Origin: Caldalkalibacillus uzonensis
GTDB lineage: Bacteria > Bacillota > Bacilli > Caldalkalibacillales > Caldalkalibacillaceae
Direction of reading: 5' to 3'
Assembly: GCF_030814135.1 (NCBI RefSeq)
Contig: NZ_JAUSUQ010000001.1
Coordinates: forward strand, 248,001 to 312,000
Length of the DNA: 64,000 bases
Shown: positions 1 to 64,000 of the stretch, one piece after another
Layout of the letters: each line of letters starts with the position of its first letter
How positions within the stretch are numbered: position 1 is the stretch's first letter
Position numbers and translations under genes: made by a program
Notes under the pieces: generated by a model
The model's database searches: none
Seen by the model: only the letters and a program-made list of their open reading frames with translations
Told to the model about the DNA's origin: nothing

Positions 1-810
1 ATAGCCAATTTCCGACTCGGGAAAGATAATGCCGTATTCGTTTTCCAGATATTGAGCCAGCTTTTGGGCGCATTGAAACTCTTGTGTGTATTTATTTTTA
101 ATCAGCGCCAGCATGTCTTGATCCATGGCGTGAAATGGTTCGTCACTTTCCGCTCTCATTAAGGCGAAACGAAGATGGGTAATTAACCCCTGATATGAGA
201 GGCTCTCTTGATCAAGGTAAATGTCCAGCTCTTGTTCAATCATGCTGGTTAGCTCATTAATCATGGTTGTTTGCCTCAGGGTATTTTCCATGCTGCTGTC
301 CTGAATTTTGGCGGTGTGGATGTGAAGGGCAATATACCCTGCTTCATCCGGGGGCATGTTGACATTCAGTTTATCTTTCACGTATCTTATGGCCCACATG
401 CCAATTTCAAACTCTTTTTTGTATAAGACCTTGATCTCGTTCAGTAACTTGTTCTCTATCTTGATGCCGTTTTCAATCCGGTCAATAGCAAATGACAAGT
501 GATCAGTCAGGGCAATATGAATATGATTGTTCAGTTTGGTTCCCAGTTTCTTTTCAGCATAAGAAATAATATCTTCGGCAAGGGCAATGTGCTCTTCAGG
601 AAGGGTGCGCAACAGTTCCTGAAACTTTTCATTTTCCTCTTTCATGACAAAGATTTTTTCAATCTTTTCTTTGTTGATAATATCATTTTTCCGCTTTTGA
701 AAACCAATGCCTGCACCCATGACGATTTTTTCTTCATGACCATCTTTGACCACAACGGCATTGTTATTGAGGATTTTTTTAATCTTTAGGGGGTTAGATC
801 TGGACCGCAT
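1..810 (-). CDS. glcT: BglG/GlcT-family transcription antiterminator (3' end cut by window)
   Basis: This is a PTS-controlled RNA-binding antiterminator. The first ~55 residues are the CAT RNA-binding domain (KIKKILNNNAVVV, then GAGIGFQKRK). PRD1 follows, with likely regulatory histidines near 104 (LTDHL) and 163 (ALHIH). Most of PRD2 is present, with His ~212 (THLRFAL). The frame is open to base 1; 270 codons are present against about 280 in the family, so only the last stretch including the final PRD2 histidine is missing. The ATG at 810 follows AGGAGAGGTGG. It is the last gene of ptsH-ptsI-EIIA-glcT, as expected for a regulator phosphorylated by HPr and an EII. Assignment to GlcT rather than LicT or SacT rests on this context. 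Its RNA target is not visible in the window. Confidence 0.85.
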   Translation of the reverse strand, partial: MRSRSNPLKIKKILNNNAVVVKDGHEEKIVMGAGIGFQKRKNDIINKEKIEKIFVMKEENEKFQELLRTLPEEHIALAEDIISYAEKKLGTKLNNHIHIALTDHLSFAIDRIENGIKIENKLLNEIKVLYKKEFEIGMWAIRYVKDKLNVNMPPDEAGYIALHIHTAKIQDSSMENTLRQTTMINELTSMIEQELDIYLDQESLSYQGLITHLRFALMRAESDEPFHAMDQDMLALIKNKYTQEFQCAQKLAQYLENEYGIIFPESEIGY

Positions 811-941
811 CTGCGCACTTCCACCTCTCCTTATAAGAGACAACCGGACTGTCCAATTGAGGGCTGTAATTACCTTTTGAGACCTGCCCGCCTGGCCGGA
901 CTGACGCACTTATCCAAGCAGGCAGCCCCATTGGCGTATGG

Positions 942-1442
942 CTATTCCTTGATTTTGAGCTTGATCAAATCATGTTGTCCGGCTGTAACTTTATTATGGT
1001 GGATTTGCTGCACATTTTCAACGTGACCTCCATTTGTTATGACCACCGGTGTAACCGTACTTGCCGCTTTCTCTTCAACCAGACCGAGATCAAAGGTGAT
1101 CAGCAGGTCACCGGCTTTCACTTTATCCCCCTGTTTGACATGGGCCTCAAAACCTTCTCCCTGCATATTGACCGTGTCAAGCCCGATATGAATCAGTATT
1201 TCCACACCAGCCTTGGAGCGGATGCCCACAGCGTGTTTGGTGTGAAACACTTGCACAACCTCACCGTCAACTGGAGCGACGGCTTTTCCCTCATCCGGCT
1301 GAATGGCGATGCCGTCGCCCATCATTTTTTGTGAAAATGTGGGATCAGGCACCTCTTCCAACCTAACCACTTGTCCACTTAAGGGAGCAACTAAAGTTTC
1401 TTCGCTGGGCTTGCTTTTAATGCCAAACCATTTTTTAAACAT
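942..1442 (-). CDS. crr: Stand-alone PTS EIIA, glucose/Crr type
   Basis: Soluble phosphocarrier that takes phosphate from HPr and passes it to an EIIB domain. The 166 residues cover a complete EIIA-Glc fold. His85 in ILIHIGLDTV is the expected phosphorylated histidine and His70 in FHTKHAVGI the partner histidine. I chose ATG at 1442 because the ribosome site GGAAGGTGA sits 7 bases upstream; the TTG two codons earlier would be almost on top of it. It lies 30 bases after ptsI in the same operon. In B. subtilis this domain is fused to PtsG. A free copy implies that it serves separate EIIBC permeases elsewhere in the genome, which is inference. Confidence 0.93.
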   Translation of the reverse strand: MFKKWFGIKSKPSEETLVAPLSGQVVRLEEVPDPTFSQKMMGDGIAIQPDEGKAVAPVDGEVVQVFHTKHAVGIRSKAGVEILIHIGLDTVNMQGEGFEAHVKQGDKVKAGDLLITFDLGLVEEKAASTVTPVVITNGGHVENVQQIHHNKVTAGQHDLIKLKIKE

Positions 1443-1472
1443 TGTCAATCACCTTCCCAGAACGCATTGGAA

Positions 1473-3194
1473 TCAGGAAATTTTAAATTTGTCCTTTACG
1501 TAGCTGACAACTTCTTCAGTGGTATTCATATTAAGCACTTGCTCTATCATGTTTTCCACCTGCGACTTGCTTAACTGGCTGATTTGATTTCGGGCAGGCA
1601 AAATGGAAGTGGCACTCATACTAAACTCATCTAATCCCAGTCCTAGTAAAATAGGGATGGCCAGTGGATCACCAGCCATTTCACCGCACATGCCAACCCA
1701 TTTTCCTTGTTGATGAGCGGCCTGGATAACGTTGTGAATCAGCCGCAAGAGAGCGGGATGGAACGGTTGATAGAGATAGGAAACCTGTTCATTCATGCGG
1801 TCCGCAGCCAGGGTGTACTGAATCAGGTCGTTGGTGCCGATACTGAAGAAGTCAACCTCTTGAGCAAAGCGGTCGGCCAAGACAGCCGTTGAGGGGACTT
1901 CCACCATAATCCCCACCTCAATGTTCCCGGCCACCTGCTCACCTGCCTCAACCAGCTTGTGTTTTTCTTCCTCTAAGATGGCTTTGGCCTGTCTGTACTC
2001 CTCAAGGGTAGCAATCATGGGAAACATGATTTTTAAATTGCCATAGATGCTTGCCCTGAGCAAGGCCCGCAATTGGGTACGAAACAAATCCTGTTGATGC
2101 AGACAGAGCCGGATAGCCCTGAAACCAAGAAATGGATTCAATTCCTGGGGCAAATCAAGATAGGGCAATTCCTTGTCTCCGCCAATATCCAGGGTACGTA
2201 CGACCACCGGCTTGTCCTTCATTTTCTCCAAAACTGTTTTATACGCCTCAAATTGTTCCTCTTCTGTCGGCAGTTGATCCCTGCCCATGTAAAGAAACTC
2301 GGTGCGATACAACCCAATCCCTTCTGCCCCATTGTCCAGGACAGAGGAAAGGTCATCAGGGGTGCCGATATTGGCTGCCAGCTCCACTTGATGTCCGTCA
2401 GCCGTCAAGGTGGGCTGATTGACCAGTTTGGCCCACGCTGCCTTCTGCCTGAGATAGTCTTGCCATTTCTGCTCATAGATTTGAAGTTGTTCGGGCGAGG
2501 GGTCGATAATCACCCTGCCCTCAAAGCCATCTACGATGACGGTTATACCGTTTTCAATTTTCTCAGTGGCTCCCTTGGTGCCGACAACGGCAGGGATTTC
2601 AAGTGAACGAGCCATGATGGCTGAATGGGAAGTACGCCCGCCAATGTCGGTGGCAAACCCTTTGACGTAACGACGGTTCAGCTGTGCCGTGTCAGACGGA
2701 GTCAGGTCATGGGCAATAATCACCACTTCTTCATTGATCAAACTGGGATTGGGGATGGTAACACCCAGTAAATGACCCAAAACCCGCTGGGTTACATCAC
2801 GGATATCCGCAGCCCGTTCCCGCATGTAATCGTTGTCCATTTGTTCAAACATGCCGATGAACATGTGCGCGACATCGTGTAAGGCAAATTCTGCATTGAC
2901 CCGTTCAGTTGAGATTTTGCCTTTGACAGCGTCGATCAGCTCAGGATCAGCAAGCACAAGCAGATGGGCATCAAAAATCGCAGCCTTATCCTTGCCCATT
3001 TCCTGCTCTGTATGCGCTTTAATCTGCTCAAGCTCAGTCCTGGCGCTGTCAATGGCTGCTGTAAGACGGTCAATTTCCGCTTGCGGATCATCAACAAATC
3101 TCTTTTCTACAGCAAGATCAGGACTGTCTAAACGGAAGGCTTTGGCGATAGCAATACCCGCAGATGCTGCAATTCCCTCAATTGTTTGTGACAT
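1473..3194 (-). CDS. ptsI: Phosphoenolpyruvate-protein phosphotransferase (Enzyme I)
   Basis: Enzyme I autophosphorylates from PEP and phosphorylates HPr, the entry step of all PTS sugar uptake; it is cytoplasmic. The 573-residue length is normal. The N-terminal HPr-binding and phosphohistidine domain carries [13 protein letters not shown] with the active histidine near residue 190. The C-terminal PEP-binding barrel shows [15 protein letters not shown] and the catalytic GMCGEMAGD cysteine motif. Its ATG shares one base with the TAA of ptsH (TAATG), indicating translational coupling. The next gene downstream is the EIIA. Confidence 0.98.
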
Positions 3195-3463
3195 TACGCC
3201 CCCAGCCCTTCGTTTTTCATCATTTCTTCAATGGCTTGAATGGCCTCTTCTGCATCGTCTCCTTGTGCCGTGATTTTAATTTCGGCCCCTTGTTGAATGC
3301 CTAGGGACATCACACCCATGATCGATTTCAAATTGACCATTTTTCCATTGTGTTCCAAGTTAATATCAGAGTTAAATTTGCCCGCAGTTTGAACCAGGAT
3401 AGTGGCCGGACGGGCATGGATCCCCGACTCACTCGTCACTTTAAATTTTCTTTCTGCCATCAT
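3194..3463 (-). CDS. ptsH: Phosphocarrier protein HPr
   Basis: HPr carries phosphate from Enzyme I to EIIA domains and, in Firmicutes, is also a CcpA co-repressor when phosphorylated on serine. The 89 residues include the catalytic SGIHARPA motif (His16, the classical His15) and [13 protein letters not shown] with Ser47 (the classical regulatory Ser46, target of HPr kinase). The start follows AAAGGAGAGG with 7-base spacing. It is the first gene of ptsH-ptsI-EIIA-glcT. No convincing promoter or cre site was found in the ~70 bases upstream. Confidence 0.98.
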
Positions 3464-3535
3464 TTACATCCCTCTCCTTTTCAGAATAGCTCTCTGATAT
3501 GACGACTCTCATTTGAGATTTTAACAGGTTATAAA

Positions 3536-3610
3536 CAATAAAAAAGGCATGAGGAAAAAAGTTGGAATCGATTCTAGTCTGCACATTCCAACCTGCTTTC
3601 ACTCATGCCT
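3536..3610 (-). terminator. Nested double hairpin terminator
   Basis: On the minus strand an outer stem AGGCATGAG/CTCATGCCT (3545-3553 with 3602-3610) is followed by TTTTTTATTG. An inner stem GTTGGAAT/ATTCCAAC (3561-3568 with 3585-3592) is followed by its own TTTTTT. It lies about 140 bases beyond the SDR gene stop and upstream of ptsH, so it probably ends the 10.4-3.7 kb transcripts and insulates ptsH. Confidence 0.8.
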
Positions 3611-3750
3611 GATCGAGTCAGTCACATAGTTCTATTTGATTACGATTGGTTATCCAATGTCCATGGAGATTGTACCATACCTATGGCCAGACTGCAAGAT
3701 TTCCATTAGAATCCTTTTGGCAGGACGAGTACCGTTTTGTTATCAGTCAG

Positions 3751-4506
3751 CTAAAGGTAATCCCGAATATCGACGACACCTCCTTGAGGCCACTGCTCCT
3801 CAAAGAACAGACAGATCAGCTTTTCAGCAACAAAAGCAGGTGACATCAGCTGTCCTTGGACTTTGTACTCAATAAATCTTTCCACATCTGGAAAGTCCTC
3901 TTGCTGAGTTGAACGGATGTTCGTTTGCATGTCAGTATCGATAATGCCAGGTGCAACGGACAATACTTTAACCGGATTGGTCTGTCCTTCCTGTTCAAGG
4001 CCGACGCAGCGTGTAAACAGATCTAAACCAGCCTTTGACGTGCAATAGGCGCTCCAGCCGTGGACAGCCCGCTTTCCTGCACCGGAAGAGATGTTCATAA
4101 TGCGCTTATCCCCATTGAACCGGTCCGCCAGTTTCACAAACAGAGAAGTCAACACCATAGGAGCCAGTAAGTTGACATGTATGTTGGCTGTTAACTCATC
4201 TGTTGGACATTTTTCAATGGGCTTAACCGGCTCAACGATCCCCGCATTGTTAATCAAAGCGATGGTTTTGGCCCGGGACAAATCGATCTGGTCAAAGATA
4301 TGCTCCATCAGTTTCTCTAAACCATCCAGGTTTTGTAAATCATATTCAAAATATTCTAGGGCAACATTCTTTTTTTGTGCCTCTTCCAGTAAGGTTTCAT
4401 TTTTACGGCGGGAAATGCAAAACAGATGATGCCCTTCCTGCAGCAGTTGTCTGGTTAATGCTTCCCCCAAACCTCTTGATGCGCCTGTAATGATCACATA
4501 TTTCAT
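3751..4506 (-). CDS. Short-chain dehydrogenase/reductase, benzil-reductase (YueD) type
   Basis: NADPH-dependent SDR, most like the B. subtilis YueD group that reduces benzil to (S)-benzoin; the physiological substrate is unknown. The 251 residues show the Rossmann motif TGASRGLG at about residues 8-15, the NNAG motif, and the catalytic Ser-Tyr-Lys set in NISSGAGKRAVHGWSAYCTSK. ATG 4506 was chosen because GAGGAGGAG lies 9 bases upstream; an in-frame ATG at 4533 falls inside the previous gene and lacks a site. It is the last gene before the nested terminator and 16 bases after the fructosamine-kinase-like gene. Confidence 0.85.
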   Translation of the reverse strand: MKYVIITGASRGLGEALTRQLLQEGHHLFCISRRKNETLLEEAQKKNVALEYFEYDLQNLDGLEKLMEHIFDQIDLSRAKTIALINNAGIVEPVKPIEKCPTDELTANIHVNLLAPMVLTSLFVKLADRFNGDKRIMNISSGAGKRAVHGWSAYCTSKAGLDLFTRCVGLEQEGQTNPVKVLSVAPGIIDTDMQTNIRSTQQEDFPDVERFIEYKVQGQLMSPAFVAEKLICLFFEEQWPQGGVVDIRDYL

Positions 4507-4522
4507 CTCACTCTCTCCTCCT

Positions 4523-5389
4523 CTAGCCCACATAGTGCCTTAAAATGCGATCCACAGCCGGACCGTAGGTTTCACCAAACAGATTCAGGTGCACAAGCAA
4601 GTAATACAACTGATAAAGCGGGCGAACATCCTCATAATGTTCTGAAAGGGGCTGTACCTCCTGATAGGCAGCATAAAAGCGTGGGGAAAAGCCCCCAAAC
4701 AGTTCGGTGAAGGCCAGTTCAAACTCCCGCTGCCCATAAAAGACAGCCGGGTCAATCAGATAAGGTGTTCCCCGAGGGCCTGCCAGCCAGTTGCCACTCC
4801 ACAAATCGCCATGAAGCAAAACAGGCCGGCGCTCATCAGGAACCCATTGCCCAAGTCTGTCTAAGAGCTTTTCCAGCCTTGCTTTCCTTTTAGCAGGGAG
4901 CATCCCCTGTTCATCTGCTAATTTTGTTTGAAATCCTAAACGCTGTTCACTTAAAAAACGAATCCAGCTTTTTTCCCACCCATTAGGTTGTGGCAGCTTG
5001 CCAATATAGTTATTTTCAGCCAAGCCATAGTAGGTATGGGTGTACTGGTGCAAACGGGCAAGTCCCCGCCCCAGCTTTGTTTCACTATCAGCTGCCGGCT
5101 CTGTAGGGACCCATTCCATGACGATATATCCATGATCGGCTGATGAGGGACTTACATGATACACCTGGGGAACAGACAACGCACCTGCCTGGCGCAATTG
5201 TTGCAGTCCGTAGGCTTCTTTTTGGAAAAAGTCAGGGACAGCATTCCTATTGATTTTTATAAAACAGTGGTTATTCTCCGTACGTACTTCAAAGGCCTGA
5301 CTGATATCCCCACCGGGAACGGGCTGCACATCAATCAGGTGAGATGTGTCTCCCATCTCATGCAAAATAGTCTTTATGGTATGTATCAT
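4523..5389 (-). CDS. Fructosamine-kinase-family protein
   Basis: Member of the FN3K / aminoglycoside-phosphotransferase-like kinase fold. Bacterial members phosphorylate ketosamines (ribulosamines, fructosamines) formed by glycation of protein, so that the adduct falls off. The 288 residues match family length. The catalytic loop HGDLWSGNW (near residue 195) is the FN3K signature, and LIDPAVFYG supplies the metal-binding Asp. Its ATG overlaps the stop of the phosphatase gene by four bases (ATGA). In many bacteria an FN3K-like gene is next to a low-molecular-weight phosphatase, as here, which supports a shared repair role of kinase then phosphatase (inference). Confidence 0.88.
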   Translation of the reverse strand: MIHTIKTILHEMGDTSHLIDVQPVPGGDISQAFEVRTENNHCFIKINRNAVPDFFQKEAYGLQQLRQAGALSVPQVYHVSPSSADHGYIVMEWVPTEPAADSETKLGRGLARLHQYTHTYYGLAENNYIGKLPQPNGWEKSWIRFLSEQRLGFQTKLADEQGMLPAKRKARLEKLLDRLGQWVPDERRPVLLHGDLWSGNWLAGPRGTPYLIDPAVFYGQREFELAFTELFGGFSPRFYAAYQEVQPLSEHYEDVRPLYQLYYLLVHLNLFGETYGPAVDRILRHYVG

Positions 5390-5856
5390 AATTGCTCACG
5401 CTGGCGGATATAGCGCAGCAAATGATCACAACTCTCATTAATCAGCTGATATACATACTCAAAGTTTCCTGTAAAGTACGGGTCCGGGACATTCAAGGTG
5501 TCACTGTCAGGGAGGAATTCCAGCAAACGGACGATTTTAGGATGCTGCTCCTGGAAAGCCAACTGCTTCAAATGGCTGACATTTTCCTCATCCATGGCGA
5601 TGATGTAATCAAACTCTTCCAGATCCTTCGTGCTGATCTGACGGGCTTTAATGCCAGTGTGGTTAATCTTGTTCTCACTCAGAATTCGGCGGGTGCCTTC
5701 ATGGGGCGGCTGGCCTACATGCCAGTGACCGGTTCCGGCCGAATCTACAGAAATTTTATCCTCCAGTTCTGCCTCTTTCACTTTATGGCGAAAAACAGCT
5801 TCAGCCATGGGAGAACGGCAAATATTCCCCAGACAGACGAACAGTACCTTAACCAT
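5386..5856 (-). CDS. Low-molecular-weight protein tyrosine phosphatase family
   Basis: Small cytoplasmic phosphatase of 156 residues. The P-loop CLGNICRSP (Cys about residue 8, Arg about 14) lies at the N-terminus and the general-acid DPYFTG near residue 122, both intact. ATG 5856 was chosen because AAGGGAGG sits just upstream; an ATG 27 bases earlier lacks a site. It is translationally coupled to the fructosamine-kinase-like gene (ATGA overlap). It could act on phosphotyrosine or on ribulosamine/erythrulosamine phosphates; members beside FN3K genes are plausible sugar-phosphate phosphatases. Confidence 0.92.
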   Translation of the reverse strand: MVKVLFVCLGNICRSPMAEAVFRHKVKEAELEDKISVDSAGTGHWHVGQPPHEGTRRILSENKINHTGIKARQISTKDLEEFDYIIAMDEENVSHLKQLAFQEQHPKIVRLLEFLPDSDTLNVPDPYFTGNFEYVYQLINESCDHLLRYIRQREQL

Positions 5857-5932
5857 ACTTAACCTCCCTTTCTCATGAAACAAGTCTATTCCATTATAGA
5901 CCTTTTAAGTGCCAGAGGAAGAGAAACTTTTT

Positions 5933-6229
5933 TTAGCGGATTTGCAAATAAACATTTAAATTTTCCTTCATTTTCATAGCCTCTGCATCATTCTCAACGT
6001 TAATGTAGTAATGGTCCCCGTCCAACTCAGTCGTAAAGTGCTGAAAGCCATTTTCCCGCAAATGATCATCAATCAGCGACAGATCGTCATTGGGGTTCAG
6101 TAACATTTTCCGGCCTACAAAGTCTTTGTTAACGTAGATGTCGTAGCTATCATAGGGCTGTTTGATCTGTTCATCATCAGGATTGTATTGTCCAAAGGGG
6201 AATGGAAAACCAAAGGTTTCCCGGTACAT
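5933..6229 (-). CDS. Conserved hypothetical protein (98 aa)
   Basis: No function recognised. The predicted protein is acidic and soluble, rich in Asp, Asn and Tyr, with no membrane segment or cysteine. It begins MYRETFGFPFPFG and ends in a short alpha-beta-like segment. ATG 6229 is preferred because AGGAGGAG lies 9 bases upstream; an in-frame GTG at 6238 is too close to that site. It lies 72 bases downstream of the DUF72 gene and 76 bases before the phosphatase gene on the same strand. Confidence 0.7.
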   Translation of the reverse strand: MYRETFGFPFPFGQYNPDDEQIKQPYDSYDIYVNKDFVGRKMLLNPNDDLSLIDDHLRENGFQHFTTELDGDHYYINVENDAEAMKMKENLNVYLQIR

Positions 6230-6301
6230 GCTGATCACTCCTCCTGCATCATCTCAGTGCTAATAATGTTTGCACTCCGCCTGAGATTATGCATGGCAGG
6301 A

Positions 6302-7189
6302 TCAGAACAGCTCCAATTGCCTGGGAGCCAGGCCTGCATAAGTAATGCCGAGCAAATCAATCATCTCTTTGGCGTTTGGTGCAGCGTCACCACCCGAATT
6401 GTTGTTGAACAGAACAATCACTTCTTCCGACCGGGCGGCGAGCCTTAATAACTTCGCTTTCCATTCCAGCAGCTCCTCCCGGCTGTACCGATACAGATAA
6501 CGAACATCCCGCCAATTGGGCTGTCCCTTGTTGTTCCAGCCCTGCACATTGCGGCCATGGAAACGGACCAGGGTCAGCCGGGGATGGGTCGGCCGCAGAA
6601 TCACCGGCACTGAACCCTCTCCCGCCTGCGGTTCATCACAAATAGCGTGGATCCAGCCCTCCCGCTCCATAAAGGACAGTGTTTTGGCTTCCATTTGGCG
6701 AGTAAACCAGCTTTGATGGCGAAATTCCAAGGCGACAGGAATATCTTCCATCAGTTCTTTTGTAGCACGTAAAATGGCCACACTTTCCCGTTTGCACTCA
6801 AACCAGGGCGGATACTGGAACAGAACGGCCTTTAATTTTCCTGCTTCTAGAAGCGGCTTCAACGACTCTTTAAAGGCAGCAAACATCTCTTTCATACTGG
6901 AGAATGGGATCTCCCCCCTGGCATGGCCGGTCATGCCCTGATAAGCCTTAACCACAAAACCGAAACGGTCTGGGGTGTCATTAACCCACTTTTCAAAGTT
7001 CTTCGGAGGCTGAATGGCATAAAAAGAGGAGTCTACTTCTACCACAGGAAAATGGCTGGCATACACTTTCAATTTATCCTTCTCTCTCGTCCCTGCCGGG
7101 TAGAGCAGCTCATGGTCCCCCCAGCCTGTCACTCCAATGTGAATGATGCTCTCTAAACCAGATTGCGGCGTGTCAGGCATTGAGCTCAT
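6302..7189 (-). CDS. DUF72 (YecE-like) TIM-barrel protein
   Basis: Member of the widespread DUF72 family of TIM-barrel proteins whose biochemical activity is not established. The 295 residues contain typical family segments: HIGVTGWGDHELLYP near the start, VEVDSSFYAIQPPKNFEKW, FVVKAYQGMTGH and the C-terminal VIVLFNNNSGGDAAPNA. The ATG at 7189 has GGAGGT 8 bases upstream and overlaps the end of the EamA gene by 17 bases, so the two are probably cotranscribed. Confidence 0.85.
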   Translation of the reverse strand: MSSMPDTPQSGLESIIHIGVTGWGDHELLYPAGTREKDKLKVYASHFPVVEVDSSFYAIQPPKNFEKWVNDTPDRFGFVVKAYQGMTGHARGEIPFSSMKEMFAAFKESLKPLLEAGKLKAVLFQYPPWFECKRESVAILRATKELMEDIPVALEFRHQSWFTRQMEAKTLSFMEREGWIHAICDEPQAGEGSVPVILRPTHPRLTLVRFHGRNVQGWNNKGQPNWRDVRYLYRYSREELLEWKAKLLRLAARSEEVIVLFNNNSGGDAAPNAKEMIDLLGITYAGLAPRQLELF

Positions 7190-8141
7190 CTTTCTGTACC
7201 TCCCCTTCCGTTCTGGCTGAAAGAATGATCACAGTCACCATAATGAACAAGCCGCCAACAGCTTGGATCGGGCCGAAAGGAGTTTTCATCCAGATAATGG
7301 ATGAGACAGCTGCAGCCAAAGGCTCTGCACTGGCCAGCAAGCTTGTCTCTGTAGGCTTGATAAAACGCAAACTGTCCAAATACAGAAAGAAGGGTAACAA
7401 GGTGCCAAAAAAGATGACGAAGAGTATCATACCCACAGTCATCAGCGACCATTCCCCGACAGAGACATGCCACACCGGCTTCAACAGCCCAATTCCAACC
7501 CCGCCAATAACCATCCCCCATCCGACAGTTACAGCAGAGCCAAAACGCTCCAGCAGCTTTGCAGGGTATAACGTGTAAAAAGCCAGAGCTAAAGCAGAAG
7601 CCACCCCCCACAGAACAGCAATGCCTGGTACGGTTAATTGGCCTATTTTACCATTGGTCACCAGTAAAAAAATGCCCGCAATGGCCAAGATCAGAGCCAT
7701 GCTTTCAGCCTGCGAAGGAAGTCTGAATAAACGCAGGGCCACATAAACAAATATGAAAAAGGGTCCCAAATATTGAAGCAACGTGGCCATCGCTGCATTT
7801 CCAGCTTCGATGGCCGCAAAATAGGTGTATTGGACCCCCAGCATGCCCACCAGACCGAAGATGATCAGCCGCATCCTTGTAGTCCGCTCCCTCCACACCA
7901 CCCAGATGTCTTCCCCCGTCCCGCGCCATGCGGCAAACAGGAGCAACAGCACACCGGAGACGACTAAACGGACAGTAACCAGCCAATTGACATCAATTCC
8001 TTGCTGTTGAAAAAGAAACTGGGCGACCGTCCCAGACAGCCCCCATAAACTGGCAGCCAAGATCACCATGGCAATGCCTTTATAGCGTAACCACGTACCA
8101 GATGTGACATCAACGGACAAAGCAAACTCAACCTTTCTCAA
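7173..8141 (-). CDS. EamA/DMT-family transporter
   Basis: Drug/metabolite superfamily membrane transporter with two EamA repeats and about ten transmembrane helices; the substrate is unknown. Recognisable features are AASLWGLSGTVAQFLF in helix 1 and ETSLLASAEPLAAAVSS in the second repeat. The start is uncertain: TTG at 8141 gives 322 residues, but TTG at 8120 (AAAGG upstream) or ATG at 8069 are possible. A good promoter lies directly upstream (8163-8191), giving a very short leader. It overlaps the DUF72 gene downstream. Confidence 0.85.
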   Translation of the reverse strand: MRKVEFALSVDVTSGTWLRYKGIAMVILAASLWGLSGTVAQFLFQQQGIDVNWLVTVRLVVSGVLLLLFAAWRGTGEDIWVVWRERTTRMRLIIFGLVGMLGVQYTYFAAIEAGNAAMATLLQYLGPFFIFVYVALRLFRLPSQAESMALILAIAGIFLLVTNGKIGQLTVPGIAVLWGVASALALAFYTLYPAKLLERFGSAVTVGWGMVIGGVGIGLLKPVWHVSVGEWSLMTVGMILFVIFFGTLLPFFLYLDSLRFIKPTETSLLASAEPLAAAVSSIIWMKTPFGPIQAVGGLFIMVTVIILSARTEGEVQKDELNA

Positions 8142-8162
8142 CTGGTCTCTCTATCTATCCAA

Positions 8163-8191
8163 AGTATAGCGCTTTGTCCGCTATATGTCAG
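8163..8191 (-). promoter_or_regulatory. Promoter with palindromic operator for the EamA gene
   Basis: On the minus strand CTGACA (8191-8186), 17 bases, TATACT (8168-8163). The spacer is taken up by a perfect inverted repeat TATAGCG-N7-CGCTATA (8165-8171 with 8179-8185), which overlaps the -10 and ends at the -35. This is the place for a repressor or MerR-like operator. Confidence 0.65.
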
Positions 8192-8234
8192 CTTAAAAAT
8201 CGTCAGTTTACATAATGATTATTATTTCAACTCA

Positions 8235-9785
8235 CTAAGTACGAACCGTTTTGACCGTTGTTTGTTTCAGGATGAATACCGCAACACCAAAAGCGGCCAA
8301 AGCAGACAGCAAACCGAAAAATGTGCTGCCGGTGAAACCCAGTACCAGATAACCCACTACCGCAATGCCTGCCACTATCAGGGCGTAGGGCAACTGGGTG
8401 ATGACATGGTCAATGTGATGGCTTCCTGCTCCTGTAGAGGATAAAATGGTGGTGTCTGAAATGGGAGAACAATGGTCGCCAAAAACGGACCCGGCAAGCA
8501 CGGCTGCCAGTGAAGGCAATAACATGGACACATCTGTTACAACTGCAATCTCCCCTGCAATAGGCAGCATTATACCAAATGTTCCCCATGACGTGCCCGT
8601 AGAAAAGGCCATAATTCCTGCGGTAATAAATAACAGAGCTGGTAAGAGACTGATGCTAAGATGGGCATCAACCAATCCGGCCAAATACGTTCCGGTCCCC
8701 AATTCTCCTATAATTTCAATAATGGTCCAGGCAAAAATCAAAATATACACTGCCGGTAGCATCGATTTTATTCCAGCCCACAAGCCTGATCCAATGAGAC
8801 GGACAGAAATCTGTTTAGTAACATTTAAAACGACTGCAACGATGAGCCCAATCAGTCCCCCAGACACTAAAGCAGCGGCCACATCCGTGTTTTCAAAAAT
8901 AGAAAGCAGGCTGACATCCCCTTCAGACCGCTTAATCCCTGTGTAGATCATGAAAAAGACAGTTCCAACAACAAGAGCGCCAATCGGCCAAATCAGGTCT
9001 CTGACTCTTCCTTTCTCACTGGCTGGAAGATCGGACTGTTCTCCGGGGACATCGCCCTTGTTCGGATCAATGAGTTCACCTTTTTCGATGGCCCTGGTCT
9101 CGTGCTGCTTCATAGCTCCAATATCAAGGGAGAACAAAGCCACAGCAAAAATCAACAAGATGGCAAATAAGGCATAGAAATTCATGGGGATCATCATCAT
9201 GAACGCTTGCAAAGCTTCATACTGCACAACGCTGTGGGCAGCCAGAATGCCTCCAATAATGGTAATGATATAAGCCCCCCAGCTGGAGACCGGGGCCAAA
9301 ATACAGATAGGCGCAGCAGTAGAATCGATCAGATAAGCCAATTTGGCCCGTGACACGCGGTGGCGGTCCGTTAAGGGACGGCTGATCTGCCCCACAGCCA
9401 GGCTGTTGAAGTAATCATCGATAAAAATAATAATCCCCATCACAACCGTGGTTAACTGGGCGCCGACCCTTGTCTTTACCCGCTCCATCGCCCATGCCCC
9501 AAAAGCTTTGCTTCCTCCAGATAAGGAGATTAAGGCGGCCATCATCCCCAACAAAAACAAAAAGAAAATAATATAAAGTTCCCAGTCGTTTAACCCACCG
9601 TCCACATAAAAGATGTTCAGTACAATGTGACCAATTTGACTTAAACTGGCCAATACGGCATAGTCATTAATCATTAGTGCCCCAACCACAATCCCCAAAC
9701 CCAGAGACAACAGCACCCGGCGTGTTAAAATCACCATCGCCAAGGCAAGAATGGGTGGCACTAAAGATAACGCTGTTGGTTCCAT
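8235..9785 (-). CDS. Na+/H+ antiporter, NhaC family
   Basis: Polytopic inner-membrane transporter of 516 residues with about a dozen hydrophobic segments. The central DYFNSLAVGQISRPLTDRHR and the C-terminal GDHCSPISDTTILSS are typical NhaC-family signatures, with conserved charged residues inside membrane segments. The ATG at 9785 follows AAGGAG with 9-base spacing. NhaC proteins exchange sodium for protons (or carry amino acids or dicarboxylates in some branches), so a role in pH and sodium homeostasis is likely but the substrate is inferred. It is flanked by intergenic gaps of 93 and 148 bases, so it may be its own transcript. Confidence 0.88.
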   Translation of the reverse strand: MEPTALSLVPPILALAMVILTRRVLLSLGLGIVVGALMINDYAVLASLSQIGHIVLNIFYVDGGLNDWELYIIFFLFLLGMMAALISLSGGSKAFGAWAMERVKTRVGAQLTTVVMGIIIFIDDYFNSLAVGQISRPLTDRHRVSRAKLAYLIDSTAAPICILAPVSSWGAYIITIIGGILAAHSVVQYEALQAFMMMIPMNFYALFAILLIFAVALFSLDIGAMKQHETRAIEKGELIDPNKGDVPGEQSDLPASEKGRVRDLIWPIGALVVGTVFFMIYTGIKRSEGDVSLLSIFENTDVAAALVSGGLIGLIVAVVLNVTKQISVRLIGSGLWAGIKSMLPAVYILIFAWTIIEIIGELGTGTYLAGLVDAHLSISLLPALLFITAGIMAFSTGTSWGTFGIMLPIAGEIAVVTDVSMLLPSLAAVLAGSVFGDHCSPISDTTILSSTGAGSHHIDHVITQLPYALIVAGIAVVGYLVLGFTGSTFFGLLSALAAFGVAVFILKQTTVKTVRT

Positions 9786-9826
9786 TAAAACCTACTCCTT
9801 ACTATATTAAATATTACACGGCAATG

Positions 9827-9839
9827 GCAGAACTTCTGC
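9827..9839. repeat. Short inverted repeat upstream of the NhaC gene
   Basis: Perfect GCAGAA-C-TTCTGC in the 148-base gap upstream of the antiporter gene, about 40 bases before its start codon. It could be a leader hairpin or operator. The remaining part of the gap shows no confident promoter. Confidence 0.4.
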
Positions 9840-9933
9840 ATTACCCCCGTCAAATATTTGCCCGTCCTATTATAATACGCTTTGCCGCGGTTGGCCATCC
9901 CTTTTTATGAAACCTGCCCTTGATATGAAAAGT

Positions 9934-10434
9934 CTAAGAACGGTCTGCGAAAAAAATGTGCTTGGCTTCAATCTTATCTTGCAACTCTAAATAGCCAAAG
10001 GAGTACAGTTTCTGTCGCCTCTTGTCCGTTGGTGAACCAGGGTTAAACAACAGAATTCCCCGGCGTTTTTTTAGATAAGGAATGTGGGAGTGACCAAAAA
10101 TAATGATATCGACCCTGTCCTCTGCAAATGTCTCGTAAGCCCGTTTGGCTGTCTCTTTTCTCTTTCCCCCATGTCCATGAATCACTCCAATCCGATAGGG
10201 ACCAAAAGTTAATATTTTTTTAAGTCCAAAACGCCTGACAATCTCTTCGCCATCTACATTGCCTGCTACACCATCAACAGGGGCGATTCGCCTTAGCCGT
10301 TCATAGACTTCCAAAGACTGCCAGTCACCAGCATGGATGATAAAATCCACCCCTTGCAGACCCTTCAGCAAGGCACTCGGCAATGCTTTGGCCCGCTTGG
10401 GCACATGAGTATCCGAGACCACACCAATCTTCAT
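9934..10434 (-). CDS. YfcE/MJ0936-type metallophosphoesterase
   Basis: Calcineurin-like phosphodiesterase of 166 residues, similar to Bacillus YsnB and archaeal MJ0936. All metal-binding motifs are present in order: SDTHVP (Asp8, His10), HAGDW, GNVDG, HGHGG and GHSHIP. ATG 10434 is used because GAGGTG precedes it by 8 bases; an in-frame TTG 18 bases upstream lies on the other side of the site. In many Bacillales this gene sits next to rph/rdgB, which is not so here. The natural substrate is unknown. Confidence 0.88.
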   Translation of the reverse strand: MKIGVVSDTHVPKRAKALPSALLKGLQGVDFIIHAGDWQSLEVYERLRRIAPVDGVAGNVDGEEIVRRFGLKKILTFGPYRIGVIHGHGGKRKETAKRAYETFAEDRVDIIIFGHSHIPYLKKRRGILLFNPGSPTDKRRQKLYSFGYLELQDKIEAKHIFFADRS

Positions 10435-10646
10435 TGTTGCACACCTCGACAATTTAAGCGGTTCTTGCTCTACTTTATGCCCCTGAGCGTCAAAATTTCA
10501 CACATGATTTACAATTGTTTAACATAAACATGGTAAACTTATTGTCAAAGATCCTTTTATCCTGAATGTCCTTAATAGCATGAGGAATCTCAGCTTGGAA
10601 AAAATAATCATAAACTAGACTAAGCAGTGAAAGGGAGTGCGCACTG

Positions 10647-11120
10647 TTGTCCTTTATCAGTCCATCATTAGGTTCCTTGTCTCTGGAGGAAATGGTTCGA
10701 AACATCTCTTCTTTTATAAACGAAGAGCCAAAAGAGAAGTATAAGGTTGTGATCGGCACCGATTCCCACACGGACCAAACATCCACCCTGTTTGTCACAG
10801 CACTGATCATTCACCGTTTAGGCAAGGGAGCCCGGTTTTACTATCAAAAACGAAACATGAAAAAAATGACAGATCTTCGCCATCGCATTTACCTGGAAAC
10901 GCAACTAAGCTTACAGCTGATCGATTCCCTGAAAGCCTGTGGATTGTTCTTTTTGCTGAGCGATTGGCCTTTAGAAGTGCACATTGATATTGGCAAGCAA
11001 GGGGAAACCAGGCAACTGATTCAAGAGGTTGTTGGCTGGGTAACCTCCGTTGGCTATGTGGCCAAAATCAAGCCTGAATCTTATGGTGCCAGTTCCGTTG
11101 CCGACAAGTTTACTTCATGA
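10647..11120 (+). CDS. YkuK-like protein, RNase H-like fold (DUF458)
   Basis: 157-residue homologue of B. subtilis YkuK, a DUF458 protein with predicted RNase H-like fold. IGTDSHTD (about residues 37-44) and VHIDIGK supply acidic residues where the family has its putative metal site, and the end AKIKPESYGASSVADKFT is characteristic. It starts at TTG 10647 with AAAGGGAG 9 bases upstream; no ATG fits the conserved N-terminus. It stands alone on the plus strand, 220 bases before ectA, and a separate promoter precedes ectA, so it is probably not part of the ectoine operon. Confidence 0.82.
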   Translation: MSFISPSLGSLSLEEMVRNISSFINEEPKEKYKVVIGTDSHTDQTSTLFVTALIIHRLGKGARFYYQKRNMKKMTDLRHRIYLETQLSLQLIDSLKACGLFFLLSDWPLEVHIDIGKQGETRQLIQEVVGWVTSVGYVAKIKPESYGASSVADKFTS

Positions 11121-11250
11121 GTCCAATATATACCAGGCCAAAATCAAGAGGAAATAAGACGATTTAAAGGGAATATAAACGAAACCTTTTCCAATCTTCT
11201 CAAACAGCTGCTCAGGATAGATAATCCTGCCATACGTCTCCTTACCGCTT

Positions 11251-11279
11251 TTGACGGCTGTTTCGTTTCAGGGTATCAT
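11251..11279 (+). promoter_or_regulatory. ectABC promoter
   Basis: TTGACG (11251-11256), 17 bases, TATCAT (11274-11279): a good sigma-A promoter about 60 bases upstream of ectA. The spacer contains GTTTCGTTT (11260-11268), the exact inverse of AAACGAAAC at 11177-11185, so a looped pair of half-sites is possible. Confidence 0.75.
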
Positions 11280-11295
11280 GAAAGGCGAAGTTCGC

Positions 11296-11313
11296 AAATG
11301 ATGGCCATCATTT
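11296..11313. repeat. 18-bp perfect palindrome in the ectA leader
   Basis: AAATGATGGCCATCATTT lies between the predicted transcription start (near 11286) and the ectA ATG at 11341. As DNA it could be an operator for a dimeric regulator. As RNA it would form a hairpin with almost no loop, so the DNA reading is preferred. Confidence 0.6.
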
Positions 11314-11340
11314 AAAAATAATCAAGATGGTGATAAATGA

Positions 11341-11862
11341 ATGAGTGTACAAACCGATGTGTTAACGCCGACTCTCCGCAAACCCCGCCTCGAGGATGGA
11401 GCGGATCTGTGGTCATTGGTTAAAGAGACCGGTGTCCTTGATGTCAACGCAGCCTATACCTACCTGATGCTGTGTCGCAATTTTCAGGATACGTGTGTGG
11501 TTGCTGAAATGGACAACAGCGTTGTTGGATTTGTGTCAGCTTATATCCATCCTAAACAGCCAGATACTCTCTTTGTCTGGCAGGTCGGGGTAAGTGAGTC
11601 ACAACGGGGACAGGGTTTGGCTACAAAGATGTTGCAGGCGCTCCTTCAGCGCCAGTCTTGCCTGAATATTCGCTATTTAGAGACCACTATTTCCCCTTCT
11701 AATAAGGCCTCACAAGCTTTATTCCGGAAATTAGCCCGTGATTTTGATGCCTATTGCGCTGTATCCATGTGCTTTCAGACAGACCAATTCCCTGATGATC
11801 ATGAAAGTGAACTGTTGTTTAAGATCGGACCATTTAAAAAAACTGAATTAAATACCAATTAG
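11341..11862 (+). CDS. ectA: L-2,4-diaminobutyrate N-acetyltransferase
   Basis: GNAT-family acetyltransferase that makes N-gamma-acetyl-diaminobutyrate, the second enzyme-step of ectoine synthesis in the cytoplasm. The 173 residues match Ect[13 protein letters not shown] at the start, [15 protein letters not shown], the acetyl-CoA loop [11 protein letters not shown] and [16 protein letters not shown]. It is the first gene of ectABC and is read from the promoter at 11251. Its ribosome site is weak (GGTGA), unlike the strong one of ectB, so the three proteins may be made in unequal amounts. Confidence 0.95.
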
Positions 11863-11878
11863 GAGGTTTTTACCTTTT

Positions 11879-13156
11879 ATGCAAACTAAAAAGGATCGCT
11901 CAGTTTTACATGTGTTTGAAACATTGGAATCTGAAGTGCGCAGTTACTGTCGCAGTTTTCCTGCTGTCTTCACCAAAGCCAAAGGACATAAATTATGGGG
12001 CCGGGACGGAAAGGAGTACATCGATTTCTTTTCCGGTGCCGGTGCCTTAAACTACGGACACAATGAAGAGCGCATGAAAAAGAAATTGATCGATTATTTA
12101 GCAAATGATGGTATTACCCATAGTCTGGATATGGCCACCGAGGCCAAAGAAGCCTTTTTAAAAAAGTTTCACGATGTGATTCTAAAACCCCGTACTCTAA
12201 ACTATAAAGTCATGTTCCCCGGACCAACCGGCACCAATAGCGTTGAAAGTGCCTTAAAATTGGCCCGCAAGGTTACCGGACGCGAAAACGTAATCAGCTT
12301 TACCAATTCTTTTCACGGCATGACCATTGGTTCTTTGGCTGTCACCGGCAATACTTTCAAACGCCGGGGTGCCGGTGTGCCCTTAAATTACACTGTGACT
12401 ATGCCTTATGACAACTATTTTGGCGCTGAATTTGATACCATTAAGTATCTCAAACGCTTGTTAGAAGATAACGGCAGCGGTCTGGATCTTCCGGCAGCCA
12501 TCATCTTGGAAACCGTGCAAGGGGAAGGTGGTCTTAATGCGGCCCGCTTTGAATGGCTGCAAAAAATTGAAGAGATCTGCCGCAAATGGAATATCCTGCT
12601 GATCGTGGACGATGTGCAGGCTGGATGTGGCCGGACAGGCACGTTTTTCAGTTTTGAACCGGCCGGCATTGAGCCGGACATTGTCTGCCTGTCCAAATCC
12701 ATTGGCGGTTACGGTTTGCCATTGGCTCTGACCTTGTTCAAACCGGAGTTAGACGTTTGGGCACCAGGTGAACACAACGGCACGTTTCGAGGCAACAACT
12801 TGGCCTTTATTGCCGCCACTGAAGCCCTTACTTACTGGAAGACACCTGCATTTGAACAAAAGATCAAGCAAAAAAGCGAGAAAGTTAACCACTTCCTGCA
12901 ATCCATCGTCAGCAACTATCCCGGGCTGCAGGGTGAAGTACGGGGACGCGGCTTGATGCAGGGCATTGCTTGTGCTACAGACGGGCTCGCCGAGAGGATT
13001 TGCCGGGAAGCCTTTAAACGCGGACTGATTATGGAGACATCCGGTCCGGCGGGTGAAGTGGTTAAACTGTTCCCACCCCTCACCATCAACGACCAAGGAC
13101 TGGATCACGGCTTAGCGATTCTTGAAGAAAGCATCCAAGCCGTCGTTAACCCTTAA
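11879..13156 (+). CDS. ectB: Diaminobutyrate-2-oxoglutarate transaminase
   Basis: PLP-dependent class III aminotransferase that makes L-2,4-diaminobutyrate from aspartate semialdehyde and glutamate, the first step of ectoine synthesis. The 425 residues show [28 protein letters not shown], the SFHGMT loop, the cofactor-binding [12 protein letters not shown] and the PLP lysine in LSKSIGGYG. It follows ectA by 16 bases with a strong AGGAGG ribosome site. Confidence 0.96.
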
Positions 13157-13209
13157 GAAAGAATGAAATCAAACGCACAAATACCACTAAACAGATAGGA
13201 GCGACGACT

Positions 13210-13617
13210 ATGATTGTAAAGCGACTGGAAGATATTATAGGTACTGACCAGGAAGTGTCCACCGACAATTGGATCAGCCGCCGTCTTTTGCTGAGGAAAG
13301 ACGGCATGGGCTTTTCTCTCCATGACACGATTATCAAAAAAGGAACGGAAACGTTTATTTGGTATAAAAACCACTTGGAAGCCGTCTATTGTATTGAAGG
13401 TGAAGGTGAAGTGGAAGTTTTGGATGACAACGGTGAAAAAACAGGTGAAATCTATCCCATAATGCCGGGAACTGTATATGCTTTGGATGGCCATGAAAAG
13501 CATCTGCTGCGGGCCACCACCGCCGATATGCGCATGGTTTGCGTCTTTAACCCGCCCGTCACTGGCAAAGAGGTGCATGATGAAAATGGCGTCTATCCGT
13601 TAATTGAAGAAGATTAA
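13210..13617 (+). CDS. ectC: L-ectoine synthase
   Basis: Cupin-fold cyclase that dehydrates N-gamma-acetyl-diaminobutyrate to ectoine, the last step. The 135 residues show the family start [16 protein letters not shown], the cupin segments [19 protein letters not shown] and [17 protein letters not shown], and the end [23 protein letters not shown] lies 8 bases upstream of ATG. No ectoine hydroxylase (ectD), aspartokinase or ectoine transporter gene follows. The operon ends at the terminator 13696-13730. Confidence 0.96.
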
Positions 13618-13695
13618 TGGGAGGAAGCATTCAGCTCCATCCATTCTGAGCAAATCTGTTATACTGCCCATTCTCCCTCCATACGAATGGTTTCA

Positions 13696-13730
13696 AAAGC
13701 CACAGGCACATGCTTGTGGCTTTCTTGTTT
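13696..13730 (+). terminator. ectABC terminator
   Basis: Stem AAAGCCACA (13696-13704) with TGTGGCTTT (13715-13723), followed by CTTGTTT. It lies 79 bases after ectC and before the oxidase gene, separating the two transcripts. Confidence 0.8.
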
Positions 13731-13782
13731 AAAAGTCATCTATTTGCCAAATACTTAAGGTACAAGGAAGGAGGAAAATACT

Positions 13783-15639
13783 GTGCAAGAGCAAACTCAT
13801 GTGGAACAGAGCGAACATACCCATCCCTATGAAAAATATTGGCTGCTGAAGTGGCTGACCACCGTCGACCATAAAAAGATAGGTATCATGTACTTTGGTG
13901 CCGGAGGGTTCTTCTTTTTAATTGGAGGCTTAGAATCAATTTTAATTCGCGTTCAGCTCATGTATCCGGAAAATACCTTCCTGGCTGGGTCTACATATAA
14001 TGAACTTGTGACGATGCATGGCACAACCATGATTTTTCTAGCTGCCATGCCACTGATCTTCGGCCTGATGAACGTGTTCGTTCCGTTACAGATTGGCGCC
14101 AGAGATGTGGCTTTTCCTTTTCTTAACTCATTAGGTTTCTGGTTATTTCTGTTTGGTGGTATCATGTTAAACTTGAGCTGGTTTATTGGAGGTGCACCAA
14201 CCGCTGGCTGGACGTCCTATGTGCCCTTGGCCACTGAGTACAGCGGCTCGGGAATTGATTATTACGTGCTAGGCTTGCAACTATCAGGGGCAGGAACGTT
14301 GATGGGGGCTATAAACTTCCTTGTTACTGTGATTAACATGCGGGCCCCGGGAATGACCTTTATGCGTATGCCCCTGTTTACCTGGTCCAGTTTTATCACG
14401 TCCGCTTTAATTCTGTTTGCTTTCCCTCCGCTAACAGCTGGTTTGTTCCTGATCATGTTTGACCGGATTTTTGGATCCCAATTTTTCAATGTGGCCGCCG
14501 GCGGTAATCCAATTATATGGCAGCATCTATTCTGGATTTTTGGCCACCCTGAGGTGTATATTTTAATCCTTCCCTGCTTTGGGATTATCTCTGAGGTTGT
14601 GAGCACATTTGCTAAAAAACGATTATTTGGCTATGCATCCATGGTATTTGCCACCATACTGATTGGCTTTTTAGGTTTCTTGGTTTGGGCGCACCATATG
14701 TTTACGGTAGGTATGGGCCCCTTTGCAAATACCTTTTTTGGTCTAGCCACAATGGCCATTGCTGTGCCAACAGGAATCAAAATTTTTAATTGGCTGTTCA
14801 CTTTATGGGGTGGACGCATACAATTTACAACAGCAAACCTGTTTGCCCTCTCCTTTATCCCTACCTTTGTCATGGGCGGTGTAACTGGTGTGATGCTAAG
14901 TGTACCGTCTGCAGACTACCAGTATCACGACAGTTATTTTGTTGTCGCTCATTTCCACTATGTGATTGTTGGTGGGGTAGCCTTATCCCTGTTTGCCGGT
15001 GTGTATTACTGGTGGCCGAAAATGTTTAACAGGAAACTGAATGAGAAATTGGGCAAATGGAATTTCTGGCTGTTCTTAATCGGCCTGCATCTCACCTTTT
15101 TTATCCAGCACTTTCTCGGATTGTGGGGCATGCCCCGCCGCTACTTTACTTATCTCGAGGGTTATAACCTGGCTTGGGGCAACTTTATTAGCACGATTGG
15201 AGCCTTTTTGATGACGGCTGGGACAATCATCTTTATGATTAATGTGATCTATACCACCTTACGGGCACCTGTGGCTAAGAGTGATCCTTGGGATGGGCGC
15301 ACCCTGGAGTGGTCTCTGCCCACTCCTATTCCGGAGTATAATTTTACCCAAATACCGAAAGTTCGGGGACTGGATGCCTGGTGGATTGAAAAAAGGGAAG
15401 GCCGTCACCAGCTGATACCGGCTGAACCTCCAGGAAAGATCCACATGCCGGATCCGTCCATTCTGCCGTTCTTCATGTCACTCGGAGCTTTTATTGGCAG
15501 TATGGGGCTGATTTTCCACCAATTCGTTGTGGCCACGGCAGGGTTTGGCATGACCCTCTTCTGCATGCTGATCAGATCCGTTAAGGAGTATCACGGTTAT
15601 TACATCCAGCCAGCTTCTGAATCTGAACTGAAAAATTAA
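13783..15639 (+). CDS. ctaD: Cytochrome c oxidase subunit I, A1-type haem-copper oxidase
   Basis: Catalytic subunit of an aa3/caa3 oxidase, in the cytoplasmic membrane. The 618 residues show about 12-14 membrane helices. GHPEVYILILP supplies the CuB histidine-tyrosine pair and the D-channel glutamate. ARDVAFPFLN carries the D-channel entry aspartate, AHHMFTVGM two more CuB histidines, ATMAIAVPTGIKIF the K-channel Thr/Lys, and HDSYFVVAHFHYV the haem histidines. It starts at GTG 13783 with GGAGG upstream. A terminator lies on each side, and no subunit II, III or IV gene is adjacent, so it is an orphan copy that must find partners elsewhere. Confidence 0.95.
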   Translation: MQEQTHVEQSEHTHPYEKYWLLKWLTTVDHKKIGIMYFGAGGFFFLIGGLESILIRVQLMYPENTFLAGSTYNELVTMHGTTMIFLAAMPLIFGLMNVFVPLQIGARDVAFPFLNSLGFWLFLFGGIMLNLSWFIGGAPTAGWTSYVPLATEYSGSGIDYYVLGLQLSGAGTLMGAINFLVTVINMRAPGMTFMRMPLFTWSSFITSALILFAFPPLTAGLFLIMFDRIFGSQFFNVAAGGNPIIWQHLFWIFGHPEVYILILPCFGIISEVVSTFAKKRLFGYASMVFATILIGFLGFLVWAHHMFTVGMGPFANTFFGLATMAIAVPTGIKIFNWLFTLWGGRIQFTTANLFALSFIPTFVMGGVTGVMLSVPSADYQYHDSYFVVAHFHYVIVGGVALSLFAGVYYWWPKMFNRKLNEKLGKWNFWLFLIGLHLTFFIQHFLGLWGMPRRYFTYLEGYNLAWGNFISTIGAFLMTAGTIIFMINVIYTTLRAPVAKSDPWDGRTLEWSLPTPIPEYNFTQIPKVRGLDAWWIEKREGRHQLIPAEPPGKIHMPDPSILPFFMSLGAFIGSMGLIFHQFVVATAGFGMTLFCMLIRSVKEYHGYYIQPASESELKN

Positions 15640-15670
15640 ATAAGGTTAAATAAGTGATGCATAAATAAAA

Positions 15671-15715
15671 CCCGTATCAGAATGGCGCACACGCACACGT
15701 TGATACGGGCTTTTT
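15671..15715 (+). terminator. Terminator after ctaD
   Basis: Stem CCCGTATCA (15671-15679) with TGATACGGG (15701-15709), followed by CTTTTTAC. The AAAA on the left makes it possibly active in both directions. Confidence 0.85.
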
Positions 15716-15760
15716 ACTATTGAATTTATTATATAGCTGTTTAAAAAATGAATTGGGATA

Positions 15761-15788
15761 TTGGGAAAATGTGGTGTGAGTGTATACT
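15761..15788 (+). promoter_or_regulatory. Probable promoter for the 218-aa orphan gene
   Basis: TTGGGA (15761-15766), 16 bases, TATACT (15783-15788). It would give a leader of about 80 bases. A second TATACT at 15852 is too near the ribosome site to serve. Confidence 0.5.
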
Positions 15789-15873
15789 TAGATACGTTAC
15801 TTTATTATTTGAGCGTAATAAAAATCTCTATTCCAAATATCAGAGTCTTGCTATACTGAAAAGGAGTGGTTTT

Positions 15874-16530
15874 ATGAAAAAGACAATTATAATCGGTTGT
15901 TCAATTGCTATAATTTTATTAGTCGTTGGTACTGTTATTTTTATTTCTGGAAATGAAGAAGAGGCAGTTGTTGACACGCCTGAAGAAAAAGAAATCGTGG
16001 TAGATGAAACAGATACCAATGAAAAATCAATTGAAGAAGGAACGCCAGAAGAAGAGACAATCCAAGAAGACCCAAGATTGGTTTCATTTGTAGAAAAACA
16101 TTCTGATGATACTGTTGCACTCGAAGTATTTGTTGTGAAAGAGTTTGACGAAGACGCTAATCCAATTGAATTTTTCGAAGGCACTCATATTCTTACTGTT
16201 GGTGAATTAAAAGAAAAAGTTAACAATAACGAAACGACTTATTTAGATGAAATTAAAAGATTTGTTGTTGATATCTACTTAATGAGACAAGGTTTTTCGT
16301 CAGAAGAAATAGATAGATTGTATGCTGAAAACAATCGTGGATCGTCTAAAGAAGATTTCATTACGGTCATTAGAGCTGAAAAACTTGCTAATCAAATAAC
16401 AAGTTGTAGCGAGGAATTAAAATGGATGAATCTCGACTTGGTTGCCGAACCACACGATGAATTGGTTGAGGTTTATGAAGAAATTGATTTCTTGGTTCCT
16501 CCTTCAATCATTGCTCATCTCTTCGATTAA
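15874..16530 (+). CDS. Hypothetical membrane-anchored acidic protein (218 aa)
   Basis: Function not recognised. ATG 15874 follows AAGGAGTGG. Residues ~3-24 are one hydrophobic helix preceded by two lysines, so the protein is probably anchored with its C-terminus outside (or is a lipoprotein-like secreted protein; there is a Cys at position 9 but no clear lipobox). Residues ~26-65 are a very acidic, Glu/Asp-rich linker of low complexity, followed by a mostly helical domain of about 150 residues with one cysteine. The base composition is visibly more AT-rich than the neighbours, and it has its own promoter and terminator. This suggests a laterally acquired or fast-evolving single-gene unit. Confidence 0.75.
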   Translation: MKKTIIIGCSIAIILLVVGTVIFISGNEEEAVVDTPEEKEIVVDETDTNEKSIEEGTPEEETIQEDPRLVSFVEKHSDDTVALEVFVVKEFDEDANPIEFFEGTHILTVGELKEKVNNNETTYLDEIKRFVVDIYLMRQGFSSEEIDRLYAENNRGSSKEDFITVIRAEKLANQITSCSEELKWMNLDLVAEPHDELVEVYEEIDFLVPPSIIAHLFD

Positions 16531-16542
16531 ACATTAAAGATA

Positions 16543-16566
16543 AACCCGCCTGTAGGCGGGTTTTTT
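16543..16566 (+). terminator. Strong terminator after the 218-aa gene
   Basis: AACCCGCC-TGTA-GGCGGGTT (16543-16562) followed by TTTT; a compact GC-rich stem with a four-base loop directly after the stop codon. Confidence 0.92.
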
Positions 16567-16586
16567 AATATAAAAACTTGACTTTT

Positions 16587-17368
16587 TCAGCAAATGAATG
16601 AGAGTGTTAAAAATTTGAAATTGATCAATTTAAGGGCTTGCCCCAGCTTCTCTTCGGATTCATCCCAGGTAAAGCCCGGTGGGTCGGTGGCGATTTCAAA
16701 CAGGGTTCCGCCAGGCTCACGAAAGTAAATGGATTTAAAGTATTGTCTGTCACGCACATCAGTAACCAGCAGACCTTGGTCTTGCAATTCCCTTTTCCAG
16801 CTTAATTCCTCTTCCTCGTCTCTGTCCTGTTGCTCATAGCCCAAGCCCGCCCTCCTGCAACACCTGCACTGTTGGGTCGGCTGACTGCACACCGATGCTG
16901 ACACCGAACATATGACGGATGATATGTTTATGGGGTACATCCTGCCCTGCCCAGTCCTGTAAGGAAACCATTTGTTCCGTTTCGACCAAAGCCAATTCAA
17001 TGCCGTCATAGTCGGTAAACAAGAGCATGGCCCGGCCAAAGCGTTCATCCCGTTTAACCTGGATGCCGTGTAACTGCAGTCGCTCCTGCCAAAAAGACAG
17101 GCTTCCCACAGAAACAGAAAGATAAATGGTGTGAACCTGCCCTGTTCCCTTTTCTTCCTTTGGGAGACATTGGCCAGGGAAAGAAAGTTAATATGGTGCC
17201 CGGACTTCCAATCCGGTCTCCAAAATAGAGATGATACGTATCAGGCATGTCAAAGTTGACCGTTTGTTTGACCAGCCGCAACCCTAATATATCACGGTAA
17301 AAGGCCACATTTTTATGCACATCACCTGCAATGGCAGTAACGTGATGGATTCCTTGGGTGGCAGGCAT
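16587..17368 (-). pseudogene. Decayed ring-cleaving dioxygenase (VOC superfamily, MhqO/MhqA-like)
   Basis: Remnant of a two-domain glyoxalase-fold dioxygenase of about 310 residues. The first domain begins at ATG 17368 (AAAGGAG upstream) with MPATQGIHHVTAIAGD and runs through YHLYFGDRIGSPGTILTFFPW. Near 17170 an extra base shifts the frame; the continuation GTGQVHTIYLSVSVGSLSFW is in another frame. Near 16850 the reading passes to a third frame at GLGYEQQ, where about 60 residues of the second domain are missing before DEEEELSWKRELQDQGL. The conserved end YFKSIYFREPGGTLFEIAT is present, but the last ~20 residues are replaced by an unrelated hydrophobic tail. At least two frameshifts plus a deletion make a sequencing error unlikely. 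Confidence 0.88.
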
Positions 17369-17408
17369 TTTCGTTTCAACTCCTTTACGAACGACTTGAC
17401 CCAGCTTT

Positions 17409-17594
17409 TTAGCTGTGGAAGAGGAGCAGCTTTCCTGTCGGTGAAACAACCCGGTGGGTCTCTTCCCAATAATTTTTTTCTTTTAAAATCTGTTCCCCAA
17501 TTTCCTTGGCTTGTTGGTCATCATTGGCTTCAAATGTGTCGTCCAGAAGCTTTTCCCCTGTTTTTGAAAAAACAGTCACATGGTAGGTTTTCAT
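17409..17594 (-). CDS. YhzD-like small protein (61 aa)
   Basis: Homologue of the Bacillus YhzD family, small proteins of unknown function. It has the typical pattern MKTYHVTVFSKTGEKLLDD, an acidic helix with AKEIGEQIL, and the invariant-looking end HRVVSPTGKLLLFH. ATG 17594 follows GAGGAGGAG. It lies between menE and the dioxygenase pseudogene on the same strand; no functional link to either is evident. Confidence 0.82.
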   Translation of the reverse strand: MKTYHVTVFSKTGEKLLDDTFEANDDQQAKEIGEQILKEKNYWEETHRVVSPTGKLLLFHS

Positions 17595-17711
17595 CGGACT
17601 CTCCTCCTCGTACTGTCCCGCCGGTATTTGTAAGCATTGGCATTTATCACGCCCAGAGTGGTTACTAACTATTTTATCCAATCATCATCGGCCTGTAAAT
17701 ACGGGCAGAAG

Positions 17712-19229
17712 CTACCCTTGCGCCCCAGGCTGCCTTTCCTGCTGCACGAGGGAACGGAGCTCCCTTCTCAGTAATTTGTTGGAGGCATTGCGGGGCAGCT
17801 GGCTGACAAAATAAATCTTTTTAGGCACTTTATAGCGGGCCAAACGTTGTGTGCAGTAAGCAACCAACTCTGCTTCTGTCAGTGTGGCCCCCTCCCTTGT
17901 GACAATAAAAGCCACGGGAACTGCCCCCCACTTAGGATCAGGGGCTGCTGTCACACCTGCTTCCTTGACGTCTGGATGGGCCAATAAAGCAGACTCTACT
18001 TCAGCCGGGTACACATTTTCACCACCGGAGATGATCAGGTCGTTTCGGCGGTCCACCACATATAAAAAGCCATCTTCATCCACATAGCCCAGATCTCCGG
18101 TGTACAGCCACCCATCCTGAATGGCTTGTGCAGTAGCATCCTCCCGCTTATAGTAACCTTTGGTCACATTGGGGCCTTTGACAATGATCTCCCCGATTTG
18201 TCCTGCTCCCATCTCTTGTCCGTCACTGACAATGCGCAATTGGGCAGGAAAGAGCGGTTTTCCAGCCGAGCCTACTTTAGCCAGTATGTCATCCGGGGAC
18301 AATGTCACAATTTGAGAGGCTGTCTCAGTCAGGCCATACGTCTGATAAACCGGAATCGAGCGGCTGACACACGCCTTAAGGAGGGGCAGAGGGGCCGGTC
18401 CGCCACCCAGCAACACGCAGCGCAAGTGCTCTGGATAGCGCTCAGTAGAAAGGGTGTCCAGCATGGCCGTTAACATAGCAGTGACCACGGAAATTATCGT
18501 CACCTTGTCCCGCCCAATGGCCTCATTGACACGCTGGGGATCAAACTTATCATGTAAAACAACGGTCATTCCGCAAATGACACTGCGCATTAAAATAGAC
18601 AGGCCACTGACATGAAACAGTGGCAAGCAGCACAGCCAGCGGTCATCAGCATGAAGACCCAGGTTAAGGGAGGAACCAATGGCACTCCACCAGTGATTAC
18701 CAAAGGTGAGTAAAGTCCCCTTGGGGCGGCCTGTGGTTCCTGAAGTATAGATAATGGTGTGCACATCATCCAGAGCAATGTGTTCCACAAGGCTGACCTG
18801 GTGATCATCAACCTGCCCGGCATTGACGCCATCAAGCTGGCTGTCAGCACAGATCTGGCAAGAGACTTCATCTTTCAGTTGCTCTACTTTGTCACCATAG
18901 GCAGTATCATAGATAAGGAGAGAGGCTTCCACATCATTCAGCTGCCAGGCCAATTCGGCAGGAGTTAAACGGGTGTTTAACGGGACAATGACCGCACCAA
19001 GATAGCTGATAGCATGAATCAGCTCCACTGTTAGCAGACGGTTAGTCATTAACAGGGCGACATGGTCGCCCCGTCTCACACCCAAACCAGCTAAGAAATA
19101 AGCCAAACGGCGTGCCCGTTGGTTTAATTCCCCGAACGTCACTTGCTCTCCATCACCTACGACAGCAGTTCGTCCCGGGGTTAATAAGGCTCTTTGTTTT
19201 AACCAGAACGGCATGGTTTGTTCAGTCAT
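17712..19229 (-). CDS. menE: o-Succinylbenzoate-CoA ligase
   Basis: Acyl-adenylate-forming ligase that activates o-succinylbenzoate for menaquinone synthesis. The 505 residues are full length. The AMP-binding P-loop TIIYTSGTTGRPKGTLLTF, YQTYGLTETASQ, the LYTGDLGYVDEDGFLY hinge and the C-terminal lysine region ARYKVPKKIYFV are all present. It is the last gene of menF-D-H-B-E, 18 bases after menB. The start ATG has only a weak site (GGTGA). The menC gene, which usually follows menE in Bacillus, is not here. Confidence 0.93.
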   Translation of the reverse strand: MTEQTMPFWLKQRALLTPGRTAVVGDGEQVTFGELNQRARRLAYFLAGLGVRRGDHVALLMTNRLLTVELIHAISYLGAVIVPLNTRLTPAELAWQLNDVEASLLIYDTAYGDKVEQLKDEVSCQICADSQLDGVNAGQVDDHQVSLVEHIALDDVHTIIYTSGTTGRPKGTLLTFGNHWWSAIGSSLNLGLHADDRWLCCLPLFHVSGLSILMRSVICGMTVVLHDKFDPQRVNEAIGRDKVTIISVVTAMLTAMLDTLSTERYPEHLRCVLLGGGPAPLPLLKACVSRSIPVYQTYGLTETASQIVTLSPDDILAKVGSAGKPLFPAQLRIVSDGQEMGAGQIGEIIVKGPNVTKGYYKREDATAQAIQDGWLYTGDLGYVDEDGFLYVVDRRNDLIISGGENVYPAEVESALLAHPDVKEAGVTAAPDPKWGAVPVAFIVTREGATLTEAELVAYCTQRLARYKVPKKIYFVSQLPRNASNKLLRRELRSLVQQERQPGAQG

Positions 19230-19247
19230 TTATTCATCACCATCGGC

Positions 19248-20066
19248 TTATGGAAAACGGGGGAACTTGGAGAAGTCCGGCTTACGTTTTTCTTTAAAGG
19301 CATCTCTGCCTTCTTTGGCCTCATCAGTTGTGTAATACAGCAGTGTGGCATCCCCGGCAAACTGCTGCAGCCCGGCCAATCCGTCTGTATCCGCATTGAA
19401 GGAAGCTTTCAGGAAGCGGATGGCTGTCGGGCTCTTCTCCAGGATCTCCTTGGCCCACTTAACCGTTTCTTCCTCCAGTTTTTCAAGGGGAACAACGGCA
19501 TTAACTAGCCCCATCTCCAATGCTTCTTGAGCGTTATACTGACGGCATAAATACCATATCTCCCGTGCTTTTTTGTGGCCGACAATACGAGCCAGATAAT
19601 TGGCGCCATAGCCTGCGTCAAAGCTGCCCACTTTGGGACCGGTTTGACCAAAAATGGCGTTGTCAGCAGCAATGGTTAAATCGCAAACAACATGGAGGAC
19701 GTGTCCCCCACCGATCGCGTAACCAGCCACCATGGCAATGACTGGTTTAGGAATGACACGTATCAAGCGCTGCAAGTCCAGGACATTGAGGCGTGGAATT
19801 TTATCTCCGCCTACATAACCCCCATGTCCGCGTACTTTCTGATCCCCGCCGGAGCAAAACGCCTTGTCCCCGGCCCCAGTCAAAATAATGACGCCAATGT
19901 CGGCATCGTCGCGGGCCACCGTAAAAGCATGGATCAGTTCATTCACCGTTTCCGGCCGGAACGCGTTGCGTACCTCCGGACGGTTAATGGTAATTTTGGC
20001 AATGCCTTCATAGGTTTCATAAATAATGTCTTCATACTCACCCTGTCTCTTCCACTCAATACTCAT
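19248..20066 (-). CDS. menB: 1,4-Dihydroxy-2-naphthoyl-CoA synthase
   Basis: Crotonase-fold enzyme that closes the second ring in menaquinone synthesis. The 272 residues show [17 protein letters not shown], the oxyanion-hole segment [20 protein letters not shown] and the family-specific [21 protein letters not shown] 20066 is preferred to the GTG nine bases earlier because GGAAGG is spaced 8 bases from it. It sits between menH (43-base gap) and menE. Confidence 0.96.
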
Positions 20067-20109
20067 GGTCTTCACCTTCCTTGTCCACAGTCTATTAGTT
20101 ATGTAAAGC

Positions 20110-20922
20110 TTACTGATGCTGAGAAAGATACTCCAAAACTACTTTATCAAAAATATGCGGCTTTTCCAAATGAATTGTGTGTCCCACTTCCTCAATGATT
20201 GACAGTGTAGCTTCAGGCATAAGCTGGCACATTTCTTGTGCTATGCGGCAAAACTTGTGGTCCAGAGCTCCGGCCAGCACTAGCACCGGAAAGTGAAAAC
20301 GCTTAATCGCGGACCAATAGGAGGGTTGGGCTCCGGTTCCCATCCCCCTTAAAGTGTTGGCCAAGCCCAGCGGAGATTGGCTAAGACGCTGTTCGCGGAC
20401 ATGCCTGCGAACAGCTTTTGGTAACGTTTTTTGGGTGGCAAACAAGGGAATATTTTCCCATTTGTGTACAAACGCTGCCAGACCTTCCGCTTCAATTCCC
20501 CGGGCCAAAGCATGATCCTGAATCCTTCTGGCCAGCCGCTCCTCTTCTGTTTTTAATCCTGGTGAGGTACTTTCCAGGACCATACTTTTGACTTTATGTT
20601 GGTATTGGCTCGCAAAGGCAATAGCCACTCTTCCACCCATGGAATAACCCAGGACATGGGCCTGGCTTACCTTCAATTGTTCCAGGACAGCATATAAGTC
20701 CTGAACAACATAAGCCATTCTGTAACGGTTATCATCTTCAGGGGCATCACTCTTGCCATGACCTAGCAAGTCAATGGCCATGGTCGTGAAGAAGCGGCTC
20801 CAGGTAGGAATAAAAGGGTCCCAGCTGTGCTTACTGCCAGTAAAACCGTGCAGAAGAAGCAAGGCAGGTCCATTACCCTTCACTTCAATGTCATACTGAA
20901 CGCCGTTTACCTCGATTTTCAT
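20110..20922 (-). CDS. menH: SHCHC synthase (MenH), alpha/beta hydrolase
   Basis: Eliminates pyruvate from SEPHCHC in menaquinone synthesis. The 270 residues form an alpha/beta hydrolase with the oxyanion HGFTGS near residue 25, nucleophile elbow GYSMGG (Ser about 95), Asp in LAGALDHKF and His in [11 protein letters not shown]. Its ATG overlaps the menD stop by four bases (ATGA), so the two are translationally coupled. Position in the operon makes MenH far more likely than an unrelated esterase. Confidence 0.92.
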
Positions 20923-22757
20923 TTATCTTCCACCTTAGGTATTCGATCAGCTATGGCGACAGAGACCGCTTGCCATATCCGGTGGTGCATGTTGACATTG
21001 CTCTTGCGTTCTGTGGGTATTTCTATGACGTGTAAACCCTTGCTGCTAACGGCCGAGGAGAACGCTTCCCTGAACGCTGGCCAAGAATCAATCCGGGTAA
21101 ACGAACCGCCATACATGGTGGCTGCATGGCGGTACTCAAGCCCCAGAGGAGTCCCGAACAAGGTTTCAAAGTAGCGCGGATGGCCGGCTTGGGGGAGGAA
21201 GGAAAAGATGCCTCCCCCATCATTGTTGACAAGGATAATGGTCAGATCAAGGTCGTAAAGCTTGGCAGGTAACAAGCCATTTAAATCATGATAGAAAGAC
21301 AAATCACCAAGCACAAGCACAACCGGCTCTTTGCTCACACTGCTGGCCCCAAGGGCGCTAGAGATCAGGCCGTCAATCCCGTTTGTCCCCCGGTTGCCCA
21401 AGAGACGCACCTGTTTTGTCACTGAAGGAAAGAATGTGTCCAAATCACGTACCGGCATACTGTTGCCCACATATAAAAGGGAAGGATCAGGTAAGAGTTT
21501 TGCCAACTCCTCAAAGACCCGGCCTTCAAAGAGAGCATCAAACCGCTCCATTTCCTCCCTGATCGCCTGTCTTGTGAGCCGGTTGACCGCTTGCCACTTC
21601 GATAACCAACGGGAGGAATCTCCCCCTTTCTCTCCAGCGGGCCGGTGCTGGCTAACAACCCTTAACAGCGCTTCACATAACCATTTTGGTTCGGCATAAA
21701 TCATCTCTGTTGCCAAATGGGCAGGATCCCGCCAGGCTGTGCCGTCATCCACAACAAGATGCTGGCTGCCCCGATGAAGCTGGACAAACTGCAAGTAAGG
21801 CTTGGAAACGGGCATGGCCCCAAAACGCAGAATCAGATCAGGCTTTAATGCTTTTGCCGCCAGGCCGTCACGCAAAAAGGCATCGTAGGCATCAATCACG
21901 ACAGGAGATGCCTGTTCCCCACTGCGCAAATTGGACAAAGGATCGGCCAAAAGAGGATATGATAACTGTTCAGCAAGGGCAATCATTTCCTCACGGAAAC
22001 AAGTATTGGTGAGCGGTCCGCAAACAATCATACCCCTTGATGCGGAGAGCAGCTTGTCTGCTAGCACTTCCACATCCTGTTCAGGGAGCATTCTCACTCC
22101 TTCTGTCACATGTCCTTGAGAGAGGGCAGCCGGGCTTGAGCTAACAACCCCGTTTCCAATTTGGGGTGTAACCGGTAATTCCTGCTCTCCACCCGCAGCC
22201 GAAAGGGCAGAAAAATCGGGAACCAAAGGCTCCCTGAAGGGAAAATTAAGATGGACAGGTCCCGCAGGTGATGAACAGGCGGCTGCCACTGCCCGTCTGG
22301 CAGTCGTCTGTACATAACGTACAAGAGAAGGTGACGATTCAGGTACAGCCATTTCCATAAACCATTTCACATGCTTAGCAAACATATCTGACTGGTTAAT
22401 GGTTTGGGGCGCCCCCACATCCCTTAATTCATGGGGACGATCTGCTGTCAGGACAATTAAAGGAATACGCCCATAAAAAGCTTCAACCACGGCCGGATAA
22501 TAATTGGCCGCGGCTGATCCCGATGTGCACAGGAGGGCGACAGGATGTCCTGAGGACTTAGCCATGCCAAGGGCGAAATATCCGGCGGAGCGTTCATCAA
22601 CATGAACCCACAGCTTCATATTGCCATACTCCGCTAAAGTCATGGCCAAAGGTGTTGACCGGGATCCCGGGCTGATCACCACATGGTGGACACCACTTTG
22701 GTATAATTGATCAACAAAAGCATGTATATAAACAGACGCTTCCTGGTTCGTCCTCAT
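20919..22757 (-). CDS. menD: SEPHCHC synthase (2-succinyl-5-enolpyruvyl-6-hydroxy-3-cyclohexene-1-carboxylate synthase)
   Basis: Thiamine-diphosphate enzyme joining 2-oxoglutarate to isochorismate. The 612 residues show SPGSRSTPLAMTLAEYG at the N-terminus, CTSGSAAANYYPAV, RPHELRDVGAPQTINQ and the C-terminal ThDP-binding VLGDLSFYHDLNGLL followed by VNNDGGGIFSFLPQ. It overlaps menF upstream and menH downstream, each by four bases. Confidence 0.96.
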   Translation of the reverse strand: MRTNQEASVYIHAFVDQLYQSGVHHVVISPGSRSTPLAMTLAEYGNMKLWVHVDERSAGYFALGMAKSSGHPVALLCTSGSAAANYYPAVVEAFYGRIPLIVLTADRPHELRDVGAPQTINQSDMFAKHVKWFMEMAVPESSPSLVRYVQTTARRAVAAACSSPAGPVHLNFPFREPLVPDFSALSAAGGEQELPVTPQIGNGVVSSSPAALSQGHVTEGVRMLPEQDVEVLADKLLSASRGMIVCGPLTNTCFREEMIALAEQLSYPLLADPLSNLRSGEQASPVVIDAYDAFLRDGLAAKALKPDLILRFGAMPVSKPYLQFVQLHRGSQHLVVDDGTAWRDPAHLATEMIYAEPKWLCEALLRVVSQHRPAGEKGGDSSRWLSKWQAVNRLTRQAIREEMERFDALFEGRVFEELAKLLPDPSLLYVGNSMPVRDLDTFFPSVTKQVRLLGNRGTNGIDGLISSALGASSVSKEPVVLVLGDLSFYHDLNGLLPAKLYDLDLTIILVNNDGGGIFSFLPQAGHPRYFETLFGTPLGLEYRHAATMYGGSFTRIDSWPAFREAFSSAVSSKGLHVIEIPTERKSNVNMHHRIWQAVSVAIADRIPKVEDK

Positions 22758-24163
22758 TCACAATGCCCTCCCAATGCTAATAACATGGGCTTCAGTTTGA
22801 TCAGTGTTTCCTCGTATTCAGATTGGGGGTCGGAATCTTCCACTATACCACAGCCTGCAAAAAGAGTTGCCGTTCTATGTCTGATTAAAGCGGAACGTAT
22901 GGCGACCACAAATTCACCGTCCCCATGGTAATCAATCCACCCGATAGGAGCTGCATACCAACCCCTGTCAATATTCTCCAAATCACGGATGCGCCGGACG
23001 GCTTCTGCTTGTGGGTAACCACCTAGAGCAGGCGTGGGGTGCAGGGCTTCAACCATGTTTAACAGGGAGACATTTTTTTTGGCTTGTCCCCAAACAGGGG
23101 TATATAAATGCTGAATTTGGTTGGTTTTATAGATACCCGGTTCCCCAGGCACATCCACCACTGTGCATACATCCCCAAGCGCTTGTTTGATCATTTGCAC
23201 AACAATCTGATGTTCAATTCGGTTTTTGGGATCATGTAACAAAGCATGGCTTAAGGCCAGATCCTCTTCTAGGGTTTGTCCCCGCTTGATTGACCCGGCC
23301 AAGCATGTGGATAAAACATGACCCCCTTTCTTTTTGATTAAACGCTCAGGCGTGGCACCCACAAAGCAGCTTTCTCCCTTTTCAATGGAGAAAACATAGC
23401 TGGACGTTTGACTTTGGCGCAAACGGTCAAGTATGGGTTCGGGGTGAAAGGCACTTTTACTCTCCACCTCCACACTGCGGGCCAGAACCACTTTTTGTAA
23501 GAGACCTTGCTCAATCTGAGCAATAGCCTGTTCTACGCTGTTTAACCATGCTTGCCGACCATGTTCACGAACGCTCACTGCCACCGGCTTGTCCTTTGTT
23601 GAGAGGTTGAAACACATACTGCGGTGGATCAACTGTTCTTTTAACCCGTTGAGCTGCTCCCATGTGTCGGACAATGTATCCCCAGGATCAATACAGTAAT
23701 TGACAGTTAGATAAGTCTCATTCTTGATCCGGGTCAGCAGAAATTGAGGTAGAGTGAAAGAAGCCGCTTTGAAGTTTTTCCAAAGAGAGGAGGATGGCTT
23801 GTGGGGATCAAATGAGAATCCTCCCAAGAGAAGAGGCCCTGTTCCCCTCACTTCAGCTTCGGCATGTACAAAGGCGTTGGCCGTTAGCTGCTCCCATTCT
23901 CTGGTCACATCTTTAAAGCGGGTGTGTTCGACAGATTCAATTTTTGCAGCCGCTCCCAAACCAACAAACGTCAGCTCCTCATCAGGCACCGACCAGTACA
24001 AACGCTGGCCATGAAACCATTCACTGGCGGCGGCATAAAAAGAGAGGGGATCTAGCGGCCCGATGCGCATCACCTGGCTGACAAGTGCCGGACGCCTTGT
24101 CTTTTGCGCATGTTTCATCCCCTGCACATGTGGATCATGTATATCTAGCTGCAGACGGATCAC
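22754..24163 (-). CDS. menF: Isochorismate synthase
   Basis: First committed enzyme of menaquinone synthesis, converting chorismate to isochorismate. About 469 residues of the chorismate-binding fold: KVVLARSVEVES, FVGATPERLIKK, STCLAGSIKRG, HPTPALGGYPQAEAV and the C-terminal AGCGIVEDSDPQSEYEET. The start is uncertain. ATG 24184 is in frame, but AGAGGAG lies between it and GTG 24163, which then has 8-base spacing, so I use GTG. Transcribed from the promoter at 24247-24276, divergent to menA. Confidence 0.93.
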   Translation of the reverse strand: MIRLQLDIHDPHVQGMKHAQKTRRPALVSQVMRIGPLDPLSFYAAASEWFHGQRLYWSVPDEELTFVGLGAAAKIESVEHTRFKDVTREWEQLTANAFVHAEAEVRGTGPLLLGGFSFDPHKPSSSLWKNFKAASFTLPQFLLTRIKNETYLTVNYCIDPGDTLSDTWEQLNGLKEQLIHRSMCFNLSTKDKPVAVSVREHGRQAWLNSVEQAIAQIEQGLLQKVVLARSVEVESKSAFHPEPILDRLRQSQTSSYVFSIEKGESCFVGATPERLIKKKGGHVLSTCLAGSIKRGQTLEEDLALSHALLHDPKNRIEHQIVVQMIKQALGDVCTVVDVPGEPGIYKTNQIQHLYTPVWGQAKKNVSLLNMVEALHPTPALGGYPQAEAVRRIRDLENIDRGWYAAPIGWIDYHGDGEFVVAIRSALIRHRTATLFAGCGIVEDSDPQSEYEETLIKLKPMLLALGGHCE

Positions 24164-24246
24164 CACAACTTCTCCTCTCACCATATTCCGACTCTGTCAT
24201 CTATAATCACTGTCATCTGTAAACACATGGCAAACTATTTTACTAC

Positions 24247-24276
24247 AGAATACACCTACCCATCTTTAATTGTCAA
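24247..24276 (-). promoter_or_regulatory. menFDHBE operon promoter
   Basis: Minus strand TTGACA (24276-24271), 18 bases, TATTCT (24252-24247), about 85 bases upstream of the menF start. Confidence 0.78.
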
Positions 24277-24315
24277 CAAGGCGGGAGCTGGCAATATCTT
24301 TTCCGGTTGAAAGTA

Positions 24316-24344
24316 TTGACAGCATGAATTCGTTTTCCTAAACT
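24316..24344 (+). promoter_or_regulatory. menA promoter
   Basis: TTGACA (24316-24321), 17 bases, TAAACT (24339-24344). The two divergent men promoters are back to back, with their -35 boxes about 40 bases apart. Confidence 0.8.
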
Positions 24345-24382
24345 TTAAGAGACACTAGGGCTAGATTAAGGAGAGAATCACT

Positions 24383-25315
24383 GTGGAACCGCGTGTTGAA
24401 CATACTACTCCGACCTCTTTTTCATCGCGCCGCAAGCCTGTCCACTGGAGAGTATGGTGGAAACTGTTACGCCCCCATACCTTGACAGCCTCCATCATTC
24501 CGGTGGTGATTGGTACTGCCTTAACGTTGGAGGTAACGACGATCAACTGGAGCTTGTTTGCTGCCATGCTTTTGGCATCTATATTAATTCAATCGGCTAC
24601 CAACATGTTTAATGAATACTATGATTTCAAGCGTGGGCTGGATACAAAGGAATCAGTCGGAATTGGCGGTGCCATTGTGCGTGAGGGAATCCGGCCCCAG
24701 GTTATTCTCAACCTGGCCATTATTCTCTTTGCCGTTTCGGTTTTGTTAGGAGTTTATATTTGTATGAACAGCAGCTGGTGGGTGGCAGTAATCGGTAGTA
24801 TCAGCATGGCTATTGGTTATTTTTACACAGGGGGACCTTATCCTATTGCCTACTCACCCTTTGGTGAATTGGCAGCCGGGGTGTTTATGGGTCCTGTCAT
24901 TATATTGCTGGCCTTTTATATCCAGACTGGCACAGTCACCCTGTATAGCTTTCTGGTTTCCATTCCTATTGCTATTTTGGTTGCTGCTATCTTGTTAGCC
25001 AACAATATTCGTGATTTGGACGGAGACCGGTCTGCTGGACGGCGCACTTTAGCCATTATTGTCGGCAGGGAGAAGGCCATCCAATTGCTGGGCTTGATGT
25101 TTGTCCTGGCCTATATCTGGGCCTTGGGCCTTGTCTTATTTAGTCCTGCATCCTTCTGGATTCTGCTGGTTTTGTTAAGTATCCCTACGGCTGTGAAAGC
25201 CGTTCGCGGATTTATCGGCAAATCAAAACCAATCGAAATGATGCCAGCAATGAAATCAACAGCACAGCTGCATATGCGTTATGGATTGTTATTAAGCATT
25301 GCCCTTTTCTTGTAA
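24383..25315 (+). CDS. menA: 1,4-Dihydroxy-2-naphthoate polyprenyltransferase
   Basis: UbiA-family membrane enzyme attaching the isoprenoid tail in menaquinone synthesis. The 310 residues have about eight to nine membrane helices. The two Asp-rich prenyl-diphosphate motifs are NEYYDFKRGLD (about residues 75-85) and NNIRDLDGDRSAGRRTLA (about 207-224). It starts at GTG 24383 after AAGGAGAG. It is transcribed away from the rest of the men genes, which keeps the membrane step under separate control. Confidence 0.93.
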   Translation: MEPRVEHTTPTSFSSRRKPVHWRVWWKLLRPHTLTASIIPVVIGTALTLEVTTINWSLFAAMLLASILIQSATNMFNEYYDFKRGLDTKESVGIGGAIVREGIRPQVILNLAIILFAVSVLLGVYICMNSSWWVAVIGSISMAIGYFYTGGPYPIAYSPFGELAAGVFMGPVIILLAFYIQTGTVTLYSFLVSIPIAILVAAILLANNIRDLDGDRSAGRRTLAIIVGREKAIQLLGLMFVLAYIWALGLVLFSPASFWILLVLLSIPTAVKAVRGFIGKSKPIEMMPAMKSTAQLHMRYGLLLSIALFL

Positions 25316-25409
25316 AGTACATGCTATGTACCCTATTGATTTGCCCATCGTTTTCACCTCCTCGTTCAGAAGAGCATAACACAGCCTGGTCTATCCATCC
25401 TGTTTGTTA

Positions 25410-25430
25410 AAATTGTAAGATCCACAATTT
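25410..25430. promoter_or_regulatory. LysR-type operator (T-N11-A) upstream of the GltC-like gene
   Basis: AAATGT-like arms in the form AAATTGT-N7-ACAATTT, a perfect inverted repeat containing the ATTGT-N7-ACAAT core. It lies about 70 bases upstream of the LysR gene, where autoregulators bind. TATAAT at 25443-25448 could be the -10; no good -35 fits, as expected for activator-dependent or autoregulated promoters. Confidence 0.6.
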
Positions 25431-25498
25431 ATCTTTTCAATATATAATAATGATATAAACCATCTCAATGTGAGATGAATGAGGAGGTGGATGGGAGC

Positions 25499-26404
25499 GT
25501 GGAGTTGCGTCAGTTAAAATATTTTATCGAAGTAGCCAAACGGGAACACGTCACCCATGCCGCTGATGCCCTGCATGTGGCTCAGTCTGCGGTCAGCCGG
25601 CAAATCAGCAACTTGGAAGACGAACTTGGTGTTCAGTTGTTTATCCGTGAGGGGCGCAATGTGAAACTAACGCCAGTGGGTAAACTGTTCCTGGAACATA
25701 TTGAGATAGCCCTGAGAGAGATTGATAAAGCTGTGCAGGAGGTCAAAGAATTCTTGGATCCGGAATCAGGGGTGATCCGCATTGGATTTCCCAACAGTTT
25801 GGCAGCCAATACCTTACCAAAGGTGATCTCTGCTTTTCGTGACAAGCATCCCAAAATCCGTTTCCAGTTAAGGCAAGGCATTTTGTCCACCCTAATCAAA
25901 GCGGTGGTTAAAGGAGAAATTGACCTGGCTTTTGTCGCCCCCGTGCCCACCGATCATGAATTGGTCAATGGCCATATTTTTTTCACGGAGGAGATGATGG
26001 CTATTCTGCCAGCCAATCATCCCTTGACCGATCAGGATGCTCTTCGCCTGGACCAGTTGCGTAAAGAGCCTTTTGTCATGTTCCGTGCCGGATTTACCTT
26101 GCGTGAAATTGTCGTCAATGCTTGTCAACAGGCTGGGTTTAAACCCCATGTTGCTTTTGAAGGAGAGGACATTGATACCATCAAAGGACTGGTCGCCGCC
26201 GGTCTGGGGGTGGCTTTGCTGCCAGAGGTAACCCTGATGGACAACATTCCCCGTGAGGCGGTCAAAATGAGAATTGCAGAGCCGCAGGTAACTCGAACCG
26301 TCGGTGTGATTACGCCTAAAAAGCGGGAGCCGGCCCCCTCCGAAAAAATCTTCTTTGAGTTTCTGCAATCGTTCTATGAAAATTTGTACCGTTTCAGGTT
26401 TTAA
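25499..26404 (+). CDS. LysR-family transcription regulator, GltC-like
   Basis: DNA-binding regulator of 301 residues. The N-terminal winged helix begins VELRQLKYFIEVAKREHVT and includes HVAQSAVSRQISNLEDELG, followed by the effector-binding domain (GVIRIGFPNSLAANTLP and GEDIDTIKGLVAAGLGVALLPE). The whole length resembles GltC, activator of glutamate synthase genes. GTG 25499 was chosen because it matches the usual MELRQLKYF start and has GAGGAGG upstream; an in-frame ATG at 25475 would bury that site. No gltAB gene is nearby, so the targets are unknown. Confidence 0.9.
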   Translation: MELRQLKYFIEVAKREHVTHAADALHVAQSAVSRQISNLEDELGVQLFIREGRNVKLTPVGKLFLEHIEIALREIDKAVQEVKEFLDPESGVIRIGFPNSLAANTLPKVISAFRDKHPKIRFQLRQGILSTLIKAVVKGEIDLAFVAPVPTDHELVNGHIFFTEEMMAILPANHPLTDQDALRLDQLRKEPFVMFRAGFTLREIVVNACQQAGFKPHVAFEGEDIDTIKGLVAAGLGVALLPEVTLMDNIPREAVKMRIAEPQVTRTVGVITPKKREPAPSEKIFFEFLQSFYENLYRFRF

Positions 26405-26426
26405 TTTGAATAAGCGCTTTAAGTAA

Positions 26427-26467
26427 AAAGACCTTCAGCGCAGCTGCTCCCGCCTGAAGGTCTTTTT
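26427..26467. terminator. Bidirectional terminator between the LysR gene and ilvD
   Basis: AAAGACCTTCAG (26427-26438) pairs with CTGAAGGTCTTT (26454-26465), with TTTTT on the right and AAAAA on the left, so it serves both convergent genes. Confidence 0.9.
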
Positions 26468-26506
26468 GACTTATGGTGATAGAACGAGCCTCGTTGGTAC
26501 CGAGGG

Positions 26507-28210
26507 TTAGTCGGTGACCGCCCCTTTGGATGCGGAAGAGACCAAACGGGCATATTTGGCCAAAATTCCCTTGCTGTGCTTCAAGGGCGGTGCTTGCCAC
26601 TGTTTGCGCCGTTCAGCAAACTCCTCTTCGGATACGGCCACGGACAATTCTTGCTTTTCACTGTCGATTGTGATCATATCCCCTTCTTTTAGCAAAGCAA
26701 TGGGGCCTCCAACTTGTGCCTCTGGCGCAACATGGCCCACAACCAGGCCATGGGTGCCGCCGGAAAAGCGGCCATCAGTTAACAACCCAACGTCCTTGCC
26801 CAAGCCTTTTCCGATCAGAATGCCTGAGATGGACAGCATCTCGGGCATGCCGGGACCGCCTTTCGGACCGGCGTAACGGATGACAATCACATCTCCCGGT
26901 TTAATCTGATCGTTTAACACAGCCTCCGTCGCTTCCGTCTCTGTGTCAAACACTCGGGCCGGACCGGTAATTTTTTTCTTTTTCAGCCCCGATACTTTAG
27001 CCACTGCGCCTTCAGGGGCCAAATTGCCTTTTAGAATCACCAATGGACCGGTTTCAAGGAAGGGATCCTCCAGAGGTCGGATAACCTCTTGGCCTTCTTT
27101 AAGCGAGGGTTGCTCAGCAAGATTCTCTTCCAGCGTCTTACCAGTAACAGTTAAGCAATCTCCATGAAGCAGGCCGGCCTGCAGCAATTCTTTCATCACA
27201 GCGGGAACGCCGCCCACATCATTCAAATCTTGCATGACAAAGCGCCCGCTTGGCTTAAGGTCGGCAATATGCGGCACCCGGCGGCGGATGCGGTCAAAAT
27301 CGTCCAGGCTAAGGTCCACACCCACGGCATGGGCAATGGCCAACAAGTGTAAAACAGCATTGGTGGAGCCGCCCAAGGCCATCACCACAGTGATCGCATT
27401 TTCAAAGGCCCGTTTAGTCATGATGTCTCGTGGATAAATACCCTTTTCCAACAGATTTATGACCGCTTGTCCAGCCTTGACACAGTCCTCCCGCTTCTGC
27501 GGGCTAATGGCCGGATTAGAGGAGCTGCCAGGCAGACTCATTCCCATTGCTTCAATGGCAGAAGCCATGGTGTTGGCCGTATACATGCCACCGCAAGAGC
27601 CTGGACCGGGACAGGCGTGGCATTCCACCTGATGGAGCTCGTCCCGGTCAATCTCACCTTTGTTGTATCGGCCTACCCCTTCAAAGGCCGAGACGATGTC
27701 GATATCATTTCCGTTTAATTTACCGGGCTGTATGGTTCCCCCGTACACAAAGACACTGGGCAAGTTTAGACGTCCAATGGCTATCATACAACCAGGCATG
27801 TTCTTGTCACAACCGCCGATAGCCACAAAACCGTCCAGATGCTCTGCACCAACCACTGTTTCAATGGAGTCAGCAATCACTTCCCGGCTGGGCAGGGAAT
27901 AGCGCATGCCTTCTGTCCCCATGGAAATACCATCTGAGACGGTAATCGTATTAAAAATTAACGGAGCACCACCGGCTTGTTTGGCGCCTTCTTTGGCTTT
28001 CCTGGCCAATTCATCAATATGGATGTTACAGGGGGTGACCTCGCTCCATGTGCTGGCGATGCCTATCATCGGTTTTTGAAAATCCTCATCACTGAATCCG
28101 ACGGCACGCAACATGGACCGGTTGGGCGCTCGATGAACCGGATCGCTGATGACTTTGCTGCGCAGTCTCAAATCTTTTGTGTTTAAGTCCTGTAATCCTT
28201 TGTCTGTCAT
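26507..28210 (-). CDS. ilvD: Dihydroxy-acid dehydratase
   Basis: Iron-sulfur enzyme of valine, leucine and isoleucine synthesis (2,3-dihydroxy acid to 2-oxo acid). The 567 residues are full length. Cluster and metal ligands are visible in GGCDKNMPG and [20 protein letters not shown], and GRFSGGTHG and GHVAPEA lie in the C-terminal domain. ATG 28210 follows AAAGGAG; an in-frame ATG 21 bases earlier lacks spacing. It stands apart from any ilvBHC-leu cluster. No T-box or attenuator was seen in the 110 bases upstream. Confidence 0.96.
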
Positions 28211-28324
28211 TGTGCTTTTCTCCTTTCCCAACGTATAAAAGTCGTTATTCTATATGTTCGTCTAAAATTTAGATAATTACTATTATAGCAAAAACGTTAA
28301 AAAAGAAAAGGAACAAAATCCTTT

Positions 28325-29473
28325 TTAATCGCGATTTTGTTCCTCCATGCTGCGGGTGATTTGCTGCCACACGGTGCCTTCGGCTTTTTCACCCTTCTCA
28401 ATGCGCTCCAGTGCCATCTTAGCCTGCAGACTGATCTCAAATTCGGGATCATTGAGGGCTTCCCTTAAAGCCGGGACAGCAGACTGATCCCCCACTTCAT
28501 ACAAAAAGCGGGCAGCCCGCCACCGTACAAGTTTATTACTGTCGTTTAAGGCCTCAATCATGTGCTCTGTCGCCTCAGGATCGCCAATATCAGACAGGGC
28601 ATCTCCTGCCGTACGGCGAACCACGGCTGATTTGTCTTTCAGTGCCCGGTAAAGCAGGGGCAAAACCTGTTTACTGCCGATTTCCCCCAAATAGGCAGTG
28701 GCCAGACGGCGAATAGACATGTTAGGATCATCAAGGGCCTTAGCCAGGACCGGAATGTCCTCTTCCGTTAACTCCAGCTGTTCCAGTGCCGCATAACGCT
28801 TTTTCCAATCGGGATCGTCCAGACGCTTTGCCGCTTCTAGAGCAGAGATGGTCTGTTCTCCTATTCCGCCGTCCCTATCCGCCACTGCTTGTTCAACCAA
28901 GCGCTCCAGACGTTCCTCATCATACGCGGCATTAATTTCTTCCACCACTTGCTCACCAATCTCGTCCAGATCCCCATAGCGTACGCCCTGTTCTTCCCAC
29001 CTGCGGTCCGTAATAAGGTTGCTGACCGCTTTTTGTACCTTTAACGCAGCATCCATAAAGCGCTGAGGCAAGGCATACCGTTTTTCACGGGAGGGCGTGG
29101 TTAACTTGACCTGCATGGGTATGCCTTTGATTGTTTGGATATAGACTTGAGCCCCTCCAAATGTATCATCATCACTCAGCTGGGTTGATTCAATCATCGT
29201 TTCAACATCGATGGACTCATCCCCAAACACTTGCCGCACTTTGGGCAAGATCACCCGCCAGTCAGCTTTGGGATGGCGCTCAATGGCAATAAAGTCCTTA
29301 ACTTGGTAAACACCCTTCATCCCGTCGATCTCCAGCAACTGGCCAATATGGTCCGGCGCTTGGCTCTTCGTATCGACTGAAAAATCATAGGACACCCCGT
29401 CAGGCAATGAGCTATCCAGGTTTAATTTCATCACATTGGGACTCGGCGTCGGCTCAATTGAGACAATGTTCAC
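28325..29473 (-). CDS. HEAT-repeat protein with Nfu-like N-terminus (YpgR/CvfC family)
   Basis: Conserved Firmicutes protein, the conserved virulence factor C family of staphylococci and YpgR of B. subtilis; its molecular role is not settled. Three parts are visible. Residues ~2-88 match the N-terminal domain of Nfu-type scaffold proteins (IEPTPSPNVMKLNLD). A middle virulence-factor domain (about 90-220) follows. From ~230 to 375 there are PBS/HEAT repeats such as LAKALDDPNMSIRRLATAYLG and MIEALNDSNKLVRWRAARFL. It starts at GTG 29473, seven bases after AAAGGGGG; an in-frame ATG at 29512 has no site. It follows the 82-aa membrane protein by about 50 bases. Confidence 0.85.
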   Translation of the reverse strand: MNIVSIEPTPSPNVMKLNLDSSLPDGVSYDFSVDTKSQAPDHIGQLLEIDGMKGVYQVKDFIAIERHPKADWRVILPKVRQVFGDESIDVETMIESTQLSDDDTFGGAQVYIQTIKGIPMQVKLTTPSREKRYALPQRFMDAALKVQKAVSNLITDRRWEEQGVRYGDLDEIGEQVVEEINAAYDEERLERLVEQAVADRDGGIGEQTISALEAAKRLDDPDWKKRYAALEQLELTEEDIPVLAKALDDPNMSIRRLATAYLGEIGSKQVLPLLYRALKDKSAVVRRTAGDALSDIGDPEATEHMIEALNDSNKLVRWRAARFLYEVGDQSAVPALREALNDPEFEISLQAKMALERIEKGEKAEGTVWQQITRSMEEQNRD

Positions 29474-29524
29474 GCTAACGCCCCCTTTACGCTGTATGTG
29501 TTGATCATCCATGGTCCCGTGACC

Positions 29525-29773
29525 TTATCTCACCTGTCTCCATTCTTGCACAAACAGCGCGGCAAAATAGACGGTCGCCAGAATGATCATCACAATCATG
29601 CTGATATCGGTAAACGTGAGGCCGGCGCTTTCTTCACCGCCGCTGTTTCCTCCTCCGGCTGCAAGTAACAGTGCATCTTGGCCTCCTGTGCCCAGCTCAA
29701 CAGCTCCTGCTGTCCAAGGTGCAGCCACCAAACAGATAGCCAAGGTTAAAATCACAATCCCTCTCAATTTCAT
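29525..29773 (-). CDS. Small secreted or membrane protein (82 aa)
   Basis: Function not recognised. ATG 29773 has AGGAGG six bases upstream. Residues 1-24 (MKLRGIVILTLAICLVAAPW) look like a signal peptide or first membrane helix with possible cleavage after AGA. A Gly-rich linker then follows and a second hydrophobic helix (SMIVMIILATVYFAALFV) near the C-terminus, ending EWRQVR. It lies just upstream of the HEAT-repeat gene, probably cotranscribed. Confidence 0.65.
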   Translation of the reverse strand: MKLRGIVILTLAICLVAAPWTAGAVELGTGGQDALLLAAGGGNSGGEESAGLTFTDISMIVMIILATVYFAALFVQEWRQVR

Positions 29774-29861
29774 CTTAAACCTCCTAATCATCCATACTGT
29801 ACTTGATCTGAATCCTTATCCATTATAATACAATTAATCAGACTGTGTATACCAACATAAT

Positions 29862-29899
29862 AAAAACCCACAAGTCGCATGGGACACAACTTATGGGTT
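29862..29899 (-). terminator. rpmG terminator
   Basis: On the minus strand AACCCATAAGT pairs with ACTTGTGGGTT (one G-T wobble) and is followed by TTTATTA; it lies 24 bases after the rpmG stop codon. Confidence 0.82.
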
Positions 29900-29922
29900 C
29901 ACCAAGTCCATCATCACCGCTT

Positions 29923-30072
29923 TTACTTCGTTTCACGGTGCAAGGTATGCCTTTTCAGACGGGGATTGTATTTTTTTAGTTCCAACCGCTCGGGATTGGT
30001 TCTTTTATTTTTGGTGGTGATATAATTGCGGTCGCCTGTTTCCGTGCAAGCAAGTGTGACTTTAACACGCAT
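29923..30072 (-). CDS. rpmG: 50S ribosomal protein L33, cysteine-poor form
   Basis: Small large-subunit ribosomal protein, 49 residues starting [20 protein letters not shown] and ending RHTLHRETK. Typical zinc-binding L33 has two CxxC pairs. This copy keeps only Cys9 (ACTETGD instead of ACTECGD, and KKYNPRLKR instead of a cysteine-containing loop), so it belongs to the zinc-independent form. ATG 30072 follows AAAGGAGG. It has its own promoter and terminator. Such forms often replace zinc-containing paralogues when zinc is scarce, but no Zur-box was recognised. Confidence 0.95.
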
Positions 30073-30111
30073 GTCTGGTTCCTCCTTTCCTCTGCTTGGG
30101 ACACAAAGTTA

Positions 30112-30140
30112 ATTCTACTTGAATCAAGTGTGAAAATCAA
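30112..30140 (-). promoter_or_regulatory. rpmG promoter with inverted repeats
   Basis: Minus strand TTGATT (30140-30135), 17 bases, TAGAAT (30117-30112). The spacer contains the 13-base palindrome ACTTGAATCAAGT (30117-30129, plus-strand reading). A second repeat GTGAAAA/TTTTCAC (30129-30135 with 30146-30152) spans the -35 region. Confidence 0.65.
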
Positions 30141-30259
30141 ATCCTTTTTCACTTTTGAACAACGATGAAACGACAGGATGTCCGCCGCAGTTAACTTGCA
30201 TATTTTGGTTCAAAATATGGGACACTCACACTAAAAGGATATCACAGGAGTTGAATCTT

Positions 30260-30589
30260 ATGGCAAAAAAGCGGTATTATGTACACCCCAAAACCGCTGA
30301 AATTTTAGATGAGAAGGACCCGGCTACCTTTGCAGTCGAAATAGAAGCAACGGAGGAAGAGATGGTGGAACTGCGCAATCTGTTTATGGAATTGACTGAG
30401 GAGGACAGCGACACGTTTTTTGATGCCTTTTTCCCCTTCCAGCAGGAAGAAGCGATGACCGATAACGAGCAATATGAACAAGTGCTTAACCATATCTATG
30501 AAAAAATCTATGAGTTGGGCACACCGGAAACGAAGCAGCAGCTTGAAAATATGCAATTCATTAAACGACAGGCAGGATGGAGAACATGA
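30260..30589 (+). CDS. Conserved hypothetical protein (109 aa), coupled to a FAD oxidoreductase
   Basis: Acidic, soluble protein of unknown function with a Bacillales-type start MAKKRYYVHPKTAEI, a Glu-rich helical middle (EATEEEMVELRNLFMEL) and a C-terminal helix. ATG 30260 has CAGGAG upstream; an earlier ATG at 30155 gives a poor, cysteine-rich extension and no site. The stop TGA overlaps the ATG of the following oxidoreductase (ATGA), so the two are translationally coupled. Confidence 0.75.
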   Translation: MAKKRYYVHPKTAEILDEKDPATFAVEIEATEEEMVELRNLFMELTEEDSDTFFDAFFPFQQEEAMTDNEQYEQVLNHIYEKIYELGTPETKQQLENMQFIKRQAGWRT

Positions 30590-31920
30590 AAACAGATGTG
30601 GTGATCATCGGTGCCGGTCTGGCCGGACTGAGCTGTGGTTTGGAACTGGCTGAAAAAGGACGGGATGTGGTTCTGTTTGAAGCCCGTGACTGGGTTGGCG
30701 GCCGGACCGCATCCTGGGACGAAAATGGGATGCTGGTGGAGTCCGGATTTCACCGCTACATCGGTTATTATCAAGCACTGCCCCACGTTCTGGCCAGGGC
30801 AGGTGTACAACTGAACGACATTATTTGGTGGGAAGAGCGGGTGGAAATACGAACCCCTCAGCACGAAGAGCCAGGTTTGTTCGGTATTGCGCCTGTTCAC
30901 GGGCCTCTGAAAATGATTGCCAGTCTCATCGGTAATAACCATCTGCTTTCGCCCCTGGACAAGGCTTCGTTGATTCCGTTCTTTGTGGCAGGGTACACAG
31001 ATTTCTTCCTCAACCCTAACAAGCTGGATTATATCAGTGTTTATGACTATGCCAAGAAATATGGCGTGCGGCGGGCAGCCATCGATTATCTGCTTGTTCC
31101 TTTCAGCACCGGTCTCTTCTTCCGGCCTGTCAAAGATTATTCAGCATTGGCGTTTTTCGGGTTATTTGCCCCTGGTTTGACACGCTTTTATAAGATGCGC
31201 ATTGGTGCCTTTCTGGGCGGTATGACAGAAGTGATGTGTGCACCGATCGCCAGAGCGATTGAACGACGTGGCGGCAAAGTGTACACAGGGACGCCGGTAC
31301 AGCGCTTGCTTGCAGAAAACGGCCAGGTCGTGGGCGTTATGCTCAAGGATGAAGCAGTGCGGGCCAATCAGGTGGTCCTGGCCACTTCCATGGACAAGGC
31401 GCAGCAATTGCTCAAGCCCCTTTTCAGTGAGCATCGCTGGTTTAAGCCGTTTTTAAACTTGCCGACCATGCCTGCCGTGACGATTCAGATCGACTTGGAC
31501 CGCCCCGCTTTGCCTACAGACCGGACCACGTTCGGACCGGGGACATGTCTGGCCAGTTTCTCTGAACAGTCCCGCACCACTTTTAAACATGTGCCCGGGC
31601 GCTTATCCATTATCCTCACGCCACCAGAAAGATTTTTAAACATGCGCCCTGAAGAGGTGTTGGCTACTGTTGTCCAGGATGCGAAGAAGCTGGGCATGGA
31701 CATCAAACCGCACATCCGTGATTTCAGAGTCATTTCCCATCACGCTGATTTTTACAGCTTTTCACCTACAGGGTATCATCAACAGCGGCCGGGCCAGCAA
31801 ACACCTGTTCAAGGCTTAAAGCTGGCCGGAGATTACACCAAACAACCTTATTTTGCCACCATGGAAGGGGCTGTTGTCTCAGGATTGGACGCAGCCAAAG
31901 CGATTCTAGAAGGACGTTAA
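30586..31920 (+). CDS. FAD-dependent oxidoreductase, amine-oxidase/phytoene-desaturase-like
   Basis: Flavoprotein of 444 residues. The FAD-binding Rossmann motif is VVIIGAGLAGLSCGLELAEK near residues 5-24, then VVLFEARDWVGGRTASW, the GG doublet with Arg typical of the amine oxidase/carotenoid desaturase superfamily. The C-terminal LKLAGDYTKQPYFATMEGAV closes the FAD site. ATG 30586 overlaps the previous stop; an ATG at 30577 lies on the ribosome site. No carotenoid genes are nearby, so the substrate is unknown. A carotenoid-like or other polyprenyl substrate is only a guess from family membership. Confidence 0.85.
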   Translation: MKTDVVIIGAGLAGLSCGLELAEKGRDVVLFEARDWVGGRTASWDENGMLVESGFHRYIGYYQALPHVLARAGVQLNDIIWWEERVEIRTPQHEEPGLFGIAPVHGPLKMIASLIGNNHLLSPLDKASLIPFFVAGYTDFFLNPNKLDYISVYDYAKKYGVRRAAIDYLLVPFSTGLFFRPVKDYSALAFFGLFAPGLTRFYKMRIGAFLGGMTEVMCAPIARAIERRGGKVYTGTPVQRLLAENGQVVGVMLKDEAVRANQVVLATSMDKAQQLLKPLFSEHRWFKPFLNLPTMPAVTIQIDLDRPALPTDRTTFGPGTCLASFSEQSRTTFKHVPGRLSIILTPPERFLNMRPEEVLATVVQDAKKLGMDIKPHIRDFRVISHHADFYSFSPTGYHQQRPGQQTPVQGLKLAGDYTKQPYFATMEGAVVSGLDAAKAILEGR

Positions 31921-31961
31921 ACAGCCCCAAACAAGGTTCGTTTGCCTCAGAAATGCTGAGC

Positions 31962-32147
31962 TTATCGAATCCCTCTCTTAGTCATCAGCTGTCTTACATT
32001 TTCTTTTGGCTCCCAGCAGTTAAATTGATAAGCTGGTTTTGTTTCATAACCCAGGCGGGCACAGCGGTAGGTGATATGGCTGTGCCCTTTTTCCACTTTA
32101 AAATGAATACATGTGGCACAACAATGAAAATCCGCTCTTTTTGCCAC
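31962..32147 (-). CDS. Small cysteine-rich protein (61 aa), probable zinc binding
   Basis: Small Bacillales-type protein of unknown function. The cysteines are CCATC (9, 10, 13), one in YRCARLG (29) and one in QFNCWEPKE (44), an arrangement fit for one metal ion. It starts at GTG 32147 after GGGAGGGG. It is 44 bases downstream of the candidate selenoprotein gene on the same strand, so cotranscription is likely; whether they act together is unknown. Confidence 0.78.
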   Translation of the reverse strand: MAKRADFHCCATCIHFKVEKGHSHITYRCARLGYETKPAYQFNCWEPKENVRQLMTKRGIR

Positions 32148-32191
32148 TTACTCCCCTCCCAAACATAACACAGTTATGTTTCATTAGCCTG

Positions 32192-33580
32192 TCACCGTAC
32201 TGATTGTGCGGAGATCTCTTGGACGGCTTTCTGGGCCAGTAAAATCAGGCCTTCAGAGAGCGTGGGGTGCACTTGGACCACACTGGCCAGATCGTAAACA
32301 GTCATATTTCCTTTCATGGCAATCGCTATCTGATGTATCAGCTCACCAGCCTCAACTCCGACAATATGGGCACCAATGATTTTGCCAGATTGCCGTTCAA
32401 ACATCAGTTTGATAAACCCGTCTGTTTCACCCAGTAAAATGGCTGTGCCGTTATGTTTAAACGGGGTTTTCTGCACGATATAATCAATTCCTTTTTCCCG
32501 GGCCTGATCCTCCGTCAAACCAACGGTGGCCACCTGGGGGATGGTAAACACTGTGTGGGGAATCACAGTGTAGTCCACTTTTTCCCGGTTGCCCCTGAAA
32601 GCGTTACGAACAGCTAACTTGGCTTCATAGGATGCAACAGGCGTCAGCATCAAGCCCCCAATGCAATCGCCGGCGGCATAAACCCGTTCATTAACGGTTT
32701 GCAAATAGGGGTTAACCTTAACGCCATTTTCATCATAATCGATTCCGGCCTTGTCTAAGTCCAGGCCTTCAATGTCCGGTTTGCGGCCTGCCGCCATGAC
32801 CACCTCGTCAGCCTCAAGGGTATGGCCTTCCCCCTCTGTTTCAAAATGAACAACATAATGGTCACTCTCTTTGGTGATCTTGTGCACATTGGTGTTAGTC
32901 ATCACGTCAATGCCTTTTTCTTCGGATATTTTGCGGATCTCCTCGGAGCTGTCTCGGTCCTGTCCTTTCAGGAGCACATTACCCCGTTGCAGGATTGTCA
33001 CTTTCACACCGGCCGCATGGTAGATGTGAGCAAACTCCAGGCCGATTACCCCTCCGCCAATGATCACCAGTGATTCAGGGAGCTCTGGTAACGTTAACAG
33101 TTCACGATTTGTTTTGGCATATTCAGTGCCCTCAATAGGCGGCATGTTAGGCCGAGAGCCGACACCGATCAAGATCTTGTCGGCTGTGTATGTTTTACTA
33201 CCCACCTGAAGTGTTTGGCCATCAATAAATTTGGCCTCTCCATAAACGAGATCAACCCCCTGTTTGGACAAATAGGGTTCCTTGCCTCCTACAAACTTGC
33301 CAATCCACTCATCTTTGCTTTGCATGACTTTTTGCCAGTTAAGCCGCTTTTGCTTCACCTCTGCTCCAAAAACTTCAGCTTTATTCACGGTCTCCCACAC
33401 TTCCATGGCTCTAACCAGAGCCTTTTTGGGCATTCATCCCCAGTTAAGGCAGGTGCCGCCTATTTTCTCCTTTTCAACCATCAGGATGCGTTCAACACCC
33501 AGCTGTTTGGCCGCTTGCAAACCGTCAAAGCTGACACTGCCGCCGCCAATTAAAATCAGTTCGTAATGGTTGTTTGCCAT
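32192..33580 (-). CDS. Candidate selenoprotein: pyridine nucleotide-disulfide oxidoreductase with in-frame TGA at the redox cysteine
   Basis: Lipoamide-dehydrogenase-like flavoenzyme. ATG 33580 follows AAAGGGAG by 8 bases. Codons 1-48 encode the FAD-binding start (ELILIGGGSVS) and end IGGTCLNWG. Codon 49 is TGA (33436-33434), exactly the second cysteine of the redox motif CxxxxC, and the frame then runs on without interruption from MPKKALVRA to codon 462. Downstream are the NAD(P) motif VIIGGGVIGLEFAH (about 173-186), ILQR near 198 in place of the usual acidic residue (hinting at NADPH), the FAD motif VYAAGDC (about 300) and the catalytic HPTLSEG (His438, Glu443). Full family length is obtained only by reading TGA as an amino acid. 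I infer selenocysteine; a nonsense mutation is the alternative. ATG 33433 would give a 413-residue protein without FAD site or redox pair. Confidence 0.7.
33407..33422 (-). promoter_or_regulatory. SECIS-like hairpin just after the in-frame TGA
   Basis: On the minus strand GGCTCT-GGTT-AGAGCC forms a perfect 6-bp stem with a GGUU tetraloop. The loop begins 18 bases after the TGA. Bacterial SECIS elements lie within the coding sequence shortly after UGA, with a short apical loop having G among its first two bases at roughly 16-37 bases from UGA; this hairpin meets all of these. Confidence 0.65.
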
Positions 33581-33656
33581 CAGCTACACTCCCTTTCAGC
33601 GTCCATTGCCAGACATATGAAGATATTTCTCTTTCTCACTGATTTTAAACAACTGA

Positions 33657-34496
33657 TTAATTTTCGCTCAATGATTTGACCCGTCTAATCTCCCGGCGGT
33701 GTGTGCCATCAGGCCCTTTCGGCGTTTCCAAGATAAAAGGCACGTCTTCCAAAAGGGGTGTTTCCAAGATAGCTTGAATGGTGCTCAATCCAATTTTCCC
33801 CTGGCCAATATTGGCATGTCTGTCCCGATAAGATTGCACGGGATAAACGGAATCATTAAAGTGCACGGCGTAAAGATGTTCAAAATAACCGAGAGCTTCA
33901 CCCTGTTTGAGCAGGTCATGCCAATTATGGGAGGTCAATAACCCGCTGGCAAAGGCGTGGCAAGTATCAAAGCAAAAACCGATTTTATGGGGAAAATCGG
34001 TGAGTGACCTAATACGGACCAGCTCCTCCAATGTCATTCCCATCTTCCCCTTCTGCCCGGCTTGGTTTTCCAAGAGAAGCATCGCGTCGCCTTCCCACTG
34101 ATCCAGAATAGTATTTAAGGTTTCTATAATGAGCCGGTAACCCTCTAAGGGATCATCTCCTTTGAACCATCCAAAATGAACGACCACACCGATGGAGCCA
34201 CAGTGCTGGGCAATATCCAGGTCATTTAATACCGACTTGATGATCATTCTTCTTTTTGTGACATCCGGAGCAGCCAGATTGAGCGGATAAGGGGCATGGG
34301 CAATTGACTTGAGCTTGTGCTGCTGGCAATAATCCGCACAAGCTCGGGCATCCTGTTGATCATAGTGTTTAACAGACAGCTGCCGTGGATTTTTGGGAAA
34401 GTACTGAAAAGCCCGGGCCCCGATATGGAGGGCTTGTCTGGCTGCAGCCAGATACCCTTTAGCGATGCTGACATGACAGCCGATATATTTAGCCAT
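33657..34496 (-). CDS. nfo: Endonuclease IV (AP endonuclease)
   Basis: Zinc-dependent TIM-barrel enzyme cutting DNA at abasic sites in base excision repair; the YqfS counterpart matters for spores in B. subtilis. The 279 residues are full length, with metal ligands in KYIGCHVSIAKG (His8), VHFGWFKG, LLENQAGQKG (Glu), GFCFDTCHAFASG, YAVHFNDSVYPV with RDRHANIGQG, and FILETPKG. ATG 34496 follows AAAAGG. It lies 76 bases upstream of the candidate selenoprotein gene on the same strand. Confidence 0.93.
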   Translation of the reverse strand: MAKYIGCHVSIAKGYLAAARQALHIGARAFQYFPKNPRQLSVKHYDQQDARACADYCQQHKLKSIAHAPYPLNLAAPDVTKRRMIIKSVLNDLDIAQHCGSIGVVVHFGWFKGDDPLEGYRLIIETLNTILDQWEGDAMLLLENQAGQKGKMGMTLEELVRIRSLTDFPHKIGFCFDTCHAFASGLLTSHNWHDLLKQGEALGYFEHLYAVHFNDSVYPVQSYRDRHANIGQGKIGLSTIQAILETPLLEDVPFILETPKGPDGTHRREIRRVKSLSEN

Positions 34497-34587
34497 GGGT
34501 GCCAGTCCTTTTGCTGATCTTTACTTTCTTTATCATTCCCCCGTTTAGATGGGATCACTCACCTTAAACAAGCGTTTAATCTTGGCC

Positions 34588-34983
34588 TCAATCAACAAGT
34601 TCGAAGGTTTCAGTAACCTCAATGCTGTTTATGACGGACTGAACCATGGAACAGTTTTTACGGGTCAGGGCCAATGCTTTCTCAATTTTTTTCTGATCCA
34701 AATTTTTGCCTTTGATCACAAAATGAATGTGAATTTTTTCAATTTCCTGTGCACCATCTTCCTTGCGGGTCACTTCTGCTGATAAAGTGATATCCTCAAT
34801 CTCCATGCGCTGTTTCTGTAGAATTTTGCGTAAAACACCTCCGCTACAGACGGCCACAGCTGAAACCAGCAGTTGATAAGGCCGAAAACCATAGCGGGCA
34901 TCACTTGATACATGCAGCTGGCCATAGGGCAAATCGGTGATAAAGCCATTCTCTTTCGCTTGATAGGTCAGTGTTTCTTTCAT
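34588..34983 (-). CDS. OsmC-family protein
   Basis: OsmC/Ohr-fold protein of 131 residues, a family of thiol-dependent (hydro)peroxidases. The two conserved cysteines are in VAVCSGGVLRKIL (near residue 49) and KNCSMVQSVINS (near 115), the positions of the peroxidatic and resolving thiols. ATG 34983 follows GGGAGG; an upstream in-frame start lacks a site. It lies 91 bases upstream of nfo on the same strand, making a small group of stress genes with nfo and the candidate selenoprotein. Confidence 0.85.
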   Translation of the reverse strand: MKETLTYQAKENGFITDLPYGQLHVSSDARYGFRPYQLLVSAVAVCSGGVLRKILQKQRMEIEDITLSAEVTRKEDGAQEIEKIHIHFVIKGKNLDQKKIEKALALTRKNCSMVQSVINSIEVTETFELVD

Positions 34984-35037
34984 CTTCAAACCTCCCAACA
35001 GGTTTATGCAAAGTGTGATATTTTCATCTTAACATGA

Positions 35038-35071
35038 AAACCGCCGCAATCCATAACCGGAGCGACGGTTT
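35038..35071 (-). terminator. Possible terminator after gerQ
   Basis: Minus strand AAACCGTCGC pairs with GCGGCGGTTT (one wobble) and is followed by TTC, a short T tract. It lies 70 bases downstream of the gerQ stop. Confidence 0.6.
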
Positions 35072-35141
35072 CTCAGCAATATGGCAAACATTATTCTTTT
35101 TTAAGCATGATGAACAAAAGAGGTGGAAATCATACTCTACA

Positions 35142-35624
35142 TCACATCCTGGGCCGCGGCACTTGCGGAACAGGGCGCTGGGCAATGGGCGGGCTGGGAA
35201 CCATGGGCGGAATATATTCAATCGGTTCATCAAACTCAACGTAATCCAGGTTGACCATCAGTAGTAAATAACTTTTGCCGGTTTCGGGATCGCTGATAAT
35301 GATATGGTCACGGCCAGCTTCTTCAATCCGGCCCGTGTACACCTGGGCAGGCCATTCCGGATTGTTTTCATAAGTGAAGTACAGCCGGGCCATTTTACCC
35401 CGGTTAAAGCGCAAAATATTTTCGATGTAAGATACTTCCAAAGGAAGGAATCCTTCAGGGGTTAAAAACGGCCATGTTATCTGCGGAACCTGGGGAACTT
35501 GCTGCCGGTTCATGCTTTCTGCAGGTGCCGGGTTCCCCCACTGTTCTTGACCATAGGGATTGTGGTGAGCACTTGTGGGATGAGGGAAATAGGGTGTGTG
35601 ATAGGGTGAACCTTGATAATACAT
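35142..35624 (-). CDS. gerQ: Spore coat protein GerQ
   Basis: Coat protein needed to hold the cortex-lytic enzyme CwlJ in the spore. The 160 residues have a Pro/Gln/Tyr-rich N-terminus, the conserved core SYIENILRFNRGKMARLYFTYE followed by GRIEEAGRDHIIISDPETGK (listed from about residues 65-122) and a Pro-rich tail. ATG 35624 is chosen with AGGAGGT six bases upstream; ATG 35630 touches that site. It is 18 bases after cwlJ, the classical cwlJ-gerQ pair, expected in the mother cell during sporulation. Confidence 0.93.
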   Translation of the reverse strand: MYYQGSPYHTPYFPHPTSAHHNPYGQEQWGNPAPAESMNRQQVPQVPQITWPFLTPEGFLPLEVSYIENILRFNRGKMARLYFTYENNPEWPAQVYTGRIEEAGRDHIIISDPETGKSYLLLMVNLDYVEFDEPIEYIPPMVPSPPIAQRPVPQVPRPRM

Positions 35625-35642
35625 CAGCATACCTCCTCTACG

Positions 35643-36074
35643 CTAATACGTTCTATACACATCAGGACATTCGGATTGGGTGGGACTGTAAAAACAATGG
35701 GATTTGTAGCGGCCGGCATTCCACTGTCCCCACCATTGCGCGGGACAGGCACCCTCTGGCCGGAAAAACCATAGTGAAAATTCTGCAGGACGGAAACGCT
35801 CGCCATTAATACAGCGCTGAGCCAAACGGATCTCCTTTTCCCGGGCTCTCTGGTAAAAGTATGGGTAGTGCACGGCTTCAAATCCGCCGGGGGATTGCCA
35901 AACCATTCTCTCGATTGAGTTAATATCCACAAAGTCAAGGCAACGCACGCGTACCCGGTTGACACCTACGTTACCCACCATTAACATCCCCAGTTCACCG
36001 TCACCTTCAGCTTCAGCCCGCATCAATCGTGCCAAGAGCCTCACATCATTTGCATTTGCTTGAATAACCGCCAT
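35643..36074 (-). CDS. cwlJ: Cell wall hydrolase CwlJ (spore germination)
   Basis: Cortex-lytic enzyme of the hydrolase_2 (SleB-like) family acting on spore peptidoglycan at germination. The 143 residues show ARLMRAEAEGDGELGMLMVG with the likely catalytic Glu, VGVNRVRVRC, FYQRAREKE and the end FSLWFFRPEGACPAQWW and KSHCFYSPT. It has no signal peptide, as in B. subtilis CwlJ. ATG 36074 follows GAGAGGTG. Upstream on the minus strand CATATATT at 36109-36102 resembles a sigma-E -10 element, but the -35 is unclear. Confidence 0.95.
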   Translation of the reverse strand: MAVIQANANDVRLLARLMRAEAEGDGELGMLMVGNVGVNRVRVRCLDFVDINSIERMVWQSPGGFEAVHYPYFYQRAREKEIRLAQRCINGERFRPAEFSLWFFRPEGACPAQWWGQWNAGRYKSHCFYSPTQSECPDVYRTY

Positions 36075-36141
36075 AGCCTCACCTCTCAATCATACCTCTC
36101 TACCAATATATGATTAACGCCTAAATTGGTTCAACATAATT

Positions 36142-36163
36142 AAAAAAGCTGCATACGCAGCTT
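36142..36163 (-). terminator. proC terminator
   Basis: Minus strand AAGCTGC-GTAT-GCAGCTT followed by TTTTAATTA; 25 bases after the proC stop and just upstream of the cwlJ region. Confidence 0.92.
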
Positions 36164-36187
36164 GAGTAAGTTGAGATAAGCTATCAT

Positions 36188-37033
36188 TCATTTTTGTATG
36201 GAAAACATTTGTCCCAATTCTTTTGAGCGCTGAGTCGCTTGCCGGATACATTCACGCACCGCTTGTTCAAACTGATAACTCCTCAGGGTGTCCAATCCCC
36301 TGGCTGTCGTCCCGTTCGGACTTGTCACTTTTTCCCGCAGAACTGCAGGATCTTCACCTGTTTCACTCAGCATGGTCGCCGCCCCCAAAACCGTTTGCAA
36401 GGTGAGCTTGCGGGCATCTTCGTAGCTTAAGCCCACATCCATGCCCCCCTTAATCATCGCTTCAACCAGATAATAAACATAAGCCGGGCCACTGCCGGAT
36501 AAACCGGTAATCGCATCCAATTTTTCTTCTTCTGTTATAAAAACAAGTCCAATGGATTCAAAGATGGTGCGTGCCAGCCGGACATGTTCATCGCGGACGT
36601 GATCCCCCAGGCACATGCCGGTTGCTGACAAGCCCACAATAGCAGATGTATTGGGCATGGTTCGAATAACAGGAGCAGCATGGCCAAGGAAATGGGATAT
36701 GGTGGCCGTTGAAACACCGGCCACTACAGACAAAAATAATTGGTCAGGACGGGTCCATTCCCTGATATCAAGCAAGGCCTTCTCTATATCTTTTGGCTTC
36801 ATGGCTAATATTAAGATATCAGCTTGCTGAATTGAGCTGTACGTTTGTGTCCGGTCAGCAACAACGCCAAAATTATAAACCAATTCATCAAGACGGAACC
36901 GGTCCTCTTTGTTTGTGACCGTGATTTGTCCGGGCTTGACAATCTTATGATCTAACAGGCCGCTTAAGATGGCCTCGGCCATGGCACCTGCCCCGACAAA
37001 ACAAATTTTTTTATTTTCGATCAAGATTTTCAA
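36188..37033 (-). CDS. proC: Pyrroline-5-carboxylate reductase
   Basis: Last enzyme of proline synthesis, NAD(P)H-dependent. The 281 residues show the Rossmann motif CFVGAGAMAEAI, VIRTMPNTSAIVG and the signature ITGLSGSGPAYVYYLVEAM with GTTARGLDTL in the C-terminal dimerisation domain. The start is TTG 37033 (AGGAG six bases upstream) or TTG 37024 (GGAGG nine bases upstream); both are plausible. Proline, like ectoine, is an osmolyte, but proC here is a stand-alone gene with its own terminator. Confidence 0.94.
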   Translation of the reverse strand: MKILIENKKICFVGAGAMAEAILSGLLDHKIVKPGQITVTNKEDRFRLDELVYNFGVVADRTQTYSSIQQADILILAMKPKDIEKALLDIREWTRPDQLFLSVVAGVSTATISHFLGHAAPVIRTMPNTSAIVGLSATGMCLGDHVRDEHVRLARTIFESIGLVFITEEEKLDAITGLSGSGPAYVYYLVEAMIKGGMDVGLSYEDARKLTLQTVLGAATMLSETGEDPAVLREKVTSPNGTTARGLDTLRSYQFEQAVRECIRQATQRSKELGQMFSIQK

Positions 37034-37150
37034 CCTCCACTCCTGAGTTATAGAATACCTATTGTATTATTCGACTTTAATGGTATATGATAATTCTGTC
37101 AACTTTTTCGGTAAAAATCAAAGGAATTTTAACGGAAGGAGATATTTTTA

Positions 37151-38158
37151 GTGCGTTCTTTTTTACAGCGTAAAGGAATTGATCTGTCTTTAAAAACATA
37201 CGTCATTACGGGTTTATCCTACACAGCACTGGGCCTTTTTTCTTCCCTTATCATCGGATTAATTATCCGTACCGCCGGTCAGCAACTGGGCATTTCCTTT
37301 TTGACAGACATGGGCCAATTAGCGATGGATCTGACAGGCCCGGCCATCGGCGTGGCGGTGGCCTATGGTTTAAACGCCCCTCCCCTGGTCTTATTTGCTG
37401 CAGCGATCTGCGGCGCAGCCGGCATGCCGCTTGGCGGCCCTGCCGGAGCCTATGTGGCAGCGCTCATCGGGACAGAGTTGGGCAAGCTGGTCTCTAAGTC
37501 AACCCGGTTGGACATTATTATAACCCCATTAACCACTATCCTGGCAGGGTATGTGACGGCGTTTTACATCGGCCCCTATTTGGATCTGGCCTTACGTTCC
37601 TTTGGAGAAATGATTAACTGGTCTGTGGGGCAACAGCCGTTTGTGATGGGAATCTTGGTGGCTGTGTTGATGGGCCTGGCGTTGACAGCCCCTATTTCCA
37701 GCGCAGCCATTGCCATTATGCTTGGGTTGGAAGGATTGGCCGCCGGGGCAGCCACTGTGGGATGTGCAGCCCAAATGATTGGCTTTGCCACCTGCAGTTA
37801 CAGAGACAACGGCATCGGCGGCTGGCTGGCCCAAGGGTTAGGCACCTCCATGTTACAGATTGCCAACATCATACGCAACCCATTTATCCTGCTGCCCCCC
37901 ACATTAGCCGGTGCTATCTTGGCCCCGGTGGCCACCTTGTGGTGGGAAATGGAGAACGTCAAGGAAGGGGCCGGGATGGGCACCAGCGGCCTGGTAGGTC
38001 AAATCATGACTTTCACGGCAATGGGTTTTACCTGGGATGTCTTCTTTAAAGTTATGGTGCTTCATTTTATTGGGCCTGCTGTGATCAGCCTGGTTATTGC
38101 CGCATTTTTACGCCACAAAGGATTAATTAAACCGGGAGACATGAAAATAGAATACTGA
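37151..38158 (+). CDS. PTS EIIC-like membrane protein (PTS_EIIC_2 family)
   Basis: Integral membrane protein of 335 residues with about nine to ten helices, matching the EIIC-like family that occurs without EIIA or EIIB domains. GPAIGVAVAYGLNAPPLVL, MPLGGPAGAYVAALIGTELG and APISSAAIAIMLGLEGLAAG are Gly/Ala-rich membrane segments typical of it. It starts at GTG 37151 after GGAAGGAG. There are no phosphorylation domains or sugar genes next to it, so a transport role outside the PTS is possible. It has its own terminator downstream. Confidence 0.82.
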   Translation: MRSFLQRKGIDLSLKTYVITGLSYTALGLFSSLIIGLIIRTAGQQLGISFLTDMGQLAMDLTGPAIGVAVAYGLNAPPLVLFAAAICGAAGMPLGGPAGAYVAALIGTELGKLVSKSTRLDIIITPLTTILAGYVTAFYIGPYLDLALRSFGEMINWSVGQQPFVMGILVAVLMGLALTAPISSAAIAIMLGLEGLAAGAATVGCAAQMIGFATCSYRDNGIGGWLAQGLGTSMLQIANIIRNPFILLPPTLAGAILAPVATLWWEMENVKEGAGMGTSGLVGQIMTFTAMGFTWDVFFKVMVLHFIGPAVISLVIAAFLRHKGLIKPGDMKIEY

Positions 38159-38177
38159 CAACATGACAAATAACGCT

Positions 38178-38226
38178 AAAAAGTGCCGAAAAGATTGTCT
38201 AAGCAGATAGAGTGAAGGCGCTTTTT
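38178..38226 (+). terminator. Probable terminator after the EIIC-like gene
   Basis: AAAAAGTGCC (38178-38187) pairs with GGCGCTTTTT (38217-38226) with one G-T wobble. The loop is long (29 bases), so the strength is uncertain. Confidence 0.6.
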
Positions 38227-38304
38227 GCGCTTCCCCAGGAAATGAAAATATTCTGACGTATATTTTCCAGGCTGGGTTGTTAATCCTAATGGATGGGTGA
38301 TCAA

Positions 38305-38484
38305 ATGATGAAACAGCTCTTTCATATTGATGAGGTATTGGATTTGATTGACCAATCACTCTCTAACTACCACAGAGACCGCGACAAAATGACATCACTG
38401 ACAGAACATGTCCATCACCAGGCTGCGATTGATGCCTTGCTGATTCTGAAATCCCAAATTAAGCTTCGTTCCAGAATGAGCTAA
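38305..38484 (+). CDS. Small hypothetical protein (59 aa)
   Basis: Function not recognised. The predicted protein is helical and charged: MMKQLFHIDEVLDLIDQSL, then a His-rich stretch and the end KSQIKLRSRMS. Possible starts are ATG 38293, 38305 and 38308; GGGTGA lies just before the last two. A good terminator directly after the stop supports a real transcription unit. Confidence 0.6.
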   Translation: MMKQLFHIDEVLDLIDQSLSNYHRDRDKMTSLTEHVHHQAAIDALLILKSQIKLRSRMS

Positions 38485-38488
38485 GCAC

Positions 38489-38525
38489 AAAATGGCTTTT
38501 CCTTGAACGGGAAAGGCCATTTTTA
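38489..38525 (+). terminator. Terminator after the 59-aa gene
   Basis: AAAATGGC-TTTTCC pairs with GGGAAA-GGCCATTTT across a TTGAAC loop and is followed by T-rich sequence; five bases after the stop codon. Confidence 0.82.
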
Positions 38526-38664
38526 TTTGCTCAGCAGCATGTACAGGATGAAAATGTCTTACCACTCGTATAGATGAGGGCTGATTGTAAACACTAATCA
38601 TTGTAAGCTTCACAGCACAATTTCAGCTCAGAAAACATATCCGGACAGAAAGGAGAACAACAAA

Positions 38665-38748
38665 ATGACACGCTTGTTAAAGCGGATGTCCAAAAAAGTG
38701 GCCGACTTGCTTTACGCCCTGTACGAGTATGAGTATAGGATTGACTGA
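38665..38748 (+). CDS. Candidate 27-residue micro-protein
   Basis: Very short frame with a good ribosome site (AAAGGAG, nine bases before ATG). The N-terminal part MTRLLKRMSKKVADLLYAL is a basic amphipathic helix and the tail EYEYRID is acidic and Tyr-rich. It lies in a 260-base interval between a terminator and a convergent gene, with no overlap to other genes. Membrane-surface binding would fit the helix, but no homologue comes to mind and no firm promoter was found. Function unknown. Confidence 0.5.
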   Translation: MTRLLKRMSKKVADLLYALYEYEYRID

Positions 38749-38786
38749 CAAACACCAGTCCATAAGGAAGCGCTTTGTTGATCATC

Positions 38787-39737
38787 CTATAGTAACTGCA
38801 AAGTATCTGGCTGGACACTGACCTGAATCGGTGTCTCGCCTACAATTTCTCCATCCCCATGGACAACCAGAGGTGACGCAGACGTTACCTCTATTTTTTT
38901 ACCATAATAAAAATCAATTCCCGGTTTGGATACATGCCTGCCGCTAAACACCAATGGCAACAGGCGCAACAACTGCCAGCGGGACAAGTTGTGAACGATG
39001 CACACATCGAGGCGGCCGTCATTATATTTCGCTTGGGGGCAAATGGCCATCCCCCCTGCGTAAAATGGCATATTGGCGACAGCAATCAGCCAGACATTGC
39101 TGAAGCAATGTTTTTTTCCATCAATTGTAATTTCCACATCAACCGGTTGATACTTGCCCAGTACTTGCAGTAAACTAAAAATATAACAGAGTCGGCCAAG
39201 TTTAACCCGATTCAGCCATTTTTTCACCTTGGACTCGTTGGCTGTTTTAGCGATTTGCCCGTCAAACCCAATCCCTACCACAGTGAGGCATGTTCTGTGG
39301 CCGATGCGCACAATATCAATCCTTTGCTGTTGTGTTTCCCTGGAGTGGGTGCGGCGTTTCAGTATGCGTTCCAAAGCCAGTTCCACTTTCGTTTCTCCCA
39401 AAAGTCCCCGTAAGAAATCGTTACCAGAACCTGCCGGAATACAGCCGAAAGGAATGGGATGGTCAATCAATCCATTAACCACCTCCTGAATCGTCCCGTC
39501 ACCTCCAACTGCAATAACGCCATCAATATTCGCTTGTTTACTTTGCTTGGCTTCCTCTTTCAATTGTTGTTCGTATTCTGTTATGAGCTGCTGCACGATG
39601 CTGGTGGCATGTCCCGGTTTCTCAGTGAAAAAAACTTTGTGGGGTACAGATTCATGATTAAGTTTGGCAGCAATACGTTTCCATACCCTTCCGCCCCGTC
39701 CGTGGCCTGATGTCTGGTTGACGATAAAGTAATACAT
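38787..39737 (-). CDS. Diacylglycerol/lipid kinase family protein (YegS/DgkB/YtlR type)
   Basis: Cytoplasmic lipid kinase fold of 316 residues. The start YYFIVNQTSGHGRGGRVW and the catalytic nucleotide loop VIAVGGDGTIQEVVNGL with IPAGSGNDFLRGL are diagnostic of the family. The C-terminal beta-sandwich includes GGMAICPQAKYNDGRLDVC and VVHGDGEIVGETPIQV. ATG 39737 follows AAAGGTGA. It resembles YtlR more than the essential DgkB; which lipid it phosphorylates cannot be told from sequence. It is convergent with the 27-residue frame. Confidence 0.9.
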   Translation of the reverse strand: MYYFIVNQTSGHGRGGRVWKRIAAKLNHESVPHKVFFTEKPGHATSIVQQLITEYEQQLKEEAKQSKQANIDGVIAVGGDGTIQEVVNGLIDHPIPFGCIPAGSGNDFLRGLLGETKVELALERILKRRTHSRETQQQRIDIVRIGHRTCLTVVGIGFDGQIAKTANESKVKKWLNRVKLGRLCYIFSLLQVLGKYQPVDVEITIDGKKHCFSNVWLIAVANMPFYAGGMAICPQAKYNDGRLDVCIVHNLSRWQLLRLLPLVFSGRHVSKPGIDFYYGKKIEVTSASPLVVHGDGEIVGETPIQVSVQPDTLQLL

Positions 39738-39860
39738 ATCATCACCTTTCTCCTGCTTGATGTGTCTTTAGTATGCCACAAAGTGAAATAATGAATAATT
39801 AACAGCCGGACGGTTACATTAATAGTAATGTTAAATTATACCAAGCTAGGAGGTCACTGC

Positions 39861-40949
39861 ATGAGGAACTTTAGTATTGTCGGAACCTACCGCAGTCATT
39901 TTATGGACTGGTTTAAAGACGGTATCAAATCCCAATTTATACACAAGGGTTATACATATTTGGACTTGCCCTTAAACGATATTAAGCTGGTGTTCAACCT
40001 GGTGGACCCGGAACGTCCCCGTCCTTTCCGCCGCCAGGCCCAGGCCACCTTTGTTGTTTCCGTTTTGGAACTAGAAGATCACAACGGGGATATGTTTAAA
40101 AGCGCTTATCCTTATCTGATTCGCACACTGGCTAATCACCTGATTTGCATTGCCCACGGCCAAGACCAGATTAAGGTCTATTTTATAACTCCTGAACAAG
40201 GGTGTTACTGTCTGACTTACACTTTTGGTGAAGAAAAACAATTATTTCAATCGGTCTACCAGCGCCTGGAACCTTTAGCTTCTTCCAACCTAGTCATTGA
40301 CAATTATTTTGAGCCGGATTTGCCTCAAACGTTATGGGATGGTGACCAAGTCACCCAGCAGATATACGAAGCGGGCAAAAAACTGGACGAGCTGAACTTG
40401 CTGCCTACTCCTTTTCCCATTCAAGAGTATCTTTCAGAACGGGACCTGCGCCATCTGCAAAAATTGTACGGGATTGGGGGGCTGAGTTACGGCAATTTAA
40501 GCAGCAGGCGTGATGAACATACCTTCTGGATGAGTGCCAGCGGGGTCAATAAGGCCAATTTGAGAACGGTCGGCCAGGATATTCTGCTGATCAAGGGTTA
40601 TGATCAGGAGCGTAACGGAATGCTCATCAGTGTACCTCCCCAGATTCAGCCTAAACGGGCCTCAGTGGATGCGATAGAACATTGGATGATCTACCGCCAG
40701 CACCCTGAAGTGGGGGCGATTGTCCATATCCATGCTTGGATGGATGGGGTAAAAGCCACTGAAATCAATTACCCCTGCGGGACGATTGAACTGGCCAAAA
40801 CGGTGGCCCAACTGGTGCAGGAATCGGAAAACCCTGCCCAGACAGTCATCGGCCTCAAAAATCACGGCCTGACCATCACAGGCAGAGATTTGAATGATAT
40901 CTTTGAACGAATCGAAGGACGCATCATCCCCCAAGTACCTATGACATAA
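39861..40949 (+). CDS. Class II aldolase/adducin-family protein with an unknown N-terminal domain
   Basis: 362-residue two-part protein. Residues ~195-362 are a class II aldolase/adducin domain: LSYGNLSSRRDEHTFWMSAS, metal-binding VHIHAWMDG, GTIELAKTVAQLVQ and a third histidine in GLKNHGLTITG. Residues 1-~190 (MRNFSIVGTYRSHFMDWFKD through LVIDNYFEPDLP) are not recognised; they are rich in aromatic residues with predicted beta-strands. Class II aldolases such as fuculose-phosphate aldolase or MtnB are usually only about 200-230 residues, so this is a fusion. ATG 39861 has AGGAGG upstream; an earlier ATG at 39828 lacks a site. Convergent with the subtilase gene, 11 bases apart. Confidence 0.8.
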   Translation: MRNFSIVGTYRSHFMDWFKDGIKSQFIHKGYTYLDLPLNDIKLVFNLVDPERPRPFRRQAQATFVVSVLELEDHNGDMFKSAYPYLIRTLANHLICIAHGQDQIKVYFITPEQGCYCLTYTFGEEKQLFQSVYQRLEPLASSNLVIDNYFEPDLPQTLWDGDQVTQQIYEAGKKLDELNLLPTPFPIQEYLSERDLRHLQKLYGIGGLSYGNLSSRRDEHTFWMSASGVNKANLRTVGQDILLIKGYDQERNGMLISVPPQIQPKRASVDAIEHWMIYRQHPEVGAIVHIHAWMDGVKATEINYPCGTIELAKTVAQLVQESENPAQTVIGLKNHGLTITGRDLNDIFERIEGRIIPQVPMT

Positions 40950-40960
40950 ATGCCGGTCAC

Positions 40961-42883
40961 TTAAGTTCTGATCCACTCGATCAACCGGTTAATCCACTTG
41001 ATGACAAAAGGAACAGGATGAAGGGGCTCCTGCGTTTCCCCATGTGGAATCGATTCAGGTGTCCCGTTTTGTTGTGCATCAGGATCCACAATGGATTTTC
41101 CTTTGCTCAGGTGATCCAAAGCTTGATAAACGTTGATCTGGCCATAGCCGTAATAGGGATCATGACCAGGTGGGCCAAGATCATCCGCCGTCTGGCGTAT
41201 TAAATTCATCACTTCCCGGTTGGAAAGTTCGGGGTGAAGGGAGCGGATCAAGCCGGCTAATCCGGCCACATGGGGGGCAGCCATCGATGTTCCGGACATA
41301 AACACATACTGGTCATTAACAAATGTACTGGGGATGTGTTCACCTGGTGCAGCAACATCCATGTAATCCCCATAGTTGGAGAAAACAGCTTTTTCCTCTA
41401 GATGATCCACTGCCGAGACAGCCAATACCTCCGGATAGGCAGCCGGATACATGGGAACATCCACATTGTCATTGCCTGCTGCAGCAACAAGAACAACGTC
41501 GTGTTCATAAGCATAGCGGATAGCATCATAAAGCAAATCAGAATGCTCCTCATCACCCAGACTCATATTAATCACTTTTGCCCCGTGATCAGTGGCCCAT
41601 ATAATCCCGTTAATCAGCTCAAACAGGCCACCTTCCCCCTTTTCATTCAACACTTTAACGGGCATAATCGTATTGTGCCAGGAAACTCCGGCAATACCGG
41701 TCAAATTATTGGTCACGGCTGCAGCAATACCAGCCACATGTGTCCCGTGGCCATGCTGGTCTTGAAAATCATCATTTTCCTCAATCACATTAAAGCCGTC
41801 CACTAGCTTTGCCGCTAAATCCTGATGGTGTTCCTCAACTCCGGTATCCAGTACAGCAATAGTCACATTTTCTGCCCCCTCAGTGATATCCCAGCCGGCC
41901 TCAGCCTTAATTTGAGACAAATTCCATTGATACGGGGCAAAAAATTCATCATTGGGCACATTACCCGCTGCCTGTTCTTGCTTGGTATAAATATAGTTGG
42001 GCTCTACTTTCTGCACGTGGGGGTCTGTTTGCAAATATTGAATCAGATCAGCTGTGGACTGTTCAGGATGCCGCAACACACAATAAGCATCAAAACGTTT
42101 CAGGACATTAAACTGCTGATGATGAACGAGCCAATTGTCTGCTGCTTCTTTACTGGCAAATTTGACAAGCACTTCCCCTTCCCGATAATGCTCCTCCATG
42201 TCCTGGCTGTCGCTTTCCTGGGATTGAACAACAATCGTCCAGCCCACTTCCGGTACCGACTGCTCGTTTTTCATATTCGTTTGTTGCTTGTCTTTCACTT
42301 GAACGTCCGTTTGTTCCCCGCCAATAAAAAAGTGTCCATTGGCGTCAGCTACCGAAGCCATGTCACCAATAAAATCCTTAATAAAAGCTAAATCCACTTC
42401 ACCTACAAACCATTGCTTGTGATCATCATCTTGGCGGGCAATCAGCATGAATGGTTTCTCCCCAGAGGTGTAAGGATCGGAGTATATTAAGGATTGATCC
42501 TTTTTTGTTTTCAAGTCAAGCACAGCAAATGGATCATCTGGAAAATGAGCTGTCTGCATGACAACACGATTATCTTTAATTAAAGCAAAGGAATTAAAGT
42601 GGGGATGATCATTGATTTCCTGTTCAAATTCTTTGGTCAGTGTTTGTCCGGAAAAATCCAATTTGGCCCACTCTTCCAGTTGTTTGGCCAGCTGCTGAAT
42701 AAACAAGGAAGATGTTAAAGCCAAGTCCTCCGCCAAAATGCCATCCCTCTCACTCTGCTTGATTTGAGGTTGTATCTCTTCTTCAGCCAGGTTGCCTTCA
42801 TCATCACCCAGCCACAAAACAATGGAGGTAGAGAGAAGCAGTATCACGCCCAAAAGATAGAGTAAACGTTTTGGCACTTGCAT
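40961..42883 (-). CDS. Membrane-anchored subtilisin-family (S8) serine protease with sensor-like N-terminus
   Basis: Extracytoplasmic protease of 640 residues. Residues ~5-25 are a single membrane helix (LLYLLGVILLLSTSIVLWL) after a short basic start. Residues ~35-205 look like a Cache/PDC-type sensor fold (FNSFALIKDNRVVMQTA). Residues ~232-300 resemble an I9 or fervidolysin-type propeptide (EGEVLVKFASKEAADNW). The catalytic triad is complete: Asp346 in VLDTGVEEH, His379 in HGTHVAGIAA and Ser533 in MSGTSMAAPHVAG. The C-terminus ends in a hydrophilic tail. ATG 42883 follows AAAAGGGAG. Located downstream of ctaB but 160 bases away, so probably a separate unit. Confidence 0.9.
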   Translation of the reverse strand: MQVPKRLLYLLGVILLLSTSIVLWLGDDEGNLAEEEIQPQIKQSERDGILAEDLALTSSLFIQQLAKQLEEWAKLDFSGQTLTKEFEQEINDHPHFNSFALIKDNRVVMQTAHFPDDPFAVLDLKTKKDQSLIYSDPYTSGEKPFMLIARQDDDHKQWFVGEVDLAFIKDFIGDMASVADANGHFFIGGEQTDVQVKDKQQTNMKNEQSVPEVGWTIVVQSQESDSQDMEEHYREGEVLVKFASKEAADNWLVHHQQFNVLKRFDAYCVLRHPEQSTADLIQYLQTDPHVQKVEPNYIYTKQEQAAGNVPNDEFFAPYQWNLSQIKAEAGWDITEGAENVTIAVLDTGVEEHHQDLAAKLVDGFNVIEENDDFQDQHGHGTHVAGIAAAVTNNLTGIAGVSWHNTIMPVKVLNEKGEGGLFELINGIIWATDHGAKVINMSLGDEEHSDLLYDAIRYAYEHDVVLVAAAGNDNVDVPMYPAAYPEVLAVSAVDHLEEKAVFSNYGDYMDVAAPGEHIPSTFVNDQYVFMSGTSMAAPHVAGLAGLIRSLHPELSNREVMNLIRQTADDLGPPGHDPYYGYGQINVYQALDHLSKGKSIVDPDAQQNGTPESIPHGETQEPLHPVPFVIKWINRLIEWIRT

Positions 42884-43044
42884 AAAGGCACTCCCTTTTA
42901 CTTGATCTAAAACCCTGATCCGCTTTGTACATATGGTGTGCCTTTTTGAATAAAATCTTACATCCACAAGGATAGAAAAAAACCTGCCCGCTTAGGGACA
43001 GGGAATACAGTTTCAATGAAAAGTCATTTATTTATGGCAAAAAG

Positions 43045-43998
43045 TTAAATGGTGGACAGCATGATACCGATACACATCAATGATAAATAGGCTAAAGAGT
43101 ACACAAAATTGATCCGGGCCCATAAAATATCCTTTTTAATATAGAAGCCGGCCAGGGCCAGCGCCAACCAGGCTAAGCCCAGAACCAAAGCAAGCCACAC
43201 ATAACTCCAGCCAACGTTGGTCACCAGGTAAAGATACAAGCTAGTGGGAATCAAGGCTGCCACCCATAAGACGATCTGCTGTTTCGTCACTCCAAACCCT
43301 TTGACAACCGGCAACATGGGGATGCCTGCTGCCCGGTAATCCTCACAGCGTCTCATGGCCAGCGCCAAGAAATGGGGTGGTTGCCAGACAAACATGAAAG
43401 CAAAGAAAACCCATGCACCGGGATCAAGGCTGCCGGTGACTGCCGTCCAGCCGATCACTGGCGGCATGGCCCCTGCCACACCGCCCACAACAGTGTTCAG
43501 ATGGTGTGTCCGTTTAAGCCACATCGTATAGACAACGACATAGAAAAACAGTCCAATTAAGGCCATCATAGTCGCTACCCAGTTGACAAACAACAGCAGC
43601 ACTGTTCCCAAAACGGCCAGAATGTAACCCATTATCAGCACATTTTTCGGATCCAGACGCCCTTCAGCCAATGCTCTGTTTTTGGTGCGCAACATTTTTT
43701 GGTCGATATCACGGTCAATAAAATTGTTTAAACAGGTTCCTGAGGCAATAATCAGTGCTGTTCCCAATAAAGTGAGCAAAATGAGGGCCAGTGAAAGCTG
43801 ACTGAACCCCACAAATCCGCCTGCAGCCAGCCACATGCCCGTCAGGACGGTCAGCAGGTTGCCCAAAATGATCCCTACCTTGGTTACCGTCACATAATCT
43901 TTCCATGTACCGGATAATTTGCGATCCGCTAGAGGACCCGGCTCCATCACATGGCGAGAGATATACTCTTTTTTTACACTTTTTACAGCTTTATCCAT
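43045..43998 (-). CDS. ctaB: Haem O synthase (protohaem IX farnesyltransferase)
   Basis: UbiA-family membrane prenyltransferase that makes haem O from haem B for haem-copper oxidases. The 317 residues have about nine helices. The first Asp-rich motif is NNFIDRDIDQKMLRTKNRAL, and MPPVIGWTAVTG and WQPPHFLALAMRRCEDY are conserved loops. ATG 43998 follows GGAGG. It is divergent to ctaA, as in B. subtilis, but the ctaCDEFG genes that normally follow ctaB are absent; a protease gene follows instead. Confidence 0.95.
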   Translation of the reverse strand: MDKAVKSVKKEYISRHVMEPGPLADRKLSGTWKDYVTVTKVGIILGNLLTVLTGMWLAAGGFVGFSQLSLALILLTLLGTALIIASGTCLNNFIDRDIDQKMLRTKNRALAEGRLDPKNVLIMGYILAVLGTVLLLFVNWVATMMALIGLFFYVVVYTMWLKRTHHLNTVVGGVAGAMPPVIGWTAVTGSLDPGAWVFFAFMFVWQPPHFLALAMRRCEDYRAAGIPMLPVVKGFGVTKQQIVLWVAALIPTSLYLYLVTNVGWSYVWLALVLGLAWLALALAGFYIKKDILWARINFVYSLAYLSLMCIGIMLSTI

Positions 43999-44279
43999 GA
44001 TAAATCCTCCAAATCCGAATTAACGTGATCTGATTGATATACGTTAGACATTTTCGTTATTGCTAAGATTATTATAAAATAAGGAATAGCAGTCATTCCT
44101 CTACAAATTGTGACAATCAGGTGAATTAAAAAGTGAAGCTCTAACATTTATCCACTTTTGCTTTATAATGTGTTTAGCACTATGCCCTAAGTTTACACCA
44201 TTATGACCTGGCAGTAAACATCAATCGGGATTCTGTACCGGATACAGGCTCATAAAGACAGAGAACAGGTGATTCAGTG
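43999..44279. promoter_or_regulatory. ctaB-ctaA divergent promoter region
   Basis: 281 bases without a gene. For ctaA, CTAACA (44141-44146), 17 bases, TATAAT (44164-44169) is a fair promoter. For ctaB, a TATAAT on the minus strand (44086-44081) lacks a good -35. The small palindrome ATTGT-G-ACAAT (44107-44117) lies between them and could be a shared operator. Nothing else was recognised here. Confidence 0.5.
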
Positions 44280-45176
44280 ATGAACAAGCTATTAAAAATC
44301 CTTGGCATTTTAGCAACCGTAGGTATTATCCTTGTGATTTTAGCAGGGGTTGTTGTGACCAAGACCGGTTCCGGTGATGGATGTGGGCCAAACTGGCCGC
44401 TTTGTCATGGACAACTTTTTCCCTCAGAACCAACCTTTGAGACTGTTGTGGAATATACGCACCGTTTAGTCACAGGCATTGCGGGAATCACTATTTTTAT
44501 TTTTACCATTTTAACTGCTGTTGTTTACCGTAAGCACAAGGAAGTTTTATTGGTAGCAGCGGCAGCCATTTTCTTTTTGCTTTTACAGTCAGTTCTGGGG
44601 GCCCTTGCTGTTGTCTACGGGCAGTCATCAGCAGTCATGGCTTTGCATTTCGGTTTTTCTCTATTGTCCTATGCCACGTTGTACGTCTTACTGTGTTATG
44701 TTTTTCATTTAGGCAAACGGGACCGTCTGCCTTCAGCCCGCTTTTCTCCGGCCGTTAAATACGGAGCGTTATTTTTATTCGTGTTCAGTTATATCGTGGT
44801 TTACTTAGGTGCCTTTGTGACGCATACGGGCTCAAGTATGGGCTGTCAGGGATGGCCGTTATGTAATGGTCAGCTGATCCCTGCAGATCTCAGCGGACAA
44901 ACTGGAGTACAGTATCTGCACCGGGTGGCCGCGTTTGGCTTGTTGTTGGCATTTAGCTGGTTTATGTACCTGGTTCGCCGCAACTGGCGCCATAACCGGT
45001 TGTTGTTTAACTCTACGGTAGCCATGTTTTGGCTACTAGTGGCACAAATTGTGACCGGGGCAATTGTCATTTTTTCTGGTCTTGATCTATATGCCACCAT
45101 TCTACACGCCTTCTTTATTACGCTCATGTTTGGGTTCCTAACTTATGTTGTCTTGTATGTCTTTCGCCGGGCCTAA
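44280..45176 (+). CDS. ctaA: Haem A synthase
   Basis: Membrane monooxygenase converting haem O to haem A, the cofactor of aa3 oxidases. The 298 residues form eight helices in two similar halves. Haem-ligand histidines appear in EYTHRLVTG and QYLHRVAAFG, with others in MALHFGFSLL and ILHAFF. Cysteine pairs lie in GCGPNWPLCHG and GCQGWPLCNG, the first being the extracellular disulfide typical of Bacillus CtaA. ATG 44280 with AGGTGA upstream is preferred to the adjacent GTG. Confidence 0.95.
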   Translation: MNKLLKILGILATVGIILVILAGVVVTKTGSGDGCGPNWPLCHGQLFPSEPTFETVVEYTHRLVTGIAGITIFIFTILTAVVYRKHKEVLLVAAAAIFFLLLQSVLGALAVVYGQSSAVMALHFGFSLLSYATLYVLLCYVFHLGKRDRLPSARFSPAVKYGALFLFVFSYIVVYLGAFVTHTGSSMGCQGWPLCNGQLIPADLSGQTGVQYLHRVAAFGLLLAFSWFMYLVRRNWRHNRLLFNSTVAMFWLLVAQIVTGAIVIFSGLDLYATILHAFFITLMFGFLTYVVLYVFRRA

Positions 45177-45186
45177 GCATTAATTT

Positions 45187-45235
45187 AGCGCCCTCCCCTT
45201 TTGGTACATAGGGGCAGGGCGCTCTTTCAATTTTC
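45187..45235 (+). terminator. Terminator after ctaA
   Basis: GC-rich stem: GCGCCCT and CCCC (45188-45198) pair with GGGG and AGGGCGC (45211-45222), followed by TCTTTCAATTTT. It separates ctaA from the convergent rbgA. Confidence 0.75.
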
Positions 45236-45253
45236 ACTAACACTGCGGACATA

Positions 45254-46117
45254 TCATTCGGTCTCAAAATCTTGCGGTGTCTCAAAACTAACAGGGCCAA
45301 ACTTCCCGGAGCGGAGATCATTTAAAATGAGGTCACTGGTTCGTTCAAAGTCCACACTGCCTCCGCCTTTGAGACAGCCCCTTTTTCGCCCGATTTCCTC
45401 CATTAGTTGAACGGTTTCACCGTCACCCAGCTCTGTTAAGGCATACCTCTCTTCCAAGCGTTGGGGATAAGCACGGCGCAAAAAGTCCACAGCGAACAAA
45501 GCCACCTCATCCTTGGGCAAAATTTCATCCCGTATCGCTCCGCTGGCAGCCAGTTTAAATCCTACCAACTGGTCGTCAAATTTCGGCCAGAGTATACCAG
45601 GGGTGTCCAACAGTTCCAACCCTCCTCCTGTTTTGATCCATTGCTGGGCTTTCGTCACCCCAGGCCTGTCCCCTGTTTTAGCGACGTGTCGCTTGGCCAA
45701 CCGATTAATCAACGAAGATTTGCCTACATTGGGAATACCTACGATCAGCGCACGAATAGGGCGCGGTTTCATCCCCTTGTCTTTCATTTTCCTAATGATA
45801 TGGCTAGCCAGCTCTTGACAGGCTGGAGGAATAGCACTAATACCTTTACCGGATTGGGCATCAACGGCCAACGCTTTAAACTCCTTTTGTTCAAAGAAAC
45901 GAAGCCATTCTTTGGTGATGGACTGATCAGCCAAGTCTTCTTTGTTTAGCAGAACAAGCCGTGGTTTATCCTTAACCAGCTCGTCCATCATTGGATTTTG
46001 TGAAGAGTAGGGCAAACGGGCATCCAGTAACTCAATAACCACATCAATCAGTTTCAATTTTTCCGTTACCTGTCTTTTGGCTTTGGCCATATGACCTGGG
46101 AACCACTGAATAGTCAC
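45254..46117 (-). CDS. rbgA: Ribosome biogenesis GTPase A
   Basis: Circularly permuted GTPase (YlqF) needed for late 50S assembly. The 287 residues carry the G4 motif LLNKEDL first, then G1 [15 protein letters not shown]2 GVT and G3 DTPGILWP, the permuted order. The start [17 protein letters not shown] is typical. GTG 46117 is chosen with AGAGG eight bases upstream; an earlier in-frame GTG touches that site. Follows lepB by 12 bases in the standard trmD-rplS-lepB-rbgA order. Confidence 0.95.
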
Positions 46118-46129
46118 ATTGTTCACCTC

Positions 46130-46702
46130 TTATTTGACCAGACGAATATCCTGCAAAGGCCAGAACACCAATTCGGCCCGGCCAACAACCGAACTGATAG
46201 GGATTGTCCCGATATTGCGGCTATCCCGGCTGTTGGGACGGTTATCACCCATAACAAACAATTCTCCCTCGGGGACCACCTCGCGAAAATCATGCATCAT
46301 AAAGCCCGCTGACGGGTCAAGATAAGGTTCTTCTATTTGTTCGCCATTTATGTATAAAACCCCGTTTTTCACTTCCACCACATCGCCAGATTCGCCGATC
46401 ACCCGTTTGATCCAATCCTTATCATGAGTGGCGTGAAAGACGATAATATCACCCCGCTTCGGCTCACCCCACAGATAGACGGCTTTATTGACAATCAGGC
46501 GTTCTTTATCATGCAAAGTGGGCAGCATCGATTCCCCATCTACTACGATAGGGGCAAATAACAGCAGACGGATGATCAGGGCAAGGCCCACTGCCAATAT
46601 GATCGCTTTTACCCATTCCCACAACCCGTCACTTGAGTTTGTACCGGAGTTCGGGTTATGCTCCTCCACATCTTGCTTGAAAGCATCGTATGATTGGCTC
46701 AA
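46130..46702 (-). CDS. lepB: Signal peptidase I
   Basis: Membrane protease removing signal peptides, with active site outside. The 190 residues have one N-terminal helix (residues ~30-48), catalytic Ser58 in VDGESMLPTLH and catalytic Lys98 in KRVIGESGD, with GDNRPNSRDSRNIG near the end. The start is TTG 46702 following AAGGGGAG; the open frame extends far upstream but overlaps rplS antiparallel to sense and has no supporting site. A terminator lies between rplS and lepB, so lepB may be expressed mainly by readthrough. Confidence 0.93.
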   Translation of the reverse strand: MSQSYDAFKQDVEEHNPNSGTNSSDGLWEWVKAIILAVGLALIIRLLLFAPIVVDGESMLPTLHDKERLIVNKAVYLWGEPKRGDIIVFHATHDKDWIKRVIGESGDVVEVKNGVLYINGEQIEEPYLDPSAGFMMHDFREVVPEGELFVMGDNRPNSRDSRNIGTIPISSVVGRAELVFWPLQDIRLVK

Positions 46703-46732
46703 TCTTATTCTCCCCTTGCTCTTTTCGGTTCG

Positions 46733-46762
46733 AAAAAAGGAGCTTGTCAACCAAGCTCCTTT
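46733..46762 (-). terminator. Terminator or attenuator between rplS and lepB
   Basis: Minus strand AAAGGAGCTTG-N5-CAAGCTCCTTT, followed by TTTCGAA. It begins 8 bases after the rplS stop, likely limiting transcription into lepB-rbgA. Confidence 0.88.
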
Positions 46763-46769
46763 GCTGATC

Positions 46770-47114
46770 TTATCGAATTTCTTTAATTCGAGCAGCTTTA
46801 CCTTGTAATTTGCGCAAGTAGTAAAGCTTGGCGCGGCGCACTTTACCACGGCGTACAACTTCAATCGTCTCGATTTTCGGAGAATGTAACGGGAAAGTAC
46901 GTTCAACCCCGACGCCATTGGAAATTTTCCGTACAGTAAATGTTTCACTGATGCCGGTTCCCCGGCGGCGGATGACAACCCCTTCAAAAACCTGAATACG
47001 TTCACGCTGGCCTTCTACAACTTTAACGTGAACGCGGACGGTATCACCTGCCCGAAATTGAGGGATGTCCTCCCTAAGCTGTTCCTTTTCAAGTTCACGG
47101 ATCACAGGATGCAT
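46770..47114 (-). CDS. rplS: 50S ribosomal protein L19
   Basis: Large-subunit protein at the interface with 30S. The 114 residues show [38 protein letters not shown] and [20 protein letters not shown], all typical. ATG 47114 has AAGGAGGG eight bases upstream; an in-frame TTG six bases earlier is less likely. It lies after trmD as in most bacteria. Confidence 0.97.
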
Positions 47115-47227
47115 TTGCAATTCCCTCCTTCCTCAACAGACGTTCATGCTAGGTGTGCTAGCAGCGGACCGCCTTTGTTCAGGGCAAAACACCACAAGGA
47201 TAATATTAGCATATACAGCGTTTGAAC

Positions 47228-47983
47228 TCAATGCTTTTTCTCTTTTTCCCATTCAGCAAGCCAAGCTTTTTCCTGTTCGGATAACGGATAGTGCTCTAAT
47301 AGATCGGGACGGCGCTGCCAGGTCCGGTACAAGGACTGACGGTGGCGCCATTCCTTAATGCGTTCATGATGGCCTGACAAGAGAACTTCAGGTACTTTCA
47401 TGCCTCTAAAATCAGCGGGACGGGTATATTGGGGATATTCCAACAAACCAGTGCTGAATGAGTCATCCTTAGGTGAGGATTCATTGCCAAGTACGCCTTC
47501 ACGCAGCCGGACAATGCTGTCAATGATCACCATGGCCGCCAGCTCGCCGCCGGTTAAGACATAGTCACCAATAGACAGCTCATCGGTCACTAAGTATTGG
47601 CGAATGCGCTCATCATAACCCTCATAATGGCCACAGATAAACATCAGATGATCCTCACAGGCCAATTCCTCTGCTTTCCTTTGTGTGTAAGGTTCTCCCT
47701 GCGGGGACATGAGCAAGATGCGCGGTTTCACCTGAGCCGGGAGCTGGCTCAAACGATCTTCTACTGCATAAAAAAGGGGTTCCGGCTTCAACACCATGCC
47801 ACCGCCACCCCCATAAGGGTAATCATCCACTTGATGATGCTTGTTGGAGGCATAGTCCCGGAAGTTAATCAACTGGAAGCGGACCAATTCTTTTTCCTGT
47901 GCTTTACCCAGGATGCTGCTGTTTAAGACACCGCTGAACATCTCGGGGAACAGGGTCAGGATGTCGATGGAGAGCTTACTCAT
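47228..47983 (-). CDS. trmD: tRNA (guanine-37-N1)-methyltransferase
   Basis: SPOUT-class methyltransferase with a deep trefoil knot, modifying G37 in tRNAs to prevent frameshifting. The 251 residues show [42 protein letters not shown] and the knot segment [15 protein letters not shown]. It overlaps the rimM stop by 8 bases, so the two are coupled. Confidence 0.97.
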
Positions 47984-48503
47984 CTAGTAACCCCTCGATC
48001 ACATGGATGGTAATCTGCTTCCGGTCCACATCCACCTCTTTGACCACATCCTCTATATAGGGAATCAGGATCTCCCTCTTCCGTCCCGGTGCTTTAACCA
48101 CCCACACATCATTGGCCCCGGGGGTTAAGATGGTCTCCACTGTGCCCAGCGTCTCACCTGCATCGGTCACCACCTGGCAGCCAATGATTTGATCAAAGTA
48201 ATATTCTCCCTCAGGAAGGGGCTCCCGTTCATCTTCCGGGACTTTGAGCAAGCCCCCTTTATACTGTTCCACATCATTAATGGTGTGGTGACCTTCGAAA
48301 GTGAGCAAATCAAATTGCTTGTGTGTGCGGTGACTGGCCACCGTGAGCGGCTTACCATCAACTTGTTGGTGATTGACGAAATAGTACAGGGTATTCCCAG
48401 GCTGATAGCGCTGCTCTTTAAAATCGGAAACGGTGATGACACGCACTTCGCCGCGGATGCCATGAGTATTTACAATTTTGCCAACTGTGTAGTACTTGGT
48501 CAT
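47976..48503 (-). CDS. rimM: Ribosome maturation factor RimM
   Basis: 30S assembly factor binding S19. The 175 residues contain an N-terminal RimM domain ([19 protein letters not shown]) and a C-terminal PRC barrel ([18 protein letters not shown] and [16 protein letters not shown]). ATG 48503, with AGGGTGA upstream, is used rather than the GTG one codon before. Lies between khpA and trmD. Confidence 0.95.
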
Positions 48504-48543
48504 CACTCACCCTGCTTTCTTTCCTGTGAGTCCTCATCATGAT

Positions 48544-48771
48544 CTACTCAATGTCAATATAGATGCGTTTGCCCTGTTTGCTGCCTGCCCCGTTAACCAC
48601 TGTCCGCAGTGCATTGGCAATTTTGCCCTGTTTGCCAATCACTTTGCCCATATCATCCGGATGAACGCTTAATTGATAAACAATTGCCTGCTCATGCTGT
48701 TTTTCGGTGACTTGCACTTCTTGGGGATGGTCAACAAGGGAGCGGGCGATCGTTTCAATGAGTGTTTTCAC
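48544..48771 (-). CDS. khpA: KH-domain RNA-binding protein KhpA (YlqC)
   Basis: Small single-KH-domain RNA-binding protein of 75 residues; the KH signature GKVIGKQGKIANALR is intact. In Gram-positives KhpA pairs with KhpB (Jag) and affects cell elongation and RNA stability. It starts at GTG 48771 after GAGGGGGC, 24 bases after rpsP, the standard place. Confidence 0.94.
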   Translation of the reverse strand: MKTLIETIARSLVDHPQEVQVTEKQHEQAIVYQLSVHPDDMGKVIGKQGKIANALRTVVNGAGSKQGKRIYIDIE

Positions 48772-48795
48772 GGCTCTAGCCCCCTCAAACCGGCC

Positions 48796-49065
48796 TTATT
48801 TTAGTTTCAGTTCGTGAAACTTGGCTAGGACGCCTGCTTTGCTTAGTAAGCTGCGTACCGTATCTGACGGCTTGGCTCCGTTTTGCAGCCACTTCAATGC
48901 TTTCTCCTCATCGATTTTCACTTCAGCGGGCTGGCTGACCGGATTGTAGGTGCCGATCTCTTCAATAAAACGGCCATCTCGGGGAGAGCGGGAATCAGCC
49001 ACCACCACACGATAAAATGGTTTCTTTTTAGCACCCATGCGTTTCAGACGGATTTTGACTGCCAT
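48796..49065 (-). CDS. rpsP: 30S ribosomal protein S16
   Basis: Small-subunit assembly protein of 89 residues, start [20 protein letters not shown] and [16 protein letters not shown] 49065 has AAGGAGG eight bases upstream; an ATG six bases before is on the site. It lies 82 bases after ffh. That gap contains an inverted repeat AATGATTA/TAATCATT and a small hairpin CAAACT-ACA-AGTTTG (49119-49133), neither a clear terminator. Confidence 0.97.
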
Positions 49066-49147
49066 GTTCATGTCCTCCTTAATGATTATTTTTAGCGTTA
49101 TTAGAGTTAATCATTTAACAAACTACAAGTTTGATAAGCAGTATTAA

Positions 49148-50497
49148 TTAAAACGGGCTAAAGGGAAACTTGAAGCCCTTCCTTTTTTTCTTTTTCCCGG
49201 CCATGTTGGCCATCTGCTTCATCATTTTTTTCATGTCCTGAAACTGTTTGAGCAGACGGTTCACATCCTGAACGGAGGTGCCGCTGCCTTGGGCAATCCG
49301 TTTGCGACGGCTGGCATTGATAATCTCAGGGTTTTGTTTCTCTTCTTTGGTCATGGAGCGCACAATCGCTTCCACTTGTTTTAATTTTTTCTCGTCCACT
49401 TTAAGATCTTTTAAGCCCTTCACTTTGCCTGCACCGGGCAGCATGCCTAAGAGTTCATCCAGCGGCCCCATGTTGCGCACCTGCTCCAGCTGTTCCAGGA
49501 AGTCATCAAAGGTAAATTCCATCTTGCGAATCTTGCGTTCCAGCTCTTTCGCTTTTTCCTTATCCACTTCCTGCTGGGCTTTTTCAATCAGGGTGAGCAC
49601 ATCACCCATGCCCAAAATACGAGACGCCATCCGGTCGGGATGGAAGGGTTCCAAAGCCTCAAGCTTCTCGCCCATCCCCACAAACTTAATAGGCTGCCCT
49701 GTAACAGCCTTGACCGACAAGGCTGCACCACCGCGCGTATCACCGTCCAGCTTGGTTAAAATAACACCGGTGATATCCAGCTGGTCGTTAAAGCTTTGGG
49801 CAACATTGACGGCATCCTGACCGGTCATGGCATCCACAACCAGCAGAATTTCTTCAGGATTGACCGCTTCCTTGATTTGATTCAATTCACCCATCAAGGT
49901 TTCATCAATATGCAAGCGGCCAGCCGTATCAATCAAAACATAATCGTTGTGCTGTTCTTTGGCTTGTTCAATCGCCTTTTTAGCAATCTCCACCGGGCTT
50001 TCCTTGTCGCCCAGAGAGAAAACGGGGACATTGAGCCGCTCACCCAACACTTCCAGCTGTTTTATGGCGGCAGGACGGTAAATATCGGCGGCGACCAAGA
50101 GCGGGTTACGGTTTTGCTTTTGCAAGTATTTGGCCAGCTTTCCGGTTGTGGTCGTTTTACCGGCCCCCTGCAAACCGACCATCATAATCACGGTCGGCGG
50201 GCGCTGGCTGACAGCTAGTTTGGCGTTTTCCCCGCCCATCAAAGCAGTCAGTTCCTCGTTAACGACTTTGATCACCTGTTGGCCAGGGGTGAGGCTTTTT
50301 AACACCTCTTGACCGACAGCCCTTTCTTTGACACGATTGACAAAGTCACGCACCACTTTAAAGTTGACGTCCGCCTCCAGCAGGGCCAGACGCACTTCCC
50401 GCATCATCTCTTTAACGTCCGCTTCGGTCACCTTACCTTTTCCCCTGATCTTGCGCAACGTTTCTTGCAGTCGGTCGGCTAATCCTTCAAAGGCCAT
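49148..50497 (-). CDS. ffh: Signal recognition particle protein Ffh
   Basis: GTPase of the bacterial SRP, which with 4.5S/6S RNA targets membrane and secreted proteins. The 449 residues contain the N domain, the G domain with GLQGAGKTTTTGKLAKYL (about 107-124), DTAGRLHID, TKLDGDTRGGAALS, and the methionine-rich M domain, ending with a Lys/Phe-rich tail. Follows ylxM by 12 bases; both are read from the promoter at 50915-50943. Confidence 0.98.
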   Translation of the reverse strand: MAFEGLADRLQETLRKIRGKGKVTEADVKEMMREVRLALLEADVNFKVVRDFVNRVKERAVGQEVLKSLTPGQQVIKVVNEELTALMGGENAKLAVSQRPPTVIMMVGLQGAGKTTTTGKLAKYLQKQNRNPLLVAADIYRPAAIKQLEVLGERLNVPVFSLGDKESPVEIAKKAIEQAKEQHNDYVLIDTAGRLHIDETLMGELNQIKEAVNPEEILLVVDAMTGQDAVNVAQSFNDQLDITGVILTKLDGDTRGGAALSVKAVTGQPIKFVGMGEKLEALEPFHPDRMASRILGMGDVLTLIEKAQQEVDKEKAKELERKIRKMEFTFDDFLEQLEQVRNMGPLDELLGMLPGAGKVKGLKDLKVDEKKLKQVEAIVRSMTKEEKQNPEIINASRRKRIAQGSGTSVQDVNRLLKQFQDMKKMMKQMANMAGKKKKRKGFKFPFSPF

Positions 50498-50509
50498 ACG
50501 CGCCGCCTC

Positions 50510-50842
50510 CTAATCCACGTTTTTCAATGCGGACACCAGACGTTTCAGTTCTTCCCTATCCGGTGAGCTTTCCTCCAGCAAACCTGTCATTCGTTCCAGC
50601 AGTTGTTGGCGCTGTGCATACTTTGCAGCCAGCTGCAACTGGGCTTCGTATTTTGTGAGCAGTTCTTCAGCCCGTTTCAGGTGTTCATAGACAGCCTGAC
50701 GGCTCACTTGAAACTGCTCGGCAATTTCGCTCAGGGACAGGTCGTCATAGTAGTACAGCTCCATATACTGCCGTTGCTTGTCTGTCAGCAGTGGATGGTA
50801 AAAATCATACAGCAGGTTCAGATGCGTCTTCTTCTCCAGCAT
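50510..50842 (-). CDS. ylxM: Putative HTH regulatory protein YlxM (UPF0122)
   Basis: Sigma-70 region 4-like helix-turn-helix protein of 110 residues, conserved upstream of ffh and associated with SRP function in streptococci. Visible are LLYDFYHPLLTDKQRQYMELYY and the HTH LSLSEIAEQFQVSRQAVYEHL. ATG 50842 follows AGAGGAG; an in-frame ATG 27 bases earlier lacks a site. Confidence 0.94.
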   Translation of the reverse strand: MLEKKTHLNLLYDFYHPLLTDKQRQYMELYYYDDLSLSEIAEQFQVSRQAVYEHLKRAEELLTKYEAQLQLAAKYAQRQQLLERMTGLLEESSPDREELKRLVSALKNVD

Positions 50843-50914
50843 GAGCAAACTCCTCTTTTGGCCCTCCAAAGGGAGTGTTAAGGGGTGACAAGTTTGTAAC
50901 CTTAACAGTATCTT

Positions 50915-50943
50915 ATCATACTTGATATGACATTCTCTGTCAA
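50915..50943 (-). promoter_or_regulatory. ylxM-ffh promoter
   Basis: Minus strand TTGACA (50943-50938), 17 bases, TATGAT (50920-50915): near consensus. The promoter is flanked by an 8-base inverted repeat, GTGACAAG (50885-50892) and CTTGTCAC (50953-50960). Confidence 0.85.
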
Positions 50944-51009
50944 GGTATTTTTCTTGTCACATCTTTATCTTAGCCGCACCAAGGCCCTGCTTAGCGTCCC
51001 AGGTGATGC

Positions 51010-52011
51010 TCATTCTGCGGGCTGCTGCTCTCTTTCTTCAAACAGCTCAGAGAACAGGGCGTACACATACTGCTCAACGTCAAAGGGTTGCAGGTCATCC
51101 AGTTTCTCTCCCAGGCCAACATATTTAACGGGGATGCCCAATTCATTGCGGATTGCGATGACAATACCGCCCTTCGCTGTACCGTCCAGTTTGGTTAGTA
51201 CAATGCCGGAGATACCTGTAGCCTCATTAAACGTCTTCGCCTGGGACAGCGCGTTTTGACCTGTTGTGGCGTCTAAAACAAGCAGTGTCTCGTGAGGGGC
51301 TTCAGGAATCTCCCGCTGAATAACCCGGTAAATTTTGTTTAATTCCTGCATCAGGTTCACTTTGTTTTGCAAGCGGCCAGCCGTGTCACAAAGGAGCACG
51401 TCAATCTCCCGTTTTCGGGCTGCTTGGATGGCATCATATACTACAGCGGCCGGGTCGCTGCCAGCATGATGCTTGATGACGTCCACACCAGCCCGCTCTC
51501 CCCAAATTTCCAGCTGCTCAATAGCCCCGGCCCGGAATGTATCCCCTGCGGCCAGCAGCACCTTTTTTCCTTGTTGTTTAAACATATGCGCCATTTTGCC
51601 GATGGTGGTGGTTTTGCCTACGCCGTTCACCCCGACAAAAAGAATGACCGTCAGACTGCCATCCTGGACGTTCAGTTCCTGATTTTCGGCAGAGGGCTGC
51701 AGCAGCTCCACAAACTTTTCGATGATCAACGGTTTTAAAGCCTCGCTGTCTTCAATTTTTTGCCGTTTGGCCTCCATCTTGAGATCATCGACCAAATCTA
51801 GCACGGTTTGTACACCTACATCAGCCTGGATCAGAACTTCTTCCAACTCCTCAAAAAACTCTTCGTCCACTTTGCGGTAGCGGCTTAACAGGTCGTTAAT
51901 TTTATCGGCGAACGAATCTCTGGTTTTGGACAACCCCTCTTTAAACTTGTTAGTCACACTTTCTGTTTGCTGGGTAATTTTTTCTTTTAATTTTTTAATG
52001 AAACTCATCGT
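51010..52011 (-). CDS. ftsY: SRP receptor FtsY
   Basis: Membrane-associated GTPase that docks SRP. The 333 residues have a short A region rich in Lys and Glu, then the NG domain with FVGVNGVGKTTTIGKMAHMF, DTAGRLQNK and TKLDGTAKGG. ATG 52011 follows AGGAGG; an upstream in-frame start lacks a site. It follows smc by 94 bases. The ylxM-ffh promoter downstream suggests a transcript boundary. Confidence 0.97.
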   Translation of the reverse strand, partial: TMSFIKKLKEKITQQTESVTNKFKEGLSKTRDSFADKINDLLSRYRKVDEEFFEELEEVLIQADVGVQTVLDLVDDLKMEAKRQKIEDSEALKPLIIEKFVELLQPSAENQELNVQDGSLTVILFVGVNGVGKTTTIGKMAHMFKQQGKKVLLAAGDTFRAGAIEQLEIWGERAGVDVIKHHAGSDPAAVVYDAIQAARKREIDVLLCDTAGRLQNKVNLMQELNKIYRVIQREIPEAPHETLLVLDATTGQNALSQAKTFNEATGISGIVLTKLDGTAKGGIVIAIRNELGIPVKYVGLGEKLDDLQPFDVEQYVYALFSELFEEREQQPAE

Positions 52012-52105
52012 CATCCTCCTGTTCGAAAGAAGCATGTGGTTCCAAAAGCACGTGGCACTGAAACGTCTTGCTTTAGATAGCGGAAGTATTCAGGTGGGAG
52101 GGCCC

Positions 52106-55100
52106 CTAGGCGGTTACCATCTGTTTTTGTTCTTCCAACTTCACTGAAACCAGTTTGGAAACCCCAGATTCCTGCATGGTAATGCCGTACAAGACGTCAG
52201 CCCCTTCCATCGTCCCTTTACGGTGGGTAATGACAATAAACTGGGTTTGCTGGGAGAATTCCCTTAAATACTGGGCAAAACGATAAACGTTGGCTTCATC
52301 CAAAGCCGCTTCCACTTCATCCAGCACGCAGAAAGGAACCGGCTTGACCCGCAGAATGGCAAACAACAGGGCAATGGCGGTTAAAGCCCGTTCTCCACCG
52401 GATAAAAGGCTGAGGTGTTGCAGTTTTTTCCCCGGGGGCTGGGCCACAATATCAACCCCGGTGGAAAGCAAATCCTCAGGATTGGTCAGAATCAGGTCGG
52501 CCCGTCCTCCGCCAAATAACTGTTGAAAAACCTGCAAGAAATGTTCCCGTGTCTGTTTAAAAGTCGCTTCAAACCGCCTGCTCATTTCCCCATCCATTTC
52601 CTCAATCACGCCATACAACGTGTCCTTGGCCTGCAGTAAATCAACCTCCTGCTTTTTGAGGAAGGAATGCCGTTCTGAGAGGCGCTCATACTCCTCTATA
52701 GCGCCCAAGTTCACTGTTCCCAGTCTCTGAATCTCCCCCTTTAGGTGATCTACTTCTTGTTTCACTTGCTGATAGTCAGCCTGCAAGGCATATTGTTCTT
52801 TGGCCAATTCATAACTTAACTCATATTCTTCCCGTAAAATGGTGAAATAGTTTTCCAGTTCCACATCCAGCCGGTTGGCCTTCACTTCCAGACGGTGAAT
52901 GCCAGCTTCCGTCTGCTTTAAAACTTTACGCAGCTCCCTGATTTCAATTTCAAGCTCTTCTAAAGCTTGCTGCTTTTCTTTGCGTTTCTGACGGCATGAC
53001 TCAATTTGTTGGTTTAAAGTTTCTTTCTCTTCCTTTTTGGCCTTAACCAGCTGCTCCAGTTCGTCTTCCTTAGTATGCTGGGCCCCAAGATTGCCTTCCA
53101 GCTGCAGCAGATTGTCCTGGACCAAAGCCAGTTCATCTTCTACTTCTTGTTTAGCCACAGCGAGACGCTGGACATGGCGCAACAGCCCTTCATATTCTTG
53201 CTGTTTGCCGGCCAACTGTACCTTTAAACGGGTCAATTCCTCGTTTGTTGCCGCTTTGGTTTGTTCATTCTCCTTCTTGAGCTGTTCCAGCTTTTTGATT
53301 TCCACCTCTATGGAGTTGGATTGTTCCTGGTGATCACTCAATTTACGGGCTGTCTGTTGTTTCTGCGCTTTGGCTTCACTCAGCTGGCGCTGATACTCGG
53401 CACTTTCCTGGTCATACAGCTCCAATTTTTCATCCAGCCGCTTTTTCTGAAATTCCAGCTGGGCGAGAGTCTCCTTATACTGTTGCTCTTCCTCCTTCAG
53501 TTGTTCCCCTTCCTGCTGCACAGCTTCAAGCTGAGCGTCGATCTCTTGCAGTTTTTTGTAGGTGTTATCCAGGTGTTGTTTTTCCTGCTGTAAGGTTTGT
53601 TTCAACTTGTTAATCGTCTCTTCCAGTGTCTCAATTTCCCTTTCCCGGCCTATGAGGTTACTTTTATTTTTTTTCACACTGCCCCCTGTCATGGAACCGC
53701 CAGGATTGACGATGTCACCGTCCAGGGTGACCAACCGGTAACGGTACTCCAGCCGATTGGCCAGCTCATTAGCTTCTTTTAATGTACCGGTGACGATCAC
53801 CTGTCCAAGCAGGTAATCAATGACAGACCGGTATGTGTCATCCACTGTAATCAGTTCATTGGCCAAGCCGATGACCCCTTGGCCTTGTTCAACCACTTGG
53901 CGGTGATGGCGGGGCATCAAACGCCCTTGAATCACACTGCGGGGTAAAAACGTGGCTCGTCCCAGTTGGTGCTTTTTTAAGTAGGCAATAGCTTCCCGGG
54001 CGCTGGCTTCATCCCGAACCACAATGTGCTGCAGAGCGGCACCCAAAGCGGCTTCAATGGCCAGCTCATAGTTCTTGGGAACCGTAATCAGCTCCGCCAC
54101 CGCTCCGTCAATGCCTGACAAACGGGTGTCCCTTGCTTTCAGAATCTCTTTAACCCCTTGAAAATAGCCGCTGAAATCTTCTTTTAGCTCATGGAGAAAT
54201 TGCTTACGGGCTTGAAGCTGCTCCAGACGGGAAAGCTGCCCGCGGTACACTTCTTCCTCCTCTTTCAGCTTGTCCTGTAAATCTTTTTTATTGGTCTGTA
54301 AGGCTTGATACCGTTCTCTCAGCTGTTCAAGTTTATTTTGGACGGCCTGGCGCTGGTCCTCTTTCTCCTGGAAAGCCTCGTACAATGCTTCCCGCTCATT
54401 CAGGTCACGTTTGTTTTCCTCTTCCAAACGTCTCAGGCGCTGCTGGTATTGCTCAATGGTACGTTCCAGATGGCGGTATTCGTTTTTGAGCGAGGCATGC
54501 TCATTTAAATGCTGAATATAATCCCCTTTCAGTTGTTCCAGACGCTCTTCCACATGTTCAGCCAGCTGGTGAACTTGCTCCTCCTGCTCCCGCACCTTTT
54601 CTTCCAGTGCCTGAACTTCCTTTTCCAGTAGCCCCAGCTTTTCCTTTTCTCTCTCCCATTCACTAGCGCTCTCTTGCTGACGTTTTTTAAGCTGTTTCAT
54701 TTTATCTAAGATATCCTGCTTGTTGGAAGAGAAGTTTTTCTTCCGTTCCCTGAGCACTTCCCTTTGAGCCTCCAGCTTTTCCACATCCTCTGTCACGGTG
54801 AGCAAGAGTTGCTGCAGCTTGTCCAGATCAGCTTCCGTTTGATTCAGTTCCCACTTCAGTTGCTCAAACACCGCTTCCTGCTGGTTCACTTGGGCCGTAT
54901 GGACTTGTTCATCGGCCTTGAGGGCTTCAAGTTGTTTATTTGCCTCTTCCCATTCTTGATACAAGGTTTCGATTAAGTAGACATAGCAGGCAATTTCCTT
55001 TTCAGTCAGCTCACTCTTCAAGGTTTTGTATTTGCTGGCTTTAGCCGCTTGTTCCTCCAGAGGGCCTAGTTGGTCTTCCACTTCAGCAATAATGTCCTGG

Positions 55101-55672
55101 ATGCGGGTTAAATTGGCTTCTGTTTCTTCCAGTTTTCGTTCTGCTTCCTTTTTGCGGTTTTTATATTTCACCACACCGGCCGCTTCTTCAAAAATGCCGC
55201 GGCGGTCCTCGGCTTTGGTGCTTAATATTTCTTCAATCCGGCCCTGCCCGATAATGGAATAGGCTTCCTTGCCCAAGCCGGTATCCATAAACAGCTCAGT
55301 GATATCCTTCAAACGGCAGGGCTGTTTATTGATAAGGTATTCACTTTCACCGGAACGGTAAACCCGGCGGGTGACCGTCACTTCAGAATAGTCAATATCC
55401 AGACTGTGGTCCGTATTGTCCAGGGTGAGGGAAACCTCCGCATAGTTGATCGGTTTGCGGGTGTCACTTCCGGCAAAAATAATATCTTCCATTTTGGAAC
55501 CTCGCAGCGTTTTGGCCGACTGTTCCCCCAAAACCCAGCGTACGGCATCGGAAACATTGCTTTTCCCACTGCCGTTGGGACCGACCACGGCGGTGATCCC
55601 AGGCACGAATTCTAATTCGGTCCGGTCGGCAAAAGATTTAAACCCGTATAATTCCAAACGTTTGAGGTACAT
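52106..55672 (-). CDS. smc: Chromosome segregation protein SMC
   Basis: Condensin ATPase that compacts and segregates the chromosome with ScpA/ScpB. The 1188 residues show the N-terminal Walker A GPNGSGKSNVSDAVRWVLG, long coiled coils (~170-500 and ~670-1020), the hinge (GYFQGVKEILKARD to VNPGGSMTGG), the C-terminal signature LSLLSGGERALTA and Walker B FCVLDEVEAALDE. ATG 55672 has AAAGGAGG upstream. Transcription may start inside the preceding rnc terminator (TTGACG, 17 bases, TATGTT on the minus strand). Confidence 0.98.
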   Translation of the reverse strand: MYLKRLELYGFKSFADRTELEFVPGITAVVGPNGSGKSNVSDAVRWVLGEQSAKTLRGSKMEDIIFAGSDTRKPINYAEVSLTLDNTDHSLDIDYSEVTVTRRVYRSGESEYLINKQPCRLKDITELFMDTGLGKEAYSIIGQGRIEEILSTKAEDRRGIFEEAAGVVKYKNRKKEAERKLEETEANLTRIQDIIAEVEDQLGPLEEQAAKASKYKTLKSELTEKEIACYVYLIETLYQEWEEANKQLEALKADEQVHTAQVNQQEAVFEQLKWELNQTEADLDKLQQLLLTVTEDVEKLEAQREVLRERKKNFSSNKQDILDKMKQLKKRQQESASEWEREKEKLGLLEKEVQALEEKVREQEEQVHQLAEHVEERLEQLKGDYIQHLNEHASLKNEYRHLERTIEQYQQRLRRLEEENKRDLNEREALYEAFQEKEDQRQAVQNKLEQLRERYQALQTNKKDLQDKLKEEEEVYRGQLSRLEQLQARKQFLHELKEDFSGYFQGVKEILKARDTRLSGIDGAVAELITVPKNYELAIEAALGAALQHIVVRDEASAREAIAYLKKHQLGRATFLPRSVIQGRLMPRHHRQVVEQGQGVIGLANELITVDDTYRSVIDYLLGQVIVTGTLKEANELANRLEYRYRLVTLDGDIVNPGGSMTGGSVKKNKSNLIGREREIETLEETINKLKQTLQQEKQHLDNTYKKLQEIDAQLEAVQQEGEQLKEEEQQYKETLAQLEFQKKRLDEKLELYDQESAEYQRQLSEAKAQKQQTARKLSDHQEQSNSIEVEIKKLEQLKKENEQTKAATNEELTRLKVQLAGKQQEYEGLLRHVQRLAVAKQEVEDELALVQDNLLQLEGNLGAQHTKEDELEQLVKAKKEEKETLNQQIESCRQKRKEKQQALEELEIEIRELRKVLKQTEAGIHRLEVKANRLDVELENYFTILREEYELSYELAKEQYALQADYQQVKQEVDHLKGEIQRLGTVNLGAIEEYERLSERHSFLKKQEVDLLQAKDTLYGVIEEMDGEMSRRFEATFKQTREHFLQVFQQLFGGGRADLILTNPEDLLSTGVDIVAQPPGKKLQHLSLLSGGERALTAIALLFAILRVKPVPFCVLDEVEAALDEANVYRFAQYLREFSQQTQFIVITHRKGTMEGADVLYGITMQESGVSKLVSVKLEEQKQMVTA

Positions 55673-55701
55673 GGGCTGACCTCCTTTACATAACATAAAA
55701 G

Positions 55702-55740
55702 CGGAAAAAAGAAGCGTCAAACACATTTTAACGCTTCTTT
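55702..55740 (-). terminator. rnc terminator overlapping its stop codon
   Basis: Minus strand AAAGAAGCGT pairs with ACGCTTCTTT and is followed by TTTCCGC; the first stem base is in the rnc stop codon. The loop side contains TTGACG, a possible -35 for smc with TATGTT 17 bases on. Confidence 0.82.
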
Positions 55741-56444
55741 CACTGAAAACAAACACCTAATTTTTTTAAGGCCTGCTCGGCCGCACGCTGTTCAGCCTCT
55801 TTTTTAGACCGGCCTGTGCCCATGCCCAGATCTTTGCCGCTTAAACAAACCTTGGCCACAAATTCACGGTTGTGGGCCGGTCCCTTTTCACTGACAATCT
55901 GGTAAGTGAGCTCACCCAAGTTATCGTGTTGAACATACTCCTGCAGCTGGCTCTTGTAATCCACAATTTTAAAGAACGCGCCAGCATCAATTTTTGGGTA
56001 GACATATTTGGCCAAAAAGGCGTCCACTGCCTCAAGGCCCTGGTCCAGGTACAAGGCGCCAACAAAGGCTTCAAACACATCGGCCAGCAGGGCGGGACGC
56101 TCCCGCCCTCCCGCCATCTCTTCGCCTCTGCCCAGGCGGACCAGTTTACTGAACTCGAGCTCATTGGCCAGTTGGACCAAAGAAGGCTCACAAACAATGG
56201 CCGCCCGCAGTTTGGTCATTTCCCCTTCGCTCATCGTCTGATAGTGGGTGTACAAATACTGGGAAACGGTCAGTTCCAATACCGCATCCCCCAAAAACTC
56301 CAGTCGCTCATTATCCTTGTATGCTTTGTTTTTATGTTCATTGACGTAAGAAGAGTGAGTAAAGGCTTGCACCAACAGTGTCTCATCCTGAAACGCAATC
56401 CCGATTCGCTTTTGGAACGCTTCAAATTGTTCTTTTTTCGCCAT
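55740..56444 (-). CDS. rnc: Ribonuclease III
   Basis: Double-strand-specific RNase for rRNA, scRNA and mRNA processing. The 234 residues show the RNase III signature [14 protein letters not shown] (about 42-55), a second acidic site [15 protein letters not shown] and a C-terminal dsRNA-binding domain (about 158-230). Follows fabF by 16 bases, then a terminator ends the fab-rnc transcript. Confidence 0.97.
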
Positions 56445-56460
56445 ACCTTTCCCTCACTGC

Positions 56461-57702
56461 TCAGGCTTCGTATTGCTTGAGAATGATGGTGGCGTTGTGT
56501 CCACCAAATCCTAAAGAATTGGAAAGGGCCACATTCACCTTGCTTTGGCGTGCTTCATTGGGCACATAATCCAGATCACAATCCGGATCAGGTGTTTCAT
56601 AGTTAATCGTCGGAGGCAAAATTTGATCTCTGATTGCTAGAGCAGTTACAATTGCTTCCACGCCGCCGGCAGCACCCAGTAAGTGACCGGTCATCGATTT
56701 GCTGGAACTGACTGCCAGCTTGTAAGCATGCTCACCAAAGACCGTTTTGATAGCAATAGTTTCAAACTTATCGTTATAAGGTGTAGAGGTGCCATGGGCA
56801 TTAATGTAGTCCACCTCTTCCGGATTGAGCCGGGCATCTTTCAAGGCCATGGCCATGGCCCGTGCGGCACCTTCTCCTTCAGGTGCCGGGCTGGTAATAT
56901 GGTAGGCATCTCCCGTCATGCCATAGCCCACCACTTCAGCGATAATGGAAGCACCCCGTTTTAGGGCGTGATCAAGAGATTCTAGAATAACAATCCCGGC
57001 CCCTTCTCCCATCACAAAACCGTCCCTGTCTTTATCAAATGGCCGACTTGCTTTTTCCGGTTCGTCATTACGGGTAGACAGCGCCTTGTTAGCATTAAAA
57101 CCAGCAAAAGCAAGTGGGGTGATGGTGGCTTCTGTACCTCCTGCTATCATCACTTCGGCCTGGCCGCGGCGAATAATGTTGAATGCATCTCCAACGGCGT
57201 GGGTCCCCGTGGCGCAGGCGCTCATGGAGGCGCTGTTCGGGCCTTTGGCTCCTGTTTCGATAGAAATTACACCGGAAGCCATATTGGCAATCATCATGGG
57301 GATAAAAAACGGGCTGACCCTTTTCGGTCCCTTGTTCAGCATCACTTTATGCTGCTCTTCCCATGTCTTTAATCCGCCGATGCCGGATCCCACATAGACA
57401 CCCACATCATGAGCGTTCTCTTCCGTAATCGTGAGCTCAGCATGTTTTAAAGCCAGCTTGGCAGCGGCAACACCAAACTGAACAAAACGGTCCGTCCGCT
57501 TAATATCCCGGCGGTCCATATAATCCTCAGGGTTAAAATCTTTCACTTCGGCCGCAATTTTAGTGGCATGTTCGCTGGCGTCAAAAGATTCAATTTTGGA
57601 AACGCCGGATTTCCCTTTTACGATATTATCCCAAAAACTGTTAATATCTTGACCAAGGGAGGTGATCACACCACACCCGGTGATCACTACACGTCGATTC
57701 AT
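56461..57702 (-). CDS. fabF: 3-Oxoacyl-[ACP] synthase II
   Basis: Elongating ketosynthase of type II fatty acid synthesis. The 413 residues carry the Cys-His-His triad: [14 protein letters not shown] (Cys ~164), [12 protein letters not shown] and [15 protein letters not shown] 57702 follows GAGGTG. It stands between acpP and rnc; in B. subtilis fabF lies elsewhere with fabHA, so the operon here is fuller. Confidence 0.97.
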
Positions 57703-57757
57703 TTTATTTTCACCTCTATATCAACAGGGTCAAACTGTTCCGTGCGTAATGAAAGGG

Positions 57758-57781
57758 AAGTCCCGTTGTAGAACGGGACTT
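57758..57781 (-). terminator. Hairpin between acpP and fabF, likely attenuator
   Basis: Minus strand AAGTCCCGTT-CTAC-AACGGGACTT, a perfect 10-bp stem 26 bases after the acpP stop, followed by CCCTTT rather than a full T tract. It may partly terminate or protect the acpP end so that acyl carrier protein is made in excess. Confidence 0.65.
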
Positions 57782-57806
57782 ATCATCACATCAGCCGGTT
57801 CAGCTT

Positions 57807-58040
57807 TTACAGTTGTGACTCTATGTAGGCGACAGCTTCTCCCACAGTGGTGATTTTCTCTGCATCCTCATCGGAGATTTCCATGTCAAATTCATCTTCC
57901 AATTCCATCACCAATTCAACCACATCAAGAGAATCTGCGCCTAAGTCATCCTTGAAGGAAGCTTCAGGCGTAACCTGAGACTCATCCACTTCCAAACGGT
58001 CAACAATAATTTTTTTCACCCGTTCAAATGTGTCTGCCAT
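57807..58040 (-). CDS. acpP: Acyl carrier protein
   Basis: Carrier of growing acyl chains on phosphopantetheine. The 77 residues include the attachment site [17 protein letters not shown] with Ser37. Very acidic helical protein as expected. GAGAG/GAGG upstream of ATG. Followed by a strong hairpin before fabF. Confidence 0.98.
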
Positions 58041-58113
58041 CTTCTCTCACCTCCTCTCAAGGGTTTGCCCCAGGTGATTATATCATATCAAAGCTGGCTA
58101 TGTGTGTCGAAAA

Positions 58114-58857
58114 TTACATGACCATGCCGCCATCTACATGGATCGTCTGGCCTGTGATATAGGCCGCATCATCAGAGGCCAGAAACTTGACGACACGGGC
58201 AATGTCATCGGGGTCTCCCAAGCGTCCGAGGGGAATTTGGGTTAAGAGCTGCTCTTTAATCTCTTCACCCAGGACATCAGTCATATCAGTCTGGATAAAA
58301 CCAGGAGCAACGGCATTGACCGTAATTCCCCTGGCCGCCAGTTCCCGGGCCGTTGTTTTGGTCAGGCCAATTACTCCAGCCTTGGCCGCCACATAATTGG
58401 CCTGGCCGGCGTTGCCCATCACACCTACAACGGAAGAGATGTTAATAATCCGCCCCGACTTCTGCTTCATCATTTGCCGGGTGACAGCCTTGGTGCAGTT
58501 AAACACGCCTTTTAAGTTGACATTGATGACGGCATCCCATTCTTCTTCTTTCATGCGCATCAGCAAATTGTCCCGGGTAATGCCGGCGTTATTGACCAGA
58601 ATATCCAGCCGGCCAAAGGTTTCAATCACTTGTTTGACCATATCGTTGACGGCCGCTTGCTCAGCCACGTTGGCTTTGACCGCGATGGCCTTTTGTCCCA
58701 GATGTTCCACTTCCTGAACCAGTTGGCTCGCCGCCTGCTCACTGCCGGCATAATTGATGGCCACATCAGCTCCTGCCTTGGCCAAAGCCAGGACTATAGC
58801 CCGGCCAATCCCCCTGGCACCGCCTGTCACCAGTGCGACTTTACCAGACAAACTCAC
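58114..58857 (-). CDS. fabG: 3-Oxoacyl-[ACP] reductase
   Basis: NADPH-dependent SDR of fatty acid elongation. The 247 residues show [11 protein letters not shown] near the start, [10 protein letters not shown], the catalytic [19 protein letters not shown] (Ser, Tyr, Lys) and the C-terminal [12 protein letters not shown]. It starts at GTG 58857, overlapping the fabD stop by four bases (GTGA). Confidence 0.97.
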
Positions 58858-59792
58858 TTGATCACCTCCAATGTTTGCTTCAAGGAAACTTCATCATACA
58901 CGGAGCAAACCGAAACATCACGGCTCGTTTTCTTAATTAAACCAGCCAAAACCTGCCCTGGTCCAATTTCTACAAAGGTGTCCACACCGGCCTCAATCAT
59001 CCATCTCACAGAGTCTTCCCATAATACGGGAGAAAATACCTGTTCGATCAAGGCATGTTCGATCTCCTCGGCCAGCATAACCGGTCTTGCTTCCACATTG
59101 GTCACCACCGGCACTTTAGCATTGTGAATAGTTACCTTCTCCAGCGCATGGGCCAGCCGGCTGGCAGCAGGTTTCATCAAGTCAGAGTGAAAGGGACCGC
59201 TCACCTCCAGGGGAATGACACGTCTGGCCTTTTTCTGCTCTTTAATCAGCTGTGAAGCTTTCTCCACGCCCTCTTTGGTGCCTGAGATCACGACTTGGCC
59301 AGGACTGTTCAGGTTAGCCAGCTGGACCGCATCTCCTTCCAAGCTGATCTCCTCACAAATACGCTGCACTTCGTCCCTGTCCCCGCCAATCACGGCAGCC
59401 ATGGCTCCTTGTCCTGCCGGAACAGCTTCGTCCATAAATTTACCCCTCTTGTGAACAGTGGTCACAGCATCTGCGAATGACAACGCCTCCGCTGCAACCA
59501 GAGCGGAATACTCGCCCAAACTGTGGCCGGCCACATAATCTGGACGGGGGGCTTCTGTTTTTAAGACCTCATACAGGGCTATGCTGGTCGTTAAAATGGC
59601 AGGCTGGGTATGGTATGTAAGACGGAGTTCTTCTTCAGGCCCTTCAAAACACAACGTTGAAAGCGAGTAACCCAAACTTTCATCAGCCAAGGCAAAGATG
59701 TTCCTAGCCGCTTCATATTGTTCAGCCAATGTTTTGCCCATACCTACATATTGTGCCCCTTGCCCGGGGAACACAAAGGCGATTTTACCCAC
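58854..59792 (-). CDS. fabD: Malonyl-CoA:ACP transacylase
   Basis: Loads malonyl groups onto ACP. The 312 residues show [14 protein letters not shown], the active serine in [14 protein letters not shown] (about residue 91), catalytic His in SGPFHSDLM and the C-terminal [16 protein letters not shown] 59792 with AAAGGGG upstream fits the family start; the open frame extends 72 bases further without a site. Lies 89 bases after fabH. Confidence 0.95.
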
Positions 59793-59881
59793 AACTGAAT
59801 CCCCTTTCTCTGTATCTTTCAATTGGATAGCCCTTTTAACACAATTAAACGTGATGAAGATCATTGCAATATGATATTCAC

Positions 59882-60874
59882 TTACATATTCCAGCGCATC
59901 ACGCTGCCTCCCCAGGTTAGTCCTCCTCCGAAACCGACAAAAACAACAACATCTCCTTTTTTAATCCGTCCGTTCTGCACAGCCTCATCTAAAGCAACCG
60001 GTATGGAGGCTGAGGACATGTTCCCGTAGCGGTCAAGATTAATCACAACCCGCTCCTCCCCTAAGCCAAGCCGCTTGCGGGCGGCATCAATTATGCGCAG
60101 GTTAGCCTGATGGGGAACCAGAAACTGGACATCTTCTTTGGAAAGGCCTGCTTTTTCAATCACTGAAACAGAGACCTGCTCCATCACACGGACTGCAAAC
60201 TTGAATACCTCTTGGCCGTTCATATAAATAAAGTGTTTTTCCTCCTCTAGCGTCCGGGCAGAAGCTGGCAGACGCGAGCCTCCAGCAGGCAGATTAAGCA
60301 GGTCGGCCCCGCTTCCGTCTGACCCTAATTCGAAAGATAGAAATCCGAACCCCTCCTCTGTTGGTCCAATCACTACGGCACCAGCACCATCACCAAACAG
60401 CACACAAGTGTTACGGTCCTTCCAATTTGTAATTTTGGACAGACACTCCACTCCGACAACCAGAATGTAACGGTACATGCCACTTTGCACAAACTGGGTT
60501 GCGGTGGAGACAGCATACAGAAATCCGCTGCAGGCCGCCGACAGATCCATGGCGGCAATTTTAGGTGCGCCCAATTTGTGTTGCAAAATGCAGGCTGTTG
60601 ATGGAAAAAACATGTCTGGTGTAACAGTGGCCACAATGATCATATCCAGCTCTTCGGCAGAGATGCCAGCATGCTGCAATGCTTTGACACTTGCTTCGTA
60701 AGCCAAATCGGAAGAAGCCATGTGTTCATCAGCAATCCGGCGCTCCCTGATCCCTGTCCGGGTACGGATCCATTCATCATTCGTATCTACCATTTTTTCT
60801 AAATCACGGTTAGTTAAAACCTTTTCAGGCAGAAAAGACCCTGTTCCTAAAATGCCAACCCCTTGTCTGCTCAA
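59882..60874 (-). CDS. fabH: 3-Oxoacyl-[ACP] synthase III
   Basis: Initiates fatty acid synthesis by joining acyl-CoA primer to malonyl-ACP. The 330 residues carry the Cys-His-Asn triad: [13 protein letters not shown] (Cys ~113), [10 protein letters not shown] (His ~249) and [12 protein letters not shown] (Asn ~279). It starts at TTG 60874, overlapping the plsX stop by four bases. Its place between plsX and fabD differs from B. subtilis and resembles clostridial and some thermophilic arrangements (recollection). Confidence 0.96.
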
Positions 60875-61869
60875 TATGTCTCACTCACTTTCCCTAATTC
60901 ATGTCGAATCAGCCCGGCAACATCCTGTGTAATACATTCCCTTGCCTGCCGAATCGCGTTTTTGACGGCATTGGCGTTGGACGAACCGTGGGCTTTGATG
61001 CAAATGCCGTCCAATCCCAACAGCGGCGCACCGCCGTATTCGGTGTAATCCATTTTCTTTTTGAATCCTTTCAGTCCCGGTTTTAACAACAATGCACCGA
61101 TTTTTTGTACCGGTGTAGCAGTCATCACCTCTTTCAGCATGGTGAAGATAGAACCGGCCACCCCTTCGGTCAGTTTCAAGACTACATTCCCAGTAAAACC
61201 GTCACACACGACAACATCAGCGCCTCCAGAGGGAATATCCCTCGCTTCAATATTGCCAATGAAGTTCAGCGGTTCGTTTTTTAATCGGCCGTAGGCTGAT
61301 TTCACCAATTCATTGCCTTTTGTTTCCTCAGTACCCACATTTAATAACCCGATTCGGGGCTCAGGTATATGCAACACCCGGTTGGCGTAGATATGGCCCA
61401 TCCAAGCGTATTGCACTAAGTGAGCCGGCTTGGCTTCTACGTTGGCTCCTACATCCAGTAGCAGAACCGGACTGCCGGTTGACGTGGGCATCACTGTGGC
61501 TAGTGCCGGACGCTCGATACCTTTAATCCGTCCGGTCACCAACAAACCCGCCGTCATATAAGCACCGGTGTTGCCTGCTGAGATACAAGCATGTACCTTT
61601 TGCTCCTTAACCAAGCGGGTGCATGTCACCAAAGAAGCATTCTTTTTACGCCGCACTGCGCGCACAGGTTCCTCATCAGCAGCAATCACTTCATCAGTGT
61701 GGACCAGTTGGATCCGGTCCGTCCACCCTCCGAGACGAGAGGTGATCTCTTCTTTCCTGCCGACCAAGACCAGTTCGATGTCGTCAAAGGCATCAAGAGC
61801 GAGTAAGGCACCTTTGACAATTTCATCCGGTGCATAATCGCCCCCCATGATGTCAATGGCAATCTTCAT
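60871..61869 (-). CDS. plsX: Phosphate acyltransferase PlsX
   Basis: Makes acyl-phosphate from acyl-ACP for phospholipid synthesis; peripheral membrane enzyme. The 332 residues show [64 protein letters not shown] and the end [18 protein letters not shown]. Its ATG overlaps the fapR stop by four bases (ATGA). Confidence 0.97.
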
Positions 61870-62453
61870 GTCTGTGGGCTAACCTCCCTTGTTGAATTCA
61901 CAGTGGACCGGTACACAGTAAAATGACCTGAAAATACCATTTCTTCGCCACAAAAAGATTCTACACGAACTTTGGTCCGGTCAGCTTTAGTTTCAGTCAC
62001 CCTGGCCTTGGCCACAACTCTTTCACCCACTTTCACAGGCCTGAGAAAGCGGATATTGGCCGAAGCAGTCAGCGCCAATTCGTCATCAATGACAGCCACA
62101 GCCAGGGAGTTGGCCTGGGCGAATAGGTGATGCCCCCGAGCAATTTGATTGCGGGTAAAGGCATGCTCTTCCCGGATATCCAAAATAGAAATGGCGCTTT
62201 TATCCAACTGCAAATCGATGATCTCTCCGATCACTTCATCCACTAAAAGGGAGCGGACCTCATCATAATTTTGTTCAGCCACGCTTTTAATTCGTTCCCG
62301 CAGCTCGGGAATTGATTTTTCCAAGCGATCCAAACGGATGGTTTGAACACTGACCTGAAAATGTCGGGCCAATTCTTCATCAGTCATAAATGGATTCTTA
62401 TGTAACAGCTCAACTAATTGGTTTTGTCGCTCTTTTTTCGATAGTTTGGGCAT
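61866..62453 (-). CDS. fapR: Transcription factor FapR
   Basis: Malonyl-CoA-responsive repressor of fatty acid and phospholipid genes. The 195 residues combine an N-terminal DeoR-like helix-turn-helix ([20 protein letters not shown]) with a hot-dog ligand domain ([18 protein letters not shown], then [15 protein letters not shown]). First gene of the operon; its own binding site overlaps the transcription start (62485-62502), so it is autoregulated. Confidence 0.96.
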
Positions 62454-62484
62454 CCCCTATCACCACCACAACTCCACTCCTCAT

Positions 62485-62502
62485 TTAGCACTTGGTCTTA
62501 AT
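62485..62502 (-). promoter_or_regulatory. FapR operator
   Basis: TTAGCACTTGGTCTTAAT on the plus strand, close to the FapR consensus (TTAGTACCTGGTCTTAAT type; two or three differences). It lies just downstream of the -10, across the expected transcription start of fapR. Confidence 0.85.
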
Positions 62503-62505
62503 AGT

Positions 62506-62534
62506 AGTATATAGTAGTGAACTGAAAATCGCAA
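62506..62534 (-). promoter_or_regulatory. fapR-plsX-fab operon promoter
   Basis: Minus strand TTGCGA (62534-62529), 17 bases, TATACT (62511-62506), followed directly by the FapR operator. Confidence 0.82.
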
Positions 62535-62585
62535 TCCTTAATTTTCCTTCTCTTTCCCTGTGCATATCTTGGAGCTTACCATTGC

Positions 62586-64000
62586 TTAGTCCAACAATTT
62601 AGCCTCAGCCCTCAGCTGCTCTTCTAAATAGGCACGTAAAGGGGCATACTCCTCTTTCTCCCAAAAGGACGGGTGATTGATTAAAGCAGCGGCATCTTTA
62701 CGGGCTACTTCCAAGGCTCGGTAATCGTGGATCATATCCGCCACCTTAAACTCGGGCAAGCCACTTTGTTTGGTGCCGAAAAAGTCACCTGGACCGCGTA
62801 AGGCAAGATCCTTTTTAGCCACTTCAAAACCATCGTGGGTGGAACGCATGATTTGCATCCGCTGAATGCCGGTCTCTGTTTTGGGGTTAGCAATTAAGAT
62901 GCAATACGATTGATGCTCCCCCCGGCCGACCCTGCCCCGCAGCTGGTGCAGCTGGGACAGGCCAAACCGTTCTGCATCGTAAATAATCATCAGCGTGGCA
63001 TTGGGCACATCAACCCCCACCTCAACAACCGTGGTGGTGACCAAAATATGAATCTCTCCTGCTGCAAAGCGGCGCATGGTTTCCTCTTTTTCACTGGAGC
63101 CCAGCCGTCCGTGCAACAAACCTACACGGTACTGGGGAAAGGCTTGGCTTAACTCGGCATGAAAGTCAAGCACGTTCTGTACATCCAGCTTGTCCGACTC
63201 CTCAATTAAGGGGCAGACAACATATGCTTGCCGCCCTTGGTCAATTTGGTTTTGCATAAAACGGAACACCCGATCCAGCATCTCTTCCCTGACCCAATAC
63301 GTTTCCACTTTTTTCCGCCCGGCCGGCAGTTCATCAATGACGGTGACGTCCAGATCGCCAAAGGCCGTGATGGCCAAGGTGCGAGGGATAGGTGTAGCCG
63401 TCATAAGCAAAACGTCGGGAGCGGCCCCTTTACGCCTTAACCGACGCCGTTGCTCTACACCAAAGCGGTGTTGTTCATCGGTAATAATGAGACCCAGGTT
63501 TTTAAAAAAGACATCTTCCTGAATCAGCGCATGGGTGCCGACCACAACATCAATGGTCCCCAGTTGCAGACCGGCCAGAATCTCCCTCCGTTCTGTGGAA
63601 GATGAACTTCCGGTCAATAAGGCCAGTTGGATGTTATCTTGGGCAAAAAATCGCTTTAAGGACAAATAATGTTGTTCAGCTAAAATTTCTGTGGGCACCA
63701 TAAACGCACCTTGATATCCCGCATTGACAGAGGCATACAGGGCAATAGCGGCAACGGCTGTCTTTCCTGAACCAACATCGCCCTGCAACAAGCGGTTCAT
63801 GGCATAGGGTGCTTGCAAATCGTCCAAGATTTGCTCCAGAGCCCTATGCTGGGCAGCGGTCAGCTTAAACGGCAGCGATTGGATAAACCGTTCCACTTTT
63901 TGGTGGTCATAATGTTGGGCCAAACCTTTGACCTGTTCACGATGACGTTTTCTCAGAGCTTGCAGCTTTAATTGGAACAAGAAAAATTCTTCGTACACGA
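62586..64000 (-). CDS. recG: ATP-dependent DNA helicase RecG (5' part outside window)
   Basis: Branch-migrating helicase rescuing stalled forks. The visible ~471 codons are the C-terminal two thirds of about 680: FFLFQLKLQALRKR at the window edge, Walker A QGDVGSGKTAVAA, DEQH box ITDEQHRFGVEQR, TATPIPRTLA, motif VI RFGLSQLHQLRGRVGRG and the RecG-specific LRGPGDFFGTKQSGLPEF. The N-terminal wedge domain lies beyond base 64000. It precedes fapR as in Bacillus. Confidence 0.96.
   Translation of the reverse strand, partial: VYEEFFLFQLKLQALRKRHREQVKGLAQHYDHQKVERFIQSLPFKLTAAQHRALEQILDDLQAPYAMNRLLQGDVGSGKTAVAAIALYASVNAGYQGAFMVPTEILAEQHYLSLKRFFAQDNIQLALLTGSSSSTERREILAGLQLGTIDVVVGTHALIQEDVFFKNLGLIITDEQHRFGVEQRRRLRRKGAAPDVLLMTATPIPRTLAITAFGDLDVTVIDELPAGRKKVETYWVREEMLDRVFRFMQNQIDQGRQAYVVCPLIEESDKLDVQNVLDFHAELSQAFPQYRVGLLHGRLGSSEKEETMRRFAAGEIHILVTTTVVEVGVDVPNATLMIIYDAERFGLSQLHQLRGRVGRGEHQSYCILIANPKTETGIQRMQIMRSTHDGFEVAKKDLALRGPGDFFGTKQSGLPEFKVADMIHDYRALEVARKDAAALINHPSFWEKEEYAPLRAYLEEQLRAEAKLLD

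Follow-up and report, generated by a model that had tools for sequence, protein, structure and literature searches.

A predicted selenocysteine-containing subfamily of dithiol flavoprotein disulfide reductases in Caldalkalibacillus uzonensis, other Bacilli and the Rokubacteria phylum

The window, i.e. the whole stretch of DNA analysed here (64,000 nucleotides of the genome of Caldalkalibacillus uzonensis), encodes on its reverse strand a class I pyridine nucleotide-disulfide oxidoreductase whose reading frame contains one in-frame TGA codon. The features of the locus are as follows:

32192..33580 (-): gene for a putative selenocysteine (Sec)-containing class I pyridine nucleotide-disulfide oxidoreductase, identified by translation, Pfam, alignment to structures and fold search
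33581..33600 (-): Shine-Dalgarno-like stretch GAAAGGGAGTG upstream of the ATG
33449..33451 (-): codon 44 (TGC), first redox cysteine, interchange thiol by homology
33434..33436 (-): codon 49, in-frame TGA read as Sec, second residue of the CxxxxU pair, at the FAD-side position
33407..33422 (-): predicted apical hairpin of a bacterial SECIS, GGCUCU-[GGUU]-AGAGCC, with the loop beginning after 17 nt from the UGA
32666..32674 (-): AGD motif of FAD binding, from the translation
32252..32269 (-): HPTLSE, with His438 and Glu443, the catalytic acid-base pair of disulfide reductases

The frame running from 33580 to 32192 (-) comprises 462 codons and a stop, and its translation around codon 49 reads GGTCLNWG*MPKKALVRAMEV. 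The original prediction located this single TGA at the second redox cysteine of a lipoamide-dehydrogenase-like enzyme and proposed that it encodes selenocysteine. The location was confirmed by translation and by alignment to the best solved relative, 1ebd_A (clnwgcmpkkal against clnvgcipskal), in which codon 49 matches the second redox cysteine. Indeed, the alignment to solved lipoamide dehydrogenases and mercuric reductases extends over the full length of the protein and puts the TGA at the same cysteine. The claim that the protein is otherwise intact also holds: when the TGA is taken as a residue, Pyr_redox_2 (PF07992; 204.8 bits) and Pyr_redox_dim (PF02852; 125.4 bits) cover the whole length, the FAD and NAD(P) Rossmann domains and the dimerisation domain are all found by Pfam and fold search, and both AGD and HPTLSE are undamaged. 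A structure model (window protein and five translated homologues) had a mean pLDDT of 88.9, and in the fold search the model of the window protein superposed on lipoamide dehydrogenase and mercuric reductase (MerA) structures with a TM of about 0.9. Without recoding, the list of open reading frames holds only a 413-aa fragment (32192-33433), which is what gene callers had been expected to report. Directly downstream of the reductase, a small Cys-rich ORF of 61 aa (31962-32147, -; HCCATCIHF...CARLG...FNCWEP) has a GTG start and a good ribosome-binding site; a Pfam search with it gave no match.

A genome devoid of selenocysteine machinery would have refuted the original prediction, and the machinery is present. 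Indeed, the genome encodes a tRNA-Sec (73.9 bits; anticodon TCA according to ARAGORN), a SelB (379.9 bits) and a SelA (589.5 bits), all three above their curated cut-offs. Across 101 related genomes, selB scores above the cut-off in 35, including all three TGA carriers among these. The nine carrier genomes first examined all have a tRNA-Sec above the cut-off (9/9). No tRNA-Sec match was obtained in three of the 18 carrier metagenome-assembled genomes (MAGs) of the Rokubacteria phylum (G480, G481 and G490), which may reflect the incompleteness of these MAGs. Co-occurrence of tRNA-Sec with the gene within this phylum was considered as evidence and set aside as uninformative, since tRNA-Sec is found in 78 of its 94 genomes.

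Homologues were sought at the protein and DNA levels. In the 101 related genomes, only two exceed 40% identity (55% and 52%), each with one TGA at the equivalent of codon 49; the next homologues are Cys enzymes with 32-38% identity, and one unrelated homologue carries a random TAG. A DNA pattern for GGTC-x-N-x-G-TGA-x-P-x-K, run on 84,980 species genomes, gave eight matches, of which six were counted: Ammoniphilus sp. YIM 78166, Ammoniphilus resinae, three Rokubacteria MAGs and one SAR324 MAG. The other two were discarded, one in Pseudomonas because it sits in a stop-bounded frame of 31 codons and one in Treponema because our own pattern script failed to reproduce it. The pattern search gave no match in genome G002 although a locus of that genome (L017) contains the exact pattern, and the pattern counts are therefore lower bounds. 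No match was found in viral contigs. In the Rokubacteria phylum, the protein search revealed 19 genes with one TGA in 18 genomes, one truncated copy missing the site, and one complete Cys orthologue (genome G473, locus L096), which has TGC at the site, shares 54% identity and lies in a genome that retains a tRNA-Sec (71.2 bits). In total, 25 orthologous genes contain exactly one in-frame TGA, namely six in Bacilli (the window's included) and 19 in MAGs of the Rokubacteria phylum. The gene with TGA is present in all four genomes of the Ammoniphilus family (4/4), and the carriers include A. resinae DSM 24738, which is a named type strain.

The 24 genes extracted from this clade (6 from Bacilli and 18 from the Rokubacteria phylum) all carry the TGA at the identical codon, down to about 34% identity, in two phyla and with no other lesions. 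Since each of 25 orthologues has exactly one TGA, and its position agrees in the 24 examined, the in-frame TGA is far beyond chance. A comparison with relatives had been put forward as a check on the original prediction, and its outcome favours recoding: the TGA recurs at one codon, scattered lesions are absent, and the only complete Cys orthologue has TGC there. These observations bear on the reading of the gene as a pseudogene, or as an ordinary Cys enzyme with a nonsense mutation or a sequencing error; a lone stop is a common artefact in a draft genome (here 53 contigs), and the random TAG among the 101 genomes is an example of such a lesion, but this reading does not account for a TGA kept at one codon across two phyla without further damage, nor for the Sec machinery and the covarying hairpin described below.

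The redox pair CxxxxU, made of the first Cys and the presumed Sec, is found in all 24 Sec genes examined (GGTCLNWGUMPKK in the window), and HPxxxE in all full-length aligned members; a truncated copy in G468 ends before HPxxxE. In a maximum-likelihood tree, the 24 Sec genes and the Cys orthologue form one clade (support 98/91), separate from other Cys homologues, with the caveat, raised by a warning of the tool, that the Bacilli and Rokubacteria branches are joined between long branches. Most Rokubacterial members (L078-L094) end in a short C-terminal tail with a lone Cys (HEVCEPE, HELCEL), absent in the Bacilli members, which could be an extra redox Cys.

A published model of the bacterial SECIS requires a loop of 3-9 nt, a stem of 4-16 bp, a G in the first two loop positions, a spacing of 16-37 nt and an MFE of at most -7.5 (PMC13188914). 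The window hairpin meets all of these, with a 4-nt loop (GGUU), a 6-bp stem, G in first position, a spacing of 17 nt and an MFE of -9.5 to -12.3. Taken singly, it has only moderate MFE z-scores (-1.1 to -2.1), and an Rfam scan of the window gave no match. On the (+) strand at 33407-33422, the complement of the SECIS with a preceding AAAAA has the score of an intrinsic terminator, which is probably no more than a side effect of the SECIS. In Escherichia coli fdhF, the fold given in the literature places the apical loop at a spacing of 17 nt, equal to that in the window; the fdhF sequence was confirmed in 5,388 genomes.

A hairpin with a GGU loop exactly 17 nt past the UGA is present in 24 of the 24 orthologues examined, with stems of 5-9 bp; this covarying element is evidence that the original prediction did not contain. 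The stem sequence differs among members (GGCUCU/AGAGCC in the window, AGGCCUU/AAGGUCU in other Bacilli, AGACCUU/AAGGUCU in most Rokubacteria, and further variants GCCCU/AGGGC, GGCCCU/AGGGCC and GGCCUU/AAGGCC in the clade), yet pairs 1-5 are standard in every gene (24/24) and vary by compensatory change. In brief, numbered from the loop outwards, the second pair is mostly U-A (20 genes; C-G in the other 4), the third almost always C-G (23 genes; U-A in one), and the fifth A-U (14 genes), G-U (5) or G-C (5). By contrast, all 27 Cys homologues score below 5 for a stem at the hairpin site, and no hairpin was found at the site in the TGC orthologue.

The stem was compared with synonymous recodings that held the protein and the codon use of the gene (test floor 0.0002); a loop length of 3 or 4 was picked for each sequence, with equal freedom allowed to the recoded null. 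For the window gene, the observed stem had a p value of 0.012; the values in the other Bacilli ranged from 0.0002 to 0.0014. Among the 18 Rokubacterial genes, 14 had 0.0002 and the remaining four 0.001-0.036. In the Rokubacterial genes (71.3% GC), the stem is made from otherwise almost unused codons: GTA occurs at +7 in 14 of 18 genes against 0.6% of their Val codons, TTG at +6 in 15 of 18 against 2.8% of Leu codons, and TCT at +9 in 12 of the 14 genes with Ser there against 0.6% of Ser codons. Taken together, the same-codon TGA in orthologues, the covarying hairpin and the rare-codon stems exclude a pseudogene, a sequencing error or chance, and we attach only a negligible probability to a damaged Cys gene.

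The UGA could also be a true stop, giving a 48-aa peptide and a reinitiated protein of 413 aa, or be read through by tRNA-Trp or a near-cognate tRNA with insertion of another amino acid. In the window the TGA is followed directly by ATG, where gene callers would begin the 413-aa ORF, and ATG follows it in the Bacilli generally; in the Rokubacteria the next codon is ATT, ATC or ATA and never ATG. Termination would moreover separate the FAD-binding fold from its redox site. Neither a stop nor such readthrough fits with a codon that is always TGA, never TAA or TAG, that occurs only at a catalytic Cys, and that is followed by a hairpin missing from the TGC orthologue; the chance that one of them is correct appears very slight. 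Decoding of the UGA as Sec, almost certain in our view, is supported by conservation and covariation and has not been shown biochemically: SelB and tRNA-Sec would decode codon 49, steered by the SECIS hairpin whose loop lies 17 nt downstream. We thus hold with high confidence that the gene at 32192..33580 (-) encodes a genuine selenoprotein, a member of a Sec-containing subfamily of class I flavoprotein disulfide reductases. The candidate of the original prediction is in this way supported by the machinery, the relatives and the hairpin, while there is no direct proof of selenium in the protein.

A parallel case was found in SAR324 (loci L098 and L099; genomes G102 and G501), in which genes of another reductase subfamily, NF004992 (PRK06370-type; 767.4 bits), likewise have a TGA in place of the second redox Cys. 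Within SAR324, this subfamily shows TGA in two genomes as against Cys in three, and the tree calls for changes in SAR324 apart from those of the main Sec clade; this switch between Cys and Sec at the same residue is apparently of separate origin. Because the hairpins in SAR324 are weaker, and a Cys gene can also be folded into a comparable one, the case rests on the TGA in two genomes together with tRNA-Sec and selA.

Regarding function, a mechanism can only be inferred from homology. NAD(P)H would reduce FAD, and the flavin would then reduce the Cys44-Sec49 selenenylsulfide; Cys44 would attack the substrate disulfide as interchange thiol; Sec49, adjoining FAD, would resolve the mixed disulfide and form the charge-transfer pair with the flavin; and His438-Glu443 of the other subunit would serve as acid-base. 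The assignment of Cys44 as interchange thiol and of residue 49 as the flavin-side charge-transfer residue is one that we carry over from knowledge of glutathione reductase and lipoamide dehydrogenase. Both the catalytic role and the substrate are inferred, the charge-transfer chemistry by homology. An Arg follows the second beta strand of the NAD(P) domain in most members (e.g. LQR or IAR), as in glutathione reductase, where the site is of NADPH type; this hints at a preference for NADPH, although cofactor preference is untested. The glutathione reductase family (PRK06116, TIGR01424) is alike in fold and redox motif, but the window protein scores 381.7 bits against a cut-off of 480 and has Sec at the FAD-side position. 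Gene neighbourhoods differ between lineages (neighbours include glucokinase, MetA, a BCCT transporter, DapH and an AP endonuclease), and since they are not conserved, the context gives no substrate.

The description 'lipoamide-dehydrogenase-like' in the original prediction stands as a statement about fold: dihydrolipoyl dehydrogenase (E3; PDB 1ebd) is alike in fold, length, CxxxxC position, AGD and HPxxxE, with about 36% identity. It has not been shown that the enzyme is an E3, and it differs from 1ebd in having Sec as second redox residue and no E1/E2 operon in the window. The selenoprotein could nevertheless serve a 2-oxoacid dehydrogenase complex as its E3. The score of the window protein exceeds the cut-off of the lipoamide dehydrogenase model TIGR01350 (421.9 against 408.8), and in G002 (L064, 3409-10271) a cluster of leucine dehydrogenase and bkd-type E1-alpha, E1-beta and E2 genes, which includes no E3, is followed about 1 kb further downstream by the Sec reductase gene, so that an E3 link in that lineage is possible. 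Yet this cut-off is reached by only some members of the Sec subfamily, while others fall short of it (A. resinae, 403.7; Rokubacteria, 337.3 and 336.8), E1/E2 genes are absent beside the other copies examined, and G002 also has an all-Cys E3 in an E1/E2/E3 operon in another cluster. C. uzonensis itself encodes, in an E1-alpha/E1-beta/E2/E3 operon (C13), another E3 that is all-Cys; the main E3 of the cell is therefore probably not the Sec enzyme, and a role as E3 is judged unlikely.

A MerA-like function in the reduction of metals or metalloids was also weighed, as TIGR02053 is the top-scoring model for Rokubacterial members (352.8 and 347.7) and MerA structures are among the best fold matches. 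Membership was rejected: all scores fall under the cut-off of 454.45 (396.8 for the window), the His-Glu dyad of disulfide reductases is retained, the C-terminal vicinal Cys pair is absent, and no mer genes were seen nearby. A MerA-like activity of the selenoprotein accordingly seems quite improbable. Membership in the CoA-disulfide reductases (TIGR03385) was likewise rejected (98.6 against 578.8), and a PHROG match labelled 'ribonucleotide reductase', which spans the whole protein, looks like a mislabelled reductase profile. Most likely, the selenoprotein reduces a small disulfide, of a low-molecular-weight thiol or of lipoyl type, and does so as a stand-alone reductase rather than the main E3 subunit; the substrate is untested.

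Mammalian thioredoxin reductase shares the class I flavoprotein disulfide reductase fold and Sec, but its Sec lies in a C-terminal GCUG tail and its CxxxxC at the flavin is all-Cys, whereas in the window enzyme the Sec is within the flavin-proximal pair itself. A predicted selenoprotein, 'FAD-dependent oxidoreductase (CoA-disulfide reductase)' with the motif UGxP (TIGR03385), has been listed (PMC13188914); it belongs to the flavin disulfide reductase superfamily and has a predicted active-site Sec, but its type is the single-Cys subclass, while the window enzyme is of the dithiol CxxxxU class with GUxP. The FAD-dependent type III sulfide:quinone reductase of selenoprotein subtype NF049943, with predicted Sec (PMC13188914), is of another family and has another motif (HxxU). 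No lipoamide dehydrogenase- or glutathione reductase-type enzyme with CxxxxU is among the 119 prokaryotic selenoprotein families of the 2026 inventory (PMC13188914), and a search by terms found no Sec enzyme of this type in earlier selenoprotein surveys or a 2025 deep-learning survey. In the full-text literature, subscription papers excluded, no report of such an enzyme was found, whether as a CxxxxU protein, as a Sec dihydrolipoamide or dihydrolipoyl dehydrogenase, through Sec with an interchange thiol, or among Ammoniphilus or Rokubacteria selenoproteins; unannounced GenBank annotation lay outside this scope. No Sec-specific model is among the best matches in NCBIfam (June 2026). We think it likely that these enzymes, common to Bacilli and Rokubacteria, make up a selenoprotein subfamily not described before and are the first of the dithiol flavoprotein disulfide reductases in which Sec occupies the flavin-proximal (charge-transfer) position of CxxxxC, with the same residue independently replaced again in SAR324.

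The family adds to the selenoproteome an enzyme that standard gene callers reduce to a 413-aa fragment. Textbook accounts of glutathione reductase, lipoamide dehydrogenase and mercuric reductase have a cysteine sulfur in contact with the flavin; here, selenium is predicted at this position in two bacterial phyla and apparently again in a third, which would broaden the view of Sec in this fold beyond the C-terminal tail of mammalian thioredoxin reductase and the single-Cys enzymes. The Sec orthologues and the Cys orthologue of G473 form a natural selenium/sulfur pair through which the role of the charge-transfer residue is open to study, and the carrier type strain A. resinae DSM 24738 makes direct testing possible.
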